From NCBI GenBank assembly GCA_900169235.1, contig FWCC01000022.1:26045-90044 (forward strand): a stretch of 64,000 bases of DNA, in the 5' to 3' direction. The stretch comes from Zarea fungicola (lineage: Eukaryota > Ascomycota > Sordariomycetes > Hypocreales > Cordycipitaceae). The notes under the pieces are model-generated. The model saw nothing but the letters and a program-made list of their open reading frames with translations, was not told the DNA's origin and ran no database searches. Both the position numbers and the translations under genes were made by a program. Below are positions 1 through 64,000 of this stretch, piece after piece. Each line of letters starts with the position of its first letter. Positions within the stretch are counted from its first letter, which is position 1.

Positions 1-423
1 AGCGTTGCGGTGTGGTCTCGACCGGTTCAGCCTCGAATCGTGGCTAAGTGGCGCTACTCTAACACGCCAACCTTGACACACCCATGGCTTTATACGATTG
101 CCCAGTAGGCCAAACAGCGTCTGCGGAGGCCCAACCTCCCGGTCGTAAAGGTTCAACGACCAATAATGGCATCCAGTGGCGGCCCAAGACCCGGACCAAG
201 GCGCGTTGTTAGTGTCGCCCAGCTGGCAGAAGAAACTATCGAGTTGACCCGTGCAGCTGGGTCATGTCGTGTCCGTCCTTGACGATCAGTAGCGAGCTGC
301 CACTAGTTCAGAGTTGTCTCGCCTACCTATTTCCTCTGGACCTCTGGCAAGCACTTGCGTTTTTATTCCCTCTCATGTCAAAATTCAATCGTGTTTTGCT
401 TCCCACATAGTATTTATTCAAAA
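1..423. other. Intergenic, upstream of first gene
   Basis: No coding frame with protein-like composition, tRNA fold or repeat was recognised here. It presumably holds the promoter and 5' leader of the membrane protein starting at 424. Confidence 0.4.
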
Positions 424-1941
424 ATGCGCTGGCAACTCGCTGCATACTTTCTCACCGGCGCGGTCCTGGAGACTGCCCATGCTCAACGACCAAGCAGCCA
501 ATCGATATGTGACTACTACGCTACGAAGCGGTACGGGGCGAATAATGTGACAACCCAACTGCTTCTCATGCAGAGTATTGTGTCTCTTGCATATGCAGGC
601 GGCTCTGAGCTTTCCAACGCCCCAAACGGGAGCACAGGCATCTTCAACCATGGCAATCTCGACGGGCGAGACGTATACCTGCGGCCATGGTTTGACGGCT
701 CCAGTAAGAGTCACCCTGACTTGATTTCATCTCACTTTACAAATTTCTGGTTGGACTAACGGAATATCCTCTCAGAACCGACAACAAATCTCAATGACCA
801 ACCAGTGGGTGTTGACTGGCTAGATGGAGGCGGCACGCAGCCACTCATCGACTTTATTACGGGAAAAGTCAACGCCGTCACCCTGACAAACCAGACAAAT
901 CAAAAGTAGGTCACATGGCAGAATCCCGTTCACTCCCCTAGAAATGGAACTAACCAATTGGTCTCGTTTACCAGTCGACTCTTCAACCACTGGTTCATCG
1001 CTTTTGGCTTCACATATGGCTGCAGCCTCGCAGCCAAGTTTCCTCGAACGGGTAGCTCCGCCCCGGTTGGCGTAGCTTATACACACAAATACATGGACCT
1101 GAATCAAACGCAAGTCGGCTACTTTATCGACCAGCTGGGCGTCGCGAGCAAGTACTACGGCTTCTCCGACGAAGACGTGGGCACGCTCGACACCTTTATG
1201 AATGCCCGCTTCAACGTCCGCTGCGGACCGTCCATCAACGGCCAGCTCTACTCCATCTGCCTCGCCGACGAATGCCCCCTCGCGGCGCCCCAGCCCGACT
1301 GCAACGCCTACCTCAACCTGCAGCCCAACGCGGCGAGCAACTCGACGGGGGGGTCCTCGAGTGCATCCTCGACGAGCACGAGCACGACGACGGCGACGAC
1401 ATCCGCCACCACCAGCCCCGCCACGTCCTCGCCCGCCGCGTCGTCGTCGGGCACTGTACTGAGCGGCGGCGCCATTGCCGGCATCGCCATTGGCGGCGCC
1501 GCCGTGCTCCTGCTCGCGTTTGGCATGCTGCTCTACTACCGCCGCCAGAGCCAGAAGCCGAAGCTGGTCCCCGTCCCCGTGACGGCGTCGGGCGGCCAGG
1601 CCTCGCCCGCCTCGTCGCACCCGTACTACGGGGGCTCGCACGGCATCTCGCGCCCAGAGTCCAACGTCAGCCCCTCGGCCTTTCACGAGTCGTACATGCG
1701 CGAAAACGACAGCGGGCGCATCATGCGCTGGGGCGGCGCCAGCCCGACCGAGATTGGCGACCAGCGGCACACGTACATGTCCCAGGGCACCACCGGCCAC
1801 AGCCCCAAGACGTACGACGTCTCCTCGTACATTGCCGAGATGCCCGGCGGCGACCCGGTCCCTTCGCCGGGCCTGTCGCCTGGCCTGTCGCCGTCGCACC
1901 CGCAGAGTCCGCGCAGCCCACGGAGCCCACACATGCATTAG
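424..1941 (+). CDS. Secreted-type single-pass membrane protein with Ser/Thr-rich stalk
   Basis: Three exons (424-703, 776-905, 942-1941) close into one 469-residue frame. The N-terminus (MRWQLAAYFLTG..., cleavage after AHA) is a signal peptide. A Cys-containing ectodomain of about 290 residues with several N-glycosylation sequons follows, then a Ser/Thr/Ala-rich stalk (exon 3, around 1335-1460). A single hydrophobic span (SGGAIAGIAIGGAAVLLLAF) is followed by basic residues and a cytoplasmic tail rich in Ser, Pro and Gly. This topology is that of fungal cell-wall sensor-like or uncharacterised surface proteins; I do not recognise the ectodomain family. The third exon is much more GC-rich than flanking DNA. 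Function is unassigned; the topology is the firm part. Confidence 0.8.
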
Positions 1942-2247
1942 GGGGAGATGAATGGGGAGAGTTTATACCGGTGAAGGAACAGAGGCATGGTGGAGATGTG
2001 TGATGGGCTGGGGTTCTGGGGCATTAGAATATTTTCCTGACTTCTTTCATTTTTTTTCCGGCGAAATATCGGAAATCACTTGGGTGGCAAACGATCGAAA
2101 TGGGGATTTCACGACTGCGGATTTGATCGCGCGTGTTTTTCTTTGTATAATCTGGACATTTTAGTATACAAGCAGATCGCATTCTGTATTTTAGAAATCA
2201 AATAATTTTTACAATTTGTAGTTTCTTTTACCCAAAAATTTGCGTCG

Positions 2248-5200
2248 TTAAACATACGCCCATTGTCCATTTTCCCCTTTCCGCTGAACAGTGACTACTG
2301 TACCCTGGTCAAGATGAACTCGCACATCAGCATCCCTGAATGAGTCCGCGTTGTGTGCGATTTGCAAAACTGTGCATTTGGCAAAAGCCTTGTCCATCAA
2401 TGTTTGCAGCTCAGCATTGGCATCTCGATCCATGGCACTGGTAATTTCATCCATCAGCACAATTTTGGTGTCCATGGTCTCTTGGTGTAAGATGCCGCGT
2501 GCCAGGAACAGCAGCTGTCTCTGGCTGGTGGAGAAGCCCATGCGGACAAAATTCTCTTCGAGACCACCGTGGTCGCTAATGTGATCCCATAAGCCGACTG
2601 CTTGCAATACAGAGGTGATCAGTGCATCTGCGGGTTGAGAACCGGCAAAAGGATACAAGTTGAATCGAACAGAGCCCTTCAATTCAACGCCATCTTGAGT
2701 CATGGTTGTGATGCGAGAACGAAGCAACTCCCGGGGTACGCTTGTAGCATCGCGGCCGTCGATGCTGATAATGCCAGTGAAATCGGCCATTCGTAGGACT
2801 GTCATGAGAAGAGAAGATTTACCGCTAGAAGGGAATAGATTAGTGTCAAAAACTGGGCACTGCTGTGAAAAAAAAAGCACCTACCTGCCGGTGCGGCCAC
2901 TTATGCCAACTTTCTCGCCAGGTCGAATGGAAAAGCTGACGTTGTCTAAAGCTCTCTGTACGATACCATCTTTTGCCCTACGCGGCGTTAGTAGGATGAG
3001 CCTCCCTGTATTCGCCAATGAAACGTACTGATATGTGGCACTGACACCATTGAAATCAAGGCCGCCATTACTCGGCCAGTTGTGAGGGAGCTCTGGTCCG
3101 GAAAGCGTGTCTTTTTCCAACGGAGTCTTTGTGGAGATATCTTTGATGCGAGATATCGCTCCAAGACCAGTTTCCAACTCAGCCCAACTGCGAATCAGGT
3201 TGGACATTGTCCCAGTGAAACCAATGAGAATGAGCAGCGCTAGTCCGACTGCACTGCCTGATGTTTCGTGTGGTAGTGTGAGTGATATACTGACGAGGCA
3301 CAGAGCAGCCGCGGCAGAAGTGAAGTCCAATACCAAGATGAGCCACCTCTGACAGCAATACAAGAAGTAATATGGCTTTTGTGCACGATCAAGGACAATA
3401 TACAATTTGTTCAGAAATTGCGGGTGCCATCCAAAAGTGCGAATATGTCGAATGCCATTGCTCGTCTCGGTGTAATGGGTAAATAAGGAGGAAGTTGACT
3501 CTAATTCCAGGAGTCTCAACTGGCGAGAGGTGCGGAGGTAGAAGAACTGAACTAGATACATCATGACGACGATCAGTACCATGATGGGTGATGAATAGGG
3601 AGAACCGGCGGCGATAATGCCCATTTCAATAAGGACAGAGAAAAAGACTGGCAGAAGTTAGCCTAGAATACAAACGCGTATCGGACCAGGTTCGACCTAC
3701 CGTAACAGCATTCCATAAACGCATGGGGAATTCGCTGTGAAATGAGAGATATATCTTGACTGAACCTATGGGGCAATGATTATTAGCAAGAAACCGATTT
3801 GGCGACAAACCATCGGGGCCATACCGATTAAGTAAATTGCCGGCATCACTTTGGCTCAAATACCCAAGAGTGGCACTGACGCTCGGATTAGCTATGCTAC
3901 TTCTACAAAACAACGTGACGATTAAAAACTTACTACATGATAGCCCGTGTGAGCCTATAATGCAATTCGTTGCTGAACCGGGGTACAATTTGAACCAAGA
4001 AATACCTATGGGTCGTTAGAAAAGCATTGCGGGTGTCAAGGAGAGACCAAACTTACGCGCAGCCCCCACCGTTGAAGAGAACAGTTGCCAAAGAAAATGC
4101 AACGTAGCCGACAAAATAAGAGCTATTTGCTGAATCTCTGCCATACCAGATTCTAATGAAAGTGACTAGTCATTCGTTAATAATAATCATAATAGAAAAA
4201 AGTGTAGGACTTACATGGCATGACCTGTATGGCAGCTGACATTGCGGCTGCACAAACCCACAAGGCGAATCTCAAAAGGCCAGCGGAGCCCATAAGGTAA
4301 GCGTACAGAGACCAATCACCGGGTCTCTGCTTCTCTCTCGAATTTAGTTGCTCCTCATCACCTGTCGTTGGTTTGACGGATGGCTACCCCGTCGGCGCGG
4401 TAGCAGCTCTGCCCTGGTGTGACGCTTCAGAGATGCTCTCGGTTTCACCAGCGTCACTGTCTGACACACTGCCAGAAATGGATCGTCGAGCTGTGCCTCG
4501 TTGCTCCTCCTGGACGCGACCGCCTTTAGATATTTGAAAAACCAATTCGGCATAGTCCAGAAAGTGCACTAGTTACGATTAGTATAATGTGATTGATATT
4601 GTGTTGTTGAAATTTAGCCCACGTTGGTTCGTTGTCATGATGACAGTGCAATTCCACCGTCGCACGAGGCCGTTGGCCCCAAAGAGGTTGGCGAAGACAA
4701 ATTGTGCAGTTTCCGGGTCCAAAGCGCTGAAAACATCGTCAAGGACGAGAATGTCGGTTCGAGGATAGATGGATCGAGCCAGACTCTATCGTTCTTTGTG
4801 TCAGTTACCTTCGAGCCTCGTATGAAGGAAGCATACAGGAAACGCAATTGAGGGAGACGTCAAGGAAACGTCAAGGGTGGTTACATACCACTCGTTGCTT
4901 CTGGCCTCCACTGAGATTGCAGCCGCCCGTTCCAGTCAGAAAACTATCACCGTTCGAAAGGGCAATAACGTCAATGTCAAGCCCACAACAAGCAAGAACC
5001 TCAAGATACCATGCCTCGGCGTATTCTGACACACCGATGACATTTTCTCTAAGTGTCTTATTTTGAAGCCAGGGTTCTTGGTCACAATACGCAATCGACT
5101 TTGTTCCCACTGTGACTGAACCCGAGTCTAACTTTGTCTCGCCAATAATGCATCTCAGGAATGTAGACTTCCCACTGTTGATCGAACCACTTATTATGGC

Positions 5201-7324
5201 CAAAGAGCCCCATGGAATCTGAAGGCTGACTTGCTCAAGTATGGGACTTGCGATGCTCGACATTACCGTAACAAGGTTAAATTCCACAGCAAACGTTATT
5301 GATCTGTGAGGATATAGCTCGTATAGATTAATCTCGTCGATTTCAGAATTGGTTGTATCCAACGGCTGATCAGGACACTGGCGACTGTCTTCAATTTCGC
5401 CCAAGCAGAGATACTTCTGAATACGCCACATTGAAGCAAAGCCACCAGAGCATCGAACAATGCCGTGAAGTAGCGATATAAACGCATGCGAGGCAATGTC
5501 AACGATGGCGAGGACAGTGAAGATTTCCGCAGCTGTCAGCGGCTTTGCGGCACGTGTCCAGAAGTATGCTCCCCCAATCACACCAAGTGGCGAGGCGACG
5601 TATGTGAATGCAGCTTATGCAGTATTAGCAATTTTTGGTCAGTTTTTTTTTTTTTTTTTTTCACGAGCGCAATTCTTACCCAGTGAAATCTGACAAATGC
5701 GGATGTAACGGTCTCTCAATGAGGTGTCGATTTCTTTTCGTCGCATGCCTTGCAAATATTCCGACATGGCATCCGATAAGCCCATAGACTTGATGCCTTT
5801 AATCTGTGCAAGAATATTCGACGTCATAGCGACTCGTGCCTCAATGTCCTCATTCCATGCTGACCTTACCTTGACCATTTTCTTGGCAAGTAAATTAGAA
5901 ACAACAAAGGAACCTAAGGACTCCAGGTTAACTGCAAGATTTTGCTGAACCAAGTGCCGTACTTACCGATTCCAGGGATCAGCATGAGAAAGCAAGCATT
6001 TCCCACGTACAGCGATAGTGACCAAGTACCAAGTGAAACTAGAATTGCCGAGGACCAGAGATCATATGCGAGCGAGATGATCTGTTCCACTCCCAATGTG
6101 TCTGTTGTCATCAAGCTGACGGCTGCTGACTTCTTCAGTGCTTCGACTGGAAGTCGACACATTTTGTCGTAAATCGCAACGACTAGTATTCCGCGAATCG
6201 CAGTCGTCATTCGAAATATTAACTGTCCATAGAGACCACGCGTAACCTAATGAGAGGAAAATGTTGACTGAGTAAGTTTCTGGCCATGAAAATCGAATGT
6301 GAGAGTGCAGAAAGCGAAAACGTACAGCGACTCCAATAAAGATTATGGCAGTAGCACCAATGAGGCCGTTAGAAATTTCACTGACTTCGCCATCTTTGAC
6401 TGCATCTACAACGCGGAATAGTAGAAAAGGTTGGGCGACGGTGAAGCCAACAAATAAGAGACGTGGTGGCACAGCTTCGATGATCTGCCAAGGAATAGTA
6501 AGCACCAGCGCCTTCATGAGGCCAAGTCTCGACGTTTGGTTGACTAAATCAAATCAGCGTTCTGTTCAATAGTCGAGGCGTATAAATAGCATACCTCGAT
6601 TCCATTTCAATGAAAAGCGATCGTAGAGCTCTGCAGAATTGAGCTCGTCGTCGACACTGGGCAGGTCCTCTAGTGTCAAGTCCTTTTTGTACCCGTGGAG
6701 CAGAAGTGGGTTGAGCCAGCCAGACACTGCACGATTCCAGAACCCTGCGACAGTCTCTGTAGCAATTGAGGAGCGTAACTGTTTATTGCGAAATAAGTCA
6801 CGTTTCGGAACCTCTTCCAGAATGACAAGGGCAAACTTGAGGGTGACAACAGCGATTTGAAGTGCACCAATCGTGTCTAGACCAGCTCGGCGAAAGTATG
6901 AACGTGTCATGGTAATGTCGAACAATGCTGTCAAGGTGAGGAACACGCTAAGAAAGGCTGATGGCTGGAGTGAATACACGTGGGTAATGTAGAGGATAAC
7001 CATGATCGCAAGCGAGGCGACAATGGACATGATGGCGGCGGAGAGGGCAACATCGGATCGAAAATGAAAAGAGGTTTCTTGCCAAAGAACGAGACTTGTT
7101 ACGTGGAGTCCCAACAGAAGCAGGCCGACCGCAAGCTTAAACCAAAGCAAGAAACCGGGGCGCACGTACTTTACGGCTTGTAGAGTAGTTCTGAGATAGA
7201 ATGGAATTGCCAGGACAATAATGCCTCCAGGGACAATGGTGAGCATAATTTGCTCAAAAAGGAGGGTAAAGTCAAACTCGCCAGGGAGCTGAGGCCCGAA
7301 AAGGCCATCAAGTTGAGACCACAT
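2248..7324 (-). CDS. ABC multidrug transporter, ABCC (MRP-like) full-size
   Basis: Fifteen exons, from ATG at 7324 to the stop at 2248-2250, close to 1408 residues. An N-terminal hydrophobic TMD0-like region (MWSQLDGLFGPQL...) precedes two TMD-NBD halves. NBD1 has Walker A GSINSGKST (about residue 640), signature NLSGGQKQR and Walker B ILVLDDVFSALD, split across exons. NBD2 has Walker A GRTGSGKSS (about 1217), Walker B IVLMDEITSAMD and H-loop IAHNAD, but its signature is degenerate (FSTSQRQ instead of LSxGQ). The pump would export amphipathic compounds or conjugates at the plasma or vacuolar membrane using ATP. An in-frame TAG at 4384-4386 lies in the linker after NBD1; a proposed intron 4362-4448 removes it and keeps the frame. 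A poly-T run sits in the intron 5614-5679. No cluster partner is evident next to it. Confidence 0.88.
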
Positions 7325-10300
7325 GGTGCTCAATAACCGCCCGACCAAGCGAGACAGCACACACGGTTGACACTGCCTTGCGTGGACAACCAGTTGAAAA
7401 GAGATCCAGGTAAGAGTGATGTTGAGAGTGAGAATGAATCGAGCCGAGGTGAAAGAGGCTGGCTCTTTAACTCGCACCGGGCAAGCCTTGTAGCACCAGT
7501 CACCATGGTCAATGTGTGGATCTGGCCACGGGCTTTAGGTGGACGGCAGAGATCGAGACGCTTCGGCCCATTGACCCCTCTCGGATTGGCGTCCTGTGTT
7601 TGGGGGCGCCGGAACCGTTCCCGCTTGTCGTTTGATCCTTGGGCGGGGGTATCATAACTAGTGCGCCGCTGAAAACGACACGGAGTAATCCAGTACCTAG
7701 TTCACTAATGACCATTTTGATCCTGCAGCCACTTGGGGTTGACCAGGGGAGACTAAGGTTGGAGAGTGCGCAACAGGGTGGTAGGTCGCTGCTTACCCAT
7801 ACATCTGCCAAGCAGATTAAAACTTAGAGTCCCAGTCTATAGAATCTGTATAATCTTCGGGCAGCCTCCATAGCAATAATGGTTCGAGCACAACCATCTA
7901 GACAGGAGGGGTGCATTCAGATGGTACTTCTGTTGTGTACAAAATGCCTGTTGTTAGGTGTCAGCTTCGTCAACTGTTGCATTGGTGGGTAGGTAGCTTT
8001 GCTAATTTCCAGAGCCTTGTCTAGGTGCTATTGAACTCGTGCAGACTTGGCGTGCGCCATTTGATTTGTTGCCTTTTTAATTAGGCGCTCGAGACTAATA
8101 ACTCGCCATGCTCCTTGTAAAAATTACAGCACCCACACCTACCGAGTGATCAGAAGCAAAAGCTTCTCACGGCCAGTATGCGAGAAAGGAACAAGCTCTG
8201 GAAAGTATCAAGAGATGGCAGAAATAATGCAAGACGCCACGCTATACTTCGTTCGTCCTTCAATAGGAATAGCCCTGTCTCTCCAGCCCATACACTGGCC
8301 AGGTGAAAATCGTGTGCCAGACCGAGTCCGCTGGCAAAACAAGGCTTATAGCGGGAGCCGAAGGACAACGCCCGCCCCCTGCATGCTGCATACGACAGGG
8401 TACTTGCAGCCTTGGGCAGGCATAAGCAACTAGATGTCCTATTCTGACTTAAATTGAATTGGTGTCCCGTAACGTAATATGTATAAAGAGAGACTTCTAG
8501 TTTCTCTGGTTCTCCATGACTTAATTTTCCGATTTAGCCTACCTACCAACGGCTTTGGAATCTGGGAAACAAAATCCGTTTCTGCAGGAAAGTGTGGAAA
8601 AGTGTCTTTCTCGCTCTCTTTCTCGCTCTGTTTGTGTGTGTGTGGAGCAGCCAGACGGTCGTGGTAAGTTATTTAATCTATGGAGTGCACCACAAGGCTT
8701 TCGTCACAGAGTACTGGACTAACTTAACTACAGCAATGCTACCATGTAACGGCCAGGGTAGCATCGCACCTTCCAAAATGGCATCTGCCTGCATGAAAGC
8801 CCACAAGTAGCAACACGTAATTTGACTGGGAGATAGCTGGCCGTACATGGTCTCGGATGTCATGCCTGCATAGTGCCCGGATGCTATCATCCTCCCCGTT
8901 CAGTAAGACTTGCCATTTTCAGTACACATGGTGCGCTCCGGCCACGGCGTCAAAACAGCGCCCAGTACGGAGTACTGTAGCTTGGCTTTACCAGGAAAAT
9001 CCTGCCGAGCAGACTGGGGGCGCCATTTTGATATCTTCCGCGTGCAGTTTAGATCTGCACCAGCAGAAATTGGAGTTGCTATCTTCACTGCCAACAGTGA
9101 GAAACTAAAATGCAGCAGTTGTATGGGAGTATATCAGCAGATGGGAAGATTGGGGTGGCCTTCCTTCAAGAGTGGCGCCATCAAGAACAATCTCAACCTA
9201 AGAACTTTTCTCCGCACGCTAGACCGCCGCTGTGAGCCTCTGCGATCCTCCTGCTGGTCGATTCGACGAGATCAGGCCCTCAAGGAACGGCTAACCAAGC
9301 CTGAGCTGCTATCTCTAAACGAGCTTGGGATGAAAATCACCCCAGTTACTTTTGAAATTACGATAATGCACCTGTTAAATGCACCTGCCCATCTTTCGGC
9401 GCCAAACTAGTCGATAGCTTGGCTCATGCAGCTCTTGCAGCTTGACGACTCTCCCGGTTTTCCGCGAAGGTGATGGTATTTTGCCAGCCCTCGAATTTCT
9501 AGAGCTCGATAGTCTCCCCTTTTCCAATGTCTGTCTGTGTGTGGTATCGAAAGACCTGAAACTAGAGGGGGAGATATACACTCCGATTTGTGGTTCCGGC
9601 TGTTGAAAGTATTTCAGCTGTTGAAAGTATTTCTGCCGTTGAAAGTATTTCTGCCGTTGAAAGTATTTCTGCTGTTGAAAGTATTTCTGCTGTCCAGGCC
9701 ACTTTTTCTCTCTAGATAGTGGACAGTGAATCTGGGCCTGTTTAGAGGCCAAGTGGGCTTGCTGTATTCAGGGCCACCCCAAGTCGCGTGCGGCCTCAAG
9801 ATGTGTGTTCATTTGCGGGGCAGCCTTGCACGACTGCCACAACGAGCCGCTGCGCTACAGAACAAACTGTGTCGTAATCATACTCGACGACATCAGATTA
9901 GACCACTGCAGTATAGATATATTTTACAGGGTTGGAAAATTTCGTGCATTTCACGCGCTGGGTGACTGTTAAAAAGTCAGGCTTCGACTAACCTATTTAC
10001 CAGTGTCGTAGCTGGTGGAATGCCAACAAGCAACCTCAAAGTCGTTCCCAGACAACTTGGTTTCCAGTCTGCAAAAGACTTCAATTACTTTCCCAAATTT
10101 TGACAAATATCGCCCAATTTGCTACATATATTCAACAATCGCGTTTTATTTATTCAGCATGACTGCTCCAGCACAGGAGCTGCTTCATTATTCAAAGTCG
10201 CAATGGTGCAAGGTCTTGATTCAATACTTCATCACAGCTCAACAACCATGAGAAGATTTTTCAAATCATTATTTGGGCCTGCGACCACTGCCGCGCTGAC

Positions 10301-10399
10301 CAGAGTGGTAAAGTCCGCCTTTTGTGGTGGCCGAAGAAAATATGTTACCCGCGCCCAAGCGACAGCCACCAACAGCCGCAAAACCCCTCCCCATCCGGC
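7325..10399. other. Gene-poor stretch between ABC transporter and phosphoesterase
   Basis: About 3 kb with only short overlapping ORFs on both strands. The longest (8910-9410 plus, 166 codons; 9375-9752 minus, 125 codons) show no recognisable domain and no clear intron-linked continuation. The first few hundred bases must contain the promoter of the ABC transporter on the minus strand. A minisatellite lies at 9600-9693. No tRNA or transposon feature was seen. Confidence 0.5.
9600..9693. repeat. 18-bp minisatellite, five units
   Basis: Five tandem copies of an 18-bp unit, ctgttgaaagtatttctg with small variants, fill 9600-9689, followed by four bases of a sixth. Because the unit is a multiple of three, every reading frame stays open through the array. 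On the minus strand, inside an ORF of 9375-9752, it encodes the six-residue repeat KYFQ(Q/R)Q. Whether that ORF is a gene is unknown. Confidence 0.9.
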
Positions 10400-11213
10400 T
10401 CAGCCAGTGAGGATTTCGTCATAAATTTCCTGCGCATTATCCAGAAGCAAATCTTCGCGGCCGTATCCGACGTGTATGTGCCAAAACACACTCAGCCGCG
10501 GACGGATTCGCCGAATCTCCTGCGCAAGGTACGGACAGCCAGCGCGGTGAAAGTCGCGCTGGTCTAGGTGGTGTTGCGGCGGGCCGTGTGTCGCAACCAC
10601 ATCTGGCCTTTGGCCCAGCGTGTTGAAGATGGTCTCCCAGTGCCCAAGATTGGCAGGATGATACTGAAAGGCCGAGATGCCATATTTGGGCGTCCAGGAA
10701 CTTCCAAAGATGGTAAGATGCCGCATGCCAAGTGAGGGTGCGTTGGATTTTGGGTTCCGGTTTTCGTAGGGGAACTCGAGTGTGACGGCCTCGTCTTGGA
10801 GATAAATTACATCTCTCCAGTCCAGGTCATGTCTCGTTAGACTCGCCGTAGCGCCGTTCAGGGTATTTGGAGAGAAAGGCATGATCAAGTAGGACGTCGT
10901 GGTTTCCAGCGACAAAGATTTTGAACCTATGCGACAGAGACGCCAGCCACTTGAGCTGTTCCTGGACCTCATCAAAAGACCCGTTTTCAGTGAGATCTCC
11001 CGCATGAATCAGTACATCTCCATCAGGAACTACTGGCTGCCGGCTGTGCGTATCCGAGATGCAGACAATTCGTAGAAGGCAGGGGTTGGACTCTGTAAGT
11101 CCTGGTAAAGCATGCGGGTGCTGGTGTGCCTTGATCAGCACCTCTGCACATTGGCGCTTTCGACGGCCGCGCGTTTTAATCTCGACACTCCTGAAACCTG
11201 GAGCAGAGAGCAT
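10400..11213 (-). pseudogene. Calcineurin-like metallophosphoesterase with a frameshift
   Basis: The metal-binding signature of calcineurin-like phosphoesterases is read in order: ISDTHS, GDVLIHAGDLTE, AGNHD, a THGPP loop and a final HIHVGYGRED. They lie in two overlapping frames. The first runs from 11213 to a stop at 10827-10829, the second continues from HDLDW to the stop at 10400. The switch near 10830 equals one extra base; no intron of usable size fits because conserved residues flank the junction directly. The family hydrolyses phosphoesters with a dinuclear metal centre, substrate unknown; fungal homologues are about 250-300 residues. In the last motif the usual FGHIH reads FWHIH, which may be another sign of decay. 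Either a real lesion or an assembly indel. Confidence 0.75.
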
Positions 11214-11878
11214 ACTTTGCCGTTACAGGTAAAGAACGGCAAGCCCTGATGATATTTGTGATATATGTTCAGTCGTGAATGAGCAGACTGGAGCAGATAC
11301 TGTCTACTTGCTTTAGTCGGCTAGCGATTTCTCCACACCCGCATCATTTGTTGGCTAACCAAATCTGAAACTGGATGCACACTTAAACAGGCGTATGCGC
11401 TGGGGTAAGCGCCCATGCCCTCATGAATTCAGGGGGATTTGCACTGAAGCGAATATGAGTACAATTCTGGGTTATCTAATTGGCCATGTGCCGGGTAGAG
11501 TAGGAGGCGCCGTATTCGCTCGAGGTGTGGCCGCTCATTGTATCAGGCCCCCTAAGAAGCGCCATGTAGACGTTTCATTCGACAAACGCTGGTCAAGGAT
11601 CAATTTGCTAGAGCCTCAACTAGAAACTTCGATGAGGCTGAAACTATGGCACTTGCAACTCTACCGCCGCATGTATTTGTGTTGCCACCTTGGCCAGAGA
11701 GGTGGCCATCCTCCACACCAAACCAGAACGAGGATGAAGCAATTGGCCTCCTCTTGTCCAAAAATAAAGGTTTTTGAGCCGGCCAAAACTACAGGTGGCT
11801 CCGAAAATATGGGCGGGAGTCTGACTTAAAAGCAGTGTGGCCTGTTCCGGGGCAAGCTGATATTTCTTTGAACAGTAG
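11214..11878. other. Spacer with possible gene remnants
   Basis: A plus-strand frame from about 11551 to 11764 reads protein-like, including a Pro/Trp-rich stretch beginning MALATLPPHVFVLPPWPERW at 11646, and stops at a TGA. A further open stretch follows in the same frame. An intron candidate with a CTGAC branch site exists near 11762-11827 but does not join to the next ORF in phase. Probably the remains of a gene; no family recognised. Confidence 0.25.
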
Positions 11879-12082
11879 ATGGTAGGGAAGCACATCATCG
11901 ACCTGGGCGATGCTGTGCGGTACATCCACGAGTATATCCATGACCATGGAGACCAGCCCGTTAGACTAGCCACCGCGGCTGGCTGGGCCAGGCAGTTTGG
12001 CCACGAAAGCACAGCAGACTTTCTCCGGACGCGCCTGAATCGGGCGTACCGGAGAGAGTATGGGCGGGATGCTTTCGCCTGA
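11879..12082 (+). CDS. Small helical hypothetical protein or terminal exon
   Basis: 67 codons from ATG 11879. The predicted protein is strongly helical and charged (DAVRYIHEYIHDHGD, ESTADFLRTRLNRAYRREYG) and resembles the end of a helical-repeat protein rather than random translation. A stop codon directly precedes the ATG and the upstream remnants are not clearly spliceable to it. It could be a terminal exon, a small gene or a fragment. No function assigned. Confidence 0.3.
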   Translation: MVGKHIIDLGDAVRYIHEYIHDHGDQPVRLATAAGWARQFGHESTADFLRTRLNRAYRREYGRDAFA

Positions 12083-12310
12083 TCCATGGCGCACGGAGAG
12101 ACCAGATACTAGCCAGATCGGGCGTACTCTGAACACCTTGAGTTGGGCGATGTACGGAATTTCGAAAGGCTGTTAGTATTAGGGGAATTTGTTTCTGAAG
12201 ACCAAGTGTGGAGAGTTCTGCCGTACATTGATCTGTTTCAGGATTGCGAGTAATTTTGATTGCGACTAGTTAAATGCCACAATTCTTTCAAATCATGTTT
12301 CAATTGTCGC

Positions 12311-13033
12311 TCATGTGAAAGATATGTGCGGCGTCCATAGTATAATATTCTTTGCAAGAAAATCCGGATCCGCCCTGGGGTCATTTGCCCCTGATAGCAC
12401 TTGGCCATCATGAGTAGGAATGTAGATGGCGTCGTCCAACTGCGCCGCCGCTGTGGCCCATCCTGGAACTTTCTCCCACGGTCGCAAGTCTTCGGGAACA
12501 CTTCTGGCCCGTTCTGGTTCTTCCGGCGTAATCAATGATGGGTTGTCACGTCCGAGCCCAAGCTTCACTCGCTGGTTGAAGGATCGAGCAATCAGATACG
12601 TACATCCCGCTAGAAACGCAAGTCTCTCTTTGTTTTCATCATTTGGGTCTGGTATATCCTCAACAGCCCATTCCCGTATCCTCCAGAATGCTTCAATGGC
12701 GTTTCGATAGCTAACAACGCGATCAAGAAGAATAAACTCGTAGAGCCGAAACAAAGCAAACAGGGGAGAGTCCTCGAACACGCCTTGCGGGGCTCCGAAT
12801 TTTCGGGCCGTGATGGTCTCCCAGTATTTGGATGGGCTTTCAATCATGACTCTTGGAGGGGGTGGCGGGAAGACAGGATAGTCTTCTGGGACAGGATAGA
12901 AATCACTGCTGTTGTCTTGTTCGTTGTTGTGTTCTGCCCCATGGCTGGTGACCTGATTCTCGTCCAGTTTCGGCTTTTTTGGCCGCCACCGGGCAGTAAT
13001 CCGCGGCAGACAACCGCGGACACTACGAGGCAT
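12311..13033 (-). CDS. Hypothetical protein, 240 residues
   Basis: A single open frame. I chose the ATG at 13033 (MPRSVRGCLPRITARW...) because the upstream extension to 13246 reads as low-quality leader. The first 60 residues are basic then acidic and Pro-rich (PVPEDYPVFPPPPPR). The rest is globular, with a helical block (LFALFRLYEFILLDRVVSYR) and a C-terminal segment containing PEDLRPWEKVPGWATAAAQL. No signal peptide, membrane span or catalytic motif is visible. The composition is that of a real protein, but I do not recognise the family. Confidence 0.6.
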   Translation of the reverse strand: MPRSVRGCLPRITARWRPKKPKLDENQVTSHGAEHNNEQDNSSDFYPVPEDYPVFPPPPPRVMIESPSKYWETITARKFGAPQGVFEDSPLFALFRLYEFILLDRVVSYRNAIEAFWRIREWAVEDIPDPNDENKERLAFLAGCTYLIARSFNQRVKLGLGRDNPSLITPEEPERARSVPEDLRPWEKVPGWATAAAQLDDAIYIPTHDGQVLSGANDPRADPDFLAKNIILWTPHISFT

Positions 13034-13639
13034 TTTTGATATGAAAGCACGACAGTGGAGGCTTGTGTCAAGTTTTATCCCATGCGAAGCAGCTCTGTGG
13101 CAATGCGGCCGTGCTGGTGTGAGAGGGAGCAAGTTGCTTGGATGATGGGCTCTGGTAATCATAAGTGACGCGTCACGTGTAGACTTCATATGCCTGCATC
13201 CAAATCGAACTGGCTGCCCGTTGCCACGACGAGCCCTTGAAAGCATTTGTTGTAATGGAGAAAATTACAAACTTTGAAAACATCTTGGATGACCATTTTG
13301 TTGATTGTGACTGGAACTTGAGCCTTGGCGTACAGCGGCCCTTTACAGCATGGGGCTTCTTAGTGACCGTTATACAGTGGAACAGAAGTTGGTCATATGC
13401 GACTCGATTCGGGAATGATTAAAGTTGGATTTAATCTGCGACTTGGCAAAGTTTATGTGAGAATGCAAGTATACTTCTATGTGCCAGGAGGAAACCTCAC
13501 TGCCCAGATAGTTGTATCGTGTGAACACATCAGAAACGAACACAAAACCCTGAAAAATAAGAAAAATAAGAAAAATCATGTTGCTGAAAGTAGATTTCTA
13601 TTCATAAGGACGTAGGGAGAGTTTTCCATATACCACTAC
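13034..13639. other. Intergenic
   Basis: Only short incidental ORFs, plus an A-rich run (aaaaataag repeated, 13553-13575). It must contain the promoter of the gene ending at 12311. Confidence 0.4.
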
Positions 13640-13919
13640 TTAACTAGACTTGTCGCCCTCAGTATTCTCGCTGCCACCTCCTCCGACCGTACCCTGTAGC
13701 GCGAAGGTTGCTCTCTCCAGGGCATCAGCAAGGTGTACTCTTTCGCTTCTGTTAAAGCTATTGCTGATCTTCTCCCATTCAGCCGGATTCTGGTGCAGAA
13801 ATATAATGTCGCCAGTGGCATTTCGAGTTGTCAAAAGGGAGGAGACATATCCTGGCGGTGTGTAGAGGAAGCGGTCAAATGTTGGGCGACCATGATTCCT
13901 CGTATGTAGCGAGCAAGCA
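13640..13919 (-). CDS. Possible 3' exon or small gene, unknown function
   Basis: On the minus strand an open frame with protein-like composition runs from about 13919, just after an acceptor-like run of T followed by TATAG, to the stop at 13640. It includes FDRFLYTPPGYVSSLL, HQNPAEWEKISNSFNRSE and a Gly/Glu-rich tail. It could be an extra 3' exon of the glutamylcyclotransferase-like gene upstream, since another protein-like minus frame lies between them at 13970-14150, or a separate short gene. A plus-strand ORF at 13828-14178 overlaps it and looks less natural. Confidence 0.3.
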
Positions 13920-14152
13920 AACTACTATACCGGTACAGCCAAAAAAAAAAAACAAAAAAAATTATGGGAGTGGAGAGAGGAGGCGGCTGAAACCTGGCGA
14001 ATTGTCATCAACAACTATAACATCAATCACTGGAGAGGAAGAAGGGGTAACCTTGGCACTCTTCTATAAAATAGATCTAGCGAGTGACTCGATGCGAGTC
14101 GCTACATTGAACCTATCGACAGCAAATTCCCATGGAACCGACGCGCACACCA

Positions 14153-15173
14153 CTAATCTTGCCCTGGAGACACTTTAACTGTAATTATGTCTTTGTAGTT
14201 GACCAGTGGACCAAGACATCTTTCAACGTAAGATTTTGAAATGCCAAGCATCAAGCCGTCTGATATGGCCTTTTGCATACGATGCCTGTATTCTTCTCGT
14301 ATTACACCATCGGCCGTGTGTTGCTCACTGATGTATATGAGTGCTCTAAATCGCTGCGGCCGTTGCTTCTGTTGAATTGGTTTGTTGCTTTCAAGAAGTG
14401 GCCTGCCGGCACTGGAGCTATTCCGCCTGGGTACCTCGACAGTGTGGCTCGGGACGTTGTTGCTAGCAGGCAAGAAAATGTCAGCTATTATTCCTGCGCC
14501 AGGGAAGTGAAATGAAGCTCATCGCTCGCTCCAAGAGAGCTACAGCCATTCGAAAGGTGACCTGATGTGTGCGGGTGGATCCAAAGTACCTTGGCTCTCG
14601 CGGAAAACGTTGAGAATTAGGGGGAGGGCTCGAAAGAGATCCATGAGACGAGCTCCTCGTAAGAGAGCGTCTTGTTGTTTGCTCCTTTCCAGCGTCGCTG
14701 TCAGATAGACTTGCCCCGTGTCCACGCGGAGAGGCTGTGGTGTGTCTTTGGCCCTGTCGTCTTTGTATTTCGAGCTCCTCAGAAACAAGTGATGTCTTGA
14801 GCTTGTGTAGAGATCTGTGTGGGATTAAATCAATCATGGCCAGATGTTTCTGGTAGTATCCGGAGGATACGCCCTCTGAGCGGTCCAAGCGTCTTTCATC
14901 CTCCGCGTCCACCAGATATACGAGACCCTCGACACAGTCATTTTTTGACCGGACGACGTTTGCGACACCTCTCTGGTTAATCTGCCAGCGAAATCCCGAG
15001 AGGGATGCTGTACCGACAAAGAGGCTACGGGGGCATCGTTCTGCCATTTGCGCGACATGAATGTTGCTTCCGTAGGCAAAATACAAATACTGGCCATGGC
15101 TAGCACGGACGCGTGAGAAGTTGGACATGTCTGTCCTCTTAGAACCGCCTTTCTCGGCAGCCGCTTTGACCAT
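14153..15173 (-). CDS. Gamma-glutamylcyclotransferase-like protein
   Basis: Two exons (14590-15173 and 14153-14462) joined by an intron with a CTGAC branch point and CTAG acceptor give 297 residues. The fold signature YFAYGSN is near residue 31, followed by the typical block GLVYLVDAEDERRLDRSEGV. The C-terminal strand and helix FRALIYISEQ...EEYRHRMQKAI...GISKSYVERCLGPLV is in exon 2. The family releases 5-oxoproline from gamma-glutamyl compounds such as glutathione degradation products. Between the halves is a Ser/Arg-rich, probably disordered insert of about 70 residues, absent from compact members. A second ATG at 15128 is an alternative start. Substrate cannot be read from sequence. Confidence 0.8.
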
Positions 15174-15190
15174 GAAAAGATTTATTTAGC

Positions 15191-15782
15191 CTATTTGTGA
15201 TGCGACTGGCGCAAAACTCGATTCCGGATGAATGTAATGGCGAGCGTGACCTGTTCGTCTCCCAGCAGCGCGCTCGAGATCCAGCGGCCAAAGTCGTTTT
15301 TCTGAGGAGTTAACTAGTAGAGGGGTAAGTCAGTGTACACCATGTCTGACGAGTCCATACAGAAGGATGCCTGTTCATGCTACTGCTCACTGTATGGTTA
15401 CTTTCGCCGCACTGTTACACAGGATACCGGCCATCAGCGGGTCAACGCCCTCAGCTCTATGCTCAGCTGCGGTGTGGCTGCACCACTTCTCTGGTAGCAA
15501 AGGGCGGCGGTGCAAGGACTTGCGGCCGATGCCTAAAAATGCGCTGGCGAATTTGATGCCCAAGAGAGAGAAGTAGAAGTAGCCTGGCGTACCTCGTGCG
15601 TACTCTCAAAGATTATGCAGATTTTGCGACATGAACGAGCATATTTTGGCCCAGCTGACTCCTTTGGATCATTATGATCCAACCGGTAAGCTCGCTGCAC
15701 CGTATCCAATATCTTGGCCGGAAGCCAAGGCTCTAATTCACCAATCAATGCTTTCTGCGTACGACGTAAACATGTGCTGACG
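15191..15782 (-). CDS. Probable small multi-exon gene, unknown function
   Basis: Three protein-like minus-strand segments line up. An upstream one (about 15583-15782) contains LIGELEPWLPAKILDTVQRA. A middle one runs from about 15590 to a donor after GCGGCGAAA at 15402 and includes a hydrophobic stretch YFYFSLLGIKFASAFLG. A last exon (15191-15306) begins KNDFGRWISSALLGDEQVTL and ends at a stop. The junction between the middle and last exon is in phase; the first junction is not resolved. I recognise no family. It could also be a decayed gene. Confidence 0.3.
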
Positions 15783-16208
15783 AGCAGAGGCTAACACAAG
15801 TCAATACTATGACCCAGCTGACCTCCTTTACTGACTATTGTGGCAGTTTTTATGTGGCTTACGCGTCCAGTTGGTTTCAGGCTTGGAGGCCACAGCTTTC
15901 ATTTACAAATCATCCTTGTTCCCAGGGCACACATATAGGTATTGGTGGCGGGATGAAACACCATGGATAGCATTGGGCACCACTCAGGCATTTTGTATGT
16001 TGAGCTGAAGGAAATGTGCAGAAACCACGCGTGTGTGGTATTTCATGTTATTTTACAGGGCCGAGAGGGTGTTTTGCAAGGCAGCCTTTGACTCTGTGAA
16101 TGCCTTATGTATGCAGCATATGACTTAAAGACCAACCAGCTGCCATCTGCAGCAGTTCATAGGATGCTTTTTCCCACATCTAATTCTTTCCTCTGAACTA
16201 GGCCGAAA
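15783..16208. other. Intergenic, upstream of amidoligase 1
   Basis: No coding signal. It probably holds the promoter of the amidoligase-like gene starting at 16209. Confidence 0.4.
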
Positions 16209-17188
16209 ATGACCTCTTGGACATTTGGAGTTGAGATCGAGGCCGTACTCCGGCCTCACACATTGCGTCTCCCTCTAAACTGTGCCGAATACTACAGCAA
16301 ACTCGCAGCAGCCCTGAGAAGAAGGGGTTTGAAAGCCAAAGCAGATGATTTGCAGAGCAGCTATAGTAAGCGAGCAGACCACTATGACAAATGGTGGATC
16401 ACGAGAGATGGCTCCCTGGGAACCTACGACAATGCTGGTCAGAAACTTCTACTGCCTGCCGAATTGGCTTTTGAACAAAGATTAGACTAACTAGTCCATA
16501 TAAAGTCGCGTTGGAGGCCGTCTCACCAATTTTGGACATTCGCGGGGATTGGGAGCAAGAAATTGATACATTCTGGAAGGCCGCGAGGGCAGTTTTCCAC
16601 ATGCCAGACGGCAACACGAAATGCGGTAGCCACATCCATATCGCGCCTGGGCGCTCAAAACGATTCAAGCTAGAGACTCTGAAGAAGATGGCATATGGAA
16701 TTGCAATCTATGAGCCCCTCCTTCTCCAGCTGCTCGTTCCCACGAGAGCCGATAACCAGTATTGCCGGGCGAACCGCGTCAACTCCAGTCAGTTGAGGCA
16801 GTGCCAGGGAAACTGGGCGCTTATGGGTCAGCGGATAAATTCGGCGAGCGACTGCAACACCCTCAAAAACATCATGCAGGACACGAGATATGTTATCTGG
16901 AACTTTGCAAACACGGTTCCCGGCAAGTCGGGCACCATCGAATTCCGAGCGGGGCGGTTGCTGAAAGGTGAGGTCCGCACTAAGAGGTGGATTACCTTTA
17001 CTGTCTGCTTTCTGCGCGCTGTGGTGGCGATGAACGATATCCAGCGGCTGGGGTATCATGAACTGCCGGCTTGGACACCTGGAGCATTGTATGACAAGAT
17101 CAAGAATGAAGCTGTGAAGCTAGCCATCGATGACTATCTTCCAGGCAATTACACGATTTTAAACGAGACTTCTACTCTCGCTGCTTGA
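16209..17188 (+). CDS. Amidoligase_2-like enzyme (paralogue 1)
   Basis: Two exons (16209-16437, 16506-17188) give 303 residues. The pattern of the putative amidoligase family is present: FGVEIEAVL at the N-terminus (glutamate metal ligand on strand 1), LEAVSPILDI, GSHIHIAPG, WNFANT and TIEFRAGR. These enzymes belong to the glutamine synthetase-like carboxylate-amine ligase fold and are predicted to form amide bonds on peptides or small molecules with ATP. The second copy lies 770 bp downstream on the same strand, sharing FEIEG, EAVSPIF, HVHV, WNFANT and VEFRGG positions at low overall identity, so the duplication is old. Substrate unknown; the acidic ORF beyond copy 2 is a possible target. 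Confidence 0.72.
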
Positions 17189-17955
17189 TCAAAACGAGAC
17201 AAATCAATCGTCCAATAAGTGCTTGGGGGATGAATGATACGTGTCCTTGACTGCCGGCTGTGGAGATTGGATCACTGCTTGGCGACCCTGTCGCCAAGCA
17301 TAAATAAACAGTTGCTTTAGTTGCTTTTGTTTAAAACGCATTTACTTGTACGACAATGAATTTAGCTACTAAAAATAAACTACGCGCTGCTTTGGGTTGT
17401 AAAAACAGGAAATGTTCGTGGAGCTGGGCTGGGTGTCTATGTGTGTCGGGCTGGCCTGCACCACTTGGGTGTCCAGTCAAGCTGAGCGGAACCAGAACTT
17501 CCTTCACAGCATGTCTTTCTATCATGTCGCTGCTTCAATTAGATTGGGCAGTGATAAAAGGTAAGCTGCAACAATTGCCCAACTTTGAGTAACGCCTATG
17601 ATTTCAGAGACTTGGGAAAACAAGAGTCAACCGGGCCGACTTGCATGGCCTGTTTGGTGTGGCTGGCTTGGGATTGCCCAACATTACAGGCGCCATGTAA
17701 GCTGCAAGTACCAATGATGTACCCTCATGTATTTTTGTGCTCGTCAGTTTTATGGCGTTGAATCCTTCACGACTGCCCCTGGGATCATATACATGTCTCC
17801 TCTTTATCTAGACTCCTCCGTGCAAGTTGTTCCGCTGCATTTTCTCATTTGTCCACCTAGTCTTGCTATAGCAAGTGTGACGCGAAAACTACAGCAAAGA
17901 CATCATAAACTATTTGCTTACTTCAAAATTCCCAGAATCTAGATAGCGGCCAGCA
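17189..17955. other. Spacer between the two amidoligase genes
   Basis: Short ORFs only; none joins the flanking genes. It should contain the terminator of copy 1 and the promoter of copy 2. Confidence 0.4.
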
Positions 17956-18987
17956 ATGCCTCGCTCCAGCCATAAGTACACGATTGGCTTCGAGATAGAG
18001 GGTGTCCTTGATCCGGATATACCCTTCAGAGATCCTTTCGATTGCTATAAACTGCTGGCGGAACACCTTTGTCATGAGGGTGACGATGCTGTTGTCAACA
18101 GAAAGCCAAAGTCGAGAGCGTCCGAGTACTACGGAAGCTCTTGGGCTATTACGAGCGATGCTTCATTAGTGGTTGGATCGGGCCAGGTGGGCTTTGAGGC
18201 CGTCTCTCCTATATTCCGGTTTGAGTCGATCGGATGGGACATCTCTCTTTTCAACTTCGAATTGGCTCTGCAGGGGAGCCGACTTGGACTAGTCCAGAGC
18301 AGTTCTGCCTCCACCCATGTCCATGTCAAGACAGGGGAGACGCAAGATTTTAGCCTTGAACGGCTGAAGGCGATTTGTTTCGCATCCATAATCTACGAGT
18401 GGCACATGTTTCAACTGTTGCCTGAACATCGCCGCCATTCTTCATATTGTCGGGGAGTAATGAGAGGTGGTGGGTCGATCCGAGATTCCTTTCCTGATGG
18501 ATTCAATTCGGGACTTCCTCATCATGTGAAAAGACTGAGGCACGAAATAAAAAAAATCAAGACTGTCAACGCGTTGGTGAAGTATGTTCAAGGCAATGAG
18601 CGACACATGCTTTGGAATTTCGCCAACACCCTCACAGACTTGGGGACTGTCGAGTTCCGTGGAGGCGGTCAGTCGTGTTCTAGAAGGACGGTCCAGAGCT
18701 ATATTAGTTTAGCAGTGGGATTTATAGAACTGGCCACGCAGGAGGTAAGAGTTCAACCCGCATGCAGCAATGGTAGGATCTTGAATGATCGGAAATCGCT
18801 GACTAGCCATCTAGGGATTGCTATGGTCCAGGTCATTACAGGAATTTCTATGGTCCAGGTCATTACATCCTTATGCTCATGTCGAGAGTAATACCCTGTC
18901 GCTTCTCAGGCGTATAGAGATGAGTATTCCTACAACCGACGCTTACGTGGTAACAGACCTACCAATCAGGTGGCACAGAGACCTTGA
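17956..18987 (+). CDS. Amidoligase_2-like enzyme (paralogue 2)
   Basis: Exon 1 (17956-18744) carries TIGFEIEGVLD, FEAVSPIFRF, STHVHVKTG, NERHMLWNFANTL and GTVEFRGGG, the same ordered motifs as the upstream copy. A strong donor GAG|GTAAGA at 18745 and acceptor CTTCTCAG at 18909 give a 26-codon last exon and 288 residues in all. An alternative acceptor nine bases later would instead fuse the enzyme in frame to the Asp-rich ORF that follows. Without splicing the frame runs on to 18891 through a 27-bp tandem duplication. As for copy 1, ATP-dependent amide-bond formation is inferred from the family. Confidence 0.68.
18821..18867. repeat. Direct repeat in intron of amidoligase 2
   Basis: Twenty identical bases, ctatggtccaggtcattaca, at 18821-18840 recur at 18848-18867, a 27-bp period. 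It lies in the proposed intron and does not alter the spliced frame. Confidence 0.85.
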
Positions 18988-19396
18988 TTGCGACTGGCTT
19001 GAAGTCGAGGATGATGATGATGATTATGATGATTATGGTGATTATGGTGAGATTGCATGCAGTGGATGTGATGCATGTAGTGCATCTGGTACATGGAGTG
19101 AAGCTGAGAGTGATGATGGCGATGACGACGACGACGACGATGCAGACAGCAATATTGGCGAATATGCTTCATTTGGGCATCATGTCACATATACGGATGT
19201 ATCACCTTATTCAGACGGCTCTCTCCGGATCCATGGAACAGGCAATGGGATACTTGTAAATGGGACACCTTTCGCCAGCAATTGGGTTCATACAAGTGCA
19301 AACAGTGTACATGTCGATGGGAACTTTAGCAATGTGGGCAATTTAGAAATTAGGGGGCCGTATTGCAATGTAAGTATTATTAATGGTCGCCGATAG
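18920..19396 (+). CDS. Asp-rich protein next to the amidoligases
   Basis: 158 codons from ATG 18920, overlapping the last exon of amidoligase 2 in another frame. The N-terminal third has two acidic tracts (VEDDDDDYDDYGDYG and DDGDDDDDDDAD) encoded by GAT/GAC triplet repeats, flanking a small Cys/Ser patch (CSGCDACSASGTW). The C-terminal half is Gly/Asn/Ser-rich with beta-type spacing (NGILVNGTPF, NFSNVGNLEIRGPYCNV), as in repetitive beta proteins. No signal peptide or catalytic motif. It may be a separate gene or, by the alternative acceptor at 18919, the C-terminal domain of the ligase. Carboxylate-rich chains are plausible amidoligase targets, but this is guesswork from adjacency. Confidence 0.45.
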   Translation: MSIPTTDAYVVTDLPIRWHRDLDCDWLEVEDDDDDYDDYGDYGEIACSGCDACSASGTWSEAESDDGDDDDDDDADSNIGEYASFGHHVTYTDVSPYSDGSLRIHGTGNGILVNGTPFASNWVHTSANSVHVDGNFSNVGNLEIRGPYCNVSIINGRR

Positions 19397-20511
19397 AATA
19401 AATCAAAATCGTTTAATATAAGTTATTTATATGAATTCTATACAGCCAAGGTAGGCACTACTCTTTACCACTTTTAGCGGTGACCAAAAGTAGGGTTATT
19501 AGACGGCGATTCTAACCAAGTAGAGCTCACGCCTGTACGATTTGTCTGGCGAGGAAGTGACAGTGACATATAAGACGGTTAACAGATACATGTAAAGGGA
19601 TCTGGGTTATATGTGCTAATGGATGGAATACAAGGGGCACGCCAGCGGCCTATTTAGTCCGTCACCGTTCACGATGAGATAGGAACCATTGGAAACTTGG
19701 CAACCAATTCGTGCAGCTAATAACTTTTGGTGTGGACTCGGTAGTCCACCGATTCTATGACAGCTGACCGTAGCTAGAGTAGAGCTGCATTATAACTAGC
19801 GTGCTGCAAATTTTCCCAACCTTCTATCAGACATTGTCAATATTGACCTAGACATTTGGCACAGACACCCTACTCTATTAACTCCGTTCCGGTCGCAAAA
19901 AGTGTTCCGAGAACAGAATGCTCGCGCCGTACAGCAGGCCGGGTTGGCATGGCTTCTATTACCCAGGTTTTATGTCTCATGCGACGATACAAACCAAGCG
20001 TGCCAAGCCTAGATTTTGTGACGAAATAACCATAAGAATGGAAGGGGGGAAAGACTTGAGAATACCATGAAAACATCTCGGCATCAGGTGAAATGGGTTC
20101 CGGGAAAACTGACTACCGTTTCTGGGCGCTGACAAGAGTCGCCGTCTTTCTCAAGGCGAAGATGCTGGCACGCCGGTTGTTCACTCTGCGCCGAAACAAC
20201 TTTGCGGTTTCTTTCACAAGCGTCACCAGCGGCCACTTTATTTTACACAACCAGGCGAGATATTCGAATACGTAAACATGTCCGCAGCGCGTATCAGTCC
20301 CCAGCCTGCTGCGGGTGGAGAGCGCACCGGCAGCGCAAGTTTCAAGGGAGCTGTGATAACGGTGTGCGGATTATTTGCGCAGTTTTGGTGGAACACACTG
20401 GTCTTGTGCGTATTTCTCATCTTCGCTTGGTTAGGACAACTTTTCATTCTTCGACTTGTTGCAACTTCTAAAATTTATACCCTGCCAGTATAATCTTTTC
20501 GCGATGCTCGC
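19397..20511. other. Intergenic, about 1.1 kb
   Basis: No convincing gene. An ORF at 20278-20493 contains a hydrophobic run but no other support. Sequence just upstream of the ankyrin ORF could hold a lost 5' exon of it. Confidence 0.4.
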
Positions 20512-21185
20512 ATGGTACAGATCCTTCTCGGCCATAGTGTCGACCTGTGCGTCGTCGGACCCGACAACGCTGGCCCAATCGCCTGGGCTGCGCGCAACGG
20601 CGATTGCTGGTATAAGATTGTCAAGATCCTGGTGGACGCCACCGACGACCCGGACGAGACTTGGAACCCCTCCACGACCGCACTGCACGAGGCTGTCCGT
20701 GCCAACGCGCCCAAGATCGTGGGACTCTTGCTCCGGTCCAGCAAGACAGATCCCAACAAAGAGGCAGAGGATTACGTTGACTGGCCCCTGGGCCTCGCGT
20801 GCGAGTATGGCTCTCTCAATATTGTCCGCAGCCTCGGCAAGGATGACAGAACGGACATTAATATGGACCTAGCAGGCCAGCGAGATGTACACATAGAAAG
20901 AGCTATAAATGGACAAACTGGTCCGTCACTTTGTACCTGCTTGAGACGGGCCGCGTGCGCAATGTCAACTGGGACATTTTGTTTCGCCTTGCCTGCGACT
21001 TTGAACAGAACCTCGTGGCGAGGGAACTGTGTAGGCAGGCGCCCATGAACTTTAAAAGAGTGGACCAATGGGCGGCGGTTGCTAGAATTGTTTTTGAAGA
21101 CGTCGTGATGGACAACATTCTTTGGGATCGAGAGACAGCTGAAGCATGGACGGACGACGAGGATGAAGAAGCGGCAGAAGATTAA
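20512..21185 (+). pseudogene. Ankyrin-repeat protein, frameshifted and probably truncated
   Basis: The first frame shows ankyrin consensus pieces: MVQILLGHSVDL, IAWAARNGD, IVKILVDATDD, TALHEAVRANAPKIVGLLLR, LGLACEYGSLNIVRSLG. Near 20905-20930 the pattern jumps frame and continues as LYLLETGRVRNVNWDILFRL to an acidic C-terminus and stop at 21185. The jump equals a missing base (or two extra). A 65-nt intron starting GTACAC would repair the frame but would remove the LYLLETG ankyrin residues and lacks a branch site. The N-terminus begins in the middle of a repeat directly after a stop, so upstream repeats seem lost. Ankyrin repeats mediate protein binding; no effector domain is visible. Confidence 0.65.
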
Positions 21186-21356
21186 GAACAAAAATGAATA
21201 GATTCTGTAACATAGTCAACACTTGAATGAAACACACAATGCAAAGATCATGACTGTATAACCATTTCTCAAACTGTATGAATCTATTCAAGGGCGCTGG
21301 TAGTAATAATTACATTCTCTCCGCTCCGCCGCGCTTTTCTCCTCCACCAAAGGTCA

Positions 21357-23038
21357 TCACCCCCTTCTCACCCTCACCACAAACGCAAAGATTAAAGAAA
21401 CTCCCTGCAAGCCCGCACACACCAAAAACGGCAAGCCATACCATGCCTCCCCACATCGGAACCCCAATGCAAAGACCTGTCCCAGCACCGGCCCAGCCAA
21501 GAGCACGCCCGCCGCCTGCATCATGGACACACACACATACACCATCCCCTCGTGTCCCTTGCCATCTCCCTCTCCTTCTGCTGTAGTACCCGCCGAAGTA
21601 CTCACCAGTGCCGCAATCACACTGAGCAACGCAGCCGTATACCCGCGACTCAGCTCATAAAACCCCACCGACGCCACAAACAGCACCGCCGTCGGGGCCA
21701 GCCCTTGCAGGATACTCCCGGTCACGAGAATCACCACGGACGTGCGCGCAATCACCAGATCCTTTTGGATCGCCGGCATGCGAAACCTGTGCTGCAGGGT
21801 ATACGCGATGGAGGGCAGGATCACCGTGACCATGGGCAGGCTGACGGCCGAGCGCACCGTGTCGAGCAGGCCCGCCTGTGCCCAGGTCCAGTGAAATTTC
21901 TTGGCGACGTACTGGACGCGGAGGTCCTGCTCTGAGGCGCCGAGGGTGCTGAAGACGAGGCCGAAGAGGAGGAGGCCGGCGTAGAAGCTGTTGCGGAAGA
22001 TGGCAGTAAAGGCGGCGACCATGTCTGCAGCGTTGTCGACGATGGTGGCGTACCACGCCTTCTTGCCGCGCTGTTCGTCGCGTTCAGATCCTTCCGACGA
22101 TGATGACGAAGAATTCTGTTTGGCCTGCAGACGAGGTAATTTCGGTAATAACGGCGTGAGAGAAAACGCAACAGCAAAGCAAGACAGACAGACGCCCATG
22201 GTAAAGACCGGACCGACGTTCATGGCGAGGTACGCGACGGGGCCGGTGATGAAGGAGTCGAGGTACTGCATGGCCAGGACGTATAGAAAAATGGTGGACC
22301 TTCAACGAGTCAGACCAATAAAAATTACAAATAAAAACAGCTCAAGTATGGTGCATACCTATTCTCTTCTGAAGAGATGCCGCTGGCGTATGTATATGTC
22401 ATGGCACCATATACAATGCCGCCACCACCAATGCCCATGAAGAGTGCACACGGATACACGAGACGAATATCAAACGTGTCGGGATAATAGCCTTTTTTTC
22501 ATACCAATTAGCACATATAATCTACATCACAGCCCAGAAGAAAAGACTCACCAACTATCGCCTGCGAGGCCATGTACAGCCCATCACCCACCCAAATCAT
22601 CATCAGCACCGTCTGCGGACCAAACCTCTCCGCCACCAGACCCATGGGCATTGCGACGAGCAGCGCCGGCACCACCGTCCACATGTTCATCCACCCCTTG
22701 AGCACCGCCAGGTCCCCCTGCACATCCTCGCCTTTGCACCGGGGGTCCCGGAGCTGGTCACCCAGCGCGTCGCCTTGGTCCGGGTAGCGGCGGTGGCAGA
22801 GGGAGCTCTCGTAAAAGGCATTGAGGGCGAGGTCGCCGGTGGCCACGGCAACGTCGGAGATGACGAGGATGAGGATGCCAATGACGAGGGCTTGGATGAA
22901 TTGCGCACGGGGGAAGGCCGGCCGTGACGGCAGTGACTCTGCTCCGGTGGCACCGTTGGTCGCCGGCGGCGGCTCATTGTGAGTGGCCGCGTCGTGACCC
23001 AAAAGCGGCTGGCGCTCAGTGCTTGAATCGCGCGCCAT
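21357..23038 (-). CDS. Major facilitator superfamily transporter
   Basis: Three exons (22552-23038, 22359-22491, 21357-22299) close to 520 residues. A hydrophilic N-terminus with a di-leucine-like ERQPLLG motif precedes the first hydrophobic segment (FIQALVIGILILVISDVAVA). After TM2 comes a loop equivalent to the MFS motif (PMGLVAERFGPQTVLMMIW). A Ser-rich charged central loop (residues about 265-290) separates the two six-helix halves. The C-terminal half is hydrophobic to the end. Substrate not predictable; members of this type export or import small metabolites across the plasma or vacuolar membrane. Exon 3 is GC-rich. Confidence 0.85.
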
Positions 23039-23562
23039 TTCCCCAGCCCATATATGCTGTGTTATTTTTAATCGGTACTATTTGGCCAATTACGATGATG
23101 AACGCGACAAATAGTAGAGAAACAACCGACACGCTCGAGGTTGTAGCTGAGGTGGTTCATGCGCGACCCACCATTTTGGGTAGCTCGAGCATGGTAACCG
23201 GCGCGGCTGACGGAATAGGTAGGTGGTTAGCCACAAGGTTTGCATCTTCCGACAAAGGGCAGGGCAGGGCAGGAGAATAAATAGAGTTCAATCAAACAAG
23301 TGTATTGCAAACAAGTGTATTGTAATCTGCTTTGGCACAAATATCTAGCGAGGGTATCTTGCATCTTGAATGACCAAGTGCACAAGCAAATCCGAAACTC
23401 CAGTGCTCATGTGTATGGCTAAACAGCGAGCTCAAGTACGCATTCCACTCCGAATGTGTTGAATAAAAAATTATTCGACCAGTAGATAAAAAAACTCCAT
23501 CCCATGCTATGCGTTATCAATGCTATTCAAGTTTCGTTTGGATCCGCAGCTCATGTCGCCGC
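23039..23562. other. Intergenic with a fragmentary SDR-like motif
   Basis: A short plus-strand ORF ending at 23280 contains MVTGAADGIGRWLATRFA, which looks like the cofactor loop of short-chain dehydrogenases, but nothing follows it. Otherwise AT-rich sequence without coding signal. Confidence 0.35.
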
Positions 23563-25150
23563 TCACAGTGAACGCGGCGAAAATTGATTCTTTTCCTTTC
23601 CTGCAAGAGTTCCCTTGGTAATGTATTCGTCTTGGGTTTCCAGGTCCATGGGCGTCACTGGGCCAGGACTTCCCAGGGGCAGGAGCTGTGGAGAGACTGG
23701 CCGCTGTGGCGCAGAAGGGCCGCCAAGGCGGACATCCGGGACCGCGAGATTTCGTAGGGCCGCCGCGTTTCCGGGCAGCATGGATGGTTTGAATGAGCCG
23801 CCCAGGGCAAAGGAAGCCTGTGCCACCATGTCGCGCTGATATTGCTGTAAACGCTGGCGTGCATCATCGCCGCCGCCCTTGTAGTTGGAACCATGGGCAT
23901 CAGTCTTGGCGTACGATGTCACAGACTCTGATACATAGGAGCGCTGATTTTGCATCTGCCGTGTGCGTCGTTCATAGTTGGACGGGTAGTATTTGCCTAC
24001 AGGCAGCGGCTGGTCGTGGAATCCTGAAGGCAGGTATGACGAGACTGGCGTGTGCGTGTCCTGCCAGGACGTTGCCGTCGAAGCCGATGGTGGTTCCCTT
24101 CTGTCTTGCATGTCGATTTTGGCTTCTGTAAGTTTTTGGCGATTTTCCGCGTGAAATGGGTGTGTGCGATGGATGCGACACTGGGGGTCCTCGTGCATAG
24201 GAAAGTAACCGCTGTGACAGTTAGCGTTGGTGAACTTTATGTGTGTACAAGTGTGAGTTGCATACCCTGGCAAGTCACCGCGGGCCGAAAGAGTTTCAGT
24301 GGGTGTATAAGCCGACTTTGCTGCTTTTCTGGATTTTGGCAGTTCTATGGCAATAGGACGACTTCCGCCTCGTGAAGATGAGCTTGGCGGAGGATCGGAT
24401 GTGTCTGGACAATGGGATTAGCTGGCTATGTATATGAATACCAGTAATAAACAGCGGGAAACCCGGAGTGGGGACATGAAACAAAGAGCGACATGGCAAA
24501 GCAAATGACGTTGGGCGGAGACTATGATGATCCAGCAGATAAATCATAAACAGCAGCTTCAGACTCTGCCGGCGCAGGGTGGCGCAAGTTCCAAAGGGCC
24601 TAACCTTGGAATGGCCCGTAGAGCCGGCGTGGTGGATAGAGGTGGATAGTGGTGGAGAAGGCTTTACAACGGCGGAGCCACGAGCGTCTTGGCCCTTGTT
24701 TGGCGTAGCATGGCGTGTCACCAAGAGCCTTGCAGGTCGTCATAGCTGTACCAGTAATTGTATCCGCAAAGAGGGCAAAATGGGGTTGTGGAGTGCAGGA
24801 TGAAGAGGGCAGGGCCGCTGGATTGCGGGTGAGGCAACGGGTCTTGTCTTGTTTGCGTGGTGCATCTTGACTCGTGTCGATGAAGTCGTGGCATGAGTAC
24901 CAGTAACGCCGGGTTACTCAGCCAGAGAGTACTTACACTTTGCAAAGTATGGATTCTGATTCTCCATCGGGGCTAGCACGGGAGTACCTGGCGCCGAAGT
25001 GACGGCATCGCCGCCAACATCGTCAGAGCGACCGCTGTGATTCGAGGTGAGGGAGAGGTCTGATGAATTGGACAGAGTACGGCCAATGGTCGGTCTTCGG
25101 TATGGTATCAGGAAGCCCTGTGCCTTGTTGAGGGATCGTGCAAACGACAT
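23563..25150 (-). CDS. Hypothetical disordered protein with Cys pair, multi-exon
   Basis: The first exon starts at ATG 25150 (MSFARSLNKAQGFLIPYRR...) and ends at a donor near 24941. The last exon runs from about 24211 to the stop at 23563 and carries GYFPMHEDPQC, a basic RIHRTHPFHAENRQKL stretch and a Gln/Pro/Ser-rich tail. Between them, at about 24730-24820, a frame FCPLCGYNYWYSYDDLQG with a CxxC pair links to the last exon in phase; its junction with exon 1 is not settled. The product would be roughly 330-370 residues, mostly disordered, possibly with a small metal-binding centre. No known family recognised. Confidence 0.55.
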
Positions 25151-27145
25151 GGTGTCTTGGAAACGGTGCGGATAGGGCGGGTAGCGCCAGAAACCTTGCT
25201 GTGAGAAAAAGGGCGAAAACGGTATGAATCAAGGAAAATGCGTCACCACAACGGTCGATTAGTCCAGGGGGGCAGCAGCCAAGGCATTCTCCGTGGCTCT
25301 ATGAGCGTGAGCGTGCCTAGTGAGCAGTGACTGTTGAGCAGTGTGAGCAGAAAGTGAAGCAGCCACGAGAAACAAACAAGAGTAGAGTCTTTTTTTAAGG
25401 CACAGGCGCAGATTAATAAATCAAAAGGACCAGCGCCGATTGCTTTGCCCGTTCCTTTGGCCCTCTGGCTCTTGGCCTCTTTCTTTGGTGGGTGCTGTGT
25501 GCGGCTCAAAATCTGCAGGGTCGAGGGGGTGGCAGAGAGTCCACAGGCTAGTGGCCCGTAGGTAATTGTTTAGTGGAAAAAGACGTCACTGCTCGTAACG
25601 TAACGGTGGCAGGTGGCTACTGCACGATAACAGAGGATGCTGATAGGGACGACGCAGTCTTAGTCGTACGTATGGATGGAAATGGGAAAAAAGCAAAGTC
25701 GATGCAAGGCAGTTTCAATCTTGATCCATAGATTGCTTTTGGTGTTTCTTTGTTTGGTTGGCAGCTGGCAAAGGCAAACGAGTTTCAAAGCCGATCGACA
25801 GCTGGTGGGCGTTGCGTTGGGCGTCAGGCGGCAGGCGAGCGTGGCTGATGGCGGATGGCATGGATAAGGATAATGATGGCTCTGATGAGTGGCTGCGCTG
25901 TTGTGGCTGAGACCCTGTGCCAATCGGTCCGGAGCAAGATGCCCGTCAGGTTGTGGCGTAGATAACAGTTCAGTGCCTGGACATTTTAAACTTTGACGTG
26001 CTTCCACTGCAACATCCCTATTGGTAGCCAAGTACCTAGTAAATTTCTTTATTCCAGCCTAGTTGCGTCTTGTAGTATGCACTGATGCGACGCGCCAGGC
26101 AGACCGTCTACTGTGTCGTGTCGTGCGTCGTCACTGTCCCACCATGTCACTCCATTGTGACTTTGCTGTGCTCCCACTGTGCCACTGTGCCACTGTGCCA
26201 CTTACCACTTGCCACTGTGCACTGCTGGTATGCCCAACAATGGCGCCTTGGCTAGCGCAACTCTCAAGACATGCATCTGCACTAGACATCCTTTCAGGCA
26301 ATCTCTTGCAGCATCCCGCCCATCCTCCAAGCCATCCAATTCCGCCGAGTGCAACGGTAATATCCAGGCCGTGTCTCCTTCTAATATCCAGCAGCCGGCC
26401 CACCATGCTTTCTCTGCCAGCCACATCCACCAGCGCTGGACCCGGCACAGTTGAAAACGGGAAACCGAGAAATTCCCATCAACGCACTGCCGAGACCTGC
26501 ACACGCTACTCTGATCATCTCGCTCATCTCGCTCATCTCGTCATCTCGTCATCTCGTCATCTTCCACCCGGCATGCTCTGCACTTACCAAGGCAGATCGC
26601 CTGTTGCTGGGACTGCGATCGGCGCGAGGCTGCCAGACAGTAATCACAAATGAGACCTTTCGTCACATTGCATACCAAAGGGTTGCCTTTCACATCTGCC
26701 ACTGGCATCCAGATGCTTGGCGTGTCAATATCGCTATACTGTGCTGTGTCAATCTGCGTGACTGCATGTCCAGTGCGACGTCCGTCAGCCACCCTATACC
26801 AAGCACAGCTCGCCCAACGACTACCAACTGGAGGAAAATGAGCAAATTCAGTGGCCACCGCTCCATCACCAAACACCAGGATTATATGAACCGGTGTACT
26901 AGTACGTAGTAGTATTGCTTCTGCACAAAGCCCAGACACTGCGGATGGCGTCGCGTCGTGCAGCGCTTCCATCTGACCCCGCCACCAAGCCATGATCAGC
27001 GGTCTTGGAGTCTTGCACTACCTCAAAACCCAAGGCGGATGGATTATCAAAATGGTGCGCTAAGCATTCACTAATAAAGGAAAAATAAAATAAAAAATCA
27101 ACATCCCAGCTTTGGTCTCCTAGACAGCTGTGCACCACCTTGCGA
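25151..27145. other. Gene-poor 2-kb region with short tandem repeats
   Basis: Overlapping ORFs up to 196 codons occur on both strands, but composition looks random and none shows a domain. Simple repeats occur: gccactgt units around 26170-26200 and tcatctcg units around 26516-26560. The right end overlaps only the 3' flank of the aldo/keto reductase. Confidence 0.45.
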
Positions 27146-28306
27146 TTAGAATGAGGCGGCTGCCTTTACACAGTACGCAGACTCTAGCTGGACAATATCC
27201 TCGCTATCCAAACCGCCATTCTTGTAAAAGCCACACTCGCAACGGCCTCTTCGATACGGCCCAGGCTATGGACACCGATAATCGGGCAAACCCTCTTTTC
27301 TAAGCTCCAACTGATGGCAAAATTGTCGCCATACTCACGCCATACTTTTTAGCCACGGATTCAACTGCCCTCAATACGTCGTCATCACTTTCCGTGGCAT
27401 TCTTGAGAATAAAGTTACGCAGAAATGCATCCGTCTCCTCACGGTGCGTTGGCTGCGATTGCGGTGGTCGCGTTAACACGCCCCGTGGTAATGGGCTCCA
27501 GGGAATGAGTCCGATGCCAGCATCCTGACAGTACGGAATCATTTCTCTTTCTTCCTCCCGGTACAGCAGGTTGTAGTAATTTTGCATCGAGATGAATTTG
27601 TGCCACCCATTTGTCTCGGCAATGTTCTGAAGCTTTTGCAATTCCCAGGCCGCCATGGAGCTGGCCCCAATGTATCTGTGTCGTGATTGTTATAACTTGG
27701 AGCCCCAAACCATGTTGGCAGGCAAGCTCACCGGACTTTTCCACTTTCCACAACATAATTCAGGGCCTTCATAATCTCTACCGCGGGAGTTTCGCGGTCC
27801 AGTCGATGCAGTTGCAGGACATCAATATATGTCCCCAGCCGCGCGACACTTGCATTCACAGCGTCGAAAATATGCTTGCGACTGAGCCCGACCCGGTTGA
27901 CCCATTGTCCATCATTCTTTCCCAAGTCAGAGATTTGTAGCTGTTCACCTTCACTTACGCCAAAGAAGCATTTTGTCATGATGACAATCTCATTCCACGG
28001 GATGCTATTTTGACGCAACGCCTTGCCTACAATCTCTTCCGACAAGCCGTTGGAGTACACATCTGCCGTGTCCCACGTCGTTATCCCCACATCGTATGCA
28101 CGTTTCAGCAATGGAAGTGCGTCCTTCTCGGCAAGCACCCATTTCTGCCAGTCCGGGCTGCCATATCCCATGGTTCCAAGAACAACACGCGAGATCTTCA
28201 AGCCGGAGCTGCCAAGTCTCGAAAGGAGCTCACGTGAATGGTCAGTTACAAGTTTCTTGTTCACCAGAAACATAGAGCGAATGAACAGTTACCGTTGATA
28301 TTCCAT
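27146..28306 (-). pseudogene. Aldo/keto reductase with two 1-base frameshifts
   Basis: Exons 28293-28306 (MEYQR), 27732-28217 and 27146-27675 give the classical aldo/keto reductase order: RLGSSGLKISRVVLGTMGYG, the catalytic DTADVYSNG segment (Asp/Tyr), K in IVIMTKC, LQLHRLD, YIGASSM, the SMQNYYNLLYREEE block, and IPWSPLPRGVL. NADPH-dependent carbonyl reduction is expected. The C-terminal part is broken twice: at the T4 run opposite 27319-27322 (after VSMATI) and at 27226-27229 (after EEAVASVA). One base missing at each accounts for both. Both lie in homopolymers, so sequencing error is as likely as true decay. A variant of the shared promoter element lies about 200 bp upstream. First gene of the aromatic-catabolism-like block. 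Confidence 0.82.
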
Positions 28307-28856
28307 CTTCAGGCGTGGGTGAATGGCTACAGCCCTTTGCCAAATTGGCTGGCATGGGCAGCTAGACTCTGACAAGTTCATCTATATAAGTATCCATTGC
28401 GCCAAACTACTCCAGAAACATCAGCAGTCACGATTCAATTTCTTGGTTCGTTACTGAGGTGTGGAGTTCCCCAAAAATGGCAGAGACCCGAACTGGAGCA
28501 TATCTCCAATTTGGAGTCCCCGCATATGGACTCAGCGTGCACATCACAAGTCGTGATTTGGGGTTTCGATAGTGACGGAAAGCTGTGTATTGGAAAATAA
28601 TGACAATCCTTGGGAACATCTTCTTGTATTTGGGTCGCAGGTGTATTTGATGTTGAAGTCTAACCACACTTCACAACAAATATCCTAAGATCTTGTCGAT
28701 AATGCGGCCTACCAACCGCTTTTACTCTCCTTGTTAGTAATATTTTCAATGTATGAAACTGTGTAGTAGTATGAATTTATATGTATTCTCTCCATGCATC
28801 GCAAGACTGTTATGCTACTAAACACTATGTGAGAACACTGCGAAGTGGATTGACAA
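28307..28856. other. Intergenic between reductase and alcohol dehydrogenase
   Basis: No gene. It holds the promoter of the aldo/keto reductase, including the shared-element variant at 28504-28516, and the 3' flank of the alcohol dehydrogenase. Confidence 0.5.
28504..28516. promoter_or_regulatory. Shared element variant, reductase promoter
   Basis: ctccaatttggag is a perfect 13-base palindrome about the central T and matches the core of the CCCCAATTTGGGGTTCGG element except at two symmetrical positions. It lies about 200 bp upstream of the aldo/keto reductase ATG. Confidence 0.45.
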
Positions 28857-29996
28857 TCACTTCCGCATGTCAACCACCAATTTTCCTCCAACATCTCCTT
28901 TATGATAATCGGCGACGAGATCATTCAGCTGCTCCAGAGGGTAGGTCTGAATACGCGGTCTCACGCCTTCTGCCGCAGCAAAATTGACCATTGCCCGCAG
29001 CTGTCGATTTTTCCCAACCAGGACTCCAACCAGTGTAATATGGCGGAAAATAAGATCGCGAGCATCAAAATGAAAGCCCTGCTTTGGAAAACTCACAATG
29101 ACACAAGTACCATGATTTTTTAACAGTTTCATTCCGTAGTCGAGCGCATGTTGCGACTCGGGCAAGATGAGAACTGCGTCGACGCCCTTTTCGCCCTCTA
29201 ACCCGCGTTCTGCTGGGCCAAAGGCCTTGATACGAACTGCCTGTGTGTCCTCTCTTCTAGCGTCCACAATAGTAACTTTGCAGCTTTGGTAGCCCAGGCC
29301 TCGAGCGACTTGTTGAAGAACATCCAGCCCTGCATCGGAGGCATCAACGGCCAGGACATGACAGCCCAGTTTCACCGCAAATTGCACAGCCATGTGTCCC
29401 AGGCCACCGCCCGCGCCGGAGATGGCAATCGTCGTGCCGTCGCCGCCATTCTTCTTTTCAAGGTCGACGCCTGCCTGACCCAGTGCATTCCACGCCGTCA
29501 AGCCAGCGCACATCATGGGTGCTGCTTCCACGGCACTCATGGGGGCAGGGATGGGGGCTACCTGGCGCGAGTCCACGATGCAGTAGTCCTGAAAACCCCC
29601 GTCGGTATTCATACCCAGGTTCCCGCCCCGGGGACACCACACTCCGTAGGTTTCCGGATCGCCGTCGTTGTGAGTGCATTCGTAGCAGGTGCCGCATGAA
29701 TGGTAGGACCGACCGGGCACTCCCACCAGGATGCCGACTTGCAGACCCAGCTCTGGACGCACCTCGGATCCCATTTCGAGAATGGTACCGGCAAACTCGT
29801 GGCATCCTACGCGAGGAAGGGGGTGCTGCGGGAAACCGCCCTCCGCTAGCACTGCGTCTGTGTGGCAGTAGGAGGCTGCTTGGACATGAATAAGTAGGTC
29901 ATGACCCGTGGGACTATTGGGGCGTGTGCGTTCTCGTAGCACGTACGGGGTGTTATGGGCCTCGAGGACTTGAGCGCACATAGTAAGGTGGAACAA
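28857..29996 (-). CDS. Zinc-type alcohol dehydrogenase (MDR family)
   Basis: Uninterrupted 379-residue frame. Catalytic zinc ligands are visible as Cys in YCHTDAV and His-Glu in VGCHEFAG. A Cys cluster SCGTCYEC matches the structural zinc lobe, though the spacing to the next Cys is stretched (NDGDPETYGVWC). The NAD(P) fold has ISGAGGGLGHMAVQFAVKLG near residue 192. The ending (DLVADYHKGDVGGKLVVDM) is typical of fungal alcohol dehydrogenases. It would interconvert an alcohol and aldehyde, e.g. an aryl alcohol or aldehyde in this block. ATG 29981 (MCAQVL...) is an alternative start and fits the family better. Confidence 0.88.
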   Translation of the reverse strand: MFHLTMCAQVLEAHNTPYVLRERTRPNSPTGHDLLIHVQAASYCHTDAVLAEGGFPQHPLPRVGCHEFAGTILEMGSEVRPELGLQVGILVGVPGRSYHSCGTCYECTHNDGDPETYGVWCPRGGNLGMNTDGGFQDYCIVDSRQVAPIPAPMSAVEAAPMMCAGLTAWNALGQAGVDLEKKNGGDGTTIAISGAGGGLGHMAVQFAVKLGCHVLAVDASDAGLDVLQQVARGLGYQSCKVTIVDARREDTQAVRIKAFGPAERGLEGEKGVDAVLILPESQHALDYGMKLLKNHGTCVIVSFPKQGFHFDARDLIFRHITLVGVLVGKNRQLRAMVNFAAAEGVRPRIQTYPLEQLNDLVADYHKGDVGGKLVVDMRK

Positions 29997-30289
29997 GCAA
30001 ATGGATATGAAGAAATGAGTAGTATGTGGTCTTTGGTGATTGAAGAGACTTGTTGAATAAAATAGAGTATTTGTAGATGAATGTAAAGGGAGAATTACTC
30101 ACTGGCAGACCTGGTGTGGGAGAAATACATGCTTGATCAAGTAGATCGATTTCGCCACATGGCGAAACCTGTCTGAGTTTGGAGACGTGGGGTAGAAAGT
30201 AACCCACACATTCACAATGTTTTAAATACTGTATATCTGCTTGTTCTTACACTTAATTTTGACCCTCTGCGAGCCAAGATTTCGGGAAA

Positions 30290-30800
30290 ATGTCTCAAGT
30301 TTACACGTGGAGCGAGCTCCGGCGTCACAACAGGCCAGACGATCTGTGCGTTGTCATTCAGGGCAACGTGTACGATGTTACCAATTTTCAAAAAGAACAC
30401 CCGCACGTATTCTCCCACACACACCAGCCGCCACTAAATGTTGTCTCCTGTTCTAACGAATCGCATAGAGGCGGTCCAGAATTCCTCCTTGACCAGGGCG
30501 GGGGTGACGTGACTGGGCTGTTTGAAGACGCTGGTCATAGCAGGGAGGCCAGGCTCTTACTGAGGACTCTCCAAGTTGGGGTAGTCGATGGACAGGTTCG
30601 TCGTTGAAATCCCTCCTCAGCGAAATGTCGCTCAACTAGCGCAGACCAATGCCGCGGTGGCGACGCCACCTCCACAGTCCGGGAACCCCAGATTGGCGGG
30701 GCTGGAAGTCAATCGAAATATTTCCGTCATTCTCGTCTTCTTTGTTGTTGGGGTACTTTTTAGCTATTTGCATTACCATACTGGTTTTCTGTGTCCTTGA
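30290..30800 (+). CDS. Tail-anchored cytochrome b5
   Basis: Exons 30290-30402, 30469-30595 and 30645-30800 yield 131 residues. The heme-binding core is YTWSELRRHNRPDDLCVVIQ, GNVYDVTNF, KEHPGG (first heme His, formed across the first junction), LFEDAGHSREAR (second His region). The C-terminus is one membrane span (SVILVFFVVGVLFSYLHYH), as in ER-anchored b5. It donates electrons to P450s and desaturases; the CYP504-like gene lies 2.2 kb away. The first intron needs a GC donor (30403-30468, CTAAC branch, TAG acceptor) to make HPGG. It is 66 nt, so if retained the frame stays open but reads HPHVFS instead. The second intron is 49 nt. Confidence 0.82.
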
Positions 30801-31522
30801 TGGTGCACTTCTCTCTTAAGCCTTTGTCAGTTGAAGGCCAGGCAGCCTAGTCAGGGACTTGGTTGATCGTTCATAGAGATATTGTGACCAAGCAGGGTTG
30901 GACATCTTACGAATGGTTGATTGAATTGACTAATTTATTAGATGTCAAGGTTTATAATTATTATATTAAATAAGGTAACTAGTTATATTATTTTTCTTGA
31001 TTCTTTTAATCAACTTGAATATTTTAATGTATTTAATTTTCTTAATTTTCTTAATTTTCTTCATGAGTTTAATGTACTTAATTAGTTTAATTTACCAAAT
31101 CCAGATACTCTCCTTAAGTTAATTAATTTAATTTAATATGGGCTTCATTCGCATGATTCGCAAGATGTCTAACGCTGTGACCAAGTTTACAGAAATTTAC
31201 AAGAAATTAAGACCCTTCTCTTCACACTTGTTGGATACAAAGTCATTCTCCAGGCAGATAAGCTGCATAGCTCAAACACATGGTGGTTACCAGATAGAAT
31301 AAGATTAACATGGCAAACATGTGGAAGTCATTTATTTCACCACGAAATATCATGGGCATAGTATTATTGGCTGGTATTGCAGGTCGAGAAAAATACTCTA
31401 AAATTGAAACAGTCACGCCAATACGAGCCGAATGGGTTATTAAAGCTCCGCCCTTTTTGACCCGCGGAACAGAATTTAAAGTGCAGGAAGAATGAAACAT
31501 GTTGCTATTAGATCCGATAAAT
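30801..31522. other. AT-rich intergenic
   Basis: Strongly AT-rich from about 30910 to 31140, with three 9-bp units of ttaattttc at 31033-31059. The composition suggests RIP-mutated or otherwise degenerate DNA. No gene recognised; small ORFs at 31243-31581 overlap on both strands. Confidence 0.5.
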
Positions 31523-32587
31523 TTATACCAACAAGTGAGGCAGCGGTTTCCCATCCAGCCATAGCTCCAAGTTGGTGGCACATCCCTCGTACCATCGAGC
31601 CATTACGCCTTCTTCCACGTAACCCATATGCGGAGTAAGTAGGACCTCACTCCTCCCATCTACCCCCCACGCGGTTGTGCGCCACTGGCTGTCAAGTGGC
31701 AGTGGCTCCGTACCATGGACGTCCAGAGCCACGCCTCTAATCTTGCCGTTATTCACGACGTTGAGCAACGCCTCCTCGTCAATAAGCGGGCCACGAGAGG
31801 TATTCACTATAAAGGCAGACGGTTTGAGGAGTGCCAGTTGCTTGGCTGATAAAATGTGACGGCTCTCTTCCGACAGCACGTAATGAAGCGTCAGCACATC
31901 AGCCGTCTGGAGCAGCTCCTCCAAGCTCTCTGCGACCTGGAAGGCAGTTTTTGGCAATCCCATGTCTGCTGCCTTGGCGTCAGCTACTTCCTGCGTGAGA
32001 GTCCTCGACCATGCCAGGACTCTCATGCCAAAAGCAGACACGCCGATGGAGGCAACCCTTGATCCCAACGCTCCGAGTCCCAAGACACCCAACGTTTTCC
32101 CGCGCAGCCCGGTGGCGCAGGTCGTCTCCCAAAATCCACCTTTCACCCGAGAGTCGTCCCGGGCTATATTACTGGTAATACCCAAGATCAATGCCCAGCA
32201 GTGTTCCAGAGTTGAATCGTGCGAGGTGGGAAGATGGGCGTCCTTGTCCAACTGCTCATAGCCGCTGGAATTGGCAACAATAATGTTGCGTTTCTTGCAT
32301 GCATCCATGTCAATAACGGTGTTTTTGATTCCGGTAGTAAGAAAGAGCCTGAGATTCGGCAGATCCTCTATCATGTCGGCTGTAAAAGCTGTCCGCTCCC
32401 TCATTGTCACGATGACATTGAATGGGAGGAGGCGTTTGATGAGCGCATTCTTTCCATCTACAGTAGATGGATCTATGTGATCATCAAAACTCTCAATGCT
32501 AGCCCGCGACTTTAAAGGGGAGAACTTTCGGAGCCCTAGGCCCTGGTAGTCGTCGATAATTGCAACGCGGATAGTGGTTGATGCCAT
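31523..32587 (-). CDS. D-isomer-specific 2-hydroxyacid dehydrogenase
   Basis: Single exon, 354 residues. The NAD-binding loop is VLGLGALGSRVA near residue 170. Catalytic residues sit in the expected order: Arg in NTSRGPLIDEE (about 262), Glu in DVHGTEPLP (about 291) and His in LTPHMGYV (about 318). The catalytic lobe has TTGIKNTVIDMDACKKRNI. It would reduce a 2-keto acid, for instance an aryl-pyruvate, to the D-2-hydroxy acid or the reverse, with NAD(P)H in the cytosol. It is divergent from the P450 at 33015; the 430-bp gap contains a copy of the shared promoter element. Confidence 0.92.
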   Translation of the reverse strand: MASTTIRVAIIDDYQGLGLRKFSPLKSRASIESFDDHIDPSTVDGKNALIKRLLPFNVIVTMRERTAFTADMIEDLPNLRLFLTTGIKNTVIDMDACKKRNIIVANSSGYEQLDKDAHLPTSHDSTLEHCWALILGITSNIARDDSRVKGGFWETTCATGLRGKTLGVLGLGALGSRVASIGVSAFGMRVLAWSRTLTQEVADAKAADMGLPKTAFQVAESLEELLQTADVLTLHYVLSEESRHILSAKQLALLKPSAFIVNTSRGPLIDEEALLNVVNNGKIRGVALDVHGTEPLPLDSQWRTTAWGVDGRSEVLLTPHMGYVEEGVMARWYEGCATNLELWLDGKPLPHLLV

Positions 32588-32735
32588 GTTGAAAGTAGGA
32601 CAGGAATTGCGGAACGAACTGGAATATGCGAGCTCAGTAGTATCAAACTATTAGGATGTATATACTTTACTGAAAAAGACGTACCATTTTTGCGACACTG
32701 AGAAATACGCCAAAAGTCAACTCCATTGATGGCAT

Positions 32736-32753
32736 CTCCAAATTGGGGTTCGG
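32736..32753. promoter_or_regulatory. Shared element, dehydrogenase/P450 promoter
   Basis: ctccaaattggggttcgg matches the copies at 56056 and 59019 in 16 of 18 positions, including the asymmetric GGTTCGG end. It lies about 150 bp from the dehydrogenase ATG and 260 bp from the P450 ATG, so it could serve both. Confidence 0.55.
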
Positions 32754-33014
32754 TGCGGCAAATTTGATTCGCTGCATAGAAACGAGGAGGTTGTCGCCAA
32801 GTGGAGTTTCATCACGATGAGTGGATGGATGATGTTGTGCATCCTTGGTCTTGACACAAATGACCTTCTTGGAAGCCTGCTTCATTACCCCATCACCCCC
32901 ATGGGGTTGCCAGCTTCGAGAAACTTAAAGGAGGTACAAACCCCAGAAAAGTTTATTGGAATCAGCTTTTCTGTATCTAAATTGACTCTCATAGCTGCCT
33001 CAGAGTGATTCATC

Positions 33015-34789
33015 ATGGAAACCTTTACAATTTATGTGCTCCTCGCCTCAGTGGCGTTACTAGTCCTCCGATGGGCAGACCAAACAGATGTGCCGTACAT
33101 CAAAGGCCTCCCTCACCTACGCGGGGTCCCTGTGTTTGGTAACTTGTTCCTTTTGGGTAGCTACCATGCTAGGAACAGTGCCAAACTCGCAAAAACCGTT
33201 GGGTCGGTCTTTCAAGTTCGTCTCGGCAACCGCGTATGCCTACACTGTCACCCACTTCTTTACAAAAAGAGTTGTACTAACGATTTGGCAAATACCGCAG
33301 CGATTTGTCTATGTTAATTCCTTTCAAACAGTCAAGGAGTTTTGGATAAAAAACCAGTCGGCCCTCATATCTCGACCCAGTTTTTGGACCTTTCACAGCG
33401 TTGTGTCCAACTCGCAAGCGTACACCCTCGGCTCGTCGCCATGGAACGACTCCGCAAAACGGACGAGAAAGGCTGCCGCCACGGCGCTGAATCGTCAGGC
33501 CGTTGAGGGCTACCTGCCCATCATTGACATGGAAGCGGCAGTGAGCTTCAAGGACCTTCTCGCCAATGCCAAAGAGAATAACGACATGGACCCCAATGGC
33601 TACTTCCAACGGTTTGCATTGAGCGTCAGCCTTACGCTAAACTATGGCATCAGACTGAGCGACTCGAAGCACGACGAAACTCTGAACAGGGTTGTGGCCG
33701 TGGAGCGAGAGATGAGTAATTTTAGGGGCATCGCGCACAACTGGCAAGATTTTGTCCCTTTTCTGCGTCTGTGGCCTGGATACAAAGCCAACGCGATAAA
33801 GTATCGCAACTTGCGCGATGAGTATATCCTTTCATTTTATGATCAACTGAAGACGCGGATTGCCGATGGAACAGATCATCCTTGCATTGCTGGCAGCGTT
33901 TTGAAGGATCCGGAAGCAAAGCTTTCTGATAGTAAGTCGATCACAATATGAGCTGTTTAATGTATCTAACCTGTGCCAGGAGAGTTCAAGTCTATTTGTT
34001 TGTCCATGGTTGCTGCTGGACTCGACACTTTGCCAGGGAACATTAATATGACCACAGCATACCTATCCTGTCCTCACGGGCAAGAGATTCAGGAGCGTGC
34101 CTATGAAGAGATTATGAAGTCCTATCCAGGCGAGGATCCTTGGGACGCTTGCGTTACCGAAGAAAAGTGCGAATACATGCAGTCCTTTGTCAAGGTACGA
34201 GCCAGAGAACATCAGCAATAGTAACGTGCTAACATGGAGACAGGAGGTATTACGATTCTGGTCCACTTTGAACATGTGCTTTCCACGAACAAGCATTAAG
34301 GACATTTCGTATAAAGGGTCAACTATACCTGCCGGGACAACGTTTCTCATGGTAAAGTTTTCTCACCAATCTATACTTGAATGAGGAGGCTAACCATTTG
34401 ATTAGAATATGTGGGCAGCAAATCATGACGTGGAGCAATTCAACAGTCCCATGGATTTCGTCCCCCATCGCTTCATGGGCATCCCTACAGCAGGGGCAGG
34501 AACTCAGCACTATGGCTACGGCGCTGGGACAAGAATGTGTGCCGGCTCTCATCTTGCCAACCGTCAGCTCTATGTTGTCTTTACGCGCTTAATTTTGGCA
34601 TTCAACATCCGTGAGACTAAACTGGAACGTGACCGCCCCATTCTTGACACCGTTGAATGCAACGCAGTCCCGACAAGCATGGTCACTCAACCCAAGCCAT
34701 TCAAGGTAAAGTTGATTCCACGCGATCTCAACAAGCTGGAGGGCTGGATTAGTGGTAGCCTGGGACGCACTACCCATCTTCAGATGTAA
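33015..34789 (+). CDS. Cytochrome P450, CYP504-like
   Basis: Five exons (33015-33233, 33301-33931, 33980-34194, 34244-34351, 34406-34789) give 518 residues. There is an N-terminal membrane anchor (FTIYVLLASVALLVLRW), the K-helix ExxR as EVLRF at about residue 356, the PHRFMG segment and the heme loop YGYGAGTRMCAGSHLA with the axial Cys near 436. The region TLGSSPWNDSAKRTRKAAAT and ALNRQAVEGYLPI resembles fungal phenylacetate hydroxylases (CYP504), which ortho- or para-hydroxylate phenylacetates on the way to homogentisate. That subfamily call is from memory of the pattern and needs a search. The I-helix reads VAAGLDTLPG in place of AGxDT, which is usual for CYP504. Confidence 0.9.
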
Positions 34790-35258
34790 GGCATCTTCCA
34801 CAGATCCACGCCGCTGCCTTACATTCCTTCCCGTCATCTCATAGGCTTTAGACTTTCGTATTCACAGGAGAATATTCAAGATTAAAACATGCATTAAATC
34901 GAGGCCGCTCTCGCTATTCTGTTTCATATATTGCATGTAATTAATTGCCAAAGCCCGTCGGTGTGTGTCGTTAGCGAGCCTCAACCTGTTAACTCTATAT
35001 TCAGCAGGATCGGAGTAGAGGTTGAACCGGCAGTGGAAGTCAACATTGGAGTCGAGTTTGGACTAATCGTCTCGGCCTGTCCTCCCAGTAGGAGGCTTGT
35101 TTTTTTCTTTTCTGCCCAAACTTCTTTTCTCCTCTTCTGTTTAGAGCATTTTCCAGGGTAGACTAGACTATTCGCTGTTGAAATATAAACATTAATCTTA
35201 TCCATGTCCGCTGTGTTTCTGTAGTTGACAGTAACAGTGGTCCTTAAAAACAAGGTGA
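34790..35258. other. Intergenic between convergent genes
   Basis: 3' flanks of the P450 and the S8 protease. No coding signal. Confidence 0.5.
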
Positions 35259-38009
35259 CTACTGTTCTATAATCTTTCTCAATCTCTCAACTATGTCATC
35301 GTCAGTATATCCCTTGGCTACTCGCCCGTCCCAGTATGTCCATGGCTGGATATATCGGCACTTGCCCACGGATGGCGCGATTTTGTCGAAGATGCGCCTC
35401 ATGCAGGCGGCTGAGCACAGCGTCCTTTCGCGCTCTCCATTAAAGTCTATCATCCTGTGACGCACAATCTCAATTATGTTGGCCGCAATGGCGGCAGCTA
35501 TTGGAGTGCAGTACGATGTCCCGGACACGTACACATTGGGCATGTCCGCCACCCCGCGGTACTCTTCCATCTCGATGTCGTATCCCAATGTGCCGTAGAA
35601 CTCATTCTTGCCCATCGGCGGGTTCATGCCGTGCACGTCTCCATTGCCATCGGTGGCGTGAACGGCGATGACGCCGGGGCAGCTTGCCATCCAGGATGCC
35701 TTGCTGTTCGCGCCGTCATTGCGGCCGGCCGCTGCAAAAACAATGGTTGGCAAGGTGGATTGGACACCTGGATAGACTGCCTTGGCCAGGGCCGCCTCGA
35801 TGCCGTGATGCCAGTTGCCGATGCAAATGGACAGGTTTATGATATGAACTTTACATATTTGCACAGCCCAATTGATCGCCTACCCAATTCCACGTAGACG
35901 CTATCCATTAGCACTGATTGGGGGGGGAGGGAGCTTGGCACGGGTTTGCTCGTTGGCTATCATATGATATGCCGCTGAAGAAAAATAGACTCACCCTACA
36001 TATTCCGTTGATGCTCTCCTCGGATAGCACCGCGCTATTTGTGACCTTGGCGATGTATATCTTGGCCGTCGGTGCCGCCTGAAGAATTAGCTTTGTAATA
36101 AGGGTGCCATGGCCGACGTTGTCATCGCAATCCTGGTGATTCTGGGAAGAGAAGTTGATTACTTCCACTATTCGTTTGTCTTCAATGTATCTTTCTATGT
36201 CAGGATCCTGGCGGCAGATACCGCTGTCGATGATTGCAATGCGGACATCGTCGCCTCTGTACCCTGGCAGAGCTCTCCGCGTCGGCTCGGTGAGTGGCAT
36301 AACATGTGCTTTGGTGAACCGGCGCAAGTATTTCATGAAGTCTCGTGCGGATTCGCTACCAAGTCAACAATGGGACACAATAAAGCTACCGAGTGGCCGC
36401 CCGGTGAAGCCGGTATAACTAACCTGTATTTCCCTTCAGTCGAGCTACGCTCTGTTTGGGGGTATATAGGAACAGGGACACTGAGAGAAGACTGCTCGCC
36501 TCCATATCTCATGGGTTTTTCGGATTTGCCCAAGTCGCCATAATCACGTAGTGGCTGTACAATCTTTTCTATGATGTATTCTTTCCGTCTCCCATGACGA
36601 CCGTTGCCCCCGTGACCGAAGCTGGGCTTTGAGTTGAGGCAGGCCAAGATGGCCTGATTGTACAGCGTCTCAGACTTTCTGAACCCAGCGCTCTCGGTCC
36701 TGTTGATTAAATCCAGTCGGAATTCTTCGGGAGAAGCGCGTTTGTCGCACTGTGGGAACTCTATTGCCTCCCAAAGGTACATTTCGAGCAACAGCTTTCC
36801 GAATACTAGCAGCTGCGGGTCACAGCCTAAATCTGAACCGTAATCAGCATCCCGCTCCCCGTTTAGCGGGACCGTGAGATATACTTCGGTTGCGCTCAGT
36901 ATCTTCTCCGTCCCGCCATGTTGTAGGAAGTAGAGCGCAGCATCAAATTCAGTGGCGCGGCTCCAGTGCGCCAGCGTCGAGTCGTCCGTGGAGAAGTGGT
37001 ATAGAGACTGGGCCAAATTCATCAAAAGCTTATCTCTCTGAACACCAGTCAAGGCTTTGGAGCGGTCAAATGAGAGTTTGCGAGCTGCAGGTCTCCTATC
37101 GAGGAGGTCAGTTAAGCGTAGCGTCGGGGCCGCAGATCCATCTGCCCGTCGGCGAGCTTCAACTTGAATATTGGTTGAATGACCCGACGGAGGCGCGCGT
37201 GGGAGTATATCTATGTGCTTCAAAACCAAGCAATCATTATGCAACTCTGCATCGTGAATGGACTGACAGAGCGGCCTGCATAGTGGCTGCGATTGCAGGT
37301 TTCTATAAAAGTATCAGTACAAGGTATTTTCATGTGACGGGCAGATTGCTAGCTAAATATTTTCAATAAAAGAATAGAAGTGAATCCAGCGACTTTGACA
37401 CAGGAAAGACTTTTGTGATGTAGAGACTTACTGCACTCCGACACCCGTGCTTTGTGTCCACTGCTGTGGCTTCCAGTTGTGTCTGGACGAGAGGTAGAAC
37501 TCAAAACCGGCATCACTACTAGGATCACTGTTGTACAAAGCACCATTCAATCTTAACCTTAGGCAATGGAATCCCTCGTCACACCCTTGCAGCTGCTGTG
37601 TCAGAGTACAGAGCAACGATCGCAGCTTCTCGTGGACGCCAGGGTCCTCTACTGTCCGAGAAACACCACTGCTTGCAGCCTGTTCTCGCTCGATATCGTT
37701 TCTCATAATTTGAGTGTCAATTAATTCAGCAGTCGTCTGGTTGCAGATGGAATCAGTTAAATTGCCCACTACTGGATCCGAGTTCCGATTCCCTCCGCTC
37801 CATTCCACCCCGGCGTCCAAGTCCGCCAGCAAGGCATCTATGCTGCCGTATTGGAGAGACAAAAGGGACAGGACACAACTTTCAATGATAAGAGTGCTTT
37901 CGTACGAAGCTAAGAGATTGGGCTCTGCCGGGTTTGAGTACCTAAGCGGCCGCGAAATTGTTTCATCAGCGGAGACATGCGATCCATTCATGCTAACCTG
38001 AGCCGCCAT
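35259..38009 (-). CDS. Subtilisin-like (S8) protease with large helical N-terminal region
   Basis: Four exons (37432-38009, 36424-37302, 35995-36355, 35259-35879) close to 812 residues from ATG 38009. The C-terminal 290 residues are an S8 peptidase with catalytic Asp (VRIAIIDSGI, about 527), His (NVGHGTLI, about 567) and Ser (YVSGTSYCTPIAAAI, about 727). No signal peptide or classical pro-domain is present, so it acts inside the cell. The N-terminal half is helical, with LCRPLCQSIHDAELHNDC and LLVFGKLLLEMYLWEAIEFP segments like the DUF7580-type region of fungal cell-fate proteins. Known biology: in Podospora, HET-Q2, an S8 protease, cleaves the gasdermin HET-Q1 made by the adjacent gene. The divergent gene at 38775 is a gasdermin candidate, so this is its likely protease. 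Confidence 0.88.
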
Positions 38010-38774
38010 GATAATATGAATATGAGAGAAAGTAGGCAATTTCAGTCGCACCCAAGATGAAACCTGATAGAGGCTGGAGAGCAGCTAAGGGGCGGTACCG
38101 CCACACAATATAAGTTCCCCAATCAATGGCAGCGCCAATAGTTTAGTCACGCCCCCAGCGGCTGGCAGGCAATAATATCAGCAGTACATCCACACATCCC
38201 TCCCCTCCAATTTCCATTACTTTTCCTGCAGCTATCAAGCCGGGCCTTGGAGAAAGCACCAAGGAAGAATGTCAAGCAGAAGCCTTGGATTGTGTTCGTA
38301 GGTAATGCATCTCTGTAGCTTCAGGCATAGAGCCCCTAAACGCTCTTTTCGTGTAAGAAACAAATGAAGCAATGTCCTCAGTCGCGGAGTGTTTATCCCG
38401 ATTGTGTATTCTTTCCCCTCCCATATTCCTTGCTGCGAGTGCGAACCACCCCTCCTTTGCTACCCTGTCCGCTGCCTTCGTGACTAAAGTATGCCGTGTA
38501 ACGTCGGGTCTCACAGTTGGACGACGCAAAGCGCGGATGTGAGTCGCCCGCCTCACTTCCCTGGGCTGCATGAATGAGTTGTCCTGCATGCTGTGTCACT
38601 CCAGCCCCAATTGCGTGCGGAATAGATGAATTATCTAGTTCTTTAATTACAAATCTATCACAATTGAGGCTACGGAAATTAAAAGCCGACGAGAATATTT
38701 TCTCTTACGAACACTGGCCTTGTATCTGTTGCCTTCTGGAACATACCACAAACGAGTTGATTGCTCCTGTTGAA
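38010..38774. promoter_or_regulatory. Divergent promoter region of protease and gasdermin-like gene
   Basis: 765 bp separate the two start codons. An in-frame upstream extension of the gasdermin-like ORF to 38574 reads as non-coding (Cys-rich, no pattern), so I treat it as leader. No defined operator was recognised. Confidence 0.45.
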
Positions 38775-39587
38775 ATGAGTACCGGTGTTCCAGAATACCA
38801 TATCCTCGGGCCCTGCGTCGAAGCTGACAAGCTCTTAATCGGCCACATATTTAGTAGCTTCACCCGCCTTGATGTACTCAACAAAGAACTGGGAGCAGCT
38901 CTAGATTTTGGCGAGCATCGCTTTCAAGAATATCAAGAGCGGGATGTTGAAGTTGTGCAAGATGTGGAGTACGCTGGCAAGGGTGCCTTTATGGCAGGAA
39001 TTCGCGCTGAGGCTGTTGGGAGTAGGCGTCAAAAAATGAGCCTCATTGCCCCCTTCCTAACAACACGATGGATTGAAGCGACACCGGAAGACTACACCAC
39101 GGCTGTAGAGCGCTCTGCCAGAGTCCGCGACTTTTGGGAGAAGTTTCCTAACAGGCCCGTTTATATGGTCACCGGAATGAAAACCTGCGAAGAAAAGACC
39201 ATCTACGCAACAACGGGCAATACACAGGGATTGAAGGCAAATGTTGAGATGGGTGCCTCCGGAGTCTCCGTTGGGCCGATGTGCAGCTTGGTGCGGACTG
39301 TGGCCACCGTGCAGAAGGGAACACGACAAAAGGCATCCATTGTGGCAATCAGGGTTTCTATTCTCAGACAGAACCGCCGCAGCGGCATATTTGCTCTGAG
39401 TCGGGGCCCAGAGGTGGTAGGCGCACCTGATGGCCACGGCCAACTGGTGGAGGCGTCCACTTTGGGACGTGGGACGCGGCCGCTTGACTTTGAGGTTGTC
39501 GGGCAAACATCCGCTTTGGACGAAATAGATACTGAAAGGGTTACAACGCTTTTGGATACAGTTTGGATCAAGCCAGAAGGTGTGTGA
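38775..39587 (+). CDS. Gasdermin-like (HET-Q1/RCD-1 type) candidate
   Basis: 270 residues from ATG 38775, single exon, the usual size of fungal gasdermin-like proteins. Supporting pattern: alternating amphipathic strands, a segment NRPVYMVTGMKTCEEKTIY followed by VEMGASGVSVG and a long strand ASIVAIRVSILR, and a short C-terminal tail that in the family is removed by a protease. No transmembrane helix, signal peptide or enzyme motif. In the family, cleavage frees the N-terminal part to form membrane pores and kill the cell during non-self recognition. The head-to-head S8 protease gene 765 bp away is the typical partner. Homology is by pattern and context only; a profile search could reject it. 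No disrupting lesion is visible. Confidence 0.58.
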   Translation: MSTGVPEYHILGPCVEADKLLIGHIFSSFTRLDVLNKELGAALDFGEHRFQEYQERDVEVVQDVEYAGKGAFMAGIRAEAVGSRRQKMSLIAPFLTTRWIEATPEDYTTAVERSARVRDFWEKFPNRPVYMVTGMKTCEEKTIYATTGNTQGLKANVEMGASGVSVGPMCSLVRTVATVQKGTRQKASIVAIRVSILRQNRRSGIFALSRGPEVVGAPDGHGQLVEASTLGRGTRPLDFEVVGQTSALDEIDTERVTTLLDTVWIKPEGV

Positions 39588-40327
39588 GTGGATTTGGGCA
39601 GCTGCATTTTACAGTCTTCCATCAAGAGGCTGAGGACAGCCATCAGACACGATGGGTGCGGTGGTAGAGCCACAAATGTTCATGACGATTATCTGACCGA
39701 AGTGAGGCAACTTACGTGGCACTGATTCATGCATGCATATATATGGAAGGGGGCGTCCCGCACACGGCTCGTCTCGCTTCCACCCCTCTTTCTCGGCGAC
39801 CAAACGAAGCAATATGATTCCAACAATAAGGGTGGTGTGGAGTTGAGTCTACCCAGTAGAATCAGAAACAGGTATGTCGGCTGACGGCAGGCGACCTGAC
39901 TGAGTCTTTTCCTTGTAAAAGTATTGTAGCAGGGCATCGTGTATCCTCTTGCCTGACTTGCCAAAGTCAGAAATCTAATTTGTTCGGTACTTGCATCTCA
40001 TAATGGCCAGATATTTATAGGCTCGCCACTGTCTTATTAATATTTCAAGTTATCAAGTTGCAGGAGGATGACTGGGATGGGCGAGCAATCTGCGGCGCTA
40101 TGATCCAGCCAGGCTGGCTGATTCGCACTAGTCTGTGTAGCATGCCGCTCTTGAATCACCTGTCACGCTGCCTTAAGGCCAATGTGCAGCTGCGTAACCC
40201 TAATGGGCGCTTCCTTCCTAGATGTACATGTATCTACCACGGCACCCCCTCACCCCCTGGCATGCTATTCTGTCTTTTCCTCCCTCATCCACAACAGCGC
40301 GCTACTCTACCTACCGAGCATCGCGCG
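39588..40327. other. Intergenic
   Basis: Short ORFs on both strands with no domain. It presumably contains the promoter of the C2H2 protein at 40328. Confidence 0.45.
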
Positions 40328-42297
40328 ATGGATCCACAGGAATTGCACTCCATCTCTACACTAGTCCGTGATTGTATCGATTTCTTCGATGAATGCAACC
40401 AAACGGCGCTTCGCATTCCCAGACAGCAAAGACTGGACCTGGCAGCCCAGCAGCGATATCTACGACTCTGGGCAAAAACCTTTCAAGTATTCGACCAAGG
40501 AGATATCTGCCTAGACAGGCAGCTTGACACCTCCTGTAACCTCTGGCGTAATCTCATTGTTGCGCATTTTGAACACATTCTCAAAAACCTGCTAACTAGT
40601 GAGTTTTCCTCGGTTAGCAAACTTGAAACTGAAAAATGGCTAATTTAATTCCCACACAAAAGTTGCTGGCTCGATACCGAACGGACAGAATACCAACACA
40701 GCCGCCCTCAACGGCTGCAATGGTCTTGACGATTGCAGCATTCTCAACGATTGCAGATTGCCTATTAGTCAGATAGAAAAGTCGATTCTTAAACTAAGAG
40801 AAGTTGCGAGCCTTCTACTTTACCCGACAGAGAGTGGTCTTGCTCGGAGAGTTGCCAGCTTCCGGCAGGTGTTTGACGATGGCTCCCGTAACATTCTGGC
40901 GCGTAACATGGTCCAGGATCAGTATCCTCAACTGCTTCCAAAGCGGCGTATAATGCGCCATGATGTGAAGTTTAAGGAAGGATCCATAGCACGCAACCCA
41001 AGGACCCCATACGATACGGATTCACATTTCTCTGCCCATGAGAAATCTGTTGGCGTGCTCAAGGCCCTGGCTGATGCTGTTCTGTTCAGACATTATCGCA
41101 TACTATACGAGAGAAAGGTTAGGGCGAGAGGGAATGATCCAACAATACCAAACAACATCCCGAAGTTATTACTGTCGCTACACGGCCAATTGCCCAATAC
41201 ACCCAAATACGCACACAATGCCGTGCAGAGTCTGGAGATTGCACTAGCATCATCAGAGGTAACGAATACCGAGACTTTGCGGTATCCTTCTCCACCAAGT
41301 TTTAGACTCGGGGAAAAAAAGGCAAAATGCCCAGTGTGCCACCGAATACTCGGTGTCGACACGTTCAAAGGGGACAAGTGGATGTAAGTAGCCTATGGTC
41401 GCCCATTCCACAAGAAATGTGTGACAGGGGTACTTTTCTTTTCTTTTCTTTTTCTTTTTGGCTAACATTGATAGATCTCACCTCTACGAAGATATACAGC
41501 CATATGTCTGCATCGATGAGAACTGCCTTGGGAGTGGCAATCCTCGATACTTCGCTACACGTGACCCATGGAGGGACCACATGCGGACAAGGCACGGCAT
41601 GCAATGGCTCGATTATGTACAGGAATCTTTGCAGTGGGTTTGCCCAGTCTGCCGTGACATGTCTACTTCAGAGTTTGCCTCGAAGCAGTTGGCCGAAAAG
41701 GATCTCAAGCAGCACATGCTCGATATGCATTCCACACAGGAGAATGAGCGGTACAAATGCGCCATCCAAGTGAGCATCGTTACTTACTATAGACCGCAAC
41801 ACACATGTTTTATTTGTAGAGCTTGCTATCCCGAAGAAGAGACTGATACTCCTCTGCAAGGGAACTCTTCGGCGGCAACAGCCAGCAAGAAATCGCTGGA
41901 TACTGAAGCCAGGAGACGAGCAGAAAACTGTCTAGCCGGCCACTTGCGATACCTTGCCTTTTCGTTTGCCATAAACCTCATTGACGAAGATGGGGGTTAT
42001 CTGCTGGACTCACAGCCACGCAAAAAGAGCATCGGAACCTCGACGCCTGCAATTTGGATGGTGCCGCGGGACAAACCGCCTTCGTATCAACCCAATGATG
42101 ACAGCCCTCATTCGGTGTATCCAAATAACTGCAGTGCGAATGTATTTTTGAGTAATAAGCCACTCCAGTCGCACAAGAAGCGGCACAGTGTGTCGAACGC
42201 CGCCCGCAAAGGTATGAAGCGCATCTTCGGTCTGCCTAGTCAGTCTGGGCGAGAACCAAAGAATGTCGAAGTGGCAGATTCGAAATGGAAATCTTAA
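40328..42297 (+). CDS. Fungal C2H2-type (AcuF-like) zinc-finger protein
   Basis: Exons 40328-40598, 40663-41383 and 41475-42297 give 604 residues. The N-terminal 90 residues are helical (DPQELHSISTLVRDCIDFFD). Cys/His pairs appear late: CPVCHRIL, CIDENCLG with HMRTRHG, WVCPVCRD with HMLDMH, and CFICRACYP. This is the architecture of a widespread fungal group annotated as oxidoreductase acuF-like C2H2 proteins, of unknown role, often found near cell-death or HET genes. The C-terminal tail is basic and Ser-rich. Position directly downstream of the protease/gasdermin-like pair may be coincidence. Confidence 0.72.
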
Positions 42298-43597
42298 GAA
42301 AAGAAACCACGGAATTCTACCGTGAAACACTTGGGTCATCTCCCTTAGTTTGGGGTTTTCTTTTTGTTGCTTTCTGTTGGCTCGGTCTCGTGTAGTTGTA
42401 GCAAGAGAATGACTGATTTCCAGTCAAGGTTGCCATGACAACATGCCGCTCATGAATCGTCGTAATGGTCAAGACAATTCGAGGGTAACATAATATCCGC
42501 TGCTAAGCTAGGTGAGCGGTGTTACAAACGCTACCGCACAGAACGCGGGCAGTGCTAGGCCGCCTGCAGGACCACGTCAATGTCCCGATTAGGACACGAG
42601 GTCGCGTGATGGCTCATTAGGTCATTGAGATGATCCAGCTACGAGGGATCATCAGGATCATTAGGATCATTAGATGATCCTTATGATCTGGTAAAATAAT
42701 AGAGAGGTAAACTAGTATATTAAGGAAGGAGGAACACAGCTAGTCTAGCTAGTCTAGCTAGTCTAGATATCTATTGATTAATTCAAGTAATAGTTTTATT
42801 ATTAAAGGTACAGTCTCTTGATAATAGTTACATAAAAACACTATTTAATATAGCCCAACTTACTTTAGAGCATACCCTAACCATTACTTACGTCAATTAC
42901 GCCATTATTCCAGTGAGCACCTACATAGAATGTGGTGGGTATCACATGTAGTGTAATTTTCGTCCAGCGGTTATATCTCGGCGCATAGCGCATTATGGTG
43001 CCCTGCGTAGCTGAAGTAGGTAGTTGATGGCAGTACAAGAACAAAACCAGCTGCACCAGCTCGGTCCAATTCCAGGTCCTTGCTACTTCGACGCCCTCAG
43101 GTATATAGAGACTCAGCGTGACGTTACGTCGAAAAGACAACGTAGGCAAAGAGACAAGGGCTGTCGGCTCTCCGCTGCGGTGCATTCTAGATGGATGCAC
43201 TGTAAACAAAGTTCCTCCGCAGGTTGGTAAATCCTCCGACGGGTTTCGCCGCCAAATGAACCAAAGTACCAATTGCCGCAAGGATTCTTTATTTGACAAG
43301 TCGGTCAACTTATTCCGGCCTTGGGGGGACCGATGCGTAAATTTCGTAATAACTGCAAACTCTCGAAGAAGACGGTCCTACACCGAGAAATCCCGCCGCG
43401 AGATATCCCGGCATTTGCCTGCGGATAGTCACTAGGCCGGTCAAATATTTACCACAATTCCACAAGTACACAATAAATAAATTTTATAACTGCAGTTGTT
43501 GAACTAAACAGTGTCGCAGTTTTCAAGTATTCAAATATTACATGTTACTTTCCTTCGCCGTGTGGCGATAGTGGGTTCTTCACCCAGCCTGACGCAA
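42298..43597. other. Repeat-bearing intergenic, possible transposon remnant
   Basis: 1.3 kb. From 42500 to 42870 it is repetitive: ggatcatta units (42646-42680), agctagtct units (42738-42766) and AT-rich stretches, suggestive of a degraded LTR or other element, though no ends were found. A minus ORF of 143 codons (42877-43308) lacks any family signature. The right 200 bp should hold the monooxygenase promoter. Confidence 0.4.
42738..42766. repeat. 9-bp tandem repeat, three units
   Basis: Three copies of agctagtct followed by a partial ag. Short, probably slippage-generated. Confidence 0.8.
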
Positions 43598-45670
43598 ATG
43601 GAGAAAACTCAAGTCATCATTGTCGGCGCTGGTCCTGCAGGACTTTGTCTTGCTCTAGCTCTGGCCAAGTTTCAAGTAAAGGTTAGTTTGCAATCTAGGA
43701 AGCCGTTTTGATGTATTATCATTTTCCTTCAAGAAGGACCAAATAAAACACCAAAGGAGGCTAATACTTGTACCAGTCCGTTTTGTTGGAGAAAGAGACC
43801 GAAGTACCAACAGATCCGAGGGGTGTATACCTGACAGGAGATGCTGTGAGAATTCTATATGACCTGGGGTTAGGGGACAGGATATCCTACATTGGGCATG
43901 GTACGCTCCGCTCCCTCGCCGAATAGTAGAGGCGGGCATCAGCTAACCAAATTATTGAACAGATGTCTACCAAATTAAGTTTCATCAAACCTCTTTCAGC
44001 ACCAAGCCTATGTTTTCTCTCAATATGAGCACATCCAACGCGCTCCAGCAAGCTGTTCAGGAGGGAATTCTACAAATACAACCTCGACTCGGTAAGCAAC
44101 CACCACCATGGTTTTTCCGTGTCAGGCAACCTGTAGCTAACATGCCATAGAAAGCACATTGAGAGAACAGGTCGAGGTGTCACCGTTTGCCGACTTGCGC
44201 ACCGGATGTACAGTGACGGAACAACTGGCAGAAGATCCACCAGCCGTTACCTATACCGATTCCCAAAATACAGTACGTTCAATCACTGGCCAATGGCTCG
44301 TTGGCGCGGATGGCAAGGTCGGGATCGTTAGGAAGCACTTCCTCGAGCCTACCGCGGGGATCAGGCAAGAAGTTGGCAAGTATAGCTATGACGGAACATG
44401 GATTGCAGCGAATTTGAAGATCTCTCTACCAACCCCGCAAACCCACCCACAGTTTCCGCTCTGGGCACTTGGGTACACACCAGAAAGTGTGTATGATCTC
44501 TTCTGGCCAGACGGTTGGCACTTTTGTAGCCCCCCTGGAAAACCAACAGCGGCAGGGAGATTTGGTCCCCATGAAGAAAGGCTCTGGAGACACGAGTTCC
44601 GACAAGACACAACCGCCGATGATCTGGAATCGGAGTCGGCCCTTTGGGAGCACATCATGCCAATGATTACGTTGCAAGGGGATGCGCAAAACGCTTGTGA
44701 TTTTCGCGAACCCGTTCAATATCCACACGATTGCATCACAGTCCTACGCTGCCGCCCCTTCCGATTCACGCACAAGGTCGTAAACCGATGGTTCCACAAG
44801 AAAACAATCCTGATTGGAGATGCAGCGCATGTCTTTCCCCCATTTGCCGGGCAAGGCATTGCCAGTGGTTTGCGAGATGCGCATCAATTGGCCTGGCGAC
44901 TCTCTTTGCTTGTTCAATCCGACTCGCTCAATCCACGTAATTTACCTTGCGCCGAGCATCTTTTAGGGTCGTGGTCTCGCGAGAGACGAAGTAGCGTCGA
45001 CGATGCCGCTTTTTTCTCGACAATCATCGGACAGCTTTGCAACGATCAACCGACAGTATGGATGCGATTCCTTCTCGCTGTGAAGACAAACCTGGATAGA
45101 TTCCCCTGGTTGTCGCACATGCTAGATCCCATGGTGCAGAAGGAGCGCCAGGGCTTCGCCGGTGTGCCAGATGGGTTTTTCGCAAAAGAATATAACGGCG
45201 GCGTTCGAATGGCGCAGATAATTCTACGATCGTCTTCCACGAAGAAACTGGTTCTATCTGATTTCATTCTGAGCAACTCGCCGACAGCCTTCACAATTGT
45301 CGCCATCACAGACGGTAATGACACCGCGCTGAAGTACAATCAGCTTAGAAAAGCCATCAGTGACGCAGCTCTGCCTGAGACTGCATTGACTAAAGATTCA
45401 ATTGTGTTCTATCGTCCGACAGCAACAATCAAGGAGGATCATTGTCTTGATGACACCGAATGCATCGAAATCTACTCTCCGTGTGACTTGGACCCTGCAT
45501 CGCCAGAGTACGCGCGATGTGGTGGCTACGATGCACAGGCATACATTGACCGCCTTGGGAGGTCAACTCAGTTTGCAATTATTCGCGCAGATCTATTCAT
45601 TTTTGCTTGTGTCAAAGACTACACTCAGCTGTGCCACTGTCTGTCGCTTCTGAAACAACAATTGCGATAA
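43598..45670 (+). CDS. FAD-dependent aromatic monooxygenase (phenol hydroxylase/MhpA type)
   Basis: Four exons (43598-43681, 43777-43900, 43963-44091, 44151-45670) close to 618 residues. The dinucleotide fold VIIVGAGPAGLCLALALA is at residues 7-24, and the second FAD motif ILIGDAAHVFPPFAGQGI is near 335, followed by SGLRDAHQLAWRL. Middle motif WLVGADGKVGIVRK corresponds to the DG motif. These group A flavoprotein hydroxylases use NAD(P)H and O2 to add a hydroxyl ortho to an existing one, making catechols. In this block it would supply the catechol for the extradiol dioxygenase at 52819. The C-terminal 150 residues form the thioredoxin-like tail seen in phenol hydroxylase relatives. Confidence 0.92.
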
Positions 45671-46084
45671 GTTGACGCTCGGCTCTCGCTGTAACACTGA
45701 AGACGGCAATAGTGTTTGAGTCTGCAGATTAGCTTATAAAATTGGGTGTATCCTATTTAGTCTACCATTGGGAAATAATAATAAAAATAGTGTTAGCCCG
45801 TGTTCAATGTATTTCAAATAGAACACTTTGTGTCAAGTGCGAAACCCCGTCATGGTGGTTTGAATTCACCTACTAACCAAGTGTCAGGGCACAGATGAAG
45901 GTATCACCGGAGCCTGACAATAGAGGGCATGTAGTAAAGGACTAGGTATATAGATCTAGGCTAGCTTTGACCTTAATATGAGAAGCCAATAATGACTCCT
46001 TTAGCTATATAGGACGTACCTGCACATATCGTGAATACAAGCATTCTAAAGCCCTTTACACCAAGATACATGCTATGTGGTACG
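45671..46084. other. Intergenic between convergent genes
   Basis: 3' flanks of the monooxygenase and the lipocalin-like gene; no coding signal. Confidence 0.5.
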
Positions 46085-46677
46085 TCAACCGTTAAAGTCA
46101 TAAACAATCACGACGGTCGTCATCCCTCCCTTTTCAACGGCAATTCGCTTAATCAATCTCCGAACCCCCCCAACAAGCGTAAACCCCAAAATTTCATTCG
46201 CTACCCAATCCTTTCCCTTGATATAGGTATGAACCAGGTATTCCCCATTTGGCCCCCCGGCCTGAGACTCGTTGACCCAATCTTGGCCTAGAAATGCATC
46301 ATCAATCTCGCTTGCATTGACCCAACGACTTTGAAATGTAATGGCCCCAAAAAGATCATCGGTCCTTTCTCGCTTTACAGAGTCCAACTTGCGGTTGTCA
46401 TCGTCGCCTTTGATACTACCTGCCGTCTGGCCAATGTCAATGTGTGTGACGCCATCCGCCACGTATTGTTTAATATAGAGATTCAAAGATACCATGGACA
46501 ACGTTTTGCGCTTTATCCAGTCGATCCCCTGTAGCGCCAAGACGGCATCGGTATCACCACTGAGACCCTTGTTCTGCCATGCTGTTAGATGAACTGTCTG
46601 CAGAAGTAAGCTTGGAGGCTTACCAGAGTCCAGTGGCCAGAAATATCCTTAATGGTAATGGAAGTTGGAGCAGCCAT
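46085..46677 (-). CDS. Fungal lipocalin-like protein
   Basis: Two exons (46624-46677, 46085-46573) give 180 residues starting MAAPTSITIKDISGHWTLNK. The DISGHWTLNKGLSGDTDAVL start, the LALQGIDWIKRK block, the VTHIDIGQTA strand and the final VVIVYDF are a recurrent pattern in uncharacterised ascomycete proteins predicted to be small beta barrels of the lipocalin/calycin type. Such barrels bind hydrophobic ligands. In this block it could carry or sequester an aromatic intermediate, which is inference. Cytosolic, no signal peptide. Confidence 0.78.
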
Positions 46678-47545
46678 TCTGGTTTCGCAAAAGAAAATTC
46701 GATTACGAATGAAAATAAAAACGATTTGAGACCCAGAATGTAAATTTTAGAAGATATTGCAAACAGACAGTGCTTTGTCGGTTCCGGTTGCAGTCCCAAG
46801 ATGCTGTTGGAACATCAACTCGTACCGCATGACGCGTTTAATAGTTGTTTTTGACCAAAGGCCGTAAACTCAACATGGAAATCGAGTCTCGGTTTGTGCT
46901 CAACTGGTATTAGGTGCCAGTTACGGATGGATTGATTTCCTCCGTTGCTCTACGAGCACATCGGAGTAATCCAAAGAAGGCTTCGGCACAGTTCCTGTTC
47001 TGCCTCGGGGTAATTCCGCCACATCATTGTAGTATCAAAGTAACCGTGTGTCTGTTTGTCCCTTGCTCGGTCAGACTTTATTCCCGCTTCCGTGTTAAAA
47101 TTAATGATGATTTAGGCACCCGGGCGGCATCGGAGGAGATCAAACATCCGTTCACGAACACCCATCGTATTCATCTACCAAACCTCTAAGTGGTGCGGTT
47201 TAGCGCCCTTTGTTATCCCGCTCGGAGGATCTACAATGTTTCTCTAGAATACTTAGCGTTGAAGCCGCCGTATTCACAGGATCGCATATGTAGACCACGT
47301 AGCAATATTGGCAATGGACCGATGCTCGACCAGAAAACAAACGGCTAGGGACGGTTGGTACTACCCGCAGAGAGCGAGATCGTCGGCCCGGAGGTATTCG
47401 GACGAAAAACATCAACCCAGCATATGCTTGGACATGGAACAGCTAATTTTTATATAAATTCAACATGTCGTTTGAATTATACAACTGGTCTTGCCAATTA
47501 AATCCAAGGAAGATCAACCAATACCTATCGAAAAACCCCATTAAA
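46678..47545. other. Divergent promoter region
   Basis: 868 bp between the lipocalin-like gene and the GST-like gene, which are transcribed away from each other. CGG and CCG triplets occur, as expected for Zn2Cys6 targets, but no clear shared element was found. Confidence 0.4.
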
Positions 47546-48486
47546 ATGGCCAACACTTCTGTAAAGGACGGAACGGACAATGCTCCTTACACGTTGTACC
47601 ATAATTTTTGGTCTTCGTGTAGTTTGATGCTTCGACTGTCCATTTTCTTATCCAAAGACGCGAAAGCTGCAAATTCCATTACATTCAAGGAGATTGAAAT
47701 CGACATACAGCACGGTGCACAAGTTGATGAATTCTTCATGTGCGAAGTGAATCCCAAAGGCCAGGTGAGTCATCTTGGATAATAACTCGCAACACACCCT
47801 TGCCCCCACCGCCATTGTAGTAACCCTTTTTTTAATCAAGGTACCAGCACTTTCGCATCCCACTCGATTGTCAACGCCCATCATTGACAGTTTGGACATA
47901 ACGACTTACCTCTTTCAATTTTACCCCAATATGTGCCCCCCAGAGTTTGCATATCAAATCAACAAGTACCTCCGGCAGCTACATGGCATCAACTTTTTCA
48001 CTCTGAGTTTCTTCACTCACCAGACACGGGGCGAGGGATTGTTCGAAGTGACACTCCAGGCGCTGAATAAACCGGGTATATCGCCAAAGTTTAGAGCTGC
48101 TTTAGAAGCGAAACTTGAAGGGTTAGTCCAAACTTGAGCGAGTTCCAGCTACTTAAAGTGCTAACGCCATGTGTAGCATGAGTGCCATGGGTGAAGTCGC
48201 GTTCCTACCGCAGACCTTGATTGCCGAGGAAAAGAAGACCTCTCTGTTCCTAGACGAGATCGGCCAGCTTCGCGACCAGCATCATGACGCTTCCTCCCCG
48301 TGGCTCTTTGGCACAGAGTTTGCTACGGCTCTAGACTGTCACCTGATCATTTTTCTTGCCCGCCATAAGGATGTTGGGCGGTCCAATTTGATTCGAGGAT
48401 CCATGGCATCTTACGCAGATACTATTTTCAGTGCTCCTTTCTGGCACGATTTTATGAAGGGAAAGACCACAATGTACACTTACTAG
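47546..48486 (+). CDS. Glutathione S-transferase-like protein
   Basis: Exons 47546-47764, 47841-48121 and 48177-48486 give 269 residues. The N-terminal thioredoxin-like domain reads YTLYHNFWSSCSLMLRLSIF, then EVNPKGQVPAL with the cis-Pro after Val, then IIDSLDITTYLFQF, where S/D follow the usual glutathione gamma-Glu site. The rest is the helical domain. GSTs in aromatic pathways isomerise maleyl-type ring-cleavage products or conjugate reactive ones. That role here is inferred from neighbours. Divergent from the lipocalin-like gene. Confidence 0.8.
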
Positions 48487-49144
48487 GACCAACGTGTAAG
48501 AGTCGTCATTATACCTCCAGAGTGTCAAAGGCCGTCGTTTTTTTCAAGTCTCTAGTTTCTATCCAATTGGTATACCCCCTTCCCGGGCTCACAATATGCG
48601 GTGCTATCGTTTCATGCTGTGCAATTGAAAAGTATCCGAAATGCGCCTAGAAACCCATCCACTCATCAATTGTGCCATTGTAGTGAATATGCATGAATAC
48701 ATTGCAGATGACATAAAATTTATTCGGCTCAACACACTTTTTTCATGGATCTGTTGTCCGGGTTTGAGGACTTAGGTCAGTCAGAAGAATGAACGGTTTG
48801 AAAGAGAAGCCATTGGCAAGTCGCATACTGTTATTACCACTAGCTGAAAAACTTTGCCGTGAGGCAGAGATGCTACCAGGGAATGTCGACTACTTTACTT
48901 TGTGAAGCCCAATACCAAGGCGGTTTGAGACGAAAATGTAGCAATTCACTTTCGAATGGAGCGTGTACATATTCACTAGCAAATCTGGAAACAAGGAGAT
49001 CAATTAAAATAAAAATAGTAAACTGCAATGCCCGTTGCGAATTATTTGCTGCTAATATCTTTTAAAACATGTAGACCAAAGTAGCGGTAGAGAATAAAAT
49101 TCTGGTAAAGTCAGTGAGGAACTCTGATTGTGTTTCACTTTCTG
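48487..49144. other. Intergenic between convergent genes
   Basis: AT-rich, with no coding signal. Confidence 0.5.
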
Positions 49145-50043
49145 CTACATGGTGTTGACTCTTACCAGTAACCATAATGGAAGGAATAGCCCGAATCTAA
49201 TTCTCCTGGAGAGAGCGCCCTGCCAGATTTCCATAGGCCGCGTTTTCCTTAGCAGCCTCTCCACAATACTATCAGCGTATTTGCGTGCCGGCATCCCTGT
49301 TTCGTTTCCATTGATCTTCATTCCTTCCAGTTTTTCTTTGACATCAAGGTATAGAGAATCCTTGGGAGCAACGAAGCCGTCACGGAGAATATCGCTTTGC
49401 ACATACCCGGTTACGACTTCCACAACATCGATACCAAATGGTTTCAATTCCTAGTTTCAAAATTAGTAATTAAAATCAATAAATTATTGACAACTGGCTC
49501 AAACGGTCTAGGATGTAGCAAGAACAGTTTTCTTACCAACCGAAGCGTTTTTGAATATTGACTCAGCGCCGCCTTTGAGGCATTGTAGCCACTCTGCCAC
49601 ACTACAGGAACATCCCTCGTCACGCTCCCAATCTGAACAATGGTGCCCTTCCCATGCGGAGTCTTGCGCAGCATGGGGGCAAATATCTGACAGAGACGCA
49701 TGACTGCAAAGACATTGACCGAAAACACCTTGACGACTTGATCGACGTCTAGGTCCAGCGCCGTGGCGGAGTAATGTAGCCCAGCGTTGTTGACAAGATA
49801 GTCCAGCGTACCGCCAGTCATCCGTTCCACGTCTTGAAAAAGTCTATCAATTGCGGCAGCGTCCTCTACATTGAGGGAGAATGCTTTGATGTTGGGGTAT
49901 TCGCTGCAAAGATCATCCAACTGTGAGGCTTCTCTTGCGGTTGCCAGCACTCTAACACCAGCTGAGGCAAAGGCAATAGCTAGGTGTCTGCCAATACCCG
50001 TTCTGCACCCGGTTATTAAAGCCACTGGAGCCTTTTGTTCCAT
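49145..50043 (-). CDS. Short-chain dehydrogenase/reductase
   Basis: Two exons (49537-50043, 49145-49450) give 270 residues. The cofactor loop is ALITGCRTGIGRHLAI, then LVNNAGLHY (NNAG motif), catalytic Ser in IVQIGSVTRD and Tyr/Lys in GYNASKAAL (about 150). The overall pattern is like classical SDRs of the AYR1-like type, with a hydrophobic C-terminus (FGLFLPLWLLVRV). NADP(H)-dependent oxidation or reduction of an alcohol or ketone is expected. Divergent from the Zn2Cys6 regulator at 50723. Confidence 0.9.
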
Positions 50044-50722
50044 TGCTGTAAATAGATAGAGAAGTTCTGACGTGGAAACTCTAACAATGTAAGAGTCTGG
50101 TGGCTGTAGGGCAAGATATGAACCTGTTGTTCACTGCCTCTGCTACTTCTGCCGTGCTCGTACAGCATATCCTGCTATATAAGTTTTATGTTTCCTCCTT
50201 ACTATGTTTATTCGCGCAGACGGGGCAATGATTTGACTTGCAACTGGCCAATTCCCGAGGTAAAAAATACCGTTGCTCCAGTCCCGGGTCCGATCTGTAT
50301 TGTGCTAGCAGCAGCATAGATAATAGCGGTGATCGTCCTATAGCCCAGCCTCTGACTGCATAACTCTTTCATTAAAGGAGTATCTGCGCGGACTTTTCTG
50401 GAACAGAATACCCATGGCAATTCTCACTCTGCGACTGAGGATGCGCAGATGCTCACGAATGGTAAGCATTGCTCCGAAGCTAAGCCAAACGCGCGCAAGC
50501 AGCGGAGGATCTTGGATCTGCCGGAGCATCCTAGCGGCCGTACTAAAAGGGTCTAACCTCGGTGCATCTAACCCATCCCACATTTCTCCTCGTCTCGTCA
50601 CTTGGTGGAACACGCCGCTCTGTTTTTATCGCTTTCCATCGCATCATTTTACCTTTGACACTCCGGAATAGCTACTTTCCTCTAACTAACATAATTCGCC
50701 GAGCGCATGTCAATCGGGCAGC
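50044..50722. other. Divergent promoter region of SDR and Zn2Cys6 regulator
   Basis: 680 bp with no supported gene; presumed promoters on both strands. Confidence 0.45.
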
Positions 50723-52746
50723 ATGAGTATGGCGAGACAGCGTCAGGCTCCACCGAGCACCTCAACTAGCCTAAGAGTTTGCGATAGTTGCATACGGTAA
50801 ACTGTGGCAGGGCGGCCCGTTGAGCCATATGAACCACGCTGACGTATGCATTTGTAGGAAGAAAGTGAAATGTTAGCCGGAGGCTTGGCAGAATGCCAGC
50901 ATACCATCCTGACCTCCACCCCGTACTGTTGACTGACATCGTTCCCATGTATAGGCGATTTGAATAGGCCGACATGCACTCACTGCTCTGAGCGCGGCGA
51001 TGTGTGCAATTATTCTTCGATACGGCGAAAGCCTGGCCCGCCGCGTGGCTCTCGACGCACTGTTTCAAGGTCTAGAATTCGGCGACAAACACCGGAGACG
51101 AGCAGCCATCATTCAGAAAGTGAAGAAACTGGAATAAATGACAATGAACTCGACAGGGCAGCGGCAAATACTCCAACCCCTCCATTTTATTCCGGGCCAG
51201 TCTTTGTACATGATAATGAAGAGGCGGCTTGCCACGGCCAGCTCCCCATTACGCCCGAAGAGCAAGAATTTCTGTAAGTAGGCAGGCTCTTCATCGGATT
51301 GTATTTGGCTGGTTTAATAATTTGTTTAGGCTTCAGAGATTTATTGACACGGTACATGAAGCTATCCCAATCTTCACAAAACCAGAGGGTCTCAGGGCTT
51401 CAGACCATAGCCAGAATTTGGTGTACACAATCGTCGTTCTCACAGGGAAGCTCATCAACTATAAATTCTCCGAATTCGGCGAGTCCGATTTGTCTGGCCA
51501 GATTGAGCGATTGCTGAGCTCCAGCGCGTTTCAAGAAGAGCTGCTGGGTAGTGTCTCATCGCTGGACGAATTACGCAAGGCTTGTTTATTGGCTTTTTAC
51601 GAATTCCATCAGTTCCCTGGCCAGCAGGCCTGGATGAGAACTAGCAAGCTTATCCGCATGGCCTACTGGATCGGACTAGATCAATTTGACGTTGGACAAG
51701 GTCGCTTTTCCGGACGTGATCTCCTCAATGAGGTGGAGGTTCATGATTGGCGGCTGCTCTGGTGGTGCATGTACCGTCTCGACTCATATACAAACCTGGC
51801 TGCTGGCACGCCTTACCTCATTGAAGAAGCTACTATGCATGTGACTCTTCCGGAGACTTTGAAAACAGTTATCTCGCCAGCGCAACGTCCGGAGACGTCA
51901 TCAATGTTTCTATCCAAGCAACTGGACTGCCTCTGGAAAATTATTCCGTCAGTCGACTCTCTTTCAGGAAACACCGCATCATTTAATCTTCACATTATTA
52001 CCGTAACTGCTATGCGACAGGTGGGTCGGTCACTGCGGTTTCAAATTGCCCAACAGGCATACAGTTCCAGCAATGATCCAGCCGACTTGCAGCAACAGCT
52101 CGCGTTATTGCGCTTGGCGCTTCCCTCTAATTACCTCAACCCGATGCGCAATATACTGGATGAGGAGTCACCCTTGCTGCACCATCAACGACTTGTATCT
52201 GTATTTCATCTGTATTTTGCGAATCTACTGATAGGCATCACAAGCTGCCGGATCCGTGCGAGGCGCGATGGATGGGTGCTTGCTTGGCAGCAAGTCCTCG
52301 AGACCTCGCAAGATATTGCCTCCTTGAGCCAACAGTGGAATGCCATGTTTACGCTGCACGTCGATCCAGCAATGTCTTTCATATTATTTTCCGCACTCGT
52401 GTTTATTCATATACAGAGAAAATCACTAGATGCCATTCCGTCCGCGGACTCGCGACTGGAGAGATTGGAGATGATGTTATTGCTTCAATTGAAGCAGTTT
52501 GCAGCAAGATGGACACAGCCACAGCTGCTCATATGTGGGTAAAAATGTTTATTTATTTTCAACGAATACTTACCAACAGAAATAGTGGCATTTAACTCTG
52601 TGCAGGAATCGCTCAGCTGGGGGCTGTCACAAATACAGATTGAATACATCATGTCTCATTTCGAGGCGCCGTTGCATCCGCGATGGATCCAATTTCTTTT
52701 GTCCATTCAAAATAACTTGGAAAATATGCCAGAGATTTCTGGTTAG
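50723..52746 (+). CDS. Zn2Cys6 transcription factor with a 14-nt microexon
   Basis: Exons 50723-50796, 50858-50871, 50955-51273, 51330 to about 52535, and about 52587-52746. The zinc cluster has six Cys at residues 20, 23, 30, 37, 40 and 47. It is assembled only if the 14-nt exon 2, which codes for KKVK between flanking Cys, is included: exon 1 ends CDSCIR and exon 3 starts DLNRPTCTHC. A basic Arg-rich linker follows, then the middle-homology region of fungal regulators (residues about 136-520: RFIDTVHEAIPIF, FYEFHQFPGQQAW, LLWWCMYRLDSY). The last junction is the least certain. It binds CGG-type triplets; a local role in this block is likely. Two upstream ATGs in other frames exist. Confidence 0.78.
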
Positions 52747-52818
52747 AAATACAAACTTTGAAATAAACACAAATAGTTGAATAGCACCCCGTCTGTACGT
52801 ACTTTCGTTCTGGCAGTC

Positions 52819-53960
52819 TCAAGATCCCTTGCTTCCAAAGTCCTTTGGCACTTCCGGACCCCAAACGGAGAATGGACCAACCACATCTCTTTTTATTGGT
52901 GTATTACAGTTGACGACGTCACCATCGGTATAGTGCTCAATCTTGAACCCACTAGAATCAGCCCAATAGTCGAAAATCTGGCTGCCGAGGACATGACGAC
53001 CCACGCCCCAGATGCTTCTCCAACCGTTCTTGGCCAACCAGTCATGGCCAAGCAATTGAGTATCAAAATCCGCAACCTCGTATGAAGTATGGTGCACAAA
53101 CGTCTTCTTGACATGAGGCTCAGCTCTTTGCAAAAAGAAGCAGTGGTGGTCCGAGTATTTTTCTCCAAGATCAAGATGCAGGAAAGTGAGTACGTCTATG
53201 TTTGAGAAATCCCAGTGGTATAAAATGTCAGATGGCACGAAATTAAAATTCTCCGTGTACCAGGCAAGCTCGTTGTCAAAGTCTGGGACGACGTATCCAA
53301 GATGACCTAGCTTGTGGACCAAGGCTGGGCCTGGATGGTATCGCTGAAATTTGCCTTGCGTAGAATTAGTCGCTGCCAAAGCACACCATTTGACGTACAG
53401 ATTTTCATATACTAACCTTGCCGTGGCTTGTTAAAAGGTCCATTAAAATCATCTTGCTCCTCATGAGTCGCGCTTGGCTCTTTCTCAAGCGTCTTCCTCT
53501 CCTCCTGCCCGTATACGACGTGGAAGAGGACATTGTCAGGGCGACTAAAAGTGATAATTTTTCCGCCACCTGGACCTTGGATCAATTTTGGGGCGCTTGC
53601 TCCCTGCAGCTTTGTAGCCTTGTCAAACTCTTCCTCAGAAGCAGCAACAAACGCAGGACCACGGAAGCGCGGCTTGTTGTCTTTGGCCTGCGACGCAACG
53701 TATACGAACGGATCGATGCCGTAGCCGCGAAGATAAATACAATCTTGCTCTGCCTGAGCTTCGATGAAACCAAAGTCGTTGGCGAATTTTCTAAACTTTT
53801 GCAGATCGGGGTGTTCAAAATAGACATGGCTGATTCTCGACAGCTGCACCTTGTCCGGGTTGTTTGCAATTGGGGGGATGAGCATATCAGGCATAATGGC
53901 CTCGCGCAGAGATCTTGGAAGCTTCGAGAGGACGGTAAGAGCAAAGTCCAAGCCAACCAT
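52819..53960 (-). CDS. Extradiol ring-cleavage dioxygenase (catechol 2,3-dioxygenase type)
   Basis: Exons 53417-53960 and 52819-53354 give 359 residues with the two-domain VOC fold of type I extradiol dioxygenases. The N-terminal module is LSRISHVYFEHPDLQKF. The C-terminal module carries the likely Fe(II) ligands: His in LGHLGYVVPD, His in FVHHTSYEVADFD and Glu in SGFKIEHYTDGD. These enzymes cleave a catechol next to the two hydroxyls (meta cleavage) with O2. In fungi, intradiol cleavage or homogentisate routes are usual, so an extradiol enzyme beside a monooxygenase and an FAH-family gene is notable. Substrate is unknown. Confidence 0.88.
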
Positions 53961-54534
53961 GGTGTAGATACAATGTTCCCTTTGCTAGAAAGCAAACCAA
54001 ATTAAATTTACAACTTTCTGTATTGTATAAATATGCACACGGAAGGCTAGTTAGTAAGCTTAATCAATACTTTCCGGATAAAGAAAGAAGTGACGGACTG
54101 TACCGCCAGGTTGACCCAAATCGCCACCGGAGGATCTACATGCAAGTTACTCCGAGTTGCTAGGGACTAACCACGGAGCAATTAGGTGGAAAACGGAAAT
54201 TGAGAGAACATGAGAAAAGTAGAGCTGAATGTGCCAGCTCATCTCAACAAAGCTGGCCCTAGTACAATTACATTCTGTAAAAGCCGAGGAGTGCGGATGC
54301 CGCGCATGTGGCTGCGTCTCTAATTCCGGCTCAGGTACAGGCTGTGATTCACACTCAGATCCCGTCAACACGCACTACATCATTTCGCAGTCAGCTATAT
54401 TTACTAAGATGCCCTGGTGGGATTTAAGGGGGAGTAAAATTCGAAATAAAGCGCTTGCCTTGTTGCTATAACTATCAAGCCTACCCAGTTATCCCTTCTA
54501 TATCAATGCCAACAGTTGCTTGCACGTTTTGACG
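53961..54534. promoter_or_regulatory. Divergent promoter of dioxygenase and FAH-family gene
   Basis: 574 bp between start codons on opposite strands; a shared regulatory region is likely given the paired functions. No copy of the shared element was seen. Confidence 0.45.
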
Positions 54535-55626
54535 ATGGCGGCCTTTTCTCACCTTATTCGCTTCAAGTCAGAAGAAGATGGCTCCACGTACTTCGCTGAC
54601 CTTGGCCCCGATGCCAATGGGCCACCCACGAGCGGGACAAGAATTGAGGCTTATTCAAACCTTGAAGCTCTGTATCGAAGAGATAGAGCAGAAGTTGTGA
54701 CCATACATCAGGTCAGCCGCACGTATTCTGGACAATGCACATATGCTAAACTACGAACCTAGCTACTGACACCACTGCCGCGCGACGGACTTCCGATTTA
54801 CTGCGTTGGGCTAAACTATAGAAGCCATGCTAAAGAGGCAAACGTAGGTCAGCTGATTTTATTTCTATTTTTATACTACCCTCTATATATTGATATTTTT
54901 CTACCAGCTCTCAATTCCCTCGTATCCGCCGCTTTGGACAAAACCAGCAGCTTCTTTAGCACGACCAAACGAAGCGATTCCAATCAACGACTTTTGCGCC
55001 AAAAGCCTGCTTGACTATGAGGTACATTCAAGAAAATAATTTCATTTTGCAGCATAAAGGATGCTAATAATGCCTCCCTATAAAGGGTGAACTTGTGTTT
55101 GTCACATCACAGGAATGTCGTGACGTTACGCCGCAAGAAGCGGAAAGCTACATACTTGGCTACACCATCGGCAACGATCTCTCCTGTCGAAAGTTCCAGC
55201 TACCTGCTAATTCCGGCGGCCAATTTTATTTCGCCAAAGCTTTTGACAAATTTGCTCCAATAGGGCCTACATTGATAAGCCCGAGCCTATTTGTACGCAA
55301 TGAGACATTCAACGTCGTGACAAGAGTGAATGGACAAGTCCGCCAGACTGCCGACCTGAAAAAGGACATGATTTTCTCCCCCGAGTCTATTCTGAGCCAC
55401 ATGAGCCAAGGTGATTCAATCATGTTCTCCGTGGACTTCATGTTCGCTTCGACGGCTAATCATAACTACAGGCACTACCATCCCAGCAGGCACGGCGGTC
55501 ATGACTGGAACACCTGCGGGAGTTGGCGCGTTTCGCCAGCCCAAAACCTTCCTCCAGGATGGTGATGTGGTTGAAATTGAGATGAACAAGGTTGGGGTTT
55601 TGCGAAACGAGATTCAGTTTCAGTAG
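54535..55626 (+). CDS. Fumarylacetoacetate hydrolase-family protein
   Basis: Five exons (54535-54711, 54763-54843, 54908-55021, 55086-55410, 55472-55626) close to 283 residues. Family marks are [21 protein letters not shown] (acidic metal ligands), [28 protein letters not shown], and the C-terminal [11 protein letters not shown] with [10 protein letters not shown]. The family includes fumarylacetoacetase, 2-oxo-hydratases and decarboxylases that act on meta-cleavage products with Mg2+. Divergent from the extradiol dioxygenase, so it likely handles that enzyme's product. Confidence 0.88.
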
Positions 55627-56200
55627 GTATGTCGGTGGAGAGTAATTTTACAAGCAGTACTCTAATACGTCTAATAGCGTGAGCACAGCAACAAGAGTCG
55701 TAGTTTGGGCGCAAAATGGTTTAATTTCGCTAGCTACTCGCTGGATGTAGAAAAGTAGATTTAATAGCTTCGATTTTAGTTTGAATAGTACCAATGACAA
55801 CACCAGTTCCTGTCCAAGGCCTAAATTGTAACGCCAAATGTAGATTGCATGGATAACAGCCGTTTATCTTACACTGCGAACAATATGGGCATCATCACGA
55901 TTGCTTGAAATGAGAATCTCCATCACACAACGCCAAGCTCCCCGCAAATCGCACCACGCAACACGTACACTTCCAACTACCTAAATTTATGAAACAGGAT
56001 TGGCGATAGGTGGTGCGAGTCAGCAGATCTTTGACAGACGTGGGGCAAGCCGACACCCCAATTTGGGGTTCGGAATGAAAACTAGACTCACCGGAATCGA
56101 CGGGGCTGAAATGCGGATTAAAAATCACCAGCGGGTTGGTTACCCCAGTTCTCCGATAGTTCCCCTACCCCCACATCTACATCCTCAATGCCTATGAAAT
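55627..56200. other. Intergenic, regulator promoter
   Basis: Non-coding by composition. It contains the shared element at 56056-56073. Confidence 0.5.
56056..56073. promoter_or_regulatory. Shared promoter element, copy in regulator promoter
   Basis: CCCCAATTTGGGGTTCGG: a CCCCAA/TTGGGG palindrome followed by TTCGG. It is identical over 18 bases (extended by a preceding A and following AA) to the copy at 59019-59036. It lies 128 bp upstream of the regulator's ATG, so the gene may be autoregulated. Confidence 0.65.
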
Positions 56201-58714
56201 ATGATGCCAAAGGACGCGCAGCGATCAAAGTCATATCAATGTCACCGGTGCAAGCAGCTCTTTTCGAGATCTGAACATCTCCAAAGGCATGAAAGGTCGC
56301 GTAAGTATCAATACATGTAACTGTGCTAGTGGCTTTATACTGAATCAACTGAAAGATACCAAGGAGAAACCGTTTCGCTGCTCCCACTGTCCCAAGGCAT
56401 TCACTCGGAAGTATGTGTCCAGGATGTGCGCCATGGGGAGTTTTTCTATGCTAAGCACATGATGATTAGAGACTTGCTCACTCGACATGATCGCCTCACT
56501 CACCATTCTGGAACCCGGCAATTATCCTCGGTGGCTTCCGCAGGGACTGGTTCTCAGCGCAATGAAGCGTTGGACATTGCGCTCTCGAATTCTCCAGTAG
56601 AAATTTCTACTACGCCGCCTGCTGTCGGTCAGGAAGCCCCTTTGCTGGATGTGACAGACATGCCAAGCTCGATTCCAAACAACCCTCACCAAACACCGAC
56701 AAGCATCGCAAACGAGAGTCATTCAACAGTAAACTGCGCAACTCAAAATTCAAGTTTCGCAATTGAATACGATAGTCTGCAGTACTTTACAGCAAATTAC
56801 ATGGATGACTTTTCATCGTTCATGGATAGCGTCTGTGACCCGTCTCACACCTTCTCTCCGAGTTACCAACTTGTGCCTTGGTTCTTTGAGGAGCCCGACA
56901 TTTCTGTTGCTGCGCATCATAAAGAATCTGTCACCTCATTGAGAAATGAAAGGCCAGCGCCTAGCCGAACCTCAGACCCCATAGTGTTGGCGACAAGTAA
57001 CCCAACCACGTTCGAGTCACAAGTTCCTCGCCTGCAACCGGAGGAAGATGTCGCAGAATCTATTTCGGAGGATCAAAAAGACCCACATTTGCACGTATCT
57101 GAGGGATGCCGCCAACGTATTGTCAATGATCTCGCTGGCCTTTCTACCTTTATCGACAAAGACTTTGTCCTTCCCTCACGACATGCGTTGTCCCGATTTT
57201 TTGGTGGATACTTTACTTCATTTCATAATCATTTCCCATTCCTTCATATTCCTACCTTGCGGCCAAATTCAATCACTGTAGAATTGTTTCTCGCAATCAC
57301 CGCGGTTGGAGCTCGATACACTTGCGAGCCTGAAATAAGCGCAAACTTGTTTCGAGCAGCCAAGGCCATAGTGTTTGAACAAATTCGGAAGCAGAAGGCC
57401 GCCCGAGTTATTCATAATCCCGAAAATGCATATCGTCAGCGTGCTGCCCCAAACTTGAAAGCGTCTCATGCCCCGACACACCAAGAACATTCCCCACGCA
57501 AGGATGAAGGTCCGCATACTGTCGAATTGATAGAAACAATGCTCTTGATGGTAGCAATTACTACCTGGTCCGAGCCCAGATCCTCCTTTGACGGCCTATC
57601 AATGCGCAGCATGTTGGATTGTCTCATCCGAGAAGAGAAGGTTCTTGTTGCTGGGCAGCCACAGTTGGAGACAGCCGATGGCCGGCAGAGCTGGATCCGC
57701 CTTGAACAGCGCAAGCGCATAATTTTTGTTGCATTCTGCTTCATCAATATGCACACTGTCATCTTCGATATTCCTCCTGCAATGTGGGCAAACCAAATTC
57801 ACATTGACTTGTCATGCTGTGAAAGGGAATGGCGGGCTGGAGATGAGGAGGAATAGAAAGCCACCCGGGATGCCGCAAGTCAGCCATGTCGAAATTTCCA
57901 ACAAGTGCTTGGTAGCCTGTTTGAAACACAATCGACACTGAGAACAGACCAAACGGCCTTTTCCTCTCTTGGTGGATGCGTCCTTATCCATGCTCTTATT
58001 CAGCAAATCTGGCTGGTACTAAATGCTCGAATGCCTCTGCAATCTGTGGATAATCTATCTACGGATCAGCTAGCTACATTCGAGAACGCATTGAAACGTT
58101 GGGCGATGCTTTGGGAAGAAAACCTGGAATCTTCCATGGATCCCTTGAGTCCCCATGGGCCAATCTCCTTCACATCGATTGCTCTCATGAGGCTTGCCTA
58201 TATCAGACTGAACATGAACTTGGGTCCTATACGCTATCTAACCAGCTGGGATCCGAACTTGATCGCCCAGTCTCTTCATGCGAGCCCTCCGGTGCAGAGG
58301 AGCGACCGCGTCACTCGTGCGGCGCTTCATTGTGCACAAGCACTCAGTATTCCAGTAAAGCTAGGCATAAACTACATTGCTGAGACTCAGGTCCGATACT
58401 GGTCCAACCAGCATGCGCTTTGTTCCTTGGAATGCGCACTGCTGCTTGCCAAATGGCTGGAAGCTGTCACAGCCAGGGATCTCTTCCCGCCACTTACAAA
58501 AGCGGAAGAGAGGTTGTTGGGCTTTGTGGTTCAACTTGTGGCCGAGACCGAGTACAGAGCCAGTTCCGAAGAGATTTTGCAGAAAACTTCAGCTTTGCAT
58601 GCACTGACAGTCCGACTTTGGGGTAGGCTGTATCAAGCGAAGAGTGTATGGGGAGTGGTTGACTTGATCGGAGCCTCATTGAATATATATGCGGATCTTT
58701 TGGGGCAAAATTAA
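56201..58714 (+). pseudogene. C2H2 zinc-finger/fungal_trans transcription factor with premature stop
   Basis: Exons 56201-56300, 56356-56410 and 56470-58714 form one frame of 800 codons interrupted only by TAG at 57854-57856. Two C2H2 fingers are assembled across junctions: CHRCKQLFSRSEHLQRHERSH, linker TKEKP, then FRCSHCPKAFTRKDLLTRHD. A long Ser/Thr/Pro-rich linker leads to the fungal_trans region (SRFFGGYFTSFHNHFPFLHI, LLMVAITTWS, KRIIFVAFCFINMHTV). After the stop the same frame continues with clearly coding sequence for 286 codons (VLGSLFETQST, ISFTSIALMRLAYIRL). No intron fits around the TAG. As read, the product is 513 residues lacking the C-terminus. This is the most likely local regulator of the block, and it may be impaired. 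Confidence 0.82.
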
Positions 58715-59294
58715 CTACTCTATCCTAGTTTAAAGGCAAAAAGCAATGTCTTGTGACTGCTTTTCTTCATGTGTGTAAATGGGAATTTGGTGTTTTCTTA
58801 TTTGGGAAGCCAGCACATCCATTGGCGACTAATGATTGGCTCCATTTCCTGCATCCAAGGTTAACCGAGTAGCGGCGTCCTGCCTGATCGCAGGCCGCTT
58901 ATGAAAGTTTATATGCTTGGCCTGATTGTTGGATCGTACTTCTCGGTTGGTTTATGCCCTCAGAATTAAAATTAGACGAGTTAGAGATGCCCGCACAAGA
59001 AAAGAGCAAATCAGAGGACCCCAATTTGGGGTTCGGAAATAGCGTCAGACTGACCCGCCCAGGTCCAGAATACATCCAATAAGACAACATAAATTACTGG
59101 CGTGGAAGAGGGGAGGCGGTCAATCCCCGGAATCCAAACTGCCTCTTTCCAATTCCACGTCCTCCGGCATATACAACTGACAAATTCGGGTTGAACAACC
59201 TTGGAACAAAGGTCGAGCATATAAAACACGTGCCCGGGAGCGTACCGAGCAGTCCCGCTTGCCCACCAGCGCAACAGCTCGATAGCTCGACAAC
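58715..59294. other. Intergenic, decarboxylase promoter
   Basis: No gene. It contains the shared element at 59019-59036 about 260 bp before the decarboxylase start, and a TATA-like ATATAAAA at 59219. Confidence 0.5.
59019..59036. promoter_or_regulatory. Shared promoter element, copy in decarboxylase promoter
   Basis: Eighteen bases identical to the element at 56056-56073, with flanking A and AA also conserved. The surrounding DNA is otherwise unrelated, which argues for a binding site rather than a duplicated segment. Confidence 0.65.
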
Positions 59295-60731
59295 ATGTGG
59301 ACCTACCAGAATGAGGACCTTGCTGAACTAGCGAGCAAAGTGGTAGATCAGTGCGTCCAGACACGACAGACCACGCATTCGCAACCCATAATCAGTGTCA
59401 TCCCGCCGCAAAGCACAAAGGAAATAGAAAATCTTGCACAGCCATCAGCCCTTCCGGCGTCAATCGATGACACTCTGAGCAATGCCGCGAGAATATTTGG
59501 CTTCCGCGTGCGGATGGACCACCCGCGGTTCTTCGGCTTCATCCCGTCGCCCGCCTCCGACCTGTCGTGGCTAGGCGAAGTTCTCAACTCGGCGTACAAC
59601 ACGCACGCGGGGAGCTGGTTTCAAAGTTCCGGGCCAAGCGCGGTGGAGAAACATCTCCTCGCATGGCTGGCGCGGGATGTGCTCGGATTTCCCGAGTCGG
59701 CGGGCGGCTGCTTCGTCTCCGGCGGCTCCATGGCGAACCTGTCGGCGCTGATGCTGGCCCGCGATCAGAAGCTGGCATTTGAAGACCGCCACAGGGCCGT
59801 TGCGTACACGTCTGACCAGACGCACTCGTCCCTGGCGAAAGGGTTGGGTATTTTGGGCTTTCATCCAAGCCAGGTCCGAAAGGTTCCATGCGACGAGGGG
59901 TTAAGGATTGACGTGTCCATGCTGCAATCCGCCATTGATGAGGACAAGGCGTCTGGCAAGGTTCCATTCCTCATTGTTGGAAACGCGGGGACCACGAATA
60001 CGGGTAGCGTCGATCCGTTTGTAAAACTTGCCGTCATCGCAAAGGAGCAGAACATGTGGCTCCATGCAGACGGGGCTTACGGCGCCTCGGCACTGCTGTG
60101 TCGGCCTCGACGACACGTTTTGCAAGGCATGGAGCTGTGTGATAGTGTTTCGTGGGATGCGCACAAGTGGCTCTTTCAGACGTATGGGTGCGGCATGATC
60201 CTCGTCCGCGACCGTGCCATGCTCACGCAAAGCTTCGGCACGTCGGCCGAATACACCCAGGACGCAGCCGAAGCAGCCGAGTCGCTACCAAATTTTTGGA
60301 ACTACGGACCAGAGCTGACGAGACCCGCAAGAGCCATGAAGCTTTGGTTTACAATTCAACTCTTGGGTCTTGATGAGATAAGTAGGGCAATCGACCACGG
60401 CTTTGGTCTAGCGGAGGGGGCGCAGGCGGCACTCGAGCTTCTGCCGGATTGGGAGGTCGTGTCGCCAGCGCAAATGGGCATCATTTGCTTCCGGTTCAAG
60501 CCCTCCGATACAGAAGGTGTGAATTTGGATGAACTGAACAGGGAAATCTCCCAGGAGGCTATTCAGCGGAACGTGGCCGCCCCATTGACTACAAAACTTC
60601 ATGGATCGTTGGTGATGAGGATGTGCTCTATACATCCAGAACTAACTGCGACAGAGATGAGGGATATCATACATAGTCTGGATGGTATCGCACAGTCACT
60701 TATCCGAAGGCAAGGTGAGGTGGTTAAATAA
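59295..60731 (+). CDS. PLP-dependent aromatic amino-acid decarboxylase-like enzyme (group II)
   Basis: Single exon, 478 residues, the normal length. Family marks are HPRFFGFIPSP (substrate end), CFVSGGSMANLSAL (phosphate/PLP loop), YTSDQTHSSLAKG (His stacking on PLP), GNAGTTNTGSVDP, LHADGAYGASALL (Asp pairing with the pyridine nitrogen) and SWDAHKWLFQTYGCG with the PLP lysine near 292. Such enzymes decarboxylate tyrosine, DOPA, tryptophan or related acids to amines. In the block it would act at the entry or produce an aryl-ethylamine. GC-rich coding region, no introns, last gene before the transposon zone. Confidence 0.92.
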   Translation: MWTYQNEDLAELASKVVDQCVQTRQTTHSQPIISVIPPQSTKEIENLAQPSALPASIDDTLSNAARIFGFRVRMDHPRFFGFIPSPASDLSWLGEVLNSAYNTHAGSWFQSSGPSAVEKHLLAWLARDVLGFPESAGGCFVSGGSMANLSALMLARDQKLAFEDRHRAVAYTSDQTHSSLAKGLGILGFHPSQVRKVPCDEGLRIDVSMLQSAIDEDKASGKVPFLIVGNAGTTNTGSVDPFVKLAVIAKEQNMWLHADGAYGASALLCRPRRHVLQGMELCDSVSWDAHKWLFQTYGCGMILVRDRAMLTQSFGTSAEYTQDAAEAAESLPNFWNYGPELTRPARAMKLWFTIQLLGLDEISRAIDHGFGLAEGAQAALELLPDWEVVSPAQMGIICFRFKPSDTEGVNLDELNREISQEAIQRNVAAPLTTKLHGSLVMRMCSIHPELTATEMRDIIHSLDGIAQSLIRRQGEVVK

Positions 60732-61009
60732 GTACACGCTAGCATAGAAACAAGGTTCGCAGTAGAGATGCCAGAACGTGGAATTAAGACACCTTTCCAA
60801 TAGCTGCTTGCATAAGTACATATGCTAATCTGTGCCATAATTTAAATGGAAGCAATTCTGTGTTGCTTTCCCCTCTCCCAGGCTGCAGGACAGTTGGAGG
60901 CCAGCATACTGTCACGCAAATTAAGTACGGGAGTCCTTATAAAAAGACTAGGAGATAAAAGTTACTAGTACAATATACCTATAGTTAGCTACAAGTATAA
61001 GTATATTAT
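60732..61009. other. Intergenic turning AT-rich
   Basis: 3' flank of the decarboxylase and transition into AT-rich transposon debris. Confidence 0.5.
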
Positions 61010-61497
61010 ACTAGTATTATTATAATCCTATCAACTAATAACTAGGTATTAATTTTAATAAATAGCTGCTATTTAGTATAGAACTACTATAGCTAGAGAA
61101 TAGTATATTAGAAATATTCTAGGGGCTACTAGTAAGAGTATAAGCGCGATGTATTGCGCCTTATAGGGGCTTACTAAGTAGTGTACTAGGGCAGGACTAC
61201 TACGTCTATTGACCTCAACCGAATTAAGGTCATCTTTAATTTGATTTAATTTGATTTAATTATTTACGTTTACGCCCGAGTATAGGCTTTTAGACGTACT
61301 ATCGAGCTTTCTACAGATAAATACACAGCAATACCCACTTAGTAAGCCCCCACAGAGCGCAACAAGTCACGCTCATATTCTTACCACTAGCCCCTAGGAT
61401 ATTTTCTCTATATCATCCTCCCACTATAGCAGTTCCACGCCAAATAGCAGCTATCTATCAAAATCAATACCTATCAGCAGCATCACAATAATACTAG
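61010..61497. repeat. Fold-back inverted repeat with RIP-like divergence
   Basis: The arm 61010-61178 (ending ggggcttactaag) is the imperfect reverse complement of 61338-61497 (starting cttagtaagccccc). Long matching blocks include tagctgctattt and cctaggggctagt against the equivalent ctaggggctact. Most differences are C/T or G/A, with the left arm more AT-rich. The loop of about 160 bp is unique. This fits a MITE or fold-back element hit by repeat-induced point mutation. Confidence 0.75.
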
Positions 61498-61618
61498 CGC
61501 TATAGTGGGTCGTAAGTAATTCCGCTCGAGGGAAATTTCAGCTAAGTACCACTACCTATACCTTAAAACTTTAAACGCTTATAGCACTAGCAATTATTAT
61601 TTAAATAAAAAGTTATAT

Positions 61619-61669
61619 TATAACGTGGTTGATAAGCGAGCGGGCCAGACAAGTGAGCGGGCCACTTTC
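61619..61669. repeat. Left terminal inverted repeat
   Basis: Inner sequence contains two near-repeats of gagcgggcca. Matches the right end base for base over about 50 positions, so the ends are young or escaped RIP because of short length. Confidence 0.9.
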
Positions 61670-63645
61670 TACGACCCTTCACCCTTCAACCATTAATAAT
61701 TCAACTACAATATAAAAAAACATCTAAAACTAATTAGAATCCTCTTCCTCACTGGTTTCTACATCTATAGTACATGTGCGCACATTATATCCAGTCTGGC
61801 CGCAGACACCACATCGCCGGCCGCGCGTTTCAACGCGTGGCTTGCGACCACCGTGAGCCTTCTTTTCGCCTTGTACCTAAACATCCACATCCATCTGCTC
61901 CTTTAGATCTCTTACATCTTATATAGAAAGAGATCCCTTTGCTCGTAGCCTGGTTTTTTTAGCCCGCTGGCGCTTACTAATTAGCTCATTGGCCTCCTTG
62001 AACCCGCGGACTGTCACGGTCGGTGCCTACTGGATCGTCACAGTGAGGGTGACTAGAAATTGTCTATATTTGCTTAAGGAGAAGAAGGATCTAACTAGCT
62101 ATGAGGTCACTATGAGTTCCTATAGGGGTAGCTGTGAGATCCCTGTTGGCTCCACCGTGTATATAATGTACGCGGCGCAGTCGCGTACCTTCCAGCCAGG
62201 CCTGGGCCTGTGACACGGACCTAAGCGCATAAAAGGGCAACCTTATATATAATTGCCACCACACCCTTCTCAAAACTCTTAAGCGCATTAAGAGTCTTAG
62301 TTAGGGAGCTTATTAGGTAATTGGTTATTTGTTTTTTTAGAATTAAAGTCTGCATAACCACCTTAGTCGCGTTACTTGGCGTTTTAGAAACCCAAGACCT
62401 AGTAGTTCTAGGACATGAGTTTTGAGGACTTAGCGTCTTAAACTTAAGATCTAGTATAGAAATAACCTTCTTAAGATTAAAAGGCATAATATTAGCGCTA
62501 TAAAAACCACCCTATATATTTTCTTTTATTATTAAGTCATAAAAGGCGTGATAAAACGCAGGGAAGAAGTCATCCTTTATAATATACATAATACTAGCCT
62601 TTATAAGATTCTTAATTTAACGCCTATAAGCCTTTTTAGGGGGCTAAAATAGCTAATATCTAGAGGTTAAAGTATATAGGAAGAATATATAGGCATATAT
62701 AGTATAATAATATTGTTCTCTTAGCAGTAGAGCTCAAATATAGTCAAGTGGTGACTTTTATGGCCATTAAGGATAAGGAGGCAATAAGCACCCTTAATTT
62801 GAGATTTTATAGAATTATGAAAATATTTAATCTAATTAATACTAATTTTATTTATTGTCTAGCCATTTGAGCTTATATTAATGCGCCAATTAGTAGGTAA
62901 TTATATATCTTTAAACCAAGTTAAGAGGAGTTTCTAGCCCTTTACCACTATATATGGTGGCACTATCTAGCCCTGGGAATTAACCGCCTAGATTATAGTA
63001 ACCTATTCCCTATTTCTAGGCTATATTGCTTTTACTTTTCTACTTTTATCTAAGCTTATAATGACCATTCTTATTATAATAAACCCTATTATAAACCTAG
63101 TCTTATTAAAGTTATAAATATTAGACTCTAGGATGCCATATTTCGCAATTATGTTTTATAGAAGCTTAAACTAACCACAAATAATAGTCAGATCTTCGCA
63201 TTTAGCTCTTTAATAGTCATATCTCTGTTGAAAACGCGTAGTAAGCTCTGGTTGTCATTATACGAGGTTTTTTGCCTAGCGCACGCCGACGCGTCCACCA
63301 TCGCGTTCTGCGAGCAGAAGATTTACTATATCTTCTATGTTCACATACCGGGGAGGTAGCCCTTGTGAATCTAGCTAGAGAATGTATTTTACTACTGCCT
63401 TCTCCTCTGACTCTATAAGCTTTTTTGATTTAGGGGTGTAGTCGCGTCGTGAGATCCGACCGTCGCGTCGTGCCTATAAAGTTGCGCGCGGCACACTATA
63501 GACCTTAGCAGCCTATCTGGAACTAAGTTTTGGATCTTTTTTGAGAGCCTCGATGGCGAGGACTATCCTTGCCTCTTTTGAAATGTTTTCTATGGAAGGT
63601 TGTTGTGTGAGGTCAATTCTAAGCTGGCAGGTAGCAAAAACTAGG

Positions 63646-63696
63646 GAAAGTGGCCCGCTCACTTGTCTGGCCCGCTCGCTTATCAACCACGTTATA
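63646..63696. repeat. Right terminal inverted repeat
   Basis: Reverse complement of 61619-61669. Confidence 0.9.
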
Positions 63697-63753
63697 TAGA
63701 TAGTTTATTGCATTTTGCATTGATTGATATAGCTTAGTACTTAGTATACTAAC

Positions 63754-64000
63754 CTTGAGAGCGGATAACTGCATAAAGATGATGTGGCATTGTCTTGATA
63801 AGCTTGAAAAGGGTCTCTTAAGGAAGTTCCTCTTAGCACTTTATCGTAGCCCTTTTTAATAAATTAAATAGGTTCTTATTAATTGGCATGTCCTTAAGTT
63901 CTAGATGAGATTTTATTATATTTTCTTTAAGTAAGGCCTAGATGTTTTTAATAGGGTTAAGATTAGGCGAATAGGTGGGTGTTACAAACGCATCAAACGT
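63754..64000 (-). mobile_element. Tc1/mariner transposase fragment, decayed, cut by window end
   Basis: Minus-strand translation from 64000 reads FVTPTYSPNLNPIKNI, then ALLKENI, HLELKDMP and TMPHHLYAVIRS, the C-terminal DDE/D region of Tc1/mariner (IS630-type) transposases around the SPxLNPIE signature. It has several stops. The N-terminal part lies beyond the window. The Fot1-like element ends about 60 bp away, so two DNA transposons are clustered here. Confidence 0.72.

Follow-up and report, generated by a model that had tools for sequence, protein, structure and literature searches.

A protease gene, a gasdermin-like gene and a finger gene lie together in Zarea fungicola

The window, a 64,000-nucleotide stretch of the Zarea fungicola genome (contig FWCC01000022.1, positions 26,045 to 90,044), carries three neighboring genes that were modeled as listed below, with coordinates counted from its first letter.

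35259..38009, minus strand: DUF7580-Peptidase_S8 protease gene, 812 aa (gene model and Pfam)
38009-37432, 37302-36424, 36355-35995 and 35879-35259, minus strand: protease exons (four-exon model)
36543..37637, minus strand: DUF7580 region, residues 125-446, degenerate kinase-like, proposed sensor or regulatory part; spans intron 1
35469..36255, minus strand: Peptidase_S8 domain, residues 520-743, with Asp529, His568, Asn660 and Ser728; spans intron 3
38010..38774, no strand: divergent intergenic region from protease to gasdermin, 765 bp
38775..39587, plus strand: gasdermin gene, 270 aa, one exon
38802..39386, plus strand: predicted pore-forming core of the gasdermin, approximately residues 10-204, the portion aligned to RCD-1
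39387..39584, plus strand: short C-terminal tail, approximately residues 205-270, candidate inhibitory segment with putative cleavage
39402-39416, plus strand: RGPEV in the gasdermin tail, residues 210-214, proposed counterpart of the [KR]GAxF of relatives
40328..42297, plus strand: the module's third gene, modeled at 604 aa, with C2H2-like fingers
40328-40598, 40663-41383 and 41475-42297, plus strand: third-gene exons (three-exon model)
41328..41960, plus strand: finger region in the third gene, bounds approximate, spanning an intron, assigned by eye

The protease model reads without interruption through 812 residues, and its three introns (129, 68 and 115 bp) have the donors GTAAGT, GTTAGT and GTGAGT and TAG acceptors. 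The motifs IAIIDSGI (525), GHGT (567), AGRNDG (657) and SGTSYCTP (725) place Asp529, His568, the oxyanion Asn660 and Ser728 where an S8 protease is expected to have them, and a Pfam search of the full 812-aa model found DUF7580 at residues 125-446 (E=2.5e-27) and Peptidase_S8 at residues 520-743 (E=5.4e-16). An earlier note, made from the sequence alone, had described an S8 protease with a complete Asp-His-Ser triad and, by eye, a DUF7580-like N-terminal region for which it proposed a Pfam check; both descriptions held, as did its divergent spacing of 765 bp and its view that both genes are intact, the gasdermin frame being open for 270 codons.

The 38775-39587 product is a divergent member of the fungal gasdermin family

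The gasdermin frame has an upstream in-frame ATG at 38574 that would give 337 residues, and the starts of its paralogues align with 38775. As a single sequence, the window protein matched nothing but itself in Pfam, NCBIfam, the PDB sequences and the protein database, with PDB matches at E 0.2-1.3 only. A two-sequence profile (A1) found only the protein itself and the product of its paralogue on contig C327 in the protein database; its matches to DegP chains, none better than E 0.0099, were taken as chance. A profile of six paralogues, the window protein among them (A2), matched both chains of the RCD-1 structure (8jyz_A, E=1e-17; 8jyz_B, E=4.6e-16), and a held-out profile built from the other five matched the window protein among 2631 sequences at E=1.4e-15. 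Against a profile of 46 homologues from the database, of which two belong to the same genome, it scored only E=3.6e-4, and the identity of the paralogues to it goes down to 18-26%. The fungi named as sources of relatives of the family members are Fusarium, Colletotrichum, Annulohypoxylon, Xylaria and others like them.

An AF2 model of the protein, with a mean pLDDT of 60.4 and ten-residue means of 46-88 over residues 21-210, matched RCD-1 and other gasdermins in structure comparison; its input alignment consisted of the relatives, so that the modeled fold is the fold of the family, and the tail was left unmodeled. Residues 212-270 fell under pLDDT 50, which leaves a tail of about 60 residues past the core. 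Judged by family profiles and predicted structure, the product of 38775-39587 is thus a member of the fungal gasdermin family with the pore-forming fold, and by its sequence a divergent one. The gasdermin assignment, made at first on pattern and context, was borne out by the profile and structure comparisons that had been suggested for it, RCD-1 being matched by both.

The three genes are linked at seven loci of the genome

The 43.1-Mb genome (456 contigs, the window being part of contig C196) was searched for all families concerned, and the genome-wide counts given here are lower bounds. DUF7580 had at least ten matches, seven of which (C258, C144, C196, C119, C54, C451 and C216) had Peptidase_S8 downstream on the same strand. 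The two domains are fused in the gene model of the window and in single ORFs of C54 and C216, and are presumably fused at C258, C144, C119 and C451 as well. Catalytic Asp, His, Asn and Ser were found in all seven proteases, with Ala replacing Pro in the serine motif of C451. Within about 3 kb of every one of these genes lies a gasdermin-like gene, found by direct search at six loci; at C451 it is fragmentary, consisting of diverged pieces that comprise two ORFs detected by profile (E=1.6e-5 and 0.066) and a third piece recognized by eye. The distances between protease and gasdermin ORF edges at the six sister loci were 88, 101, 318, 454, 560 and 3013 bp.

The 36 S8 matches were grouped by hand count into 31 loci, 24 of which had no DUF7580 match. 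None of these 24 had a gasdermin-like gene within 10 kb, the nearest being about 15 kb away in C144, and on this count the notion that S8 genes in general have a gasdermin nearby was rejected. Gasdermin linkage at 7/7 versus 0/24 S8 loci corresponds to a Fisher p of 3.8e-7, a value to be read with the copies being related and the events therefore not independent. The three DUF7580 loci without S8 showed neither a gasdermin nor a finger match in 9.5 kb each, and the notion that DUF7580 merely marks S8 genes was likewise rejected.

In a family-blind comparison of all ORFs of at least 50 residues from the seven neighborhoods and the C327 and C348 regions, only the third gene and two S8 exons formed clusters reaching all seven loci. 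The gasdermin cluster covered six loci at E 1e-5 plus C327, with C451 detected by profile only; the upstream-exon cluster of the third gene reached six of seven, and the remaining clusters consisted of protease antisense frames or of pairs. Since the third gene accompanies the protease-gasdermin pair, the linked unit reaches 42297.

The third gene shows the finger pattern CPVC, DIQPYVC..C, W..H and repeated C..C / H..H, and an alternative acceptor would give 591 residues. Its finger region matched between every pair of the seven loci at E below 0.01. Searched against the genome, the C119 finger region returned the C119, C258, C451, C54, C144 and C216 loci and, marginally, C348 (E=0.033), and the window protein returned C196, C258, C144, C451 and C216 with E no higher than 0.02 (C144, C451 and C216 weakly, at 0.0013, 0.0145 and 0.0185), with C119 and C54 absent among the matches listed for this query. 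For the C258 protein up to residue ~275 (E<=0.001; 61 of 87 candidates scored), the matches listed besides itself were only C196, C119, C54 and C216, and its middle part, nucleoside-phosphorylase-like by eye, falls into a large family of this genome. Because these searches return the seven loci plus the marginal C348, the finger family appears to be essentially restricted to the seven cassettes. An NPHP3_N (NACHT-type P-loop) match is present in the C258 copy, and ankyrin repeats in the C144 copy; the window copy stands alone, with neither extension.

Gene order is protease< >gasdermin >third in the window, third< >protease <gasdermin in C258, C119 and C451, third< >protease >gasdermin in C54 and, mirrored, in C216, and third< >gasdermin <protease in C144; the linkage has thus outlasted rearrangement. 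Agreement between the distance matrices of the three families was moderate and leaned on the C54/C216 pair: the observed value was reached by 5/720 permutations for gasdermin and S8 and by 19/720 for gasdermin and third gene as well as for S8 and third gene, by 13/120 and 35/120 when C54 was left out, and by 445/5040 for S8 and third gene over seven loci. As the agreement was only moderate, modules may have exchanged parts. The bacterial/archaeal and viral contigs searched contained no cross-species relatives, and the three-gene order was examined in one genome.

The locus could alternatively be an ordinary two-gene gasdermin/protease module of HET-Q2 type, beside which the zinc-finger gene is a chance neighbor or an unrelated co-duplicated gene. 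Two-gene clusters are the norm described for fungal gasdermins in PMC10197012, and block duplication could spread modules, C54 and C216 clearly sharing ancestry in all three genes. We nevertheless regard this as unlikely, because the third gene is present at 7/7 loci while its finger family was detected almost nowhere else in 43 Mb, and it has been retained despite changed order and orientation and despite gasdermins diverged to the identities given above.

The DUF7580 region may be a degenerate kinase

In the three further DUF7580 genes (C112, C315 and C422) a HeLo match precedes the DUF7580 region, a partial one in the case of C315; in C422 the DUF7580 region also scores Pkinase (E=1.7e-4), short of the curated threshold. 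When HeLo-type and S8-type regions were combined in one profile, its top matches were IRAK4 (2e-6) and MLKL (1.1e-5). For profiles of S8-type regions only, the best match was MLKL at E=0.011, and MLKL accounted for 9/11 and 10/11 of the matches at E<=10; the kinase likeness of these regions taken alone is suggestive, not significant on its own. An H[RGKA]D string and DFG were found in none of the seven S8-type regions (0/7 each), and DFG-like strings are absent from six of them, the window having DYG and DLG. A single-sequence fold of the DUF7580 exon was uninformative (pLDDT 34.8). If the region has a kinase fold, it is therefore probably a pseudokinase, given the lack of HRD-like and DFG strings.

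HeLo/HELL (pseudo)kinase proteins and animal MLKL are a further point of comparison: at three loci of the genome DUF7580 comes after a HeLo domain, an MLKL-like arrangement, and the profiles show a suggestive likeness to MLKL/IRAK4. In the window protein, however, the partner of the kinase-like region is a protease and not a membrane-killing helical bundle.

A proposed pyroptosis-like cell-death module

Taken together, the locus is quite probably a three-gene pyroptosis-like cell-death module composed of a zinc-finger regulator, an S8 protease with a putative pseudokinase region and a gasdermin. For its action we infer cleavage, pore formation and killing, regulatory roles of DUF7580 and the third gene, and a natural trigger. 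The short C-terminal tail would keep the 270-residue gasdermin inactive until the DUF7580-S8 protease is switched on through its degenerate kinase-like N-terminal region; the active protease would then cut the tail off close to the [KR]G motif, which lies some 60 residues before the C-terminus, and the released core would oligomerize in the membrane and cause cell death. The zinc-finger protein would be the likely upstream receptor or adaptor controlling the protease.

HET-Q1 loses 40 residues after Phe238 (PMC10989679). In 23 of 46 database relatives, [KR]GAxF ends 28-45 residues before the C-terminus, and we propose this motif as a candidate counterpart of the HET-Q1 cleavage site. The window gasdermin reads RGPEV at this place, and RGAEM is found in its closest paralogue, so that both the cut site and the preference of the protease would need to be different in this branch.

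A broader proposal, which we hold to be as open to acceptance as to doubt, is that the cassettes are three-part immune circuits, made up of a zinc-finger receptor that can be exchanged (stand-alone, ankyrin or NACHT-type), an MLKL-like pseudokinase gating the S8 protease, and a gasdermin. The same pseudokinase family would, within this genome, also be wired to HeLo killers, so that necroptosis-like and pyroptosis-like execution would share a single switch. A kinase-like domain common to HeLo proteins and gasdermin-linked proteases would place both execution routes under one regulatory element. The stimuli that activate the sensors of fungal gasdermins are a major open question (PMC12881547), and seven divergent cassettes in one genome, in several gene orders, name a candidate regulator (the zinc-finger gene) and a candidate switch (the degenerate kinase region), both of which are open to direct test by deletion and co-expression.

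Comparison with known fungal gasdermin systems

Protease genes lie in a cluster with about 80% of fungal gasdermins, S8 protease genes with about 63%, and the partner proteases have 18 architectures (PMC10197012). HET-Q2-like (Q2L) proteases are delimited by a gene within 10 kb of a gasdermin gene, and the window protease lies at 765 bp. In Podospora anserina, HET-Q1/HET-Q2 similarly combine an S8 protease with a short gasdermin bearing a short C-terminal tail, HET-Q1 having 278 aa and HET-Q2 388 aa (PMC10989679), whereas the window protease has 812 aa and a DUF7580 region. RCD-1-1/RCD-1-2 of Neurospora crassa (8jyz) are closest to the window gasdermin in solved fold and sequence profile, but RCD-1 is triggered by meeting its allelic partner and not by proteolytic cleavage (PMC12881547). 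Other Q2L clusters, including the P. anserina CHAT-TPR/gasdermin pair, likewise place a sensor-protease gene beside a gasdermin gene; as described in the parts of PMC10197012 and PMC12881547 drawn on here, they differ in that neither DUF7580 nor a zinc-finger third gene is mentioned. The Fig. 6 legend of PMC12881547 does name kinase-like fusions and clusters of two or three genes, and the word "zinc" is absent from the main text of that review.

DUF7580 was not found in the gasdermin/HET-Q literature searched, the original HET-Q paper lying outside its scope, nor was a three-gene DUF7580-S8/gasdermin/finger cassette described in the portions of the reviews covered (PMC10197012, PMC12881547 and PMC10989679). 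As these reviews describe protease-gasdermin clusters and DUF7580 is absent from this literature, the cassette is classed as a variant with a known core: the gasdermin/S8 core is known, and new here are the specified DUF7580 sensor region and the specific third partner gene.

Both fungal gasdermin systems described, het-Q and rcd-1, act in allorecognition (PMC12881547), from which it might be argued that the cassette is an incompatibility (het) locus policing self and non-self at hyphal fusion, like het-Q1/het-Q2. This is improbable for the window, since the het-Q genes are alternative occupants of one locus (PMC12881547), whereas here the genes, with a third zinc-finger gene added, all lie side by side at one locus of one strain, an arrangement shared with the wider set of protease-controlled clusters.

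A gasdermin gene beside a protease relic

The C327 gene is the single gasdermin-like gene outside the seven cassettes and the closest paralogue of the window gasdermin. The genome and neighborhood comparisons gave no S8 protease match and no third gene for it. The window gasdermin has no close relatives save this paralogue, the C327 copy has kept its gasdermin with only a protease relic and the C451 gasdermin is in pieces, but loss of function in a defunct or drifting module is a very improbable reason for the divergence of the window gasdermin, as all three window genes are open, introns are GT-AG where present and the S8 catalytic residues are there. The relic corresponds to residues 110-200 of the window protease (E=1.6e-7 versus the 18-kb surroundings of the C327 gene) and lies head-to-head with the gasdermin, the same layout as in the window. 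Because of this adjoining protease N-terminus, all eight gasdermin-like genes found, C451 included, seem from their sequences to have, or formerly to have had, such a partner.

Related loci elsewhere in the genome

Contig C327 of the same genome carries a solo gasdermin-like gene, for which no S8 match was found in the genome-wide Peptidase_S8 search, and which is adjoined by a protease N-terminus relic; together, they seem to be what decay has left of a sister copy of the window module. At sister locus C451, the gasdermin-like gene consists of separate pieces lying in different frames, the frame changes possibly reflecting either a short intron or decay. The finger-type third gene of sister locus C258 combines fingers, a middle domain common to many other genes of this genome and an NPHP3_N match, a layout that suggests an NLR-type receptor. 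HeLo-DUF7580 proteins, sharing an MLKL-like layout, were found at three loci, all without S8.

Features in stretches around these loci (L numbers) or on the contig
L027 8267-9151, +, C327 gasdermin-like gene
C327:63976-64239, -, protease N-terminus relic
L032 6431-7345, -, C451 gasdermin-like gene
L023 3-2210, -, C258 third gene
L033 4637-6319, -, HeLo-DUF7580 protein
L034 3908-5173, +, HeLo-DUF7580 protein
L035 3819-5393, +, HeLo-DUF7580 protein

The database proteins P0003, P0004 and P0052 include exact matches to the C216 and C327 gasdermins, and the P0004 sequence falls within the C54 ORF. The protein collection thus includes sequences from this strain or from one very close to it.

Genes flanking the window module

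The window module is flanked by three genes, possibly a metabolic neighbourhood:
33088-34789, +, cytochrome P450 (later exon assigned by eye)
44141-45667, +, FAD-binding
49447-50130, -, short-chain dehydrogenase
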